From Hoplostethus atlanticus (lineage: Eukaryota; Chordata; Actinopteri; Trachichthyiformes; Trachichthyidae), in assembly GCA_034670405.1 (NCBI GenBank), contig JAXDDX010000005.1, forward strand, positions 524,501-588,500: a stretch of DNA of 64,000 bases, in the 5' to 3' direction. A program made the translations under genes and the position numbers. The notes beneath the pieces are model-generated. The model was not told where the DNA came from and searched no databases. It was given only the letters and a program-made list of their open reading frames with translations. This document shows positions 1 to 64,000 of the stretch, piece after piece (the stretch's first letter is position 1; the number at the start of each line of letters is the position of its first letter).

Positions 1-385
1 CAAAACGTCACTTTCTTTCATGTCTTCCAAACGCTTCTATACTCCTGGAGAGTAAATCCGGCTCTTCTTGTATTTATGCACAGACCTACTTCAGCACCAG
101 CACCAATGGTTAGCCAGCTGCTGGACTGCAGGTGGTATGTGTATATGTGGTGTATTGATGTGTTGCACAGAGGTCAGGAGGGGTCGCAGAGAGCAATGGG
201 TGGCAATTCACGTATTGCTGTGTTAAGATTTAACCAGATTAGCGTGTCCAAATTGTGAACACAAGGGTGAAATTCTCCTGCATGCACTCAGTCTAGTAAA
301 AACAGCCACCATCCATTTAGACCCCGTCACCGTTTGTAGCTAGGTCACAGTCTTCATCTTATGTGTGTATGCACTTATTTGTATG

Positions 386-388
<3 letters not shown>

Positions 389-434
<46 letters not shown>
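389..434. repeat. (TG)n microsatellite
   Basis: About 23 uninterrupted TG units, ending at a TGCGC break. It produces spurious Cys-Val and His-Thr open frames on the two strands. Confidence 0.95.
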
Positions 435-437
<3 letters not shown>

Positions 438-1311
438 TTACATGTATCCATGTGTGTGAAATATTATTCCCTCTCTCCTCTACGTGGACATGGCCTACAT
501 TTCCATAAGACACATCACAGTGACACACAGAGATCTAATATGGCACAGAGGACAGACCAAACCAAGTGGATGAATCCCACCGCTCTTCTATGGGCCATTT
601 ATTCACATCCATCACTTTTACTTTGGAGCGTCGGGAACCTAGGAGACTGGTTAATTTATTAGCCGTCTTCCTCTTCAGTGGGTTCGGGAGCACGACAGAA
701 AGTCGGGCATGCAATACAGAGAGGCATTCACGGCAGGGAGAGTCCACAGTGAAATACCTTCAGACATCAAAAACGCAGTGACGGCGAGGCATGGCACAGT
801 GTGATAGCTGTGAGGCAAACCCCCAAAATGTGCAAAAATCCAGATTCAAAAAGAATATCCTACTGAAAAAATCACTATAATAATCCTATAATAATCCTGT
901 AGAGACGTACAGTGTGTCTGTGGTGCTCAGTAGTGATGGTAGTGACCTTATTGTATTTTTTAACTCCTCCCACTATAATCCCCTCCCCTACAATATTGCT
1001 TACAATAAGACTTACAACAATTATTTTTGTAATGTTCTCTTGATCTATTATTTTATTTTCAATCTATATATTTTATTTTTAAACCAGCTTGTCACTTCAT
1101 TCCTCTGATTTCTGTTGCGTGATTTTTCTTGTTTGACAAAAAGAAGAGAGGGAAGGAAAGAAGGTGATATTTCCACTTTAAAAGAGTTGGCATTGACAGA
1201 AAAGGCTTGCAAAATGGAAGAAAGAGTAATCTAACAGAGAGACGAGACACAAGCAAGACAACGGGAGAGAAACAGCCAAAGAAAGATGAAGTGAGAGAGC
1301 AGAAAAATGAG

Positions 1312-1314
<3 letters not shown>

Positions 1315-1349
<35 letters not shown>
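1315..1349. repeat. (GA)n microsatellite
   Basis: Uninterrupted GA units inside a longer purine-rich stretch (about 1140-1350). It explains the Arg-Glu and Ser-Leu frames seen here. Confidence 0.9.
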
Positions 1350-1351
<2 letters not shown>

Positions 1352-2936
1352 GGAAGGCCCACTCTGCTCTTTGCCAGAAAGGAAAAAAGAAAAAAGGACA
1401 GGTAGACTCCAGGATGACAGCAGGGTCTGAAAGCAACAGCCTTCTGAGAGGATCATACCTCCCGTCAGACCATCACTCAGGGTGTCATAAATCCTCACAC
1501 ACACACACACACATACACACACACCCGCACACACACTAGCCATAAAAGCAGACAGCACTGTGGGACCTGTCCGAGGAATACATGACTGAATGGAGGAGAA
1601 AAACACCAGGGTCAACAGAGGTTGATGGACATGCTGTGGTACACAACCCACACACATACACACACACACACACACACACAATGTAGATATTTCTGGATGC
1701 CTGACAGCCCTTTTTTGTAGCCGGGGAACAATTTGGGTGGCACAAAGTGAAGATAGCTTCCCCCTTAACAAAAATGATTACAGGAAATGTATTTTCCTGG
1801 TAACTCTGAAGGGGGAAACGACAATTTACCTGTCAACGTGTCTCACAACCTTTGTGCTTTATCTGCGCAAATGGCCCTCTGGGTGCAGGAATCATCGCTG
1901 TCAAAAATAAGGCACAGTGAACAACTGTGGAAAATGAAAAGGATGTCGGAGTTATCTGCAACTGAAGTGGAGCTAACTATTCCACATCAGCAGTGGCTTC
2001 ATTTGCAGTGTTGTGTTAGTGCAGAGGGCCAAACCTCTCTGAAACACACCGGAGCATCATGCAAGAGCCACTTTATGCCACTCCTCTGAATCCATTATCT
2101 TGTCCTGTGACACACTCTGCGTTTTGTGTTGTGTTGTGCCGATTTGTGTTATGTGTTGTATTGATCTTGTCTGTTTGTCTGTATGGTGCCGGGCCAGGCT
2201 GTACTTTACTGTTCTGTACTTTACTCTACTATACTGTACTGCTCTGCTTGGCTCGGCTCTGCTGCATTGCATTGCGTTGAGCCTCTCTGCTGCGCTCCCT
2301 ATCACTAATGCAACAGACATTAGCATAGTGTTTGATGTTGAGTTAGGAGACATTTAGACGCTCTCTGTTTAACAACTGTGTCAAATGTTTGCCACGTCTA
2401 TTTACTTCAACAACAACATCAAACAATACACACACACAGGGCCACGACGACGCCCTGGCGGTGGCGGATGACGAGCGCGAGGGAGAGAGAGAGAGATGGA
2501 GAGATAGAGAGTAAAAGAAAGACAAGAGCCCTTGTCATTTCCACCCTACCTTCCAGCGCTGAAGAAAATGGACTGATAGTGCTGTGAATAACAAACAGTT
2601 TGAGGAGGCTGGTGGTGGCTACTGCAGGCCTTCACTGGAGCACAGCCAGGAGAGGAACAGCCCAGCTCAGCTAACCACGAACCCAGCTGAGGGTGCTTTA
2701 TTTTTGTATCAAATTGCACCCTTCTCCTCTATATGAAAGGACCTAAGTGTGTGTGTGTGTGTTCATGCCTATTCATTCTTAGATGTTAAGTAGAACTAAA
2801 AATCAATATTATTACTGTAATATTGTAACAGTAACAGTTCCTTACATCCTCTGACCACTGAAAAAAAAGGACAAAAGGTATGTTTTCACTGTTCCATGCA
2901 AAAAAAAAGTCTAAATCTGTATGTTTGTGTGCGTCA

Positions 2937-4480
2937 AGTCAAGTGAAGTTTATTTATAGAGCATTTTAACAAACAGGTTTGTCACAAAAAGAAAGAAAAC
3001 AAAAAACAATTGAGACAAAAACAGCTAAATGCAAGGATAATAAAACAAGAGTCAGAACAAGTACACCATAAACAGGGCTGGAGCTTGTGCATGCATGTGT
3101 GTATGTGTGTGTGTGTGTGTGTGGTGCGTGCATATGTGTGTTTGAGTATGCATATCTATGTGCCTATGCATGCCCACATGTAAGAACAGGGCAATCCAAA
3201 GAAATACATCAATAAGAGTTAAGGTAGGTTGTAGGTTGTAATGAATAAATGCGTCTTGAGTTTAAATACTGAGACTTTCTGATTCCTTTGACTAGGACAG
3301 GAAGGGGAAGGCGACAAGAGGAGGCTCTGTTTCAAATGCAGGGAATGACGAGGAGTCTTGTGAGTGTAAAGTACAGGTAGGCACATAGGGAGTCTGTAAA
3401 TCAGTGATATATTGAGGCGTAAGGCCGTGTAATGCCTTGTAAATTAAAGGAAAATTCCACCCTCAGATACTCTTACGGTTATATACCGTCAATCTGTGAT
3501 GTTCAGCGCATTCCAGGAGTTATTTTGTGATGAAGTGTTGTAATTTACTTTTATTGTACCCAATCTGCTTTGTCTACTTCAGTTAGTGATTTCCCAGAAT
3601 GCCCCCAGAGAACACGCCTGAACGTCTTGCTGCTGCAAGTGGAAAGATGGGAAGATTTCCCATTGCTCCGACCTGGAAGCATTCACAGGTTCACCTTGTT
3701 GGCTATTGCTTGCGAGCGCCACAGCAACAACTCGTTAACAACCAAACAAAGAATCGATTGTGTGAATACTAAAGTGAATATAACTATTGATTATTATTTT
3801 TATTACCTCGGACGGCGGACTGTGGACTCTGGTAGATTCACTTTGGTTATTTGTACCAATATTTCCTATTTGGAAATACCTCAAGGAAGTTGACATGAAG
3901 GTTTTTTTCCCAGTTGGAGGTTCATATTTACGGTATCTCTCTCATATCAGCTGTGGGTTGTACATGTAGGTGGAGAGTACAACTACAACACAGCCACAAA
4001 CTACAGCCAGACACTTGGGTAGTCGGCTATTATCTGCTTTTAGTCACTTTAACAGTCCTTTTAGTCCTTTCATAATTTTTTTATAAAAACACCATAGAGT
4101 AAATTTTTTTTTTGTGTCATTACACCAGAAAACAACCACTATCAACTTTATTTCTCATTAGTTCAATGTATTTTATAAGGATGAGAATTGAATTTTTGAG
4201 CTTGGGCGCTTTCGTCAGATGCAACACAATGTGAATGCAACGCGGGCAGTGGAGAGGCTTTCACTGACTTCAAAGGAAACATTCCCTCGATGGCAATGCC
4301 TGACACCTGATGGTTGTACTGGAGCTTGGGGGTAAATGTGGGGTTGGTGTAGCCACAGAGTCATGCATTGCAGTAGTCAGTGCTGGAGGATACAAAAGAG
4401 TGAATCAGTTTTAGGAGATATTTCCAAGGTGAAGAGATGCTGTTTTGGATATTGTCTTGATGCAATTGTCAAAGTAGAGG
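2937..4480. repeat. dispersed fish repeat, split by a later insertion
   Basis: The left part (2937-3443) begins GTCAAGTGAAGTTTATTTAT and includes GGCCGTGTAATGCCTTGTAA. The right part (about 4290-4480) includes GCATTGCAGTAGTCAGTGCT and the text around TGAATCAGTTTTAGGAG. Both are wording I associate with one family of dispersed teleost repeats, normally contiguous. They are separated here by sequence starting with a TTAA-flanked MITE at 3444. The family name is not certain, and it could be the tail of a LINE. Confidence 0.5.
3444..3633 (-). mobile_element. TTAA-type MITE, copy 1 (partial)
   Basis: Starts with TTAAAGGAAAATTCCACCC. It aligns base for base in long blocks with the reverse complement of 62,280-62,457: both contain CTTCAGTTAGT followed by TTCCCAGAATG, and both continue to CCCAGAGAAC and GCCTGAAC. 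Similarity fades after about 3633, so the far end is lost, rearranged or too diverged to see. The TTAA end and A/T-rich TIR suggest a piggyBac- or Kolobok-related non-autonomous element. Superfamily assignment is inference. Confidence 0.7.
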
Positions 4481-4598
4481 ATGGAATTAAGAAAATACAA
4501 ATGGAATGAGTAATCCAAACATACACAAGTTAAATTCATCCAGTTACGTTGCGTCACCATGTTTTATTGCTATGTAAAGTTGTGTATCATCTGCACAG

Positions 4599-4600
<2 letters not shown>

Positions 4601-4647
<47 letters not shown>

Positions 4648-4703
4648 CCACCTTGGAAGAGTCCGGGAGGTTCAAGTGGGGAGATAAGAGGACCCCGAGA
4701 GAC

Positions 4704-4754
<51 letters not shown>
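4601..4754. repeat. paired (GT)n and (GA)n tracts
   Basis: (GT)22 at 4601-4645, a 63-bp unique spacer, then (GA)n at 4709-4754. The whole block generates opposite-strand Leu-Ser and His-Thr frames that are not genes. Confidence 0.95.
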
Positions 4755-4757
<3 letters not shown>

Positions 4758-5652
4758 TAAAAGAGAGAGCTCTCTGGAAGGAGGGAGATAAGAGGGAAAA
4801 GGTGAACAGCAACACCTGTCACAGTCAATGCTGCTTCAGATTGGGATGAGGGGAATTAAATGGAACCAAGACAGGGTGGGATGGGGTGCAAGTGCACAAG
4901 CTATTGGGATGTTCCCAATGGGATGCAGTGTTACAGAGCACTGACCTGCAGTAGAAATAAAACACTCCCTCTGCCCGCCCCTATTTCCTATTATCTTTCA
5001 TCTGTGCCCAGACTCCAACGTACCTGGATTGGATTGTACCATACACTATGATAACATTAGAGAATTCCCCCCATCGTGCATTACTGCTGCAGGATTTTCC
5101 CAAACAATTTCCAAACAGTGCAGCAGTAAAGAAAAATGAAAAACGACTACATCTATATGATCAAAATGAAATACACTTTCAGCCTGCCTGCTTGATTTCA
5201 CTTTGTATCTCCCGGTTGTGTCTAATTACTTTATATTGGTATGATTTGCCAGTATTGTCAAAGTAATGTTTTCTATTCCCACCTTCTAAAAATGTACACC
5301 TCACATACAATACTCGTGTAAACCATCCTATTGTCACGCTTAATGTCACATTTCCATCTTTTTATGCACACGTCATCATGCATGCATGCATTTTATCCCC
5401 ACAATCAATACCTGACAGGGCTGTCAAATACACGGACCATGTAGGATATTTCAGATGTGTGGCTGTGTCCAGATCTGGCAGATGTTTCTCTGTTTTGGCT
5501 GTCAAGGACAAATGGTGGGAGGTGGAAGGGTCAGTGGTAAGTGATGAAAAGCAATCTCTGAGGCATCTCTCCTCTATTCAGCTCTATCAGCCATTGGCTA
5601 AATGAGACTACAGCAGCTCTGGTAACCAGGGCTATTGGAATACGTCAAACGT

Positions 5653-5695
<43 letters not shown>

Positions 5696-7385
5696 TGTGT
5701 GTGCTCTAAAGCGTTGCCCTCTGAAGCTCCACTTCCTGTACAACAATCTAGCAGAGGTGTGTGGCGGGCAGAGGCCTCTTTTCTTTGATATGACGAGCCG
5801 CTAAAAGGTCCTTGGCTGGAGGTTGATATATGTCAATCAGTTTTTTTACCTCTAACACAGCAGCAGCAGCAGCAGCAGCGTCTGCTGTCCTGTCTGTCTC
5901 TCTCACCTACAGCGAATCCCTCCCCAGCACTGATAACACTCCAAATAACAGGTGAGCGACTGCTGGCAGAAAGGAGATTGCCTGACCTTATTGTTTGCCT
6001 TCGCCTCCGCTTTGTTCTTCACAAATAAAGGGTTTTTTAATAAACTGAAAGGTCCTCCGCTGTGGCCCATAGAGAAAATGAAAAGGGGCAGTGAGGTATG
6101 GTACAATGTGGCGGGAAAAAAAAGAGCAGCTCATCAGAAAATAACAAAGGTGCAAGTTAAAGATAAGGCGCCTGTCAGAGATTAATCCGGGCCTGCTTGA
6201 TTGTTTTCTTTAATACCAGACCTGCTACAGCAAGCGATAAGTTTGCTGAGTAATTTGGTTTTCTGGGGGACGGGCAGCGAGTGGGTGGCTGGGTGCTCGA
6301 AATAATATTCAGGTGTGCTCCATAATTGATTTCTTTTTTTCCACCCCTCAGTTCTCAAAGAAAAATGAGATGAAACTCAAAACTGCTTTGACTTGCCTTT
6401 CTGTTCCACCCTGCTCTCGCTCTCTCTCTTCTTTTCTCCCCTTTTTGCTCTCTTCCCTTCTCTCCTCTCCTTCCCCTTTGGATTAATAAACTGGCTTTGT
6501 TGAAGACAATAAAGGAAGCAGAGAGTGTGCTTGAGGAAGCAGTTTTCTTCTCTTGCTCGCGGCTCCATTGTGATGATTTCTGAAAGCAAAAGGGAAAGGA
6601 AGAAGGAAGGACAGTGCAGCAGACAGACAGCAGAGTTTCTCTGCGTGAGTGTGTGTCACATTCTGATGAGTCGGAGGAAAATGAATGCAAAGAACAATAG
6701 ATTAAAATCTATTAGTTGGGTAATGAGCAGTGCAGATACAGTCACCCTGTGTTCATTTGGTTGCAGAAATGAAATATGTAAATACTGACTGGGAGGAAAG
6801 CAATGAGAAAGAAATGCCGCCTCTAACTTATCTGAGAGCACTTTTAATTTTCTACTGCAATTACCGTTCTTTTCCTCTTTCTATCTCTTCCCTTGGGGAC
6901 CGCACTAGTAAAGTTTCTCCAAGCAGTACAGCCATATTGTACAGGGCAATGTGGGAGCCATCCTACCCACCCTATCTCCTGAAACGTCTTCAGATGACTC
7001 TCTATTGTTTTCATTTTCAAATCTCAAATATGAGAAATAAGCCTGTGCGTTTTGGAAAAGTAAAGAAGAAGCAGACAAGATAAAGCTCAGTGAAATATTT
7101 ATTGTTGGATTAATCATTTAACAATACTCCTTCTCCAGGCTGAGTATGCCATCAGTATGTGCCCCTTTACTGTGTGTTTGTTTAAGTGGCTTGTTTTTAC
7201 CAAGAATGAGAGATGGGAGAAATAGATGCAGAGGAAAAGGTCTTATATTGTATGTATCCACCTCACAATTCCCTCATGTCTTCTGTTCTTCTCTGCCTCT
7301 TCCCTCTATCCTCCCTCCCTCTCTTTTTGCCTCTCTCTCTCTCTCTCTCCCTCCATCCTTCCTCCATCCCTCCCTCCATCTCAGC
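4755..7385. other. non-coding stretch
   Basis: No coding exon with splice support seen. It contains (GT)n at about 5655-5702, a (CAG)7 run at 5858-5879, and pyrimidine-rich text near 6410-6480 and 7290-7380. The 5980-6300 part is low in simple repeats and could be conserved non-coding DNA, but nothing decisive is visible. Confidence 0.5.
5858..5879. repeat. (CAG)7 trinucleotide repeat
   Basis: Seven CAG units in a region with no coding support. Confidence 0.9.
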
Positions 7386-7560
7386 CACTTTTGAAGAAGA
7401 TGGCCTGTACTCTAGGGCTGTTTTCCAATTACAGCCCAGCCTTTTCAGGCAAGGTCATTATAATTAGAGATCCATTTAGCTTTTCTGCGAAAAGCAGGGA
7501 ATCATTTTTTGTGATAGTGGTCCCTGGGAAAAAAAATGCTGTAATGTCAATGTGCTGATC
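7386..7560. promoter_or_regulatory. candidate conserved non-coding element
   Basis: Complex sequence free of simple repeats, directly after a CT-rich tract. It includes TTCCAATTACAGCCCAGCC and the homeodomain-type core TATAATTAGAGATC. Stops break all frames. Composition resembles enhancers conserved across vertebrates, but conservation cannot be shown from one sequence. Confidence 0.3.
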
Positions 7561-8194
7561 TCAAGTGGCTCTATCATTATGGCTGGGTGGACAGGGTGCA
7601 TGCATTAATGGCTTCAGTTGGGGAGCGATTGGTCTTTTGCACATTACTACTGCGTGAATGGAAAAACTCATCTTGGAAATAGCTCTCCAAAATCAATACC
7701 AAGCCTGGTCTGCTGTATGTGTCTGTGTGTTCTCTGCACTGCCGAATCACCTTAGCAAAGAGGTGACAACGAGTCGAGAGGAAGACTTCATTGGGAGTGG
7801 AAGTTGCATGTAGTACAACCTGTCAGAGAGAATGAATTCTTAAAATGTAAACTGGGGAAAAGTGATTATACGGGAGCTACTGAGTCCTCTGTGTGTGTCT
7901 GGTCTGAGTTTCTTGCTGAATTCTATTATAAGTTAATGGGCATAGAGGATGTTACTGCAAGGGTGCTTTATTCCGAACCCACAAATACAGGACCCGAGCA
8001 CATTCATAAACAAGAATACAAGTGTGTGTGTTGCTACTTTTGCTTGTGCAGCAACGTGTCTATGGAAAAACCCCACCTGCTAATTAATGGACAATGATCC
8101 TAATTTCAGATTTCCTCTGTAGTCGCACTCAGGTGGCAAGTGAAGGTTTACAGCATACAGCGCACACAACAGTAAACTCTCTCTCTCTGCATTA

Positions 8195-8390
8195 TAGAAA
8201 CAGATGGCTGGGGTCCAATCCTCCAATGCGGTGGAAACCAACTAATTGGTTTGCGGTAAATCGATATGGTGCTGGCAGCAAACCCCTCCTTTCCCCTCAC
8301 AGGCCATCCGTCTCGCTCTGCAATTACCCCATTGATTGGCCAGCGCTAATTGCAAGTCTCATTATTGCAGGTTTCAACCAGTTGCCATAA
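8195..8390. promoter_or_regulatory. candidate conserved non-coding element with homeodomain-type sites
   Basis: Contains the near-palindrome ACCAACTAATTGGT, an ATCGAT (ONECUT-like) core, CATTGATTGGCC, and GCTAATTGC, packed in under 200 bp without simple repeats. The clustering of ATTA/ATTG cores is what is seen; enhancer function is inference. Confidence 0.35.
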
Positions 8391-8510
8391 CGGCAGCGGA
8401 GTTCAGGGGTGAAAGTGTTAGGAGCTACATGCAGTGCGGCTGGGTGCTCTGTAGCTCAGTGGGCGACGGTACCATACCTTTACACCCAACCCAGATTATG
8501 ATTATATGAT

Positions 8511-8725
8511 ATTTTATTGAAACTTATAGTCCTTTTTTCTTTTGCCCCCCCCCCAACCACAGGGAGGGGAAAGGTCAGTTACAGAACAACTCCCCTGGAG
8601 CTGCTAGGGATTCATTCTCTTGTTCAAGGGCACGTGAGCAGGGCGGAGGCTTGCTAACAAGGGGACTTGCACCTGGGTCCTCTAATTAAAGGATGGGCTC
8701 TCTACTAACTACTAAGCCACGCTGA
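8511..8725 (-). repeat. tRNA-derived SINE (minus strand)
   Basis: Read on the minus strand it has an A-box-like segment (GCTTAGTAGTTAGTAGAGAGC, at 8697-8717) and a B-box-like GGTGCAAGTCCCC (8661-8673), the two internal pol III promoter elements of tRNA-derived SINEs, followed by an AT-rich tail. A separate plus-strand tRNA-like head (CTGTAGCTCAGTGGGCG, near 8450) lies just beside it, so two SINE pieces may be juxtaposed. Confidence 0.6.
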
Positions 8726-9323
8726 CACCGTAATCATGACCTCTGCTGTTTGTCACGCACACGCAAAGCAAAAAAACACTCAAATTATCCAAAAAACGTG
8801 AGAGATATCTAATTTTGGAAAAAAGCAAAATGGCTTTTTGTTTATTTAGACTGAAGTATTGACAAGTCAATACTGCTATCTGTCACAAGAGTAACTACTG
8901 AGTAATTATTGTCTTCAGTAGGGCTTCACTGTCATCCTCAGTGGGTAGAGAAAGCAGACTTCTTTTTACATTGATGACAAAAGTAGAATATAGGGGGGAT
9001 GCTCTGCAGAACAATAGGCTAAGACACATGCAATGCATTAGTGACCCCCCCTCCCCCAACACACACACACCATCTTTTCTACTGTATCATATTATGTGAT
9101 CAATTCAAATCGCCATAAAAATAATCTCTGGGAAGAACTATGCAGTCAGTATGCAGTTGTGAGAATAAAACAGGTAAAGTAGTACTTCCCTATGGATACA
9201 CATTTGGAATGTGCTGCACGTTTCACATTGTTCTGATGTTTATGTTTGGTGAATCAGGAGTTGAGTATCCTTGTGGGTGTGATGGAGAGCTGTGATAATG
9301 ATGCAGTGAAATGTAAGAACGCA

Positions 9324-9530
9324 CACTGCAAAAAAATATCCATCTTGACCAGTCAATGAAACCAGTATTGAGTCTGAAAATCTTCGCTCTTTGGAGAAGT
9401 GAAAAAAAAAAAAGCCAAACGGGTGACGTGTAGTGATGTGTTTCGTTCTACCTTGTTCCAAGATATTGACACTTCCTGAACAAAAAGGTGAAACTGCATT
9501 GGAAGCATAGATTTTTTTTTTCACTTAGTT
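9324..9530 (+). mobile_element. CACTGCAAAAA-type MITE, degraded copy
   Basis: Starts CACTGCAAAAAAATATCCATC and follows the same order of words as the complete element at 48,493-48,808: an AATCTT word, AAGTGAA, CGGGTGA, then a TTGAAACA/GTGAAAC block. The right terminal repeat is missing or unrecognisable, so it is a truncated or decayed copy. Confidence 0.6.
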
Positions 9531-10225
9531 TGAGAAAAATAAAACTTCAACACTCAATATGAAACTAAATGACTTGTGAAGATGAACATTTTTATAATGG
9601 AAGCACAAACAATAAATACTGTATATGATGGTAACAGACAAAATTCACACATAGGCTTTCCACACAGTACTAGTCTACTTATCTATTATTAGGCTACTTG
9701 CAGCTCTACGTGTGAGTCACAAATATGGTTTAATTCTGTAGCACATAATAAAAGTCAGTTAAGTGTAAGTGTAAATATAGTTGTTAGTGTACAGCTGCAT
9801 GAGAATTGCACCCCCATTCGAGGCATGGTGTTTTCAGTCCAAATAAAATTAATAAATCATCTGGAAATGGAAGTCAAGAGTAAGACCCAAATCAAATGTC
9901 TCTCTAGTCTATTGTGTTCTTTTCAACAGGTTACAAACACACACACACACACACACACACACAAGAATTTATTATGAGTATCTATTCACACACAAACAAA
10001 TTCAGTCATCTTAATATACTGTATGCCCCCCCCCCCCCCCACACACACACACACACACTCACTCACACACACACACACTGATGCAGTCTCTTCTCGTCCC
10101 GATCTTTCCCTTGGGTCTCTGTTAAAATTGACCTTCTCTGCCTTTCATCACAGGAAAATATAACCCTCAAAGAATAATAAGGCCGGCAGACACATTAATT
10201 AGAGAGCATCTATTTAGATAAATGT

Positions 10226-10227
<2 letters not shown>

Positions 10228-10285
<58 letters not shown>
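10228..10285. repeat. (GA)n microsatellite
   Basis: About 29 uninterrupted GA units flanked by AT-rich unique sequence. Confidence 0.95.
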
Positions 10286-10288
<3 letters not shown>

Positions 10289-10972
10289 TAAGGGAAGTTA
10301 TTAATATTTCATAATGAAATAATTACATTCCATTTTTCTTAATCTGTGAAAATGGCACATCTGCGTTTAGCAAATGTGGTTTCCTTTTTGCAACCTTCAT
10401 CTTGATGATATTTGTTCTGTTGAAAAAAATCTGAAATCTGCAATACTAAGAAATAAAAAGTAAAATATATGCTTTTCCTGTTCATGCCGTCTTGATCTGA
10501 TTCTCGACTGTGTAACGTTTTTAAACCTGTGAAAATAGTGAACAAAAAGACGAAAGAAGAAAGTAGCCAGAATTCGAAACCTGGGAAAATATATATTTGA
10601 TGATTGCCATAAATAGTCGTATTATTTATGGTTTTTAAGTCATATTTGCTATGATTTTGAATCCTACTTGCAGTGCATTTGATTTCCTCTGCCAGTCACC
10701 TAAACAGCCTCCAAAGTGAACACATTGCCTAGAAGATACATCAAACAAATGTTGCATTTTTTTTTTTTTTCAGTATTCCAACGTGTTCATCTCCAGGTTA
10801 TGATAGGAACATCTCGTCTACTGTATTGTCCTGACTTGTTCTCCATGTCGGTGCCTCCTGCAGCAGACTGGTTCAGACACACAGCTGGTGGGGAAGCGAC
10901 GGAAATGACTGTTAATTAAGAGAGTGACAGTTCTGGAGACGCAACACATATAACTCTATTCTTATGTATCGC

Positions 10973-11205
10973 AGGTGTGTGTGTGTGGATATGTGTATGT
11001 ATGTACATGCTTCAGTGTGTGTGTGCATGTGTGGTGTGTGTGTACATGCTTACATGTATGTGTGTGTGTGCATGTGTGTTTGTACGTGCACACATGCGTG
11101 CGTGAGTGTGTGTGCATGCGTTTATACTTGTATATGTGTACTTTAATGAGTATGAGTATGAGTATGTGTGTATATGAGATATGTGTACGTGTGTGTGTGC
11201 GTACA

Positions 11206-11259
<54 letters not shown>
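10973..11259. repeat. imperfect then perfect (TG)n array
   Basis: Nearly 290 bp of alternating purine-pyrimidine DNA. It has variants (TGCATG, TGTACG) in its first 230 bp and becomes a pure (TG)25 run at about 11,210-11,259. All open frames through it are repeat translations. Confidence 0.9.
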
Positions 11260-12351
11260 CAGTAGCCTCATGGAGTGACCCTCTGTAAATAGAATTTTGT
11301 GCTACATCTGGTCCCAGTCAGAACAGTTTGCGGCTGTGGCTCAATCATTGGTGCTGCAGCTGTCCACTCCTTCAGCTAGAACCCACCGACTGCAGTGACG
11401 CTGGGAGGGAGTCCAGGGAGATGTGAACACTTAGTAGGAGCTCTCTTCACACCCTTTTCTCAGACGGCTTCCAAGGCAAGTGCACAAACAGTCCACTCAC
11501 ATCTCATATGCAATCATCGTTAGGGACACAAAATGAGTCCAACCCATTTTGCATCCTTAGTCCTAGTTTCACCCTTGGACTTCTGTCTCAATAAGACTTC
11601 TTCTGCACCTTCCATTTATTTCCATGTCTTGCTGAAATTATTGCTGCTTCCAAGTGCTGTTGGGAATATAGTAATTACAAATTGTACGCAAGTGAACAAC
11701 CCAACAAAGTGTTAAATACAACTGGGAAAGTGGGAATGTTCTTTGATGCCTGAGTTGCTGAGATGTGACGTTTGGGGGGCAGAGAGCATAAAAGCCGTGC
11801 CAGCATTTGAAGGTAAAAGTGATGTATTTTATTGCAATATGTTACTATGTATATTATTGTATGTAAATAATTAGTTTTGTTGTATTTTTCTATTTTCACT
11901 CTTTGTTTAATGAATTAATTAAAACATGAATTACATGCCTGAAGGGTGTTTCTTCTCTTCATTCTGCTGCTGCAGCACAAAGCAGCTCTGTGTGGTTGGA
12001 TTTGTTAAATAAAACAACAGCCACTAGAAACCTGTTTTGGTTACAGGTCTGTTTTTAAAAATTATTTTTAATCAAAAGCATTTGTATATGCGACAAGTTG
12101 TACAATTATGATTTGGGAACGATTTGGGGGATTTGGGAACTCGGAAGTTGCTGAGACGGAGCTTAAAGGAAACACTTGAATGCAGCAAAAGGCCCTTCTC
12201 CCTCGTAGTCATCCTTTATCTGATGCTTTGTCAGTGCAGGCTGTTTTATTACTGTTTCTATTATTGTTTCTTTAATGGTGATGGGCTTTTTAAACACCTC
12301 AGTCAGCCTCCCAGTAGCCATCAGTGTCTAGAGAGACAGACATGGTGTGTA

Positions 12352-12394
<43 letters not shown>

Positions 12395-13550
12395 TTTGTG
12401 GGGTTGCATGGTGGTTACCAAGGCGACAAAAGATCCCATCCCTGTTCCCTCTTCATCAACTCTGGGTGACTCCCCAGAAACACAGGTGCAACGTCTCTCC
12501 CTCTCTCTCTCTCTTTCGCTCTCTCTCTATCGCACACGCACGTGAACACAAAAAAGCATGCACGTAACACGCTCACACACATGCACACCCACCAGCACAG
12601 TTTTACGTGTCACCCCATGGTCAGCACCTTGACAAGCTGAATGGGCCCTTTGACATTCATACAGAGTGCTATTAGGTGATGAGGGGATATTGGGGGATGG
12701 CAGGATGATGGAGGTGTGTATATATACAATATATATAGAGAGAGAGAGATGGAAGGAGAAGGGAAGAGAGGTGGGAAGGAGAAGGGAAGGTGATCTATGG
12801 AGAGAGATGGCGGGCTAAAGCTGGGGTATAAAGACCAGTGCAGTATATTGGAGATATATGGGGGCTATGGGGGAAAAGTGCATTGACCTCCATTCAAACT
12901 ATCCACTGTAATGCTACTGTATATTCTATTGCTTTGACATTTTCACTAATAAGAGACAAACAGGGAAAATTTCTCATGCAGGGATCTTTGTGTGCAGTTC
13001 AGTCACTGTTGCATAGAATTTGATTACAGGCCCTGATGGAATTATCATATTTATAATAAGACCTTTCCAATATAAAGATGAGCTATTGTGCTCCAGATAG
13101 CTTCTACAATGCGATAAAGTACAACATGGGGACGATGCAGTCAGTAAATGTCAGACCAATTTGACAGACAGAGAGAAAAAACCTGAGATGGATGCCTGAC
13201 AAAATGAAAAAAGGGAAAATGAACGAAATGATGATTGGGATCTGACTTCTCTATTTTAAACGCGTGTGTACACTCCGTAGCTGCTATCAGTGTAACAAAA
13301 CATTTTGTGTGAGGCTTGCAGCATTTAAGAAATACTATGAAAGCAGCTTATCTTTTCTGTATTTTTTTAATTAGATTCTCAAAAATAATTACATTTTGTA
13401 GAGGGGAAGGCGTGGAGGTCAAAATGAAATGGGAAGGAATACGTTCTTTTTCTCTTCCTGGGCTCTTAACCAGGAAGTCTCAGGGAATGTTTAACATGCA
13501 GCGCTCTGGTTTGGACCTTTTCTTGGCTCTGTGCCTCATGAGTGTAATTT

Positions 13551-14360
13551 GGATGAGTGCAGCTCGCTTGCCTTTGGGCTCATTAACAACAATATAAACA
13601 GTAATTACTGTGATCGCCTAATTAATTCATTTAAAAATGCTGCACGGTTTAAAAGGCATGAGGAAATCTTTTCTGGAGATAACAATTTTACGGAATCATT
13701 GTTGACATAATTAGCAATTTCATGTTCCAAAATGCAACCAAAATAATTAAAAACTTTTTTTTTCTATTTCATGCATTCACTCTTTTATTATTCAGATCCC
13801 CCCACCACTCTTTTTCCCTTTTCACTAAGCCTGCTTTCTGTGAATTATCCTTCTCTGATCCCGTCTCTCTCTGCATGGCGGCTCTGCTGTCCTGATAAAT
13901 GTAATTCTCCCCTCTGGACAAATTATTTTGTTTTTAGACCATTTCTATACTCTCCTCTGATCACTGAGCGTTACTTATTATAGAATTTTTGTGGCTTCAT
14001 TCTGGGCATTTTGTTGAGGTAAAGAATGGTCATTTGGGCCTCCATTCTCCATTAATCCTATCTAGTTTATTAGCCAGTTAATTGTGATTAACAATAATTA
14101 AGATTCAGCGGAGCAAAAAAAGGATTTGTTGTGATTTGGGGCAGCACAAATAATGCATGATGAAATCTTGCATTACTTCTGCCCACATCCCGCAGAGATA
14201 TTCCCCCAAAACAATGTTTTAATTAGCAAAGCTTAACAATATGCAGCCTTAATATGCTCCATAATAACCCGTTGTTGAGGGGGTTGCTATATGGGTTATG
14301 AAGGATAACTCATATGCAAGGAATTTGCCTTTAAAGAGAAATGTTCAGTAGCAGGGACAT
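13551..14360. promoter_or_regulatory. candidate conserved non-coding element cluster
   Basis: About 800 bp of AT-rich but complex sequence with repeated homeodomain, SOX and POU-type cores: CTAATTAATTC, TTAACAATAATTAAG, CAATGTTTTAATTAGC, and ATATGCAAGG. No frame is open beyond short lengths and no splice pair fits. Texture matches enhancer clusters near developmental genes. This is inference from motif density only. Confidence 0.35.
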
Positions 14361-14835
14361 GTTTTTTATATTATGGATTTTATTTATTTATAAGAAATAC
14401 CTTTCTTATTTTAAAATTTAATCCAAAGATTGTTTGGAACATTTTTGTGAGATTCTTTCGACAAAGCATTTCTGCATAAGATGAGGACCACAATGTCAGC
14501 AGCATGTGACAGAGCAGTTTATGTCACAGGCACAGTCCTCTGACCCTTCAAAACCCCAATTAGTATTACTGCAGAATTTATTACCACGCCTGGCATCACT
14601 TCTTGTTGATTGCCTCTCTACTCATTAAAGTGAGAGTAGATTTATGGACAGACCTAATTGATGCAGTGGTTGAGGGAGAAAAGAAAATCTTACCACTACA
14701 AAAACAAATCTATATGTGATTCAATACAGTTTGGTTGGTGTTTAAAAAGTGGCGCAGATTAAAACCACTTATAGGCATATATTGGTATTTTGAAATGCAC
14801 AGTGTGATGACGTGGTACCCACAATCCTTTACAAG

Positions 14836-14837
<2 letters not shown>

Positions 14838-14888
<51 letters not shown>
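14838..14888. repeat. (CA)n microsatellite
   Basis: About 25 uninterrupted CA units, starting after the word CAAGT. Confidence 0.95.
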
Positions 14889-14893
<5 letters not shown>

Positions 14894-15177
14894 TTTACTA
14901 TTATTTACTGTGAACTATTTTCTTTTGACAACCATCCAAACTAAAACTGTACGCACTCAACTACAAAGACACGGATAAAAGTGGATAAATATTGTATATT
15001 TTTAACCGTAGAAATGGATGATCTGCTAGGAATTTTAGAACTTTTACACCCCCACTTTAATGACATTAGGTTAGCTGCAGCACTTGGTCACCACCTGGTG
15101 GTCATATCTATACGTGACCATACTGTAATGTAGTCACTCAATACCCTACCTGTCAAACTAGCCATATTGCAACCATG

Positions 15178-15210
15178 TTGATTGATTGATTGATTGATTG
15201 ACTGATTGAT
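15178..15210. repeat. (TTGA)n tetranucleotide repeat
   Basis: Seven or so TTGA units with one substitution (GACTGATTGA). On the minus strand it reads as SINQ peptide repeats, which are not a gene. Confidence 0.9.
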
Positions 15211-16002
15211 AGTGCACATTTGAAATGATAGCAGGTTGAAAGGAAAGATGGGTAAGTATAAACTCTGCTGGTTGGATACTATGCTGGTTGGATTGGCAAC
15301 CAAAGTGGGTTGCGGGTTGCCATTTTGGACCGGTACCCAATTGATGTGATGAGCCCCGGGACCCAGGACAGGACAAGAGACTACATTTCTTATTTGGATC
15401 CAAGATTTAACTCATTTTTTATTAATAATTGTTTCGCTGCTGAATCAGCCAGATTCTGTCCTGAGCATAATGCTGTTAGAAAGGTTTTTATTTCTGGTTA
15501 AGTTGATGCATCTCAAAAAACAGTGTTAGTTTTTTAGTAGTTGAAAAGAAAAGTCCCGTTTCTTTAGATGCCCACTAGATGCCACCAGACCCCTTTAGAA
15601 AAATCAAACTGACTTTTCCCAGCACTTTCTGTGGACTTTCTTAAAGGCCTGGTCAAGAAAAACTACTGCAGATTTGATTTGCTTTGGGCATAAATTAAGC
15701 GATATGCCCGCATGCCTACGGTAGACTATGCTGCATTGTAGTCCTCTGTGAAATAGTCATTTTTACTCCAACTGGCCAGAGCGGAGAATGAATGAGCTCT
15801 CACTCTGCCCCTATTCCGGGTCCCACAAATGTCAGCAGAGCCTGCTCTCTATGTATTGGTGTTTTTTTGCTACATATCGTACTCTGTCGCAAGTATCTTC
15901 CCTTAAAAACAAAAAAAGCTTTTGGTGTAACATCCAAATGTACGCTTTTTTCATGAGTAGGTAATGAGAAAAACAACTTTGTTTCAGGCCTGTAATAGAT
16001 GG

Positions 16003-16168
16003 GTTGCTATGGTAACGGCTTTGCTTTCCTTCTAGAAGAGCGCATGCGTGAGAGCTATTCCAATTTGGCAGACCGGAAGATAAACCAGTTTATAACTGGA
16101 TGTGATTCATCTTTTAATTATACAATCTTTGATCGGTCTACCTAAAGACTGACACTTGTTTGGGATAC
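16003..16168 (+). promoter_or_regulatory. promoter with RFX X-box, NRF1-like and ETS-like sites, and 5' UTR
   Basis: GTTGCTATGGTAAC at 16,003-16,016 is a textbook RFX X-box, the element that drives ciliary and some immune genes. It is followed by GCGCATGCG at 16,040-16,048 (NRF1 core) and CCGGAAG at 16,073-16,079 (ETS core). There is no TATA box, which fits a housekeeping or ciliary promoter. A stop in the downstream reading frame (TGA, 16,130-16,132) precedes the first ATG at 16,169, so this part is promoter plus 5' UTR. The three motifs are seen; the TSS is inferred to lie between about 16,060 and 16,150. Confidence 0.6.
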
Positions 16169-16253
16169 ATGTGTTCCTCCGTTGGCCTGGACGGTTTACC
16201 GAGTTACCGGTTAAAGAAGAAACCACTTCTGAGGACATTCATGATCTACTTTG
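16169..16253 (+). CDS. exon 1 of unrecognised spliced gene
   Basis: The first ATG after an in-frame stop opens 28 codons plus one base, beginning MCSSVGLDGLPSYRLKKK and ending with the residues FMIYF, then a consensus donor (TTTG|GTAAGT). Exon phase is 1. Joined to the exon at 18,139-18,228, the split codon becomes GTG (Val) and the frame stays open for 58 residues. A KKK cluster at residues 16-18 is followed by a short hydrophobic patch. I do not recognise the family. The position directly downstream of an X-box/NRF1/ETS promoter and the matching phase are the reasons to believe it. The rest of the gene is not established; see the candidate exon at 31,821. Confidence 0.5.
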
Positions 16254-18138
16254 GTAAGTTTCGGACTTAAATAAGTTACGGTCACTATTATGACTTGTTT
16301 CCTCCTAGCAGTCTCCAGAGGGTGTCAACAAGCGCGTAGTGTTCAGTAACGTTATTGTAACTTTAATAATTTGAAATGACAGTGGAGCGACTTTACATTT
16401 TTAAATCCACATGGTAACAGTTAATTACGTCCACATACGTCCGTCCTCGCGCAGTAAGTCAGTGTAACCTGTAGCACACTAGTTTTGCTCTGGCTCATCC
16501 AAAAGCAATAGCATTTTAGCTTGCTATGCTAATTGGGCTTTGTAGAAACTATCTTGAAGTTGTTTTCAGTACAATAAATACACACGTTTATGTTCCGCGG
16601 GGTCGTAACACTGTAATTACGTTTGTCACAGCACGTTTATCACCATGTAACTGCTACTAATTTCTTCTTGTTGTGCATGTTGACACACCTGCCTCAAAGA
16701 CGATCAAGGTTTGATCTACAAACTGAAAAAACGTAACTTTAACGTTAACATATGATAAGCTTTCACTCGTGTGATAGCAAACAAGCTTGTGGTCAGACAG
16801 GTTGGAGGTATTTAGTTTGAGTTGAAGGTGCCTTCTCACCACACCACCTAGTATAGTCCAGGAATTCCCAAGTTTTCAAGGACCCCTAAATAGACACACA
16901 CAAGACGTAGTACTTTGTTGTTGTTGTTAACTTGGTGCAGAATTACATAACTGTATATACTGTAGGTTGGGTGATAACAATAGTGTGTACAAATGAACCC
17001 TATGAACCACATAGACATTATTTTTATTCACTTAGCGTGCTTGCTAACAGGGAGTGAGGTAGTAGTGAAATTCCTCATTGTGCTGGAACCCCTGGAAGTT
17101 CCAGGGCCCCACTTTGGGAACCACTTTCTCACTGGCTCACCTGCAAGCTGTAGTATAGTTAAGGGGATTGCTTACTGCCAAGTTACATTTCACTTTCCCA
17201 TTCAAGGATGTACCGAACTCAGTTGATCCACCTTTTTATTTGCAGAATATTTTTTATTTATAGTTTATCCTATTTTTATACTTTTTTTCGCTAGATTATC
17301 TTACTGATTAAAGTTTATAGTATACATTATATTAAGTAGTATCAAACGGATGTAGGTTATATGAGGAAAGGGCTTTTTAGGAATAAGTTAATGCTATTCT
17401 GAAAGTACATTAGATTTTTTTATATTGGTGGTTGTTTTCCTTATGATCACCGACTAGAGGTCATAGTTGAATCAGATAGTTCCTGTTGCTGTTCACAATA
17501 TCCTGACCTCCTAAACTATCTACCAGTACTCCGCTGCTTGTAAGGATGTCAGACTTCTGAATTGCGTGCCTAGGGTTTACAGCCCAGTTTGTTCATGTCA
17601 CACCAAAAGGTCAAACTTCAGTTTTAATATTAATTAATAGCAGCTCAATGGCATGCACGTTTTATCTCTGGTAAATGGTATTTTACCCTCACCTCACCTA
17701 CAATCAGCACTGTAGTGGTAGTTGAGAAGGGTATACTGGAGGAAGAAGGGGGGAATATTACTGTATTACTGTATTACTACAATATTACTTACTGTAACTC
17801 TCTTGTATATTTCAGTGGTTATTACGCTGATATAGTCAAAATACTGACTCCACTACTACCCTCAGTAGTAGATAGTGAGTGTGGTTTTGGATTCATTGGT
17901 TATCCTAAAGTTAATTTCCCTCAGTAAGTGGAAACAATATTATTTTCTGTGGGTCTGAAAATGACAAAATGTTTTTTTTTCGGTTGCTAAATGAAGGTTA
18001 GGCAAAACATATTTTGTAGCAATTAGCAAGGTGCAGGTTGGTGGAGATGAATAACAAGAGAAAGGTGATAGCGTGCTCCTTCTAAACGCGCAAGGTAAAT
18101 TCCTCACCTTATCTTCTTGTTTCATTTAATTTACATAG

Positions 18139-18228
18139 TGGCAGATGAGCCGACATCTGGGGCAGGCCGCACATCGTCAGGCAGAGTGACACTCCTGTCA
18201 GCTGTAGTCAGCATCAACAGGCTGATAG
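18139..18228 (+). CDS. exon 2 of unrecognised spliced gene
   Basis: A 90-nt exon between a TTTAATTTACATAG acceptor and a GTAGGT donor. Only one frame is open, and it is the one needed to continue from exon 1 (phase 1 in, phase 1 out). The peptide is V-ADEPTSGAGRTSSGRVTLL followed by SAVVSINRLI: a Gly/Ser/Thr-rich turn, then a hydrophobic stretch. The length is a multiple of three. Possible next exons are 31,821-31,885 (adds 21 codons, then phase 0), 19,818 onwards (ends after six codons) or 19,166 onwards (ends after nine); the sequence alone does not choose between them. Confidence 0.5.
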
Positions 18229-21200
18229 GTAGGTGTTTCACATTGCCACTGCTAGTGGTTAGTGGTAGATTTGGTCCGATTTAACATGGAGGATGATGAT
18301 GAGGGAAAAAGCATTATTTTCTATGTTTATTTAAAAAAAAGTATGATGCAGATTTTCTTTTTTAAAGATTATTTTTTGCCTTTATTTGACAGTCAGTAGA
18401 GAGAGACAGGAAAGATCAGGTGAGAGAGGAGGGATGACATGCAACATAGGTCCACTGAGACACCAGGATGCCCAATGATGATGATTTTTTGAACAAGGGG
18501 AATGCCATGCCCTTTTATTCCATCTCAAATTGGTGATGGATGACAGAGAGAGGGCTGTCCGCCTTTTACGCAGCGTTGGTCTGTAATTTTCGTATGTCAC
18601 AAGTTGAAACCATTTGAACTTTTTTGGACCGCAGTATACATAATTATCCATTAACTGTTCACGAGTCTATCAGAGACTTCATTAAACACTGGCAATAGCA
18701 AGGAGCTTGCACTTGTCAAGATCAAAAGCCACACCTCCATTTCGCAGTCGGACAAAGAACGGAGAGTGATGGATCCATATATGAACTTGCATCATTTCTG
18801 TCTAGCTGCCCCCTTAGTAGAGTACATATGGACTCTGTCGTAAGGTGCAGTGGATAAAATGGCCACTAAATAGCCTTTTTGCTATACAGAGGTATCAATC
18901 AAAACTCCAGCAGTACTAGTGCAGTATAGAGGCATGGTGAAGAGACTTCTACTATGGCTATCATTGCATATCAAGGAAGTGATCTATCCTGACACTACAG
19001 TGCATAACTAACTCACTAGGCTAGCCCAGATATTCCCTGTTCATACTGAACATTTGTGGCAGCTATAGTGGAAGTGTCACATTGAAACATCACCCACCCA
19101 CAGGAATGGTTGTTTTGAGTTATACTTGGCCAAAAAAAGACTGTAAAATCTGTGAATTACTGCAGGTGCTTATGATTTCATGCCAGACACCTGAACGACC
19201 TTGATACAACACTTAGAAAATAGGATAAATCAAATGCTTCTGGTGTTTTTTGTTTGATTTATTGTTTGAAATGAGCACTTTGCTTAGGCCTGCTGGGAGG
19301 GATAATATGAACAGAGGCCAACTCAGTCAGTCGGCCTCTGTGGCCAACACTAATAGAGTGTACATCCAGAGCGTGTGATAAGAGCCAGATCATACAGCAA
19401 CACAGACCAAACTTCAGTCATTGTTACATCTGACCTGGTGTGTGAGCTGTCTGCGTGGTAAGGACCTCAGGCCTAGGTCACTGATCCTGAAAAACACAGG
19501 CCACGCTTGTCTGCAACTCAGTCACTGATATGAAACCAGCCACCAACTTACACCAACTCACAAACACACTGACAGTAACTCATACAGACATACAAAGAGA
19601 TACAGAGAGTCACATGACATATGCATGCAAATCTGTGCGCGCACACTTTTACACTTTCACAGACATACACACACTTTCACATCCATATGTTAAAGAAGTT
19701 CAAAGCCCAATCATTTTAAATACCAGTGTAGCTATGCACTGTCACCATTGCTATTACTGCTCGTGTTGTGAACAGAGAACTGAAGTCTGAAGAAAAGTAA
19801 CTCTTTATCTTTCCTCAGGTGCTGTTACATTCATGTGAGGTGATCTGTGGATGAGGAACACACACAACTCACCTACTAGAGAGAGAGAGACAACAGTCTG
19901 AAACCACTCACCTGGTCTGCAGGGTATCCACGTTCCACCAGGTGAGCGATGAACGTTTACAACTAGCCTGTGAATCAGAGTTAAGTCAGGGCAGCAGATT
20001 TAATACAGAAAGCATAGGAGTCTTTCGACACACAATATCAGGAGGTGGAATGAGACTAGTGAACGTTGTGGTATTTTGAAGAGGAGCACAATACGTTTCT
20101 GTGTAATAATAAGGCCTAATATTTTGCCCCTATTTAAAGGCGTGTGCTTTTTTTAAAGAGGATGCACAAGACTCACTGGAAACCCCATTACTCAGATTTT
20201 CCACTGACAAAAACTTCTTCATCGGCATCTCAGGGGACAGGCATTGCACCCGGTTGATTTCAGTAGTTTGAATGTGTCACCCAAAATAACAGTGGAGTAG
20301 CTGCACACCCAAATTAATATGAATAGCTCTCCCTGCAGATCTCCTGACTTATCTGAAAAATGTATACATGTAACTTAAAGAAATATTCAACATTAAACCA
20401 TTTTTTTGAGCTGTAAACATATGGTGACTTCTATATGGTGAAACCAATCAATACTGGACAGAAGTTCAACATTGCAGGTATAATTTCAGCAAGCCGCATT
20501 CAGGGCCAATAAATATATTTGCCTTGCTCTCCTTCAGATCGAAAGTTCCCTGAGACTCACCGTCACTTTCCATTGTCTAATGTTAGCTAGTAGGCTAATC
20601 ACAGATGGATGTCAGAGGTGGTTTTACAGACACACCCCCTTCTTCTCTCGCTCTCCACCACTCAGTTTCATTGGAGACAGGCTGAAACTGTGTATTTCAT
20701 TACTCTGTAAGTCAACATAGTGACCTTTAAATAATCCATGCCATAATGTCTACCTCAGGTAATATTATTGCGTTGCTTCCTCTCAGCCCACACTTCTCCT
20801 CACCGTAATTGTATTCACATTTTGTCTTGCTGTGGATGACCACCACAACTTATGAATGGACAGGAAACACTGATGATATGACCATAGAGTACGCTATAAG
20901 CCAAATGTTAAGTAACATTGCTTCACTTGAAATGGCTAACCATCAGCACATAATAAAACATCTCTGTAGTGGTTCTTAAAAGAAATATCACATTTTCCTC
21001 TCTCGTTGCTTTACAAAGCACCATTCTTGCTCTCTCATGACCCCACTCTGATAATCAATTCACTTCAGATGTACACTGTTTTAAAGCTTTGTTACTCAGT
21101 AGTATATAATATTACCAGACAATTGCTCGGTGGTGTAAGGACAATTTACTGCTGAAGCATTGCATTATTTATAATGGCAACCCATTCACACCCTATACAC

Positions 21201-22414
21201 ATACAGTAAGTATATGTATATGTGTTGTTTCCCTTCAGCGCCTCATGATCCATTCAGATGTGGAAATCTTTGTCACTATACAGTGTATAGTGTACAGTGG
21301 CTGATAAATTACTATACATTCATACTATACAGTGCATAGTAAATGACAAATCACTATATATTCATGCTATACAGTGCAAAGACAAATTACTACCACTTAT
21401 TAGTGTATAGAAAAATTACTTACTACTTCCTATACAGTGTATAGCGAATAAAAAAAATTCACTACGCAGTGCATAGTGTAGCATTGCGCTACTTGAAATA
21501 GCCGCACATCAATGACAACACTTGACATTTGGAGTTTCAGTCGGTTATTAATCTTCATCAGACTCATTGTGGGAAACAGCTTCTGCATTTGTCCTTAAGT
21601 TTCCCTAAAATGGATAGTTAGCATTGTTAGCATTCCTCATTGAAACCAAGGACACAGCTATCCTCAGTCTAACAAGTCATATTAGGGAAATTGAAGGAAA
21701 ATGAAGGAGAGGAAAACAACCAGCTGAAATTCAAAATGTCTTGGTCAGTCTTTCATGAAATGTCTCTGAAGCACTCTCCAGAGAAATATCACATGATCCC
21801 ACCCACCGTCTGGTTTACGGAGCACTTCCCTCAGACAGAACGTTTGTCCCTCACGCCCCTGCTCTCCTCATCATGAGAGATAGGCTGAGATCAAACAGGA
21901 TCATCAGCTGTCAGCCTCATGCTTCCCACAATGGAGATGTTGCGGGGACAGCTTGAACCAGGGAACGTGGTATGCTGCCCGCTGCCTGCGGAAGATGGCT
22001 TGGCGCAGTACAGCCGCCCACTCCATCCATTCATGGGTGGATGATTTATGACTCTCGTGTTTTTCGGCGTAGCTATGTGGCTGTATTGTTTCAGATTATT
22101 TAGTAGCCACACAACCAAAACCAGTGGAATTTGATTTTAGTAGGAATGCAGGAGTTTGTGTCTTGCTTCAGCTATTATTTCCATTTGGTCTTTTGTTTAG
22201 TGTGTAACAAGAACTTAACTCTGCAGCACATAAATATTTTGCAGCAGCATCAACGCATACAGTGTGACACATGGGCAGTGTGTAGTGAGTAGTTCTGCCT
22301 GTTAAGAGCTCTTTAACTTTTACCTTGCACAGGATGTGTAGGGTTTAAAATGGGGAGAGGGGTGAGGTCTTGGATGCTTTTTTGACAATGTACTGTCATA
22401 TTTGCATGTTGGTT
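18229..22414. other. intron-like non-coding stretch
   Basis: Probably intronic for the gene starting at 16,169. It contains a common fish repeat fragment near 18,370-18,450 (TGCCTTTATTTGACAG and the following GAGA-rich text), possible acceptors at 19,165 and 19,817, and a tandem degenerate repeat at 21,275-21,490. No other exon is supported. Confidence 0.45.
21275..21490. repeat. degenerate tandem repeat around a CTATACAGTG palindrome
   Basis: The near-palindromic word CTATACAGTG(T/C)ATAG recurs five times at spacings of roughly 50-60 bp, each followed by an AAATTACTA-like segment. It could be a decayed minisatellite or the terminus of a DNA transposon with internal subrepeats. Confidence 0.6.
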
Positions 22415-22554
22415 GGCCAAACTGTAATAGATGAAGTGCGAATGCACTCTGTGATGAGTGTGTAGAACTGAACAAGGAGGCGTTGCTTGACTCTGTATTT
22501 ACTGAGTTGTCTAAGAAAGCATGCCGTCTGCTGGACTTTGCTGCGGATATACTC
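22415..22554 (-). pseudogene. LINE reverse-transcriptase remnant (CR1/L2/Rex1 type)
   Basis: The minus-strand frame reads CFLRQLSKYRVKQRLL then VQFYTLITECIRTSSITVW. It aligns without gaps to the intact LINE in this window (residues HLRQLRKFKVSRRIL, then QSFYSGAVESILTGSITAW), which is the segment following the RT catalytic core. The frame breaks shortly after the Trp. This is an old, truncated LINE copy in the presumed intron of the 16-kb gene. Confidence 0.7.
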
Positions 22555-25500
22555 ATGCTGATGGAATGGATTATATAAGAAGTCATTATATTGTTTTACT
22601 ATGTTTACAGAGGTGCAATCAAAGGCTGTGTAAAAAACAGCACCATAATCACATTGAGTTTGACCAAATATTGCTCGTTGTAATGAAAGTTCTTCTGAAT
22701 AGTCATTACACTTGTGTTACTTTGAACTTTTTGATTTTAGTTTCTGTTGCACTCCAGGTAAAGACTACTTCAAAAGCACACCTGTCATTTTGTATATAGG
22801 GTTAGGTTACCAGTCTGCTGCTGCTGTGCTCCATCATAAACCATCATAGACTCAGTGTGACAGGACACACCAGCAGTGCTTTCCACTCCACAGGAGCTGT
22901 TACCTCACAAGTCACCTTGTGCCATATGTTCCCTGTGTTGATCTGACCAAGAGTTGGATCATAATGTCCTCGCAGTAAAATGGTGGCAAAGGTAAATATT
23001 AGTGAACGCAGATTTTCCTTTTTCATTCACATACATCCCCAGCCAAGCACCTAAAATGGATGTGCTGATGCTTCCAGTTGTTTGACTTGTTAGACTGGCC
23101 TTAGAGATCAGAGAAATCTCTGCCTGTCTATCTCCTCCTTTATCTGTCTGTCTCGCTGTCTTAATTTAAGTTATTGTATTTTATTTAACTTTATTTAATC
23201 TTACTATCCTATGTTATCGATCTTATTTTTATTTTTTTTATAATCTACTGAAAGAAAGCGCAAGGCATGCATGCCATTGATAGAGTGATAGCCTAGAGTG
23301 GAAAGCACCCACATTTGGATCATGTGTGTCAGAGTGACCCAGCAGTCCAGAGATGACAGACCGGCGACACCTGGCCTTGTGATTGGTCAGATTCTATTCT
23401 CTGACCTATGAGTCATGAAAGCTGTGCACTATGGACCTATCAGATTCGTACAAAAATGGCTGACATTAAACTTGTCGAAGGACTTGATGGCAAAGTGCTA
23501 GAACTCAACAAAACACTCACTGATTGGCTTTTAAACACATGGGGTGTTCTGGTGGCTAAGGCTCATACCATGTACTTCCATTGGTTACTCACTATCTTTG
23601 TCATGTCAGCCTTTCTCTCTTTTCAATCTGTTCTTTTAGCCTTCCACTATGTGTGTTGTCCAATAAAGCAGAAGTGCTATCAACAATGTCTTAAGCATAA
23701 TATATATTAATATTAATAATATCAGATGGACATATACTGTTTGGCTATAGGTGAAATTTAAACCAGTCACTGATAGTAAGTTTTATCACTAGTCTCAGTT
23801 TGTCTTTGTGACTTATCCCTTTAACATTAATCGTCAAAAATAAACACTTGTACTTGATTGGCTGGACACCTAAGTTAAGCTTCCTAGTGGCTCTATGTGG
23901 ATCATTGAACCAGGGCTCTGCTGTGGGAGGGTTCAGTGTTGTAGATTTGACAGCATTCTAGCATTTTTTTTGTTCTTACCAATTCGTCTTAATAATAATA
24001 TTTGTTTTTGAGGATTCACTGGCTATCAGCATTGCATCCTTGACCACACCCCACTGCTGGTATTCCTGAAAACCCACATCCCTCTGTGGCCTCCCATTCA
24101 AATGTCAGCTGTACAGACCAGCTGGCTGGGATAATTCAGCTCTGTGTGTGTGTCTGTGTGTATCTGTGACTGGGATGACTTTCCTCTCTTTAGAAGGTCA
24201 GAGAGAGAGAGAGACCAACTGCCGGTGTTTGACAGTCTGGTGATGTGCTGCAGGGCCTGATGCTAAATAGAGTCACATCACTCACTCTGCCTTCACACAC
24301 TGAAGGCAGAGGATTTGGATGGAACCTGTCCTGCATTTTACAGTATGCACTCGCAATGGTCAAAAGTTTCACATGAATTAGTTGAATAAAAGTTAATAGA
24401 AGAGTAATCCAGCAAGCACGTGTTGGGGAAATTGATCCTAAAGGTCGTCATGGCCGTATCACAAGACTAGCATTCACGGTAGAAATCATGGTCAAAACCT
24501 GCACATAAAGATATAAAAAGTCAAATAAGTGTCTTGATTTACAGATGGCACTGCTAGGAGACTTTACATATTAGATGTGAAGTACCTTGAAAGTAATGAC
24601 TGTAAAAAAAAGAGCAGAAGTCTTTGCAAAGTCGCAAATGACAGAGATCTACAGAGATCTATGAAATAAATGTCTGTTGGTAGACACCTCTGTCAACATC
24701 ACCCAGGTGCTAGAAGTGAATGTGGAAAATCCACCCCGGAAGGCAAGATACCATAAAGCATCCATATATGAATCCCCTGTAATGGCCAGCAGCTGTGGCA
24801 TTTCACTGTGACCCCCCTTTGTCTGCATCTCTCTCTGCCTCCCCCTTATTAAGCTTTGGACTCACCTACAGCAGAGTGTGGCTTTCACAATAAAAGATGA
24901 ATGAATGTTAAGGACAGACTTTAAGATTTTGATTATGCATCTTCACTTGCATCCATGTTGAAACCAGGACAACAGTAAAAGGTTATACTATTGACCGTAG
25001 AGTGTTTTCCTTCGCTCAGAACTTTATTTGTGGTGGTGGGTGGGGGTGCTTTTCTAAATGCTCATCTGAGGGAACAAACGTTCAATACACAGGAGAAAAT
25101 TAATTATCCACTCGTTGATGTATGATTATGTGACTTATTGAATATACAGACTCCGCTAGCAGCTGGGGTAATGTCTCTTCGCGGACAGTAACATCCCAAG
25201 TTCAATAATGGTTGTTGTTGCTAACGTCTGATGTGTGGGTAATCTTGTACAACAGCTGCCAAAACCTTACTGTGAGCCTGGCAAGCTCCCATACACTGTT
25301 TTACACAGACAGACATAAGCATACACTCAGATGAACATAGCCACAAATGCACACACAGATATGTATATATACAGATAAACAGGTTAGACTACTTATAGCA
25401 TGACCAAAAAGTGAAAAATGTAACCTACAATTACGTAGGTTCATCAAATAAAAAACATCTAACATAAACTACATTACATCACAGCCAACTAGACGTGGTG

Positions 25501-28500
25501 GCATTAATAGGGACAAGAGCTGAGAGGAGTAACTAAGCCTGGCTGACAGGCTTTGGTTTCACACCCTGGCTGGCCAGGAGTCCATGGGCATGGCCTGAAT
25601 TAGCGCAGGGCTTCCCCAGTATGTGAGAATGCTTTGGTGGCTGGAACAACGCCTGTCACTCTGAGCCAAGTGTCAAGACTTGGGTATACAGTGCATTCAG
25701 AGGGATTTTCCCCAGGGACATATGTTGCCTATGATTTTGACCCCTTATGTATGGACTCCTAGTTGTCAGTAAACATTCAGTTCATTGAGATTTAGAAATC
25801 TGTGCTGAGGAATTGATGAAAAAATGGGTATAAATAAAACAGGGCTGCAAAAATAGTGCTGTGTTTGGCCTCCTAAAAAAAAAGTACAGACAGATACCAT
25901 AAGCACAAGTGCCTCGTTTTTCCCCAAGAAAAAGTTAATTTTGAGTTCTGAAAAAGGAAATAAGTTGAGAAACCACTGAGATTTCTTCAACATTGTGCAA
26001 CCTTAACATAAAGCTTAGACAATAACTTCTTAAATAACTTTTGAGCACAAATTTAAGAAAGCTAAGATAAAGATAAGAAAGCACTAATATTATTTAGTGC
26101 ACTGATCAGCTTTTTCTCGGCCATATGAGAGGCTCAAGTTTTATTTTGAAGTGGGGTGGATTTCACAGAGAGGTGGGCGACTCCAACATCACACAACAGC
26201 GTAAGCTACGATAATAATACTGGAAGTGTTCTAGGAACACACTCATTAAATTCAGTCAGAAGACAATACATACTGGATATGTCTCATTTTCTTTTAGGTT
26301 GTCATAAAAACACTTTGATAGGCCATCTAAGAATTTAATTAGGCAAGGGAAACCTGCTGATTGTACGTCATACATTATAATGACATCCTAAGCCTGCCCC
26401 TTCAGAAATCTTGAAGCCTTAATCCTTTATTGTACATCTATCATATTCAAGCAGCATTTTGGTCCACAAATGATATATCACAACCAAAGAGCTTTTTTGC
26501 CAATGCAGGCGAATACACACACACAGAAACACACACACCACACACACATCAATCAGGCCCATGTTTTCTGCTTCATGTAATGTTCCAGTTTGCCACCCAG
26601 TGAGCAGTAGAGGAGAGGTAGGATGAAAGCTTCTTGGAGCGACAGTTATATGAGAGGAACGCTGATGAGTGGGCTGGAAATCGTGACAGCCGGTCTGCCG
26701 CGAGTAGGAAAGAGAAGAGAGAGAGAGTGAGAGCGAATAAGAGGGCAGGGGGTTACATGTAGGAGTATACCACGGTGAATATGCTAGGCAGACGACACGC
26801 TGTAGCTGCAGCCCAGTTTTATTGAGCGGACGAGCGAATGAGCAAGAGAGCGTGTCTCGTCCAGACACCCACACTGCCTGGGCTGCCGTCCTAGGAGATT
26901 AGCACTACATTGTTACGTCTTCCTGTTTTTGCTCCCTATGGCTTTTTTTGATACAATAAAATCCTCTCAAATATAGCAGTTATTCACTGCCATTTCAGTA
27001 CAGATCCACTTGCTACTGAGTTTTTACATTTGTCTGTAATTCCTCATTCATTTTACCAGCAGCCTCTTCTTCTTTGCAGGGATTTGCACTGTTATATTGA
27101 CTTCTATATGACGAAGACTCACACATCACTGTCCACATTGTTGGTCACACCAGTTCTACCGTTACTATGGTTGGAAATTGTATTCTGTGCGTGCGTGCAT
27201 GCGTGCAGAGTTGTTCACCACTTATATTTAGTATGACAGATCATTAAGTTAATATGTGGCTAAGGCTCTCACACAATAGTGCGAAATATGTGTCCAAGAC
27301 GGTGACCTGTGTGGAATCCACTCTGTGTAAGGCAGAGTTGGAGGTGCTGTGTGCTTTTCAGTCTGTAGGCTGGGCCGTGCTGTTGTTAGCAGACCAGAGC
27401 AGACATTTCTGTATCTAGAACTGAAATGGAAGCTCATAGCTAATAGATTGTTAATCCCCTGAATTACATAATCTCCTTGTTCAGTTGGCAGTATCGTTGG
27501 TTGTTTGATCATTTGTAGGAATGCTTTATCCTCAAGTATAAAACACAAATGGAGCGTGGTAGCTCATAGCTAATAAATTGTTAATCCCCTGAATTACATA
27601 ATCTTCCCGTTCAGTTGACAGTGCCACTGATGTCTGAATGCATGAATGCACACACACAGTGAACAGGGGTTTTGATCCTCATTCATTCCCTGTCTATGAA
27701 ATATCGTGCTAGTTTTTACACCTGATTCCAGCTGCTTTTTTCTCACCTGCCATATGCACCGTGCATGTTGTCATGGCATCAATGCAAAGGTTGAGGTTTT
27801 CTTGTTCTGTCACGTAATGTTCAAACACAGAACCAGAGCTCTCCAGACTCTTTCTTCTCTTCCATGTTCCAGTATATTTCTTCCTCTACTCCTCCCTCTC
27901 CTACTCTGCTCACTTCAGTGCCATATTTTCTTTATTCTTTAGTCTCGCTCTCTCTGAGCTGACAATTCACAGGGACTTTGAGAGACTGAAAAAAGGCATC
28001 CTCTTTGCAACAAAGGAATTAGTAGCAATGGAAATGCCACCCTGCTGTGGTGGTGAAAAGGCTTTTTTTAATGCACTTGCAACAAGGGTATTCTCACATC
28101 ATAACATCACAGTCATTCTCTACCATTATGACTGTAGCCTGATTACAATAATAACTTTTTATTTAGGGCATTCTCTTGTTGTTGGCCTGCCAAAATAGCT
28201 CTGAGGTGATGTAATGGGAATGATCTCTTACCAGAAAACAAAGATTGGACTTGGTAGTGGAGTTTTAGGTTTCTCCATTTTTAGCAGTTTTTTAGCCTTT
28301 CTCCCTCCAAGTGATTGAGCAGTTTTACTATAGAGCCAGAAGTCACAATCCATGTAGGGTTGTCAGATGGGCCAAATTCTAATTTCAGAAATGGAGTGCG
28401 AAATATGGTCTAGCCTAGGACAATTCGTTGGTGTGTGTGTGTGCGTGAGATGGAGAGATAGAGCACTTGTGCATGTATGCTAGTGGTTCTGCATTCAGTC

Positions 28501-29352
28501 ATGGTTGTATTAATATAGCCCTGAGCCAAATCAGCTTTCACCTAACCAGGGGGAGTGATGGCCTGTGATTTAGAGCTATCGGTGGACTGAGGGAAATGTT
28601 TGGAATGCATTTTGATGGATTAACTATTATCCGTAGTACAAATCCTAGCTTTATACATCCTCAGGCAGCAATCTTTCTTCCCTTCCTCCTTGATTTTTGC
28701 TCCAGAGTGCTGGCGTGAAGGTGAATTTACAGTACATTTACAGTTATGTCTTGGCCTCATGCAAAGACTCTCCCTATGCAGTTGGACAGGTGAATGTATT
28801 CATTTTGACATTTTGTGTTCCGTTCTGTATTAAAGGCTCCGTACCTGGGTCTATTTCATCAAAGGATTTATGTACAGTATTTAGCGTGACTAATTGCTGA
28901 ACATGATTATATGTGGTCACTGTGTGTGTGAGTGTGTGAGTGTGTGTGTGTGTGTGTGTGTGCGCGTGCGCGTGCATGCTCACATATAATAACTTCACTA
29001 TGACTAACAGAAAAGAGATACCCGTGGTCCCAGATCAGCAAGCCTATGCTAAGATACAGTATTTATGAGTATGGCCCATGATATTGAACGTACTACAGGA
29101 TACTTGACTTTGACAATTTCTCATATTTCTTAGTGTGCTCCAAACTCACTCTTTATGGATGTGCTTCTTCACATAATTACCCACCACTCAACATGTGGTT
29201 GATCTCTTGATGAGATGTAGCCAGTGTGTAATTATCTTCCAAAGTGCAAAATAGATTTTCTGACAAATTTGTCTCAGCATCAGTGCAGTAGATGCATTTG
29301 TACATTTTGGGTTTACATATTGTCACAGGAAGTTAAAGCCCTGTGCTATGGA
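22555..29352. other. non-coding stretch
   Basis: No convincing exon. A 100-codon open frame at 23,408-23,710 ends in a CCAATAAAGCAGAA word that also occurs at about 44,738 and is probably repeat-derived. (CA)n and purine tracts occur at about 26,515-26,550 and 26,700-26,735. A short direct repeat, AGCTCATAGCTAATA, occurs near 27,430 and 27,560, both followed by TGTTAATCCCCTGAATTACA. Confidence 0.5.
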
Positions 29353-29605
29353 TGGTAAATGGACTGCATTTATATAGCGCTTTTATCCAAAGCGCTTTAC
29401 AATGTATGCCTCTCATTCACCCATTCACCCATTCACACACACACACTCACACACCGATGGCAGTGAGCTACCATGCAAGGTGCTGGCCTGACCATCGGGA
29501 GCAATTTGGGGACACTTTGACATGCAGACTGGAGGAGCCGGGGATCGAACCTCTGACCTCTGATTAGAGGACGACTCGCTCTACCTCCTGAGCCACAGCT
29601 GCCCA
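29353..29605 (-). repeat. tRNA-derived SINE (minus strand)
   Basis: The minus strand starts with an A-box (TGGCTCAGGAGGTAGAG, 29,579-29,595) and has a perfect B-box GGTTCGATCCC (29,541-29,551). It ends in the tail complementary to TGGTAAATGGACTGCATTTA and TATAGCGCTTT, wording common in teleost genomes. An internal (CA) stretch lies at 29,430-29,452. It is nearly full length. Confidence 0.8.
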
Positions 29606-29944
29606 TCAGTCCTAAGTTTAATAGAAAGGAGGAAAGAAGCAATTGCCTTTCCCAGTGCCAATGATTTGTAACATGTTTGTAGGAGGATTTTCTTTGTAAG
29701 AGAGACTTTCCCAGTTTTAGTAAATGTAAGCTTAGTGTTTTTTGTGTTGTAAACCAAGATATTTGGAATCGTATGTCAGTGAATTCAGGTAGATATATTT
29801 TCCGTTTACCTTTATAGAGGTAGTTTTTAGTTTCCAAAAAATGTTATCTGCTCTGGTGTCTGGCCAAATAACTGTCAGAAAGCGAAAGATGATAGGTTTA
29901 CCTTTGTTGTCATTAAATTCATTTCTTAGGCTCGAGAGTCCATT

Positions 29945-30058
29945 ACCAGCCACGTGATGTGCCAAGGTGTCCTTGAGCAAGAAACTAAATCCCTACCTGC
30001 TCACTAGTTGTAGGTCACTCTGGGGACAAGCCTCAGCTAAATGTACATGTAATGTAAT
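29945..30058 (+). repeat. SINE/LINE-tail fragment
   Basis: Contains GTGTCCTTGAGCAAGAAACT, then GTAGGTCACTCTGGGGACAA and AGCTAAATGTACATGTAATG. This is a variant of the common fish repeat ending in a 'CTCTGGATAAGAGCGTCTGCTAAATG'-like tail. It ends in a short ATGTAATGTAATG run. Confidence 0.55.
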
Positions 30059-31820
30059 GAAAAAGGAAATAAATTAAGAAAAGCACGATCAGATGGTAGT
30101 ATAGGATGGATTATAAGAGTACTGGGAACTGATGGGAACCCACTGAGATGAGAGAGTAAGGGAGGGTGTATGTGAGAGAGAGAGCATGAGAAAAATAAAG
30201 GCAGGCAGTACAATGCAAACCTCCTGACTTCTGCAGTCAAAACATAGCACATGATGTGATGATATGAGAGAGCATATACCACCACCCTGGTAAAACACAC
30301 ATGGTCAGAGCTGTATTAAACCACTTAACCCTAACCCTGTCTTGTTACATAAGCCCTCTCTCGGCTGGCGTATGATCCAGCGGTCAGGTCCCCTGGTTCA
30401 CCCTGAGTGTGTCCTGAAACAGCCTCTACTCGCACTGCAGTTTTCATGGTACGGAGGCGGGAGGACTATTGACTTCTTCAGGCATCAAGAGGAAGTATGA
30501 TCATGGGAAGTCTTTGCATCTGTCTTTAGTCCTGATGCAAACATGCCTCACCATACTGAGCGCTTAACAGAGTGGGTTACCGGGTTTCCTCTTATCCTGT
30601 AGGTCAAGCACATTAAAGAGCTATTTGGACTGGATTAGTTTCACTGGATGCAAAACGGTCTGTCTGTCTGTCTGCCTGTGAAGTGAATTATATCTTCCCT
30701 TGTACAAGTATATATGTTGGAAAATGGTCAATATGCCTTTCCCTTGCATTTGCGCACAATTGTCATTGTGCCTGCAGATTTGAGGTTATCAAGCGTTGTT
30801 CTTCCAGAAGAGCTGTGTTATTTGAGAGAGCACAGGGAAGTGAGAGGATGGGAACCTTAGAGCCTTTTCTGTTCCTCAGCAGGTACAAGACAGAAGGTAA
30901 CTGTCCTCATACTTCCCCCTCCTTCAGACACGTAACAGGAAAGAGCTTGACATGACATTGGCTTGTGTGGTAGTTGAGAAATGATTCATCTCAGTTGTGA
31001 AAGACACATTAATAACCCTGAAATCCTCTGTTCCCAAAAAGTAGAACCATTGCCATTCTGTAATTCACAAGTCTCCCGTCACTGCTCTGCCAGTCTGCCT
31101 GAGATGGAACTTTTACACTAGCACTACCATTGGCCACTTTCTTCAAATCTTTCTTCATTTTATCTTGCACTGTCTCTCTCTTATCTATCTTTACTTGTCT
31201 TAATATATACCACTCAAAAAAATATTTCAAATCTTAAAATGATATTCCACTTTACTGAAAAGTTTGAAAACAAATAATTTGTTCTAACTCTTTTTCTATC
31301 CATTCTAACTGTGTGACTATATCACATCATATAATGTAACATACTGGTGTTTTGATGTTTGTAGTACATGCAGCTCCCATAACTATTTTGATCCATGAAG
31401 GCTTTGCTTATTCGCTGTTTACAACAGATTTAATAACCCAGTTGGTTTGAGTTTAACATGCATGTCCAGGGGGTGTTCAGCTATTTTCACACCAGTCTTT
31501 TTTTATTTTGAATCTACAAAGTTGGTCTGGGAACCTCAGTGCTGTAGATTGCTTAGAGGCATTTGTTTTGAACCTGGAGGAGATTAGAGCATTGGGACTG
31601 TTCCAACATCTCTCCCCTGCTCCGTCCTAAATATAGAGGGTTCATGGACCATGGTTAATTCCTGTAATTCCTCATTAATTAGGCTATATTGACTATAAAA
31701 AGCAGCTTTTTCCACCATCGGATTGAGGAGGGTTGACAAAGTGCACACACATAACGTAGTGCATAAATCAAACACTCTTTTTAAAAATATTTGAGGAAAG
31801 TTCACTTGCTATTTTTTCAG
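30059..31820. other. non-coding stretch
   Basis: Nothing supportable as a gene. It contains GA-rich text (30,160-30,190) and a (CTGT)n run at about 30,658-30,680. A polypyrimidine tract and acceptor lie at the right edge (TTGCTATTTTTTCAG). Confidence 0.5.
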
Positions 31821-31885
31821 ATGTGACTGGCTGTACGAAGATTGTCATTGAGCCTAGAGAAAGACAGCAGCAGTTCACCCTACAG
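31821..31885 (+). CDS. candidate exon, phase-compatible with the 16-18 kb gene
   Basis: A strong acceptor (CTATTTTTTCAG) opens a 65-nt segment ending in CAG|GTTGGT, a donor with consensus -3 to -1 and +5/+6 but a T at +3. In the phase left by the exon at 18,228, the joined codon is GAT and the frame reads D-VTGCTKIVIEPRERQQQ-FTLQ without a stop, ending in phase 0. A short window open in the single required frame is suggestive but not strong. It might belong to a different transcript or be chance. Confidence 0.3.
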
Positions 31886-32705
31886 GTTGGTACCAAGAAG
31901 AATTAAGTATTTTCAGGTTGCAAATTGTGTTTTAATCTACTTCTAAAAGTCACACTCATTACATGCCTGCTCTACTTGCTTGCGAACAGCCCACGGCTGC
32001 TCCGTTGACAAAGAACAAACTTTGTTTACTTACATAATTTGTTTGAACTTAATTAACTGACACACTGCATATGTGTGAGTCAAAAATCATACATTTTAAA
32101 TGAGCATTATATTATGGTAACTCTTATCAGCTCCAAAGCATAAAATATTTAAAAAATCCACCCTCCTTATTTTTCCAATTTATTTTCTACAGATTTCTAC
32201 AGAGACTATCTGAGAAATTGCAGCTAACTCGCCAGTGTTGGTACTAGTCTCATTACAGCATTACAGAGTTATTATTTCTTATGACTGCATAACATGTTGA
32301 TGGCAGAGTTGGCCAATTTAGTCAAAGTTGAGAACATCGTGACACACTAATGAAAGTCGGAGACGAGTGTGTACCCCGCTACTGTGTCTTTTATGTTTTC
32401 CCACTCAGCCCCACCTCCGTGTGGATCTGTAGAGCTGTGTAAATTGATGTGACACCGTAGATTAGCGGGTAGCACACTCTTCTCTTGTTTTTTACCTATG
32501 GGAGAAAGTTTGTCACCATTCCCCTCTAGTCTAAGATTTGACTTAGTCTAAGTTTGGTTTGTCAAGCCAAGTCCTGTGTTGTTGCTCGGTTTTGTTTCCC
32601 ATGACTCTGAAATGAGCCGGGGGGGAAGCCCAGTGTGATTTCCACACAGTTCCCAGGCCCCCAGATCCTCCCAAGCACAGGACACGACACACACGCTTTG
32701 CCCTC

Positions 32706-32763
<58 letters not shown>

Positions 32764-33436
32764 GTGTCCGTGCATGCGACTATCATCAAAAGAAATAAAT
32801 GGCCGTGCGGGTCTGACGACCCTTCGGCCTTTCATACACACATGCTCACTCACTCTCATTTGTCAAACATACACACACACACACACACACACGCACATAC
32901 ACACACACAGGCCTGCATAGGGCCAGCTCTCAGGCTAAGGGACAGCTGCAGCTCATCCGGTCAAGAGGCCCTCTGCATAAACTAAGGGCAAACGGCAGCT
33001 CTTCCTCACAGACACACACACAAACACACACACACACACTTAAGGAAGGTCACTACTGGCAGTGGAAGCTCTGAACTCCCTTTAGATGACATCCGCTTGT
33101 CTAAGAGCTTGTTTAAATCAAGGGAACTTTATTAAACGTGGTTTTGAAATGATCATACAAAGGCAATCAGAAGTTGGCTACTCTCATTAGTTACTGCTCT
33201 TGTGCTAAGGTAGTATGATGCTGGACCAATGGTGTGTTAGGGTGGAAGTGAGGGAGGTGAGCCTTTTTGGACAGAGGATGGCATTTAGAAAACATGTTAG
33301 CTGTCATTTGAGATGTAGTAATTACACATGTGGAGTAGATACTGCTCAACACTATTTAAATGTACATTTACCAATTTAACTGTCCCTACTTTACTCTAAG
33401 TGATGAGGGCTGCAGACTGCAACATGCACCATGGAG
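31886..33436. other. non-coding stretch with microsatellites
   Basis: (GT)n at 32,710-32,761 and (CA)n at about 32,871-32,910 and 33,010-33,038. No exon supported. The 8-bp target site of the composite element (GGTTTGAG) closes the stretch. Confidence 0.55.
32710..32761. repeat. (GT)n microsatellite
   Basis: About 25 uninterrupted GT units. Confidence 0.95.
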
Positions 33437-33444
33437 GGTTTGAG

Positions 33445-33490
33445 CAGTGGCGGCTGGTGCATTTTTCTCCGGGGGGGGCTATACCAAAAA
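33445..33490 (+). repeat. left terminal inverted repeat of the hAT-type element
   Basis: CAGTGGCGGCTGGTGC followed by a G8 run. Pairs with the inverted CAATGGCGGCTGG at the far end (37,537-37,549). Confidence 0.8.
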
Positions 33491-33877
33491 TCAAGCAAAC
33501 ATGTACTAAGGTATCATCAGTGTATTTAAATAAATGAAAAGGCCTTTATTTGTATTTGCTGAGCTGTAAAACATTTAACTGTAAAGTAACATGACAGGGA
33601 ATCAGGTGTGGGCTGCTGATGAAAATGCATTCTCATCATCTTGCAGATGCCTCCTTGTTTTTGAAAAGGTCTGCAGTGGAAGCTTCTCTGCTTTGGTAGC
33701 CAATGGATCAGCCCCAAAACAAGACTCTATTTCTGTAGGCAATATTGAGTTTTGTTCCAAAATGACAAATGACATTAAAACAAAACAAAGAATAGCAGAT
33801 CCCTTGGTTTATACAAATACACTTGTACAGATAGAATCCACAATGTTTTAGTTTAAATGTATTTAGTTTAAATACAT

Positions 33878-33883
33878 TTATTT
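33878..33883 (-). terminator. poly(A) signal AATAAA for the captured gene
   Basis: AATAAA on the minus strand, 24 nt past the TGA stop of the gene's last frame. That gives an unusually short 3' UTR. A second AATAAA (33,545-33,550) near the left terminus would give a more usual 3' UTR of about 360 nt. Confidence 0.5.
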
Positions 33884-33907
33884 GAACATGACAATAAGCA
33901 GAATGAT

Positions 33908-34444
33908 TCAAGTACGATTTTCATTAGAAGATTTGCTGTTCTTCTTTCGCCTGAAGAGACGGAAGAGCCAAGAGAAGCAGCCAGAATTCTTCCTCTCTTT
34001 CTTTGGTTTTGAAGTGGTGATCTCAACGTTGGAGCAGTCAGGTCCTGCAGGGTCGAGTGCTTGGACGAAGTCTCCCTCCTCCTGTGCAGTGATACTGCTG
34101 TCAGGCCCAGCACAGAGCAAAGTAGTGACGTTGTTTTTCTCATCATACTCAGGATTGGCATCTTCATGGACACTTGTGGCACTTTCATCAATTGGATCAC
34201 TGGCAGAAAACATGACTTTGTCTTCCTTGAGGACCACATGGTCTTGGCCCTCTTCCTCTTTTTCCAAGAGGAACTGTATTGAGTCAGAATCTGCTGTGAC
34301 GACTGGCTCCCATGTATCAAGCTGGTTTATATACGGCCCACAGGGTGAAGAGCAGTCAACCAAAAATCCAGATACATCAGATGAAGGCGCATAGAAGTAC
34401 TTTTCACCAAGTACATTCTTGCAGTATTCATACACGTAGGTCTT
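33908..34444 (-). CDS. C-terminal frame of the captured gene
   Basis: Open frame of about 178 codons from just after a TAG at 34,447-34,445 to TGA at 33,910-33,908. It starts YEYCKNVLGEKYFYAPSSD, which is a diverged third copy of the upstream 35-residue repeat (Tyr-x-Tyr-Ala-Pro...Cys), and repeats a WEPVV motif matching WEPAV upstream. A long acidic segment follows (residues with EKEEEGQD, DESATSVHEDANPEYDE). The last 35 residues turn strongly basic, with KPKKERK and LFRRKKNSK around a hydrophobic CFSWLF, which could be a membrane-associating or nuclear signal. The switch from the preceding frame is either a frameshift mutation or a missed intron. Confidence 0.6.
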   Translation of the reverse strand, partial: KTYVYEYCKNVLGEKYFYAPSSDVSGFLVDCSSPCGPYINQLDTWEPVVTADSDSIQFLLEKEEEGQDHVVLKEDKVMFSASDPIDESATSVHEDANPEYDEKNNVTTLLCAGPDSSITAQEEGDFVQALDPAGPDCSNVEITTSKPKKERKNSGCFSWLFRLFRRKKNSKSSNENRT

Positions 34445-35763
34445 CTAGGTCACCAATGAAGGATTGCTGCAGCAGCCTCCCAATGAGCTCTATGGTCCCA
34501 CTGGTTTGCGCCATGCTGAGTGAAGCCTCAGCATCTCTGAGCAGGTTGGATGGACTCTCGGCGTCCTGGGCTGGATGGCTGCTTGGTTCAGCATTTCCTG
34601 AAGTCTCGTCCTTAGCTACGAGAGGTACGTCTTCCTCTGTGCTGACTGCTGGTTCCCAGATGACTCTCAGACTCTCAAGTCCACAGGTAGATCTGGAGCC
34701 TACGGTCGGCTGAGAAAATGGGGACAGGGCACAGTTGAGCTCAACAGCGTATTCAGAGATAGAGGCTGGAGCGTAAGCGTATCGTCCCTCCCAAAGGTCT
34801 TCAGCTGAGGTGGGCTGAGCAAATGGAGACAGGGCACAGTTGAGCTCAACAGCGTATCCAGAGATAGAGGCTGGAGTGTAACCATATGGTCTCTCTCCAT
34901 GGTCGTTGGCTGGGATGCTGGGTGCCACATAACCGGGGTCCGACAGACAGAGACATAGGCAGGGGAGAGTTAAATGGCCAGCACGGCCGTTTTATTCACA
35001 CAATAAACCCAGCCCGGTGTTGACGGCAGTTGGCGCCGTCTTCCCCGGCGCTGACGGCAGTGTAGAGCGCCGTCTTCCCCGGCACGCGCCTCCTCCCTCC
35101 CGGCAGGTCAGCCACGGAGCACCAAGGCTGCCCCAGCCTGCCAGGCTTCCAGGGGCATCCCGCCCCAACCCTGACTGGTCAGCCCTTGCAGGCTGCTACC
35201 GACTGCAACCTCCGGAGCTCGGCCGGCTTTGGACACCCGCTCTCCCACTCCGTCGTTCGCCGCTCGCACCCTCGCCTCCGTCCCGGCACTTCAGCCGCGG
35301 ACCCCGCTCAGACGCGGCTTCTGCTGGCTCGTCTCTCCCCAGACAGTCCGGCTCGACTCCTCCGTCTCCTGCCGAACTCCACTCGCTCTGCCAGCCTCTC
35401 ACACTGGCGCGCTCTCACACAGTCCCACATCCACACACAGGTTAAAAAGGGCCCGGCTGCAATCAGGCCCAATTGGCTGCAGCCGGTTAAGTCTCGCCCC
35501 ACCCTCCTCCCATCTGCCACAATCACCTTTGAGGGCGTTGAGGCGAATGGCTTGATCCATCCACGCTGAAAGAAGTGAGACAAGGTATGTCAGCATGTTA
35601 GCAAAAACATAGGCTGACAGAGAGTTTCAGTTCTAAAACATTTATCTTCATCTTTTATCACACAAAGACAACTAACCAGACAGTAAAGGAACTGGCTGGC
35701 AAGAATGTTTTAGGATAGTAGATCAAGTAGATTTGTCTTACCTGGACAGAAATTCTCCTCCAT
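33908..35763 (-). CDS. captured spliced gene with 35-residue repeats, unrecognised
   Basis: Assembled from four minus-strand pieces inside the hAT-type unit: exon A (35,763-35,742), exon B (35,565-35,527), a repeat-bearing frame (34,928-34,448) and a C-terminal frame (34,444-33,908). Exons A and B join in phase to give MEENFCPAWMDQAIRLNAL and end in phase 1 (K + G). The repeat frame can be entered in matching phase at an acceptor ending at 34,910 (G|CC, Ala). Alternatively, exon B may once have run straight into it (GGT TAT GTG) before the LTR-like block was inserted. The predicted protein has about 370 residues with no signal peptide seen: an N-terminal amphipathic segment, tandem Tyr/Pro/Cys repeats, WEP motifs, an acidic Ser/Thr-rich middle and a basic C-terminus with WLFRLFRRKK. 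No enzymatic motif was recognised. A frame break at about 34,440 suggests it may now be a pseudogene. Confidence 0.55.
34428..34928 (-). CDS. repeat-bearing frame of the captured gene
   Basis: A 167-codon frame. Two near-identical 35-residue units stand in tandem, starting YGYTPASISGYAVELNC and YAYAPASISEYAVELNC. The DNA of the two copies (about 34,813-34,888 and 34,708-34,783, offset exactly 105 bp) is also nearly identical, so the duplication is recent. Downstream are LRVIWEPAVSTEEDVPLV and a Ser/Ala-rich region with two DAE motifs (AQDAESPSN, LRDAEASLS). The frame ends at TGA (34,430-34,428) just after EDLRV, while the biologically sensible continuation (VYEYCKN) lies one frame over. Confidence 0.6.
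   Translation of the reverse strand: MAPSIPANDHGERPYGYTPASISGYAVELNCALSPFAQPTSAEDLWEGRYAYAPASISEYAVELNCALSPFSQPTVGSRSTCGLESLRVIWEPAVSTEEDVPLVAKDETSGNAEPSSHPAQDAESPSNLLRDAEASLSMAQTSGTIELIGRLLQQSFIGDLEDLRV
34930..35521 (-). mobile_element. GC-rich solo-LTR-like block inside the captured gene
   Basis: On the minus strand it starts TGTGGCAGATGGGAGG and carries a CCAAT box (CAGCCAATTGGGCC). A TATA-like CTTTTTAACC follows (35,441-35,450), then about 400 bp of CpG-rich leader with a duplicated segment (35,022-35,049 and 35,052-35,083: GACGGCAGT...GCGCCGTCTTCCCCGGC). AATAAA (34,991-34,996) and a pyrimidine-rich end near 34,935 close it. This order (U3 promoter, R, poly(A), U5) is that of a retroelement LTR of about 590 bp. 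A TGGCACCC word resembling a lysine-tRNA primer site abuts the end, but no gag or pol follows, and a clean CA end and TSD were not found. It may instead be a CpG-island intron. Confidence 0.45.
35022..35083. repeat. GC-rich direct duplication
   Basis: Two copies of a roughly 28-bp unit containing GACGGCAGT and GCGCCGTCTTCCCCGGC, separated by a few bases. Confidence 0.8.
35527..35565 (-). CDS. exon B of the captured gene
   Basis: A strong acceptor (CTCACTTCTTTCAG) is followed by 39 nt coding for (A)WMDQAIRLNALK, ending at AAAG|GTGATT. The codon split with exon A resolves to GCG (Ala). The donor is weak, so this may once have been a longer exon cut by the neighbouring LTR-like block: reading on gives KGD and then a stop-free run into LTR-like DNA. 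Confidence 0.55.
35742..35763 (-). CDS. exon A (start exon) of the captured gene
   Basis: ATGGAGGAGAATTTCTGTCC then AG|GTAAGAC. The codons give MEENFCP plus one base. A perfect donor follows, and the intron (35,741-35,566, 176 nt) is of typical fish size. The matching phase with exon B supports both. Confidence 0.55.
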
Positions 35764-36854
35764 AATTGCTTTTGTTAAATGAATGAAATTGTAACGGTTT
35801 GCTAACTAAGACAATGAAATCGCTGTTTCTTTCAGGTTGGTAGAGTGAAGTCTGAAGCTCTGAGTTTCATCTGGTGCCCAATGTGTCTCTCAGAATGTCA
35901 TGATGTCACAGCCAATCTGAGCTCTGTGGCCTCGGCACACATTTCATCACACCCAGAGTCACATGGTCACTAATGAATAAATAAAAATACTAATAGATCA
36001 AAATAATCCCTAATAGAAAATGAGGGAAGCAAATATCAACAAAAAAGAAACTAACAATACTAGCTGCTTTATTTTCTGCAGAACTCACCACCATGTCCAT
36101 GACTGCTCATCCATGAGCATTAAGAATCTCTTTTTGTCTGTAAAAGGTGATCACACACTGCCCATCCAAAGCCCCCCAGGCTGCTGCCATTATGCTTGAC
36201 CTTCCTTGGAGTCACACAGTCTCGTACTCTAAACATAAGAGACAACATAGACAACAGAACAGATTAGTTATAGTGCATACATACAACATGGGTCTGGGCG
36301 GAGAGGCTGACTTAGATTTCATAATCACAATTCTGCAATCCAAATTTCAGTCAAAAGTAAAATTAAAGAGATTCAAAATTTTGTATTCACATTGCATCAT
36401 AAACTTGTGCAACACTGAGAGCTGTTTACTCCGTCTGGCTCTCAGACAACCACCCCACCAACTTGTATAATGAATGAACATTTGTTGTAATGAAACGTGC
36501 TTAAGGTAAGTTAAGGTACTTCAATTAGTGCAAATTCTTTATAATAATTATCTTTTATACTACAGTATGTAATGGTGAAAGACTAAAGTAACCGAAAAGT
36601 GCCTCGATAAGTGCAACAGAAATCTGACAACACAAAACCCTGAGACAATGGCAGAAAATTATGAACACAATAAGACCTAATAGAAAATAACATTTAAGAA
36701 AAAAATAAATGAATATGGTATTACATTTGAAATACCCAGTGCCATCAAAACGCTGAGTGAACTGGCTCAAAGATATATGACTTTGCCACCTTGTGGCTTA
36801 AACTTTTTATACATAAATTTTGCCCTTCTCTCCTTGAGAGATGCAGATTTCTCA
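35764..36854. other. internal non-coding part of the hAT-type element
   Basis: AT-rich DNA between the transposase remnant and exon A. It holds the promoter module at 35,898-35,919. No further transposase motif is recognisable. Confidence 0.45.
35898..35919 (-). promoter_or_regulatory. NF-Y plus CRE-like module upstream of exon A
   Basis: On the minus strand GATTGGC (inverted CCAAT) and TGACATCA (CRE/ATF-like) are spaced by 2-3 bp, about 140 bp upstream of the start codon of exon A. Such a pair is a usual proximal-promoter arrangement. It suggests the gene was captured with its own promoter. Confidence 0.4.
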
Positions 36855-37220
36855 ATGACTCTATGGCACCACAGAACTTGACACAGTTTATTATTTTAGA
36901 CAGGATGTGCCTGTTTTTGTCAACCTCTTTATGCTTACAGATCCCTGTCCTGTAGCCTTCATCAAGCTGAGCAGCTATGTTTACTTTCCCAAACATTTGC
37001 TTTTGTTTTTTCTGATATGTGGTTTAAATCATTCAAACCTGTCTGAATCCATGCTGGGTCTGAGACCTGTCGTTTGAACAAGGATGCAGGGAAAGCAAAA
37101 TAAAGCATTGGTGTCACTACATGCAGTTAGCCAAGCCTTCCTACTAAACCAGCTCCTTGAAAACGACCGAGTATATTGTCTCATTCTGGCGCATTTTATG
37201 TCAGATGTACCACGAGCCAC
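36855..37220 (-). pseudogene. hAT transposase N-terminal remnant (TTF-type zinc finger)
   Basis: Minus strand. The first frame reads RSFSRSWFSRKAWLTACS and then ALFCFPCILVQ, the signature of the TTF-type zinc finger in ZMYM1-like hAT transposases (Trp-Phe...Trp-Leu...FCFPC). A shifted frame gives GLNDLNHISEKTKA (canonical 'G-x-x-D-L-x-H-L-S-E'). A further shift gives AAQLDEGYRTGI, NRHILSKIINCVKFCGA, the conserved linker before the catalytic domain. At least two frame changes, and a deletion between finger and linker, make it non-functional. The DDE/RNase H-like core and the C-terminal hATC dimerisation domain are absent from the element. Confidence 0.7.
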
Positions 37221-37557
37221 TCGCTCTCTGCTGCCAACCAGTGGTTGGAGCTCCTATCTCTTGTATTGAGAGGAGTGAACTGCGCATGTACAATTTATAA
37301 CGAGAGTCAATGGGCAAAGATTTTTGCGCCCCAGGCTGGAAATACGTGACCTAGCAGTAACTTTAGACAACGTAGAACAATTTAAATCTTTCATCATTTT
37401 ATTGCAGATTATACATTTTACTCACTAACTATATAATATTTACCTCGCTCATTTAAAACAAAAAAATTCAAAGTAATTTTTAATGAAGTCTAGGATGTGG
37501 GGAGTGGTGGGGCGGCGCCCTAGCTCCCTCTATTGGCCAGCCGCCATTGGGTTTGAG

Positions 37558-39811
37558 TATGTATTTGAATGTCAGTTGTGCTTATGTGGACTCATGACAC
37601 TGTAGATCTTCGTGTTCTTAGTTTTATTGTTGTTTGTTTGTGTATATTTTCCTGTGTGTGTGCATGTGTGTGGGTGTGAGAGCTGGATTGTTTTTTTTAA
37701 AGTTTCTCAGTTGTTTTCAAGTGTGATGTTTTATTAAAGCACATCAAACGTTCAGAGCGCTTCGATCAAACAATCAACTTCAGTCATGAAGGTTTGGAAG
37801 ACGTTAAAGACGTTAAAGAGGGATTTTAGTCCTCTTGACAATCCCGGACATGGAGTGTGCAGAATGCTGTGCAGTGTGGTCCAAACGTTCGGTTGCCCAG
37901 TTCCTATGACCTCTCTCTGCTCCTCCGAGGCCAGGCTAGATTTAGCCAACGTTGTGCTGGGTTACCTCACCCTCGCTGACAGCCTCTCCATCACAGCAGG
38001 GGTTCACAGTTGTAAAGACTGCTGTGATGGCGAACGGTGTTACTGAAAGTGTTAATGAGATGGGCTGGAGGAGTTGGTAGTTGGTTGGTATCCTATTGAG
38101 CGTTTTGATCACAGGCAGGTGTCTCAGGCACTATTTTGAGATACTGGTCTTAAATCACTGGTCTTTTTTATCCAGGGAAGTTGCCTGAGCACGTTTGCTC
38201 TATTCCAGCAACACACTGCTATACATTCGCACACTTGAACACATTCACACCTGGGAGCTGCCCAGTACAGCCACAGTCTTCTACTGTTGGAGCAGTTGGG
38301 AGTCAGCTGCCCTGCTCAGTGGCACCTCAGCAGTAGTTGTTGAGCGAGGGAAGAGAGTTACTCTTTCACTTTCCCCACACACATTTTCCCATCTGTCCAG
38401 TGATTCAAGCCAGCAACTTTCCAGTGTCAAGCCCGCCTCTCTAACTTCTTTCTACCACCGCCTATAATAACACATTATGCATTCCAGCCTTACACAGCCT
38501 TTTTCCTTTTTTACCCAGGCCCAGGTAGGTTGGCCTGCGCTGGCCACCTGTAGATATTTTTATATATAAGGCAATTCTTGGTCTGCTTCCATCCTATATA
38601 TGTTCTCATATCTTGTAGAAAAGAAATTGATCCTGTGGTTTGCATTCTCAGGCTTTATTCCTGCTGTCTGTCCCCAGTGCTGTACTGAGATGGGTAAAAA
38701 GGTTTCAGCTGCTTCTGCCTGGAAAGTTTTTTGTATGGACCTAATCTCGCCAGATGATTTTAAAATTAAAGAATTGGAGGCAGATTCATTAGTCTGTCGT
38801 TGTTTTTAATCAGCCTTGATACTATGGATGATGACTATGGATTGTTTTACTATTATATCAGTGATTTGTGATTTTTAGTCATTTCTTATGTTGACTGTCT
38901 GACAACAACAACAAAAAACCTTTTTGTAATTATTTATTCTGCTTGGCTAGGTCTGCCTTGGAAAAGAGATTTTTAATCTCAGTGGGAACTCCTGGTTAAA
39001 TAAAGGTTAAATACATTTAAAAATAAAATTCTTGTGAATGCCTCCCTCCATGGTATGCTTATGAAGGAGCATCATGGGAAGACAGGCAACATCTGCTATC
39101 ATATCGACCTCCCCGATATTAATTGTGTTCTGACATTCTGAGTGGGTTTAATTTGGCTTCTCATCTCTGATGTTGTTTCTCAGACTCAGTGTGTCGAGTC
39201 CCAAGATCATCATATGATTATACAAGGCTTAGATCAAAGCTATCACAGATTACTATTTGGACATCCCCCTTTGAGATGGTTTCATAGATCTTACACTATT
39301 ATCATCATGTGTTCCATTGTGAAAACCTTTTTGATCAACCTTATATGAATCTTAACCTTTACCAGATGTTAGTGCAATTTGTAGCTGCTGATAATAGGAG
39401 TATCAGGAGATCCTCAAATTCCTCAAATTTTCATTCTTTCCAAACAGAGTTAGGGTCAAAGTAGCTATAAGTTACTTTACCTACTGAGCGTCAGTGTATT
39501 TGTCCACAAGTCATGAAGAAGTGCCTGACTCATAGGAAGTGCTTGACAGATAAAATGTGTCATGATTGGCTGCCTTCAGATCCATACTCTACAATGAGTT
39601 TTGTCCAGTTTGACATTTGACAAGCAAGCTGAATCCATCCCTTGTTAGTAGACCATCATCAATATGCAGCAACAACAGCTCTATTCCTGTATGAATATTA
39701 TTGATTCAGGGCTGACAGCAGGGAGGAGGTGTCTCTGTGTGTGTGTGCTGGCTCTGTATGTGTTTGTATATCTGTATGCATTGTATGTGTGTGTATGAGT
39801 GTGTGGTACGT

Positions 39812-39843
<32 letters not shown>

Positions 39844-40428
39844 CAGCCTTAGTGAGCAGAGGACTAGAGAATGACTCATAGGGGAGGTGGTGATGTGCCT
39901 TTTTCTTGCTCCCATCTTCCAACCTGCTCCTTTCTGATAAGGGAGACAGACAGAGACGGTGGGTTATGGTTAATCCTCTCGCTGCATCGGGCCAGCCACC
40001 TGCCATAAAGAACAACACAAGGGAGAGACTGGTCATCGCTCTAGCTTCTGGCTTCTATTTATAGCTCCTGAATCACCTAGGATGGAGTGGTTCGTAAAGG
40101 CTGTTGAGATGCTCTCACGACACTTTCCGATTGTATGTACAAATGTATGCACAAACTTGTTTTCGCTCCCAATTTCCTGAAAATTACAGAAATGCGACTA
40201 AATAAATTAGTTCAATAAAGTTTTTGTTCCCACTGTGATACTGTGATACAAAACCTTTGTGCTAGCAAAGATTCTATTGTATCATATCAGCTATGAAAAG
40301 ATCTATGGCTTAAATAGTACATGGAGAGTAAATGGAGGATAGCATGCGGGATAGCAAACTGTGACGGCAACCATTGTTTATTACCACTGTAGCTTGACTT
40401 TCATTGGAATTACTGCAGATGGAGTGAG
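37558..40428. other. non-coding stretch
   Basis: Contains a SINE-like remnant (38,200-38,465), an AT-rich region (38,540-39,030) and a TG field at 39,781-39,842. The open frame at 37,786-38,046 lacks splice or homology support. Confidence 0.5.
38200..38465 (-). repeat. decayed tRNA-like SINE remnant
   Basis: The minus strand reads GGCGGTGGTAGAAAGAAGTTA, a diverged A-box, then GTTGCTGGCTTGAATCAC, a B-box-like segment. It matches the layout of a fish tRNA-related repeat ending with 'GGGAGCTGCCCAGTACAGCC'-type text at its left side. Confidence 0.5.
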
Positions 40429-40456
40429 TCAAGATTCAAGATTCAAGATTCAAGAA
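40429..40456. repeat. (GATTCAA)4 LINE 3' terminal repeat
   Basis: Four copies of a 7-bp unit at the 3' end of the minus-strand LINE. Confidence 0.9.
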
Positions 40457-40696
40457 GTTTAATTGTCACATACACACACGAGGTGTGTAGTGAAATGCAA
40501 AGTGGCAATGCTCAGCAGAAATGTGCAAAATAACAGGTTCACACTATTTACAATAACCAACACAATATTTACAATGTCACAGTTTTTTAAGAGCTCTATA
40601 TAAAAAACAACACAATATTTACAATAAGAGCACTTTATAAAAAAATATAGTAAAAAAAGGGAAAAATTGTATGTATAATATAATATAAATTATAAA

Positions 40697-41518
40697 TTAT
40701 GTGTAGTCTTTACCTAAGTGTGTGTGTGTGTGTGTGCATAAGAGGGGCAGTGTGTGTGTCTTGGTGGGGGCCCTGGTGAGGTCAGAGTTCACAGTCCTGA
40801 TGGCCTGAGGAAAGAAACTCCGTCTCAGTCTCTCTGTTTTGGCAGCGTGACTGCGGAGGCGCTTGCCTGACCGCAGCAGCTGAAACAGTCCGTTGTTGGG
40901 GTGGTGAGGATCCTTCATGATCCTGCAGGCTCTGGTTCTGCACCTCCTGGTGTACAAGTCCTGCAGGGTGGGGAGTGTAGTTCCAATAGTGCGTTCAGCT
41001 GAACGCACTACTCTCTGCAGAGCCTTCCTGTCCTGAGCGGAGCTGCTGCCAAACCAGGCAGTGATGCTTCCTGTCAGGATGCTCTCCACAGCTCCAGAGT
41101 AGAAGGACTGAAGGATCCTCCGGGAGACTTTAAATTTCCTCAGTTGCCTGAGGTGGTAAAGGCGCTGCCTCGCCTTTCTCACCAGAGTGTCTGTGTGTGT
41201 GGACCATGTGAGATCTTCGGTGATGTGGACTCCCAGGTATTTATACCTGCTCACCCTCTCCACAGTATTCCCATTAATCCCCAGTGGTGAGTACGTCCTC
41301 TGTTGTTGTGTCCTCCTAAAGTCCACAATCAGCTCCTTAGTTTTGGTGACATTCAGGAGGAGGCTGTTGTCCTGGCACCAGAGTGACAGATCAGCAACTT
41401 CCTCCAGGTAGGCCTTCTCGTCGTTGTTGGAGATCAGGCCCACCACCACTGTGTCATCCGCAAACTTAATGATGGTGTTGGAGTCATGGGAATAAATCAG
41501 TTGTATGTACCTGTTCAA
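40697..41518 (-). pseudogene. LINE reverse transcriptase, C-terminal half
   Basis: A 273-codon open frame, or slightly longer at the 5' side. Residues 18-23 (KFADDT) are the RT catalytic motif (F/YADD), missing only the N-terminal fingers. The thumb region follows, including LSLWCQDNSLLLNVTKTKE and SRYKYLGVHITEDLTWS, then HLRQLRKFKVSRR, SFYSGAVESILTGSITAWFG, and the typical end FFPQAIRTVNS. It copies LINE RNA into DNA when complete. Here the endonuclease and most of the RT are gone, so it cannot act. The uninterrupted frame suggests a fairly recent insertion. The last residues run into the (CA) repeat (THTHTH). Confidence 0.85.
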
Positions 41519-41837
41519 AGTGGAATGGAGTGGACAGTTCTTTTTCAGTTCTTCTGCAAAATAAACTATTTTTCCTGCAAAAATAAGTTCTCATGATGAT
41601 ATCATTGTCATTTTCACTGGCATCCACCAGTTATTCACCCTACGTTCTACTGCCAAAACGCCTCAACTTATCACTTCCCAAAAATGTTGCATTCATCACT
41701 TCCACTAAAAAACTTTCCCAACAGCCCAGAGCTCTGACAGCTCGCTCCCTCAATATAACAGGTTGCCAAGCCAGGATGGTGTAACGTGGGGGACTGAAAG
41801 CAAATTTGAAGGGAGAGAAGTAGGAGGATAGTGGGCA

Positions 41838-41838
<1 letters not shown>

Positions 41839-41874
<36 letters not shown>

Positions 41875-42012
41875 CCCCCCTCTCTCTCTCCCTCTCTCTC
41901 TCATAGGGAACTGTGCCAGCCGCTTTACACTACACCCACCCAGTCCATTTGTGTGTATATGTGAGTATGGGTGCATGTATGTGTGTATATGTCAGTCTTT
42001 ATACATGAACAT

Positions 42013-42055
<43 letters not shown>
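41839..42055. repeat. (CT)n and (GT)n microsatellite pair
   Basis: (CT)n with a C9 interruption at 41,839-41,901 and (GT)n at 42,017-42,055. Confidence 0.9.
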
Positions 42056-42056
<1 letters not shown>

Positions 42057-43441
42057 AAGCCAGCTTCCATCCACCTCCTCCTCTGGTTTTGTTTTGTGAA
42101 TCCGTCCTCCCTCTAACTGTGATTTGTTCCCCTCATCCACTCACCTCACACTTAGCTCAGGGCTCTTTGATATGTACACTTCACTCTGACTGGCCCTCTA
42201 ACAGGTGGTGCATTACATTACTGTACCTCACTACACCATCACAAAGCTTAGATTGTTCATTGATCTCAGTCATAAAAATCTGTGAGGGGGTTGAGGAAGA
42301 TGCTTTTATCCTCTATGGGTCGACTCCATATTCAATGAAGTCAATATTACATTCCCCTCATGGATCTCGTTCATAAGATATTTTAGTGAGAGGTAGCTTA
42401 TATTCTGTGGCCAAAGTAAAAATATGCTTATATGCTGTGTTTTCCTTAACTAAATGTTGTACTAAATTTACGTTCCAACACAGCCCTATTGTTTTAGTGT
42501 TGACAGCACCTCCTGTGTTATTTCAACACTTCTCTTTTTAAAATGTTTACAGCTTAGTGTCATTGCGTTCCCACTAAATTCAAGTTAACATATTGTGCAA
42601 TACCTCTATCTTGAAATAGTACACCTTAGCATCATCCATCTCAATTACACAACAACGCAGACATGTAAGATGCTTTCGTCAATGCTTTTGGCAAGCTGTG
42701 TGATATATTGGATTAGCCTGTCCAGCGTAGTGCATCACTCGCCCACTTCATGTATTGCAATTGCATAACAGACCAAGAAGAGATTTTTTTAAGATGTTCT
42801 TGTCTACTCCTTTCATTGAGTTGTGAATTAACCTACTTTGTTCTGATAAAACAAAGATATCTGAACAGCAGTGTGTAGCACACAGTTTGTAAGAGTTTGT
42901 AAGAACTGTCTACATCTGTGGGCTGGTAATCAGTCTTCATTCATTGTGTTGTACAGTACAGCTCATTTAGGGCTCAGAGAACATGTGTGTGTGCATATCT
43001 GTGTGTGCATGTGTTTGTGTGCGTGCGTGCGTGTGTGCGTGCGTGCGTGCGTGCGTGCGTGTGCATGCATAGGACCCTCACTCTCCCTCCCTCTCTCTCT
43101 CCCTTCAGGACATTGTTACATTAGTAAACATATGGTGTGTGGGAGATGAATCCACTTCTCTGTCTGCCGGCCAGCTTTCTGCTGATTCCTGTACGTGTCG
43201 TAATTGGCAGATAGATTGCAAGGCGGCACTTCTTGTAATTGTGTAACACATCTTTTTCACTGATCGCTATTCTAGAAGTCCCCTTATACTGTATCTTCCA
43301 CGTTATACATGATGCAGCAGCATTTCCCAAATAATTCCCCGAGGGCGGTGGAGCAACAGTGCAGCAGTTGGCTACATCTGTACATGCTGACCTGTTGCAA
43401 ACTCAACAGGTCTTTTCCTCATCAACTCTCACTTGATGAGG

Positions 43442-43444
<3 letters not shown>

Positions 43445-43491
<47 letters not shown>
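43445..43491. repeat. (GT)n microsatellite
   Basis: About 23 uninterrupted GT units. Confidence 0.95.
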
Positions 43492-43495
<4 letters not shown>

Positions 43496-46400
43496 ACATA
43501 CTGATTGGTTAGACATGATCAAACCTTGTTAGCAGTTATGGGCATTCCCTCTCTGACAGCCTATTATCCGCCCTATAATCTGTTATTATGTGTTATTAAA
43601 ACCTCCTGCCCGGCCTGTGAGACTAGCATGAAAACTCTTTGATGCAAGTCTAGTTCTGGGTCCTGTTTCCTAGAAACAGCTTTCACTATTACAAAAGGCT
43701 GTGTCATTTTCAACACCACTGTCACTGTAGTTAGGAACAACTACACTACACTAACACTAGTTAGTTCTCAACAAAACATGTTATGTTCAAAAGAAGACAT
43801 TACATATTGAACGTAGTTGAAGAGAAACATACGTTTTTATTTTTAAGAGAGTGACACTGGCGTGCCCAGGCTAGGTCAACTAGATGATTTTAATTCACAT
43901 TACAGATTATCCTGTAATGTAATGTAATGTAATATCCTGAATGGGCTCAAGTGTGCTGCCGTTTGGCCTGACATGATTTTTTCAGACATGTTTGATTTTG
44001 TCAGGTCCAGTCTAGTTGGGCTCCTGAAGTATGAAGCGGTCCAAGATTCACCAAGACTGAAATCTGAGTGTGAATTTAGCTCAAGAGGGAAGAAAGAGAA
44101 CCGGAAGACAAGTCACTTTTAACAACTCCCCCTCATTCCCAACGTGCCTGGATCAATCCACATGGACATGTATTAGTCTGATACAAAATTGTTCATCAGT
44201 GTTAACCTTGTACATTGGTAATGTAACCTGTAGCTTCTCTACCATGAAGCAAGCCATGAAACACCTATTTTACAACTGTATTCACAGTGAACTGCTCTGG
44301 ACAAATGGGAAAATGTTTTTGAACGACAGAATCAGGAAGTGTGCAATCCCTCGTCTTCATGTGTGGGATGTCCCGTCTTTGTCACGTTGCATAGTGTGAA
44401 CAGCTTCCCAATGGGATGGCAAGCAGACCGGTCAAGTCTGAACTTTCCCTTGTTGGACAAGACTTGAACAGTCTTATAGTCTCACCTAGGCTTTAGAGGA
44501 CTGAAGAGAGAAGTGCATACACTACAGTTTTTAGGTAAAAAAATTATCATATAGCCTAACTTGAATGAAATAGCTGACCAATACATAGCAGTTGCACTTT
44601 CCATTTTAAATTTAATTAATTGAAAGTGAACCGAAACCACTGTACTTAAGACATTGTGGGTTTACTGTCTCCCAACAATTATGTCAGATTTCATCCTCCT
44701 TCGCTGTCTGCTGTGTTTTTTGTCACTCTCTGCTGTCCAATAAAGCAGAAAGAGAATACCATGGACGTATATTGTATTAAAGACAATCTTACAGGTCTAA
44801 TGAAAGTATTGGCAAAATAGGCAGGGCAGTTTGTATTATTTGGAAAACTTGGCCAAGACCCTGTATCACGATTTCTCCATTTTTATGTCGACTGGAGACT
44901 CCTGAGCAAGTAGAATATTTTTACTGGGGTTGGTATTTATGGATTAGAAAAAAATAATTCTCCACCTCAGGAATTTGTTGTGTCAGCCCATCGTTTCATA
45001 CTCTGTTTTCTTGACAGTTGTTTTGTGTCTTGCTGAATTGAGTAACATCGTTGCCTGTAATTTCTGCGGAGCATGGAGAGTATTTCCTTTTTCAAAGGGA
45101 CTGCTTCTGAGGGGTTTGCCTTGGAAAGAGAAGTTGTTTTCTCTTCCGCCCATGGTGTTGCTTCCTGAGTCTCCAGGAGGAAGGAATTCCCTCCAGTGCC
45201 TGTTGCACATCCTACATTCTAACACACACACACATATTGAGACAGTCACCTCCCATTCAGAGCCAGCTAATCCTAGGGCTCAGACCTTAGTCTAAATAAT
45301 TTACCCGTCTACCCGTCTCACAATCAGACTCTCATTTCTGTTACTTACATCATCTGAACTCTGAGTGCTGTCTCTGTCCCCGAGTGTCCCTTGCTGCTTT
45401 CAGCCTTGTCGCTGCATGAGCCATGGAATCTCATTTATCCAAGCTATGGGCTTTATTAAATTATTAAAGTATCTCTCTCTGCCTTGTCTTTGCTGTGTTT
45501 CTCCCTCTCTCTGTCTCTCAGTCTTTCTCTGCAGTTTATTCTTCCTTTAATACACTCTTCTCTCCCCCACTCTGCCCCTCCCCCCCACCATGGCCAGTCC
45601 AGCCCAGCCGTACATACCCATACACACAGTAGTGCAGTGGGGGTGGATTTCCCTGGGCTGACCTTGCCCCACCCTCCAGCCTACCCCAGCCCAAACTACC
45701 CCACCCTGTTCTGGGCCCCACTACACTCCATTCAACTGGCCAGCAGATGCTATTCAAATGGACATGATAAGACCAAAGCTGTCCAATACTCACAGCTTGG
45801 GTGAGTGGGGGATGGGATGAGTAAGGATGTTGGTTGGCTCCAAAATAGTTCTCTCTTCCCACTCTGCCCTCCCTCGTTCTTTGTTGTTTTTGTATAATAT
45901 AGAAGCCCTGCCCCAGATAATCAACAAACTACACTACACCACATTAAGGGAAGTGGAAAGGAGGTGTTGCACTTCAACTATTGACCGTGTAAAAGTGTTA
46001 CTATTTATCTTTAAAACGTGCAAACAGAATATCCAATTTAAAATCATTTTCCATCTTTCATATTATTTTTATTGCCAATCTTTTTTGGCATCCATTCAGA
46101 TTCACTGAAACGGAACTCACCCATCATTTTCAAACTTAATGTGTCTTATTTTTTGGTATTTCATTCAGAATCTGAGGACCTTACTGTCACAACAAAAATC
46201 CCAAGTCAACTTGAGTCGAAATCTGTCACGGTGTGAAGACAGACACATAATGACACATAATGTCTGCCAAACAATTCACCACTGCTACCTGAGAGAGATG
46301 AGGGCACATCATTAACTCTGACATAGTGGCAACAGTATCTCAGTCTTTTTAGTCTCTCCTCTGCCTATGGGATATATTTCTAACTTAGAGTTACACCCGC

Positions 46401-47428
46401 ACTCCCACACCTATGTGTTCTTCAGTTTCTTTTTGTTTGATCGGCTGTTAATCATAAATACTTAAAATTGTACTGTTGTGTTGAGGTTTGCTGTTGCAGC
46501 CTGTCTCTCTGGTCTTATGAAATAAAAATTTAAATTGCAGCTACTGTAATCCCTACTTCCCCAAAGTAATGAAGGCAATTTATTTCTTATTTTTTTGGTT
46601 CACGATTCTTCTACTCTCTTGTGCAGGTACTGTTCTCTCAGTAATTTAATTATTTGAATTCTAGAGGGTATATAAGACTACGGGTATTTCAGGATGAAAA
46701 TACAGAGGGAAGGAAAGGTCCTAATAACGAACGCCCTGTTTTAATAAAGATACCTCCCTTTCAATTTGGCCACATAAACTTAAACTCATCTAGACAGGTG
46801 AAATAGTTACATTTAGAACCAAATTAATGTAATATAATAATATCAGCTTAGTACTACAAGGCTATACACACTATTCACCTCAAGCATATTACATTACATT
46901 GTTCATCAACTATATTGAACTGGTCTTGTTACCGAGAGAGATCTTCATCTAATTGAAATAATGCAAAAAATAAACTGCCCTTAACAAAATCCAGAAATCC
47001 ATCCTTGTGCTTGTATATGTGATACTATAGGCAGTTGGTACTGAGACCCGCAGAAAAAGGTCAGGAAATGTCGTAAAAACAAACTCAATGTAAAAACCAG
47101 AACATGCTACTTATTTTGGTTCAAGAAGCCAAAACAAGCAGCGAGAGTTCAAAAGTACAGTTTATCTGACATGCATTCCTTTTTTGATTGCATTTATTTC
47201 AGAAAACTGAGAAAACATCCGAAGCCATCTATTATTTTTAAGCAATTTCTATACATTTTAATTCTAGTTCTTTCTCTCTCTCTCTCCTTCCTTGTCTCCA
47301 CTTTTCTAGATTGGTCGGTGTGTGCAGCACTGAGCTAGTTACCAGCTTTTCTGTATACAACAAGAAGTAGCACTGTGTCTGTGTGTGTGTCAGATGACCT
47401 ATTGAAATCATTTCGGTGCAGTGTGCCT

Positions 47429-47852
47429 GTTACCACGGTAACATAGGCTTCTCTCTCTCTCTCTCTCTTTCCCCTCCCCTTTCATTTCCCCACCACACCA
47501 GAGAGAGGTCATGTGACGGTGCTGACGTCAAACCGGGGAGGCAGGCAGAGGAGTGAGTTAGTTTGTGGGCTTCTAACAAACCTCCTGGTCGGACTGGGAG
47601 TCGCTTGGAGTCGTCAGTCGCCGCTAGCTCTGCCTCAGTCACTCATTCAGTCAGTCAGTCTTCTCCTCCTCCTCCCCCCCTGCTGTGCTTTTCCCTCTCT
47701 CTCTCTTTTTTCTCATCTTTTTCCTTTCTGGTGCTCTCTCCCGTCCTCTGGCCTGTTGCTTCTTCTGTTGGTGCTGCTGCCGAAAACCTAGTTTTGAGAG
47801 AACGTGCTGGGTAATGGACTGCTGAAAGGCTTATACGTTGCTACCAAGTGAG
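47429..47852 (+). promoter_or_regulatory. promoter and non-coding first exon ending in a splice donor
   Basis: An X-box-like palindrome GTTACCACGGTAAC (47,429-47,442) is followed by TCATGTGAC (E/M-box) near 47,509-47,517 and a perfect palindromic CRE, TGACGTCA (47,523-47,530). About 300 bp of GC- and pyrimidine-rich leader then ends at CAAGTGAG|GTAAGC (donor at 47,853). The only ATG near the end (GTAATGG, about 47,813) runs for just two codons before TGA, so the exon would be 5' UTR. CRE-driven first exons of this style are common in signalling and neural genes, but the gene is not identifiable here. Confidence 0.5.
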
Positions 47853-48492
47853 GTAAGCTCTCTGTGTGTCCTCTTTGTGTGTATACTGTGTGCTCTTGTG
47901 TGCTATAGCAGCCACTGGTTGCTTCCAGAGAGGTGGAACAGCATGTTAGAGCAGAGGAGAGGTTTCTGCTCGTGTCGCCTTCCTTTTGCATTGTCACATA
48001 CTTGTGCAGAAGGGAAGTTGTATTTCAGATGGATTCCAAGACAGCGTGGAGTGAGTGAGCCCGACTGTGTGTATGTGAGGAGTTGATTATGTGCAAATAA
48101 GGAACAGAATCAAAGTAATGCAGAAATGGAGTTTGATGTCTGGGGTTGAGGAACTGAAGAAGGAGATCCCTGCTCGAGTTGTTGAGGACTAGTTGTTTTC
48201 TCTCTCTGTCTCTCGTGGCATATATAGCCATATCTGTTTTCAAGCCCCCTGCAGGAAGTGAGTGAATGATAGAAAGACGGAGAGAGCGGTCTCTCCAGGG
48301 GTTGAGTGTCTTATGCGCTGTGTGGTTGGAAGTGATGGGCAGCTCCACATGGCTTTTCCCCCCAAAGCGTTGCTAATGTTAGAAGCGGCACTGACCTGGA
48401 GCTGCTGTCTACCAGGGAGTTAGAGGCAGAGAGGGGGCAGAGCAGCTGCCACCAGCACCCCCTCAGAGGGGTGGAGAGGCCAGAGAGGCATG
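47853..48492. other. presumed start of an intron
   Basis: Follows the donor at 47,853. No exon seen. Confidence 0.4.
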
Positions 48493-48808
48493 CACTGCAA
48501 AAAAATGCCCATCTTAACAAGTCATTTAGTCTCATAGACATTCTTAAAATCTTTATGAAAAACAAGTGAAGAAATCTGCAAATCGGGTGAGATAATTCCA
48601 ACAAGTGTCATCATCTAGAAACAAGGCACAATAAAGCACGTCATTCCACTAGTATCAAGATAATGTCACTTCATTTAAGAAAATTGTTGAAACAAGTTGA
48701 TTTGCATTGAAAACAAGTGAAATGATCTCACTATCTCTAAATTATCTATCTTTTTTTCCACTCAAGACTCAATACTAGATTAAACTTAAGATAGATATTT
48801 TTGCAGTG
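48493..48808. mobile_element. CACTGCAAAAA-type MITE, complete
   Basis: A 316-bp unit beginning CACTGCAAAAAAATGCCCATC and ending with the inverted GATAGATATTTTTGCAGTG. Terminal repeats of about 22 bp have few mismatches. There is no open frame, so it is non-autonomous. The interior is palindrome-rich, with AACAAGT words in both orientations. Flanks do not show a clean TSD (GGCATG left, GTGCATG right). Confidence 0.8.
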
Positions 48809-50498
48809 TGGTGCATGTGAGTCTGTATTTGTGAAAGAGAGAAAGTGGGAGTTTGCTTTAAGGGGGGTGAGATGGTGTGGGAAGAGTTGGGCTAAGTCTG
48901 ATGTAACCCCCTCCACCACCACCTCTCTGCATGCCTCAGACAAAAGCATGCCAGCCCCACATTTAGCCCAAACAGCGTGGAAGGGAAAGGAAACGCAGTG
49001 AGCAGGCAATCAACCCTCGGGGACCAGAGATAAAGAGGGTGCTTTGGATATCGACCGATACTCCATGTTCTCTCTCCTCTCCCCTTTTTTTCTAGAATTT
49101 ATCTGTTTCTAGACTTCCTCTCATTCATTCCCTTGTCTGCACTGCCTTCCTCCTCTAACATAATGTAGTGGAGACAAGCCCAGAGCATGTAACAGGTCTT
49201 TGTCATTATAACTAAAGCATCCTAGTTGAAGATACTGTCTACTATCTGCATCTACTAATGCACAGCACAGTGCAGTAGATTGTGCCACAAATCAGCATGT
49301 TGCCATGCTGTTTAGATTGCATTTATAATGCTTCTGGAGACAGGTTTAAGTAGCATAATGCCTTTAACAGTTAAATGGACTGTGAGGATGCTGCAGGTTA
49401 TCTATAACATTAGATTAGAGGAAAAGGTTGGACAAGTAGTTAGCCTGTTCTCATCAATGGTTGTGGTCTTGCACTTAACCTTTCCTGGAGGGAGAACGTT
49501 TCCGTTGAGCTCAGAAGCACTAATGTGTGTGTGCGTGCGGGCGTCGTGCGTGTGTGCGTGTGTGCGTGTGTGCGTGTGTGCTTGAGTCTTTGCAGCACAT
49601 ATCGTCAGCATTAACCAACACCAAATGTCTCCTAAACCTAAACTAGTCTCTTCCTGTTGTGAAATGAGCTGCATAAATACCACAGGAGGCCATTATGGGT
49701 AAAAATAGTAATATGGCATATATGGCTTGTCTTTTCATCTCTCTCTCTCGATAAATGAATACCCCGGTGCTTCTGCATGTGTGCACAAGCATATTTTTGT
49801 TTTGCGAGCATTTGCTCTGAAGAAAACAACCCCACCACCACACACCTCTAGCATATAACCAAGAGCTTTATCTCACATCCTGTAGCAGAGGATGAGTCTT
49901 TCTGAGCATATATGCATGTGTGTGCTTGTGAATATGTGTCCCATCAAACATTTGGTCAACACCAACTCAAACGAGCAACACATTTCACAACAAGATATTA
50001 TGGCACGGTAAGAAAACCGTGGCAAGAAAACAATGCAGGTAGCAGCTATGTACGTCGTCTCAACTTTCATCTTGGTGCTATTTTGACACAGGTTTTCAAC
50101 GTTGATGCAGGCTGTCATATCATATCATATCATATCATATATTGTTTCTTAGTGTGTGTGTGTGTTCTGGACTGTGTGTGTTCGTATGTATCAACAGGTG
50201 TACATCCAGTGTCCATCGACCTCAAGGGCCAGTCCCTAAGCAGATCAGAGCCAGCGGTGGCAGCGATTTAAACCAGCCTCCAATGTGTAGGAGGTGATTA
50301 GCTCCAATGCTGCCATTGTCTTTTATCTGCTCTGTTGTTATTACAGGCAGAACTCTGCACATAGATCATCAGCACTGCCTAGGAATATATGTGTGTTCGT
50401 GTGTGTGCATGTGTATGTGTATATGAGTTTATGTTGTTGCAGGTGGGTGACTATATGAGTGGCAGTTTCATGTGTGCATATATGTGTGTGCGTATCTG

Positions 50499-50529
<31 letters not shown>

Positions 50530-53500
50530 CCTATATACACATGTATGTGTCCGTGAGGCTCTGTGGATCCAGGTGGGTGTATGTGTGGGTGGTACAAGTG
50601 TGTGTGTCTCTCTCTGTGTGGAGAAAATGAGAACCCAGTGTTGCATGAGGTTTCGCACAAAACCGTTTGAAGCCAGTTTACCCTGCATTCCATTCAGAGA
50701 CCCAATTAGTGCAACCAGACAGTGAATTAAGACGATTTCTGCACATTTAAAATAGTCACTGATTGTCAGGGAAAGGACCCTCTTTTAGTAGTAGGAAGTG
50801 ACTTGGAAAGCACATATACACACACGTCATTTGAGTTATATATTTATGCCCACATCAAAAGCACAGGGAATAAAGGCATACTGCTACATACTGCACACAC
50901 ACAAGTTGAGTTTGGTTGAACCATCTAGTCTCGTAATGGTTCTATAACATCCTGTGTTGTACTAAAAAGAGTCTCATGTAACATTGGTGGAAACCAACTT
51001 GAAGGCAGTTTATGTAACTGGTGATTTATGATCATACTCAGAGGGGGAGAGAGAGACAGAGAAAGAAAGAGACTCAAGAGATGGAGAGGCAGAGAGAGAG
51101 AGAGAGAGAGAGACGTGGGTTACCAGCTAGAAGTTTTAACTCTCCAGAATACTCATCCTTTTATCAGGTATAAAATAATGGCTGCTTTTAGTGCTGGAGC
51201 GTTTTCAATGCCGTAGCACTGCATCAAGGGAGTGCACTCTCTCTTTGATGTATATTTAACTGCTATTATTCTGAGAGAAAGAGATTCTGTCTGTGCAAGA
51301 TGTCCAACAGCCCATTATTTCCATATCTGTCAAACTTGTTCAGGCTTTGCACTTTAAAACAACAAACACTACAGACAAAATTACAGTTTGTGTTATGCTG
51401 GTAAGTGTTATATTAGAGTGTTAGAATATAGGCCATAGGCAGCAGCTTAAAGTGTGTAATGCTTTCAGCAATTGGCTTTCAGTGTTGAGGTTAAGGCTCA
51501 CTCAAACAGAGGTTAAGTTATGTTTTATGGTGTAATTTACAGTTTGGTTTAGCGTATGGCTTTCATTTAAAGTGGAAAAAGATTTCAACTTTGGGTTTAA
51601 ACAGGGATGATAAATGGGAGGCACTAGAACACGTTACTCAGGAGACGCCCTTACATAAACACCCACTCTACGTGATCACCATTCAGAGCTCCTGGTCTAA
51701 AATTCACCATTTACTTGGTGACTTTGATGTCAGTGATGAGCAAAAGGTACTTGACACATTGGATTTGAGAACACTACAAGATAGTCTGCTTTGCTTCATT
51801 GCATCCACTAAGCTGTTTTTGTTACATGGATAGTGATTTCAATAATGGCAGTGTCTTGAGTTATATTACACCAAATCCCAAGTTTATCTGTGCAGTGTAT
51901 GTTTTCCACTTTTTTGAGGCACCAGTTGCAAAAACACAGACCAGACGAAGTGTTGAAGTGTCGGTCATTGACTTCATCCAAACAGTCTGAGGTGGCTTCC
52001 ACTGTCATCTCTCACTACTTTATCTGCACTCATCTTGAATGTGAGAACAAAAAGGTAGGGCGGAACCAGGGCACTACTTTTGCATCCCAATACTAGAAGT
52101 TTTACCAGACCATCATTTCACATTTGGGCATCTGGACTTTAAGGACTTTTTCACAATAGTTTTCACAATAGATCCAACTCTATTATAGATGAAGATGAGG
52201 GCTCATTTACTCCGCAAACTAAGATTAAGATAGTGTAGGTCTATTAATTTGTATTAATTGAAATTTTATTTAACCAGACATGAATTAAGAGCAAATTCGC
52301 ATTACAATGACTGTCTGGGGAATGCACTGGCCCTGCAGCAGCAGTGAGTGAGTGGTTTTGGACCAGGACCTGTCAATGATGGTAAGCAGAGCAAAATGAT
52401 GCATATAGAAAGAAGACGTTGGGCGTACCTAGAAAAACATTAAACATAAGAGTAGACTGGACCTTAGATAAACTGCAGTGCTAGTATTAGTCTAGTGAAT
52501 GAGTCTTTGAAGAGGAGTCTTTTATAGTTGAGTTCATGCAGAATATGTAGGAAAGTGATATAGACATATAAATGTTATGTCAGCCACTGAGTGCTTTGCT
52601 ATAGTGCTTTTCCTAGGAGCCAGAGTATATAGGTAGTGAAGGGAGAAGACACTGGACAAAGGAAGGATTCATACAAGTCTACCCCAGAGCAGCAGTGTAT
52701 AAATAGTTTTACTCATCACCATCCGCTGGTCATCATTCATTTTTGTTATGTGCCAACTGATTGTAGACAGGCACATGTTAATGGTGGTTTCAGGCGACAG
52801 CTGGTCAGCCGTCCTCTTTGTCATCCTCCAATAGGTTTCTTTATGTAGGGGCAAAGGTCACTCACTGAGCCCCCAACCCTATGGGGTGGACAGGGCTCTA
52901 AAGGATTGTCTCAGCCTACAGGGTCCCACATAGTGTGGCACACAAACACATAGATCAGTTTTAAAAGATTGCATTGGAATATAGCATTAGTCCATGCATT
53001 AGTTTAGGGGAACAATGGGAAACAGATGTTCTCTTTATAGCCTGCAGAGTGGAATACACATGTACTGTCAGGGCATGTTTGTTTGTGTGTTGCATAAGGA
53101 AAAAACCTCTGAATGCTAGAAATGGAAGATATTTTGTTGATTACCTCAAAACATCACGCGCACCAGTGCATCGTAGCTTGATGAGTGCTAGACATAACTG
53201 ATCAAAGCTGAATATATGAATTCATGTTTTTTTCCCAAGGCTAATTTTATCCTGTTATTTCAAAAGATTATCTGAGAAACCCGCCTTTCAACAGGTTACA
53301 TGTGCTGTGCCTTAATTTGGATTTCCCTCAGCATGTCTCCCAAATGAGAGTACCATCCTGATCACAGCCATGTGTGTGACATGATTAAAGATCTACACCA
53401 GCATGATGTGACAAACTCCGTCTAATGTGTGTGTGATGGCGGCTCAGCAGGTGTGTAAATCTCTCCATCTAAGTGCTGTGCTTTAATAGCTACCGCCATA

Positions 53501-53785
53501 TAGGGTCGGGGTAATTCAGCAATAGTGCATCTGCCATATTGAACTGGCTCCCTCAGAGGGCAGAAGGCCAACGGTTATTGTGAATCTACAGATGTTAAAT
53601 GTTAGACATATGTTAGATGGTAAAACTATGTGTGTGTGTGTGCCTGCACTCATGCAACCACTGGTGAAGGAATGAAAAAAGAGAAAGGTGTTTACTATTC
53701 GTATGTGTAGTAGATGGACAGTGTTTCCATTCCTCTGCACATCACACTGTTTTATGCAGCAATGATTACTTCCTCGTTACTGATA

Positions 53786-53787
<2 letters not shown>

Positions 53788-53831
<44 letters not shown>
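53788..53831. repeat. (GT)n microsatellite
   Basis: About 22 uninterrupted GT units. Confidence 0.95.
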
Positions 53832-53832
<1 letters not shown>

Positions 53833-55466
53833 TTGGTTGGTGGGTCTTGCTATTGTATATGTAATTGATGCCTGATGATGATGCTTCCTACATCGTGTCT
53901 GTGTGTTTGTTTGTTACAATATATGCATTGATATGTGCTTTAATATGGATGATGTTACCTCACACAGATTAGAAACACACACACACACATCCTGAGCCAA
54001 TTAGCAAGGCTACAGAATAATCCTCTTTTCACTCCCTACTTTTTGCTTTTTTTTCCTATAGCAATAATTTCCTACTGTATGCTTGTCAGGGTTAGTATGC
54101 ATTACCTTTTATCATTCTGATAGCGGGTCTGCCAGGGAACTCCCCTGCTGTTTTTTATTGGGGGGTATTTCTGTCTTTATGTGAAGGAGATTATCAGAGT
54201 CAGTTTTATCCTCTCTCAAGTCACCACTCAGAGAAGAACAGGTCACCCTTTGCAGAGTCGCATCAAGAGAAAAATTAGAAGTGCTGTGGCTTTAAAGTTG
54301 TTTTAAATCCATCCAATGTCACTAAGACAAAGTCCCCTGCATTTGTTGAACTTGTGGATTAAAGTGATTCTGATTATGAATCTAAGCAAATTGATGCAGA
54401 AGAGATAGGACTTTTCAAATGGGACAAACTGACTGTGGTTAGATTGTGAACTAGCAAAAAATGGAATAGTTGAGCAATAACAGCTCTAAGAATATGGATT
54501 GGCATTACAAAATATTGCCTATGTGACATGACCTTTAGCCTACTTTATCCTCCTCCATGTGAAAATCAAAGTAGAGAGCATTCATTCTGCCGTTGCATCC
54601 AGATAACGTATACCTAATAAGTAGGTATAGTTAAGGTCCAGCTGACTTACACTAACCCTGTGGGTTTTCACTTCAAAGCAGCACAGTTTAGGGGTCAGTA
54701 AAAAGTCAAAGCAGAGGATGAAATGCTTCATGAAAACAGCTGTCCAATTACTGTTGACGTTAATTTGAACCTAGCTGGGGGGTTTTCTCCTTGGCGTCTG
54801 CAGGGTGCACAGCAGCAGCTCTCACATCTGCACCACTATGGAAGATATTGCATTATTCACAATATAGGATATGAATTATTTCCCAAAGGGAGTGTTGCAA
54901 ATGACAGTGTGGCGGCCAGGGGGTGATGAATCTCAGATGCACGCCTACTTAGAATTCCTCTCTGTTCGTACTGAGATCTCTGGGAGTCAGGATGCATGCC
55001 TTATTCGGGTGTGTGAGGCGAACTATATCTGAGTTGTCACTTGAAAATGTTGTGAATACTATATCTCCTTAGGAATTGCTGTGCGTATTATATGAGCTGT
55101 CAGAAATGGAGATGCTATCGTGGAGAGGGGATATTGGAATGGAGTTCCCTCTTATCATGCTAGGTTGTATGTTGTTGTGCCAAGTTGTTCCCAACACCGA
55201 TAGCGGTGAGCCCACACATCTACGTGTTTCACTGATGCTAGCTATGAATATCTTTTTGGTGGGATTTGACAAATGCAGTCTGAGGTCTCTTCCTTCAATA
55301 TTCATAGGATATATTAGTATGCTGAGATCAATTATCTATGAGTAGGAGCGGAGATTGTGTCTCGGGTGCTCAGTCTCTGCAATGAGAATCATCTCCTGAC
55401 CTTTATATGATGGATGTGAGTATGGGTATAATTGTCCATTCTGTCTCGAAACCCATGACTCTGACT

Positions 55467-55468
<2 letters not shown>

Positions 55469-55525
<57 letters not shown>

Positions 55526-55538
55526 CCTCTAATTCCCT

Positions 55539-55579
<41 letters not shown>
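55469..55579. repeat. compound (GT)27 and (CT)19 repeat
   Basis: (GT)n at 55,469-55,523 followed, after an 18-bp spacer, by (CT)n at 55,542-55,579. A (GA)n run at 55,766-55,796 lies 190 bp on, complementary to the CT run. Confidence 0.95.
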
Positions 55580-55581
<2 letters not shown>

Positions 55582-55763
55582 TGGGGAGACCTGGAGTCAG
55601 GGGGGCAGATCACCCTCATCTGTCAAAGCTGCTTTCTGACTGAACTGCAGGCCTCAGACAGACTCACACTGTCTGTGATATTAACACCAGCAGACTCTAT
55701 CAGGATGCATCGACTCTGGAACCACAGGGCCAAGGGCAAGCTCATACTGGGTAGAAGGTGGGA

Positions 55764-55798
<35 letters not shown>

Positions 55799-57604
55799 TA
55801 GAGAGGAAAAGAATGAGAGATGGAGGAAGAGAGTAGAGCAAGAGAAAAACTAATGATAGACATGGAAGGGAAGAGACAAACGAGGGGGAGACAGACAGAA
55901 ATATAAAATGTATCGAGTAAACTAATAAGAGAGCAATAGAAAAGTGAGAACGACGTGCAGAATGAGATAGAGAGAAACAAAGATAAAAATAAAGGAGAGA
56001 GATAGGAAGGAGATGGTATGTGTGTGCGCGCTCACTTGGGTTGCAATGTGAGATATTATTAACTGTAATAGAAATGACAACATAGGGAGATGATGGGACT
56101 TAGACTCATTTGGGCTACACATTCAACTGCTCTGATATTGATAGCTTCAGTTTTCTTTCGCAGTCATTTATTAATCTATTTTCTATTAATCTATTTATCT
56201 AATTTATTAATTAATGACTTTACAGGCTCTAGGGAGGAGAAAACACTGCAAATGTTTTAGTTCAAATTTTGTCTTTGCCAACTGGAATAGGCCTATCACA
56301 GACAACAGCTGGTCTGTCTGGTGTGACCACATGCTTCCACTTGCTTGGAACAGGAATAAACTTGTGTAAGGATGCAAGTTATTTTTCCCACGACACGTGG
56401 GCGTCAGGAGCCAAATTCAGGTCAGTCAGTCATCAGACACTTAACCCCTAACACCAAAAGGCACTCTCTCACCTTGTATCGAGTGATGCTACTGTCCTGC
56501 TAATGTGTGTGCTCTCTCCAATAGTACGCTTGCAGTCGAGTGTTTGGAGCACAGAGTCAATGAGGCTAAACAGCTAATATGGGCTATTGTATCATTACAG
56601 AGCTTTTAACTTGGAAATCTTTTTAAGTGACAGCATCATTTCAGTGTAAATAGGTGATATAAAATAAAAGTGGCGAGATGATTTATTGAGGTTTTTTTCC
56701 TGCGACTCCATGCTGGTGCATTGTGGCGAATCGGTGCTCATTGGCTAAAAGGGTTCATGAATGATCAGTTGCTAGCTCCCGTGTCCACACGACCCATTTA
56801 CGCCATTTTCTGGCAGCAACTTTATCAACAAGGCTGAAGCTTTTCATTCTGTTTATCATAAAGTCAAAGTATAAATCCTTCGTTTAATCATCACAGTTCC
56901 ATTATCGCATAGCAACAGACTTGTTAACCCGTTACTATATGGTCTATATTGGCCACCTAATAGAAATCTGGTAGATTGTGGTTTTCTTTGATTAGTTTTA
57001 GTCTACTTTAGTTTTAGTCTAGTTATCAATCATATAAACGAGTAGAGCAATTCAAAGTGAGGCAGCCCTCTTCCTGTTTTTGTGCCGTAAGTCAATTCTG
57101 CTCAGGTCATCGGAAATCCTACCTGGGGATATATGGAATAAACCGGTTTTGTCAGCACTGGTCTCCTTTTCCTGCAGCCATTACACTATGCTATCCAAAT
57201 ATTTTTTGTCTCAGAGGGACAAATGCTAAGACAGGTATTAGATGTAATGGAAATCCATATATTGATTTTACATCTGAGCAAGACACACTGGTTGAGAACC
57301 ATTAATACAGATTCTAGCTCGTAAATAGATTCCTGCAGAAATTCATGATTCACTGTTGTGGTTAATGATAGGAAGCCACAACTAGAGTACAAAGTCACCT
57401 CCCCTGAGTACCGCTCATTGCAGCAAAGTGGCTTTCCCAGACACACTGTAGATTAATGGGGGTACTGTATGTGTCATTTGTTCTGTTTAATAATTTCAGT
57501 TGGCAACCTCAGTTGTACCTTTGTTGCACACACTCTGCTTCCAAATTGTAATTTATTCTCTCACTGGAGGGCAGAAAGACAGAGAGAAAAATAGAGAGAG
57601 AGAG

Positions 57605-57607
57605 AGT

Positions 57608-57671
<64 letters not shown>
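57605..57671. repeat. (GT)n microsatellite preceded by (GA)n
   Basis: About 33 GT units with one TTT interruption, directly after a short GA run (57,590-57,606). Confidence 0.95.
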
Positions 57672-57672
<1 letters not shown>

Positions 57673-59516
57673 ATTAATATGAACATGGATTAGAATGCAG
57701 CGGCCTCTCTTTATGGGAGTTCTTGGGTTAAATTCCCAGTGCATGGTTCTGGGAGACTTCAGGGAAACATGGAAATAAGCCATGGCAGGAAATGAAACAC
57801 GCCAATCAAAAACAGCCCACGAGGGCTATATATATAACACTAGTCAACAGATAACATCGCAGTTTTCTGTGACAATGATATATTTTGAGAAATCAACAGT
57901 TACGAGTTATGAGTTATTGGATGTGGGTAATACTAAGGTTGTGGTGAGTGCCTGCCTGCCAAAACAGGGGTTTTATTTAACAGGGGAAACATTGTCAAGT
58001 GTTATGAAATTTCATTTCAGTTGTGCGGAAGTGACTACTGCAATCTTAACGTTTCAAAATGTTTTCTTTGCTCAGCACATCCCAGTTCCTTGGGTTCATC
58101 CTGACCCCTGGACTTGACTGTGATGTAACTTCCGTTTTGTTTGTTATTTTCCGTGATGCTATTTCCTGTTTCTATATTTCTCTTTGACCACAGGAAGCAG
58201 AGCTAGCTTTGTTTGGATCCCCTGGGGCATTCTTTGAGTCAGTACCATCTCGAGGCTGCAGCTCTGCATTTTCTCTCCCTTTCTCTTTCTCCCTTTCTCT
58301 CTCCCGTAATGCATATTGGATGAATGATGTTAGATATGATAGGCTTTTAACTTTTATTGTCCTCACTCTATGACAACCATACATTATCCAGCTGCTATTA
58401 TGGTTGCTCTCTGCAAACACCTTTTACCACTTACAGCTGAGCTTATCCCATATCGTTGCCAGATTTCACAACTATCCCACTTCATCTTTCTGGATACTTA
58501 CAGCTACTCATATCCAGCAGGTGTGATTCAGTTTTAGACTAGTACTTTTTTATCCTCGGTTTTGTGAAACTTCAGTTTGAAAGGTCAAACCATAATGAAC
58601 ACAGATAGCAGTTGGTGCATACAAGTGGAAAACCTTTAAATTGCTTTATCTGGTTTATTCTTTCTGCCTGGAGTGTGAGATTGATATTTTGGCAGATTTG
58701 TGCCAGCCCAATTGATTTTATCCTGACAGTCGAGATCAAACAATTCCACAAATGTAACTCAGTCAGCCCAGACAAGCAGTTATCATGAAGCTGCTGAGGC
58801 TAGCAGACTGAATTACCGAATCATAACTACAATAGTAACTACAACAACAGACAGATAGACATGCCTTTCTGTTCTATTTTCCTCTGTTGGGCTCCAAGGG
58901 TTAGTCATCCATCCAATTAACCAGGTCCAATGATCCTGTGCCAGGCAGGCAGAGAGCCCCCACCGGGGCACCACAGACAGGGAGCCAAACAAATTAGTCA
59001 CGACCCCAGAGTACAAGGCAGGGGTAATTTCCTGTCGGACAAAGAGGAGGAGAAGGAGAACAGGGAATCCACATAGGCACGCAACCACGACTGGTTCTCA
59101 TGTCATTCCACCAAAGCCGTCAAATCTGTCTCAGTTGAGATAAAAACACAAGTGGTGTTATCACTTACTCTCTTTTAAGTTAAATCATACATCAGCTACA
59201 GCTCAGATACTAAAGCTGTGACCAGCGTTAACCTATAAGCAGGTAACTATGTGTAACATGCCTTCACACATCCAGTGCCAGCCAGCATGCCAACACAAAT
59301 CGTAAGGTGTTATGTAATTCATATTTAATGGCTTTAATATTGCTTCCACACTGTAATTCTACAGATGATCCCAAATCTTTGTAGTTTCATCTAAAGTTTA
59401 TTATGAAAATGGGAAATGGGAATATAGGAAATGTGTAATTTTGTGTTTCTCACTCTTCTTCCCCTAAATCAATACGTGATGCTTGGTTGCCGCCTCCTCC
59501 TCCTCCTAGCAGGTCT

Positions 59517-59640
59517 GTTACCATAGCAACCTAATGAAGGCTAAGGAGCCCATTTAAAAGTACAAGGGCTGAAAATAAAGACTGTGGGCAGCATCTAGCT
59601 CGTCAGGTAGCAGCCCTAATCACTCTGACAAGACATCAAA
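59517..59640 (+). promoter_or_regulatory. X-box-like site with nearby TATA-like sequence
   Basis: GTTACCATAGCAAC (59,517-59,530) is a good RFX X-box. It is followed at 25-30 bp by CATTTAAAAG, which could serve as a TATA element. No exon could be attached downstream, so promoter function is speculative. Confidence 0.3.
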
Positions 59641-61230
59641 CGTTGGCTGTCTGTCAATCTCAGGTTTGATGTTGAATTAAAAGGAGAGAGCTTGTACAAG
59701 TAAAATCTATTGTATTTTAAGAAGAAAAAGAAAGAATCAGAAAGAGTCAGATCCTGGAGGAGTTGGCTTTTGTCCAAGTGGTACAAACCCATCTACCCCC
59801 TCCTTTGGGTCAGGTTCTAGCCAGCTACTGCCTGGCAGTCTGCCAATGCCTGTCTCTGTTTTCCCACCTCACCTCCCAGTACCAGAGTATTGTCAAGAAG
59901 TTTGGGGTTGCAGGTTTCTCCTTGAGGCCTCTTTAGGAGCATTTTTACAGGGTTGGACTGGTTTAGCTTCAAATTTAGAATCCCTCATCATGGTTTAGTG
60001 GGATGCTTTTGAGGTGCCACAAGCTTGCCTGGAACATATTTGCCTGAGACAGCCACCTAAGTGTTTAACTAGCCTAGTTCAAAAAACACAGTGTGGTTTC
60101 AGGTATCTACTATTATTACACATGGCTTGAAATATCTTGCTGGGCCCACCAGTGTGATAACGGAGGAACAGGACCACAGTGTGATATAGAGGGTTGGTGT
60201 CCTGCTGGCTTGCCTGTACCGCAGTCCATCTATGGGTCTCTGCAGCTGTGTGTCTATTGGGGCCCAGTAGAGTGTAGGCAGACGCAGTCATCGTCCATTC
60301 ATCAGCAACCTTTTCACTTTCTTTCTTATTTTAATCGCTGCTTCTCTCTCTCTCTCTCTCCGTCTTTGTCTCCCTCTCTCCATGTCCCCCCCTCTGTTGT
60401 TCCTGGTGTCCATTGTTCTGGAGACTTAAGCTGCTGCCTTGCACGAAGACTACCAAGAGTACAGATGTCACACAAAACTTTCCCTTTCCCCCTGAGAAGC
60501 TTTCTCTTTCTTTCTTTCCTGCTGTCTTTTCTCTTTCTTTTCCTTCTCCACAAACCAAAACCATTCTTTTATGGTCTCAGTATTGTGGTCCCTTTTGTGC
60601 AGTCACCACTCATATTAACAAGGGGTTTCAGCCCAAAACCACTTTTATTTTCCATTGCATATTTAGCATCTCCACATACATCTCCATGCAGAAATATACA
60701 TAGTGACTCTGGCGGAAAGATTGAGTCAAATAAGGGGTGATTACTGTGGTTGATAAATACCGTATGTATGCATGCAGAATGTCAGTGGCTCATTTTGATG
60801 CTGAGGTACAACAACAAAGGCACACAAAATTATCATTTATCACAAAATTGTCAAACAAAGTCCTTTATGAACATACAAGAGAGTCAAGTAACAGATGATT
60901 TGCTGTAATTGCACCCAATTTAAAACTTTTCAAAAAAGGTTGATTATAAGTATATATATATATGTAAATACTATTTTATTTGGCATTGATTTCCATTAAA
61001 GCAAAATCCCCTATAGCACACCAGTGAGCCTTGCAACACTGACAGAGAACAACCATAGCATGTGTGTGAGTTGAAAGGTGGGTTACAGACACATCTGGGT
61101 CTGTGTGTTGGCAGGGTTGAATGAAAAGGTGGTGTTCGATTTTAGCTTTTCCTCCAGGGTCTGCAGCCTCAGTCTGCATGTCTGGCGTTCCAGGATCCTC
61201 TAGTGAGCTCTGGCTTTCTTATCCCTCACT

Positions 61231-61297
<67 letters not shown>

Positions 61298-61893
61298 AGA
61301 TAGAGAAAGAGATAGAATGAGAGTGAGTTAGAAAGAGTCCTCTCCCACAGCTTGAGCAGACCAGAGCACAGCAGGAATGTACAAGGCTTGAGTTATGTTT
61401 CCCTCTAAGATGGGTTAGCACCATGAGATACTTGGAGTTAAGTCATTGGCAGGGGCCCAGCCCTAGTATACACATCTAGCCACTATAGAGGGCCCAATTT
61501 TTTACATACTTGCTGCCCTACTGTGCTGCAATGTTGCTCCATCACTAAGAGAAAGTATTTGAAAAATGCAGCATTATTAATGTAGGGGAGGTGTGGGGTA
61601 GGGGACTGCGGAGTGTGAGTAGTTGCTGGATTGGTTAAACCTTTAAAAGTATGATGAATGAGGGGGTTCTAGATCAGCACTCCTAACTCTGAGCTGTTTC
61701 ATGCATTTAAAAATTGGTTTAGACTTAAAGCTAGATGGCAGCATGAGAGATGGCATCCCCTTCTTTCTCTTCGTCTTCTCAGTTCACTGGGTTTTTTAAC
61801 TTCAACCACAACACCAGAGTCACACAGTTCCTCTTTCCCTGCTCCTTTGCCTCCTTGATTCTTTCTCTACAGGAATCTGTTACAGCTGCACTT
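59641..61893. other. non-coding stretch
   Basis: Pyrimidine-rich at 60,330-60,560, a (TA)n run near 60,950, and (GT)33 at 61,231-61,295. No gene supported. Confidence 0.5.
61231..61295. repeat. (GT)n microsatellite
   Basis: About 32 uninterrupted GT units. Confidence 0.95.
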
Positions 61894-62457
61894 AAAAGGA
61901 AAAATCCATCCTAAAACACTTTAAAACTGTACTGTCACGTCAATATTTTTCCAGCGCATGCAGCCACAATGGAGTTTAAATAGGAAACAAAAGATCTCAA
62001 CGATCCATAATGTCAGAAGTAAACGTCAGGTTTTGGTGTCAGTTCCTCATAATTAAAGGGCAAGCTTTTTTTTTCTAGTCTCACCACTGACGTTCAACAT
62101 TCATACAGGGAGAAATCCATTGTAGGAGAGGCAGAGATATCAATGTAGCCACAAGACAAGGGGCATGACGCTCTCTGTTTCTTGACTGTAAACTCTCTCT
62201 CTTGCTCTTACTGTGCTATCTCTGTTGTTACCATTATTTCTCTCAACGTATACATGAAACCCAGTTGAGTACAACAAGTTCAGGCACGTTCTCTGGGGGT
62301 TGTCAAAAGTCATTCTGGGAAATTACTAACTGAAGTAGACAAGGCAGGCTGAGGGAAAGTGGATACAACAAAAAAGTAAATTCACACTTCACAAAATAAA
62401 TCCTAAACGTTTAACAGATTGTTGAAAACTGTATCTGAAGGTCGAATTTTTCTTTAA
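61894..62457 (+). mobile_element. TTAA-type MITE, copy 2 (complete)
   Basis: Starts TTAAAAGGAAAAATCCATCC and ends with the inverse of TTAAAGAAAAATTCGACC. TTAA at both ends is the expected target duplication of piggyBac- or Kolobok-type elements. It is 564 bp with no open frame. The right 180 bp match the copy at 3444-3633 in opposite orientation. Confidence 0.75.
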
Positions 62458-64000
62458 GCCGTTTCCACCCCTCCCCAAGAGCAGCTGTTAAAGTGGAAGA
62501 TGTTACTTTGGAAAGGGAGGATGGGCATTATAGGGATGGTTTGGCTCATTAGAAGGTGTTCTTGGGGTCTTTGTTATCTACAATTTGTTTTACAGCTTGT
62601 TTTTTCTAAAGTTTGTCAGTGAAAAAGGTGGTGTGGTTGATCCATTAGTGAAGTCCTGCTGTATGGTTCAGCCTGAGAGGAGTTGTGTGTATAATTCTAA
62701 TTCTTGCGCAAAAATTGTCTGTCAATCACTTCTTGTAGCAGTAGCAACTCTACATGTAGCATTAGTAGTAGTAATAGCAGTATACTGATGTAGTAAACAT
62801 CAGTATATCATTGTCGAATTAATTATGATACCTTGGTATAATTACAGTAAACAGTAGCCTCTATTTCATGCCAGCAGTATTGTTGGTGCTCGTGGTTGTC
62901 AAATTTTACAGCAGATTTCCCACCAAATCCGGTCCGATGTAAAATTCAGTGTAGAGGCCAGTCGAGGCTGCCAATCATCTGCTCTTGTTTGTTTACAGTA
63001 CACCGAATGATCGGCCACAGATCATAATCAGCCAATAAACATTCTACTTAGGCCATCGGTGATCAGACGATCACTGTTTCAACAGGCTGATAAAAAATAA
63101 ATAATCAGGCAAGCGGTTGAATGTATGCTGTAGAAAGTATGAGCCAACTTGTGGCAGTCAACATTTGTAGCGTAGGCATGTCGTCCATCTGGCATTGACA
63201 GTTCATTTGTGACGTTGTGTTTTGAATTTCACAGCCTATGATCAGAACCAGTTTAATATATCAACTGAAGGCAGAGCTTATTCATTTCAGCCAGTGATCA
63301 GAGCGGTGATCGGCCAATTGTACCAAAAACAAATGGCAACTGGATTCGGCCCCAGAAAACCTGATCGATGCATCCCTAATACCAATGTCTCAAAATGAAT
63401 ATGATAATGATTTATTTATGTTAAAATGTTATACGTGGTACCTTTAACTTTTACTTAAAGAATAGCCACTACAAATGAAGGATACATGCAGGGCAGGTTA
63501 CCATAACATTGGATCACCTTGTCTATTCATTGCCTTCTAGCTGTGGGACTTGAGTTAGACAGTAACATTAGTTTTATTATGTTCCAGAATCTGTTTTGAC
63601 TCTCTGCTTCTCAAAGAGGATCTTCTTTATCTTTCTGGCTTCATAGAATTGATGATTACAGCCGGCTACTTGCTACTCACCTCACACATCTGCACCCACA
63701 CAAGCACCCAAACACCCAACCTCCCACACCCACCCACCCCGCAATCAGTGAGTCAGTATACGTGAGTGTGAGCAGTTTTTGTGTGTGTGCACATGTGCAT
63801 GTTTATACGTATGTGTGTGTGTGTGTGTGTATTCTGCCCAAAGCTCATCAATGGCTGGGAGTCTTTGCAGACGGTTTCTATGGTAACTGCTGTAAAATTG
63901 CTAGAAAAGAGAGTGAAGTGGTCATGTGTTAAAAAAGGGGGAGGAGGAGGAGGGAATATGATATGGGAGAGGTGGAGGAAGAAGATGATGAGTGTATGAA
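62458..64000. other. non-coding stretch with a possible transposon terminus
   Basis: The text from about 62,930 to 63,382 has repeated GATCGGCCA and GTGATCAGA words and ends in CTGATCGATGCATCCCTAA. A TGCATCCCTA end is typical of some fish hAT-derived repeats. The other end is not recognised. An X-box-like GTTTCTATGGTAAC occurs at 63,874-63,887. Confidence 0.4.

What the first reader, a model, noticed from the sequence alone, without database searches (positions are those of the whole stretch)
33437..37557. A hAT-type transposon that appears to have captured an intron-containing gene
Seen: 13-bp inverted termini, a perfect 8-bp duplication GGTTTGAG on both flanks, and a decayed TTF-type hAT transposase N-terminus (FCFPC, then NRHILSKIINCVKFCGA) inside the right end. 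Where the transposase catalytic core should lie there is instead a minus-strand gene with two phase-matched small exons, a repeat-bearing frame, a basic C-terminus and a poly(A) signal. Because that gene has introns it is not a retrocopy. Known: plant MULE, CACTA and hAT elements capture gene pieces (Pack-type elements); clear vertebrate cases with intron-containing cargo are rarely discussed. Inference: transposase-dependent mobilisation of this gene, possibly several copies per genome.
Basis: partly seen in the sequence, partly recalled or inferred. Interest (0 to 1): 0.9.

Follow-up and report, generated by a model that had tools for sequence, protein, structure and literature searches.

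The report
Fish jumping DNA spreading whole gene
A family of cut-and-paste jumping DNA in this (probably fish) genome carries inside it what looks like a small complete gene with an intron, and has copied it to dozens, probably hundreds, of places; carrying a gene is known for such elements, but this scale would be unusual in a vertebrate.

Summary
Window 33445-37549 is one copy of a non-autonomous hAT family. Its left 1 kb has 40 scored matches (window included) of 731 first-look candidates. Of 15 copies with both ends, 10 have exact, all different 8-bp duplications and 3 have 7/8; none of 210 cross-copy controls exceeds 6/8.

The cargo reads as a gene in the consensus: start exon, short GT-AG intron, 366 codons with stop, two 35-aa repeats, poly(A) signal. 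Four of 21 copies keep the frame open end to end. The window copy is dead (private 604-bp insertion, frameshift). The transposase remnant is TTF-type hAT, already broken in the consensus.

All 20 copies fetched with a query that includes cargo carry cargo; the one copy read that was found by the right end alone, L040, lacks it, so cargo-free members exist.

Mobilisation of the cargo is well supported. Capture from the host is inferred: no parental gene, autonomous partner or protein homologue was found, and the genome search was mostly unreachable. Changes in the frame look neutral.

Closest known: Pack-hAT / Pack-TIR elements; multicopy animal cases are rare. An alternative left end on some copies stays unexplained.

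The parts
33437..33444 (.). left 8-bp target-site duplication GGTTTGAG
37550..37557 (.). right 8-bp target-site duplication GGTTTGAG
33445..37549 (-). whole element (gene and transposase remnant read on the minus strand); family consensus of 14 copies is 3514 bp, this copy carries a private insertion
33445..33457 (+). left terminal inverted repeat CAGTGGCGGCTGG
37537..37549 (-). right terminal inverted repeat (CAATGGCGGCTGG here; CAGTGGCGG... in 12 of 15 copies with both ends)
33445..33576 (+). hAT left end proper; replaced by another sequence in the variant-B copies, whose shared part with this element begins at consensus ~130-133
33877..33882 (-). poly(A) signal AATAAA after the cargo stop codon
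   Evidence: motif kept in 14 of 14 aligned copies
33908..35565 (-). terminal coding exon of the cargo (interrupted here by 34918-35521 and by a frameshift near 34440)
34704..34913 (-). two tandem 105-bp (35-aa) repeats inside the coding exon; number varies between copies
34918..35521 (-). private insertion, G+C-rich, LTR-like (TGTGGCA at both edges); absent from this place in the 18 of 20 fetched copies that keep both sides of it
35566..35741 (-). intron, GTAAGA...TTTCAG
   Evidence: exact start exon + donor in 11 of 14 aligned copies
35742..35763 (-). start exon ATGGAGGAGAATTTCTGTCCAG
36745..37253 (-). decayed TTF-type hAT transposase N-terminus in broken frames; stops after ...ILSKIINCVKFCGA, catalytic core absent

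Best explanation
A non-autonomous hAT (Pack-type) family. A TTF-type hAT lost its transposase core and came to hold a complete gene-like unit of unknown origin: start exon, short intron, frame of 366 codons with the stop, and poly(A) signal, most likely a captured host gene taken as genomic DNA. A transposase made elsewhere then moved the unit by cut and paste to dozens, probably hundreds, of sites, each marked by its own 8-bp duplication. Shown: the common ends, the different duplications, the cargo in the copies fetched by it, an open frame in a few, and one cargo-free member. Inferred: host origin of the cargo, trans-mobilisation, any expression, the hundreds. The window copy itself cannot make the protein.
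For:: 40 scored matches to the left 1 kb (window included), 91-100% identical, of 731 first-look candidates; all 20 fetched copies hold cargo sequence, 19 of 20 including the repeat region (the query itself spans part of the cargo); 15 copies with both ends, octamers 8/8 in 10, 7/8 in 3; controls at most 6/8 in 210; consensus of 14 copies, one 378-aa stop-free stretch; the longest in 300 first-order Markov sequences is 188 aa (median 106); start exon plus donor exact in 11 of 14; frame open from splice acceptor to native C-terminus in L013, L015, L017, L020, L021, L024 (6 of 21), of which L013, L015, L020, L024 also have the exact start exon and donor (L024 is shorter by an in-frame deletion); the remnant matches TTF-type/DUF4371 hAT proteins (20 of 23 candidates at E <= 0.001); nearly star-like tree, median end branch 0.016, i.e. 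a recent burst. L040 has both ends and no cargo, so the cargo is separable from the element.
Against: No parental gene was found. No homologue: none of 2277 word-sharing candidates at E <= 0.001; nothing better than E 0.26 in the PDB; none in viral contigs; Pfam only below its cut-offs. No autonomous element with these ends was found; the searches for one did not complete. Substitutions give no sign of selection on the protein. L040 can be a deletion derivative as well as a pre-capture form. A minority of copies with another left end does not fit a simple one-unit history. The intron rests on sequence signals alone, and an unspliced start (MLTYLV...) inside it would also open the frame.
Confidence: 0.62

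Rival explanations
1. The cargo is not a capture but an old accessory gene of this hAT lineage, present in its autonomous members too; the copies seen are deletion derivatives, most of which kept it.
For: Every copy fetched by the left 1 kb has cargo sequence (20 of 20), though that query includes part of the cargo; no host homologue.
Against: L040, the one copy read that was found by the right end alone, has both ends and no cargo start exon or splice acceptor. The unit has its own start exon, intron and poly(A) signal. The left hAT end stops at a sharp inner edge about 130 bp in, which some copies lack. Shared changes show no clear purifying selection (36 N, 18 S, 1 stop of 55; expected N/S 2.61, observed 2.0).
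Confidence: 0.2
2. The copies with the other left end (variant B) are the parental gene family, and the A elements took the gene from it.
For: B-left is rare (45 first-look candidates for 239 bp) against 731 for the A left 1 kb (a longer query); B copies form tandem arrays on C25 and C201, as gene clusters do.
Against: L030 and L033 (B) have the hAT right end; B copies do not form one group in the cargo tree (6 changes for 6 rows, at least 5 forced, bootstrap not settled); B-left has a sharp outer edge at dispersed loci, unlike a gene's flank.
Confidence: 0.08
3. The cargo is a piece of another transposon or of a virus of unknown kind, not a host gene.
For: No homologue in any library searched.
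Against: Spliced gene layout with short intron and poly(A) signal; no viral-contig relative; no polymerase, integrase or capsid match in Pfam.
Confidence: 0.08

Closest known systems
Multicopy Pack-TIRs of vertebrates, e.g. Pack-hAT-N8_XT in western clawed frog (Tan et al. 2021, PMC8277862; abstract, passages and section 9 seen)
   Same: Non-autonomous hAT ends around captured sequence, several copies with distinct target duplications.
   Different: There: 291 bp of a 5' UTR (CAPSL), three copies, parent known; four multicopy cases in the reference genomes surveyed. Here: a whole reading frame with an intron, dozens of copies shown, parent unknown.
Ssk-FB4 in Drosophila melanogaster (same paper, section 9)
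   Same: Nearly complete gene with upstream sequence (all but ~200 bp of 3' UTR) carried by a TIR element and transposed again.
   Different: FB4 is assigned there to the MULE type; four copies; parent gene Ssk known; the abstract reports support from proteomics.
Histone H3-carrying hAT of Pseudocercospora fijiensis (Dhillon et al. 2019, PMC6710886; abstract and section 7 read)
   Same: hAT element amplified a gene to hundreds of copies.
   Different: Fungus; the H3 copies look like an intronless transcript copy and were inactivated by RIP. Here an intron is present and a few frames are open.
Pack-hAT of plants (PMC8903248; start of abstract in a listing, and passages)
   Same: hAT-type Pack elements that carry captured coding DNA.
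   Different: Plant elements (the passages concern maize); the captured genes are known there and their expression is discussed.

Membership tests
hAT superfamily | 8-bp target-site duplication (feature recalled) | tested here: met
   8/8 in 10 of 15, 7/8 in 3 of 15, control at most 6/8 in 210
hAT superfamily | short terminal inverted repeats, CAGNG-like start (feature recalled) | tested here: met
   CAGTGGCGG or a 1-base variant at both ends of most copies with both ends
hAT superfamily | hAT transposase with catalytic core and C-terminal dimerisation domain (feature recalled) | tested here: not met
   only a broken TTF-type N-terminus is present; this bars 'autonomous hAT', not 'non-autonomous hAT'
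Pack-type element (Pack-hAT / Pack-TIR) | TIR element without its own intact transposase | tested here: met
Pack-type element (Pack-hAT / Pack-TIR) | carries sequence that is not of transposon origin | tested here: inconclusive
   gene-like cargo with no library match above threshold
Pack-type element (Pack-hAT / Pack-TIR) | parental copy of the cargo elsewhere without the ends | tested here: inconclusive
   candidate B copies found but not a clean parent; cargo-protein genome searches did not complete
Retrocopy cargo | spliced, intronless | tested here: not met
   GT-AG gap between start exon and frame kept; start exon plus donor exact in 11 of 14 copies

The most novel reading that the evidence does not exclude
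A vertebrate hAT family has turned a complete intron-bearing gene into a mobile gene family of hundreds of copies, a few of them able to make the protein, and reshuffles it between two different left ends by recombination between copies.
Probability: 0.3. Interest if true: 0.78.

Novelty: new variant of a known kind. Interest (0 to 1): 0.6.

Why it matters
About a third of rice Pack-MULEs are multicopy, but the one survey of animal genomes read here found only four multicopy cases (PMC8277862). A family with a whole spliced gene in dozens to hundreds of copies, still about 98% like their consensus, would let one test in a vertebrate whether such copies are transcribed, spliced and kept, and how capture and re-shuffling happen.

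Tried and rejected
Rejected: termini by chance. A chance reading frame. A single-copy oddity. A spliced retrocopy. L035 as an autonomous partner: its left flank holds another hAT transposase (DUF4371 E 9.8e-9) with no matching left end or duplication, so I read it as a rearranged or nested locus.

Led nowhere: weak Pfam matches CLAMP PF14769 (E 0.013 and 0.018) and Peroxidase_ext (E 0.022 and 0.017), both under their cut-offs. Protein homologues of the cargo. PDB. Viral contigs. Rfam.

Selection test (window plus 20 fetched copies): single-copy changes N 138, S 44, stop 3 of 185; shared changes N 36, S 18, stop 1 of 55; expected N/S about 2.6; read as neutral. In that script the attempt to leave out the window's insertion failed, so that row was aligned with it. 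L027 is partial.

Sampling limit: the 20 copies were chosen from a query that spans part of the cargo, so 'all carry cargo' is partly by selection. L040, chosen by the right end, has none; it was the only such copy read.

Literature: searches in the held open library listed no title or abstract start that describes a vertebrate hAT family with a complete gene in many copies; subscription papers are not held, so absence from print is not shown. No structure was predicted: the window's own frame is broken, and the tool's list of permitted sources does not name loci from genome searches.

Full report
What is there. The window is G000:C5:524501-588500 of an unnamed 632.8-Mb genome in 1161 contigs; a teleost is likely (inference; the named best-scoring relative of the transposase remnant is from the fish Pagothenia borchgrevinki). 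The element at 33445-37549 has inverted ends CAGTGGCGGCTGG / CCAGCCGCCATTG and GGTTTGAG on both sides.

It is a family. The left 1 kb as a query gave 40 scored matches (window included), 91-100% identical, out of 731 first-look candidates; the right 850 bp gave 804 candidates, of which 40 were scored (67 matching pieces). The tool states that such counts are lower bounds; first-look candidates are not confirmed copies, so 'hundreds' is inference. I fetched 20 copies from the list. Both ends were found in 14 of them and in the window; 6 of 20 had no right end by BLAST. Flanking octamers agree 8/8 in 10 of 15, 7/8 in 3, 6/8 in L021 and 2/8 in L023; in 210 cross-copy controls the best is 6/8; all 15 left octamers differ. 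This is transposition with the cargo on board.

The cargo. All 20 fetched copies hold cargo sequence; 19 include the repeat region, while L027 is a 1284-bp internal deletion derivative. The query spans about 870 bp of cargo, so this is partly by selection. L040, returned by the right-end search, has a left end at 1152 and a right end at 2374, with left-end sequence joined to sequence matching the window from about 36470 on, and no cargo; a reversed right half (277-1151) lies against it. Whether it is a deletion derivative or a pre-capture form is open.

A majority consensus of 14 copies (13 fetched plus the window; L027 was left out as too short, and the 6 without a right end were not used) is 3514 bp and has one long frame, on the minus strand. 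Read as a gene it has a start exon ATGGAGGAGAATTTCTGTCCAG^GTAAGA, a short intron ending CTTTCAG, and a terminal exon, giving 366 codons with the stop (MEENFCPAWMDQV...NANRT), two 35-aa repeats and a basic C-terminus GCFSWLFRLFRRKKN, then AATAAA. Start exon and donor are exact in 11 of 14 copies. Stop-free length 378 aa compares with at most 188 aa in 300 Markov sequences.

Six of 21 copies (window plus 20) keep the frame from acceptor to native end (L013, L015, L017, L020, L021, L024), and four of them also keep the exact start exon and donor (L013, L015, L020, L024; L024 with an in-frame deletion) (L020 was missed by the pattern and is taken). Of the 9 further loci tested (L029-L036, L043), five reach the native end (L030, L031, L034, L035, L043), one of them (L043) with the exact start exon. 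The window copy is broken by a private insertion (34918-35521) and a frameshift.

The transposase remnant. In the consensus it lies in three broken frames and ends after ...NRHILSKIINCVKFCGA. Read with X at the breaks, it matched 20 proteins at E <= 0.001 among 23 candidates, the best-scoring 51% identical to a Pagothenia TTF-type protein; 9 of 20 carry DUF4371; a pairwise check gave 56% over 117 columns. Pfam itself gave no match to the remnant.

Age and selection. The tree of 14 copies is nearly a star (3 of 11 inner branches well supported), with median end branch 0.016. Changes in the frame fit neutrality: single-copy N/S 3.14 against 2.62 expected, shared 2.0 against 2.61. The sample is small; weak selection is not excluded.

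What the cargo is. Unknown. No protein relative at E <= 0.001 (the make-up of that library for fish is unclear), nothing better than E 0.26 in the PDB, none in viral contigs, only sub-threshold Pfam matches. A genome search with the cargo protein did not complete; even if answered, it would probably be flooded by element copies.

A second left end. Some matches start at position 130-163. L029, L031, L032, L033, L034, L042 and L043 share, instead of the hAT left end, about 215 bp with a sharp outer edge at (C)TGATCCTAAATC (edge partly altered in L029; extension shortened in L032), and L030 shares part of it. This sequence is rare (45 first-look candidates for 239 bp, 40 scored, many of them short pieces). 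L030 and L033 end in the hAT right terminus; L033 has TTTGTCTG / TTTGCCTG if the left edge is ATCCTAA, one case chosen after looking. Tandem copies occur on C25 and C201. In the cargo tree (28 rows, bootstrap not settled) the six B rows fall in six places, at least five forced by supported branches, no more clustered than shuffled labels. So left ends and cargo types have been re-assorted, by recombination between copies or by some route I cannot name. This is the least understood part. L035 and L036 have lost the left end in other ways.

Comparison. It works like a Pack-type element. It meets the structural tests of a non-autonomous hAT; the test that defines capture, a parental copy, is open. 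Against what I saw in print: animal multicopy Pack-TIRs are few (PMC8277862), Ssk-FB4 is a near-whole gene in four copies (same paper), and the fungal H3 hAT is high-copy but intronless (PMC6710886). The combination of high copy number and a whole intron-bearing frame in a vertebrate is what is new here, if capture is confirmed.

Noticed in passing
window 34918-35521: G+C-rich insertion private to this copy with TGTGGCA at both edges, LTR-like; no clean target duplication, and about 20 bp of the exon seen in other copies are missing at its edge; partial relatives lie in L010 and L026.
   Followed up: partly
L029, L031, L032, L033, L034, L042, L043: Alternative left end of about 215 bp with a sharp edge at (C)TGATCCTAAATC, scattered through the cargo tree.
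   Followed up: partly
L040 277-2374 (C157): Cargo-free family member (1152-2374) with a reversed right half (277-1151) directly against its left end.
   Followed up: partly
L031 (C25) and L032 (C201): Tandem arrays of cargo units; in L031 both units continue into the same ~340-bp sequence not found in L029-L036 otherwise.
   Followed up: partly
L035/L037 (C113:1496400-1506500): A different DUF4371 hAT transposase beside a cargo copy that has lost its left end.
   Followed up: partly
window 34704-34913 and family copies: The 105-bp coding repeat varies in number between copies; L015 has an extra unit and L017 fewer.
   Followed up: no
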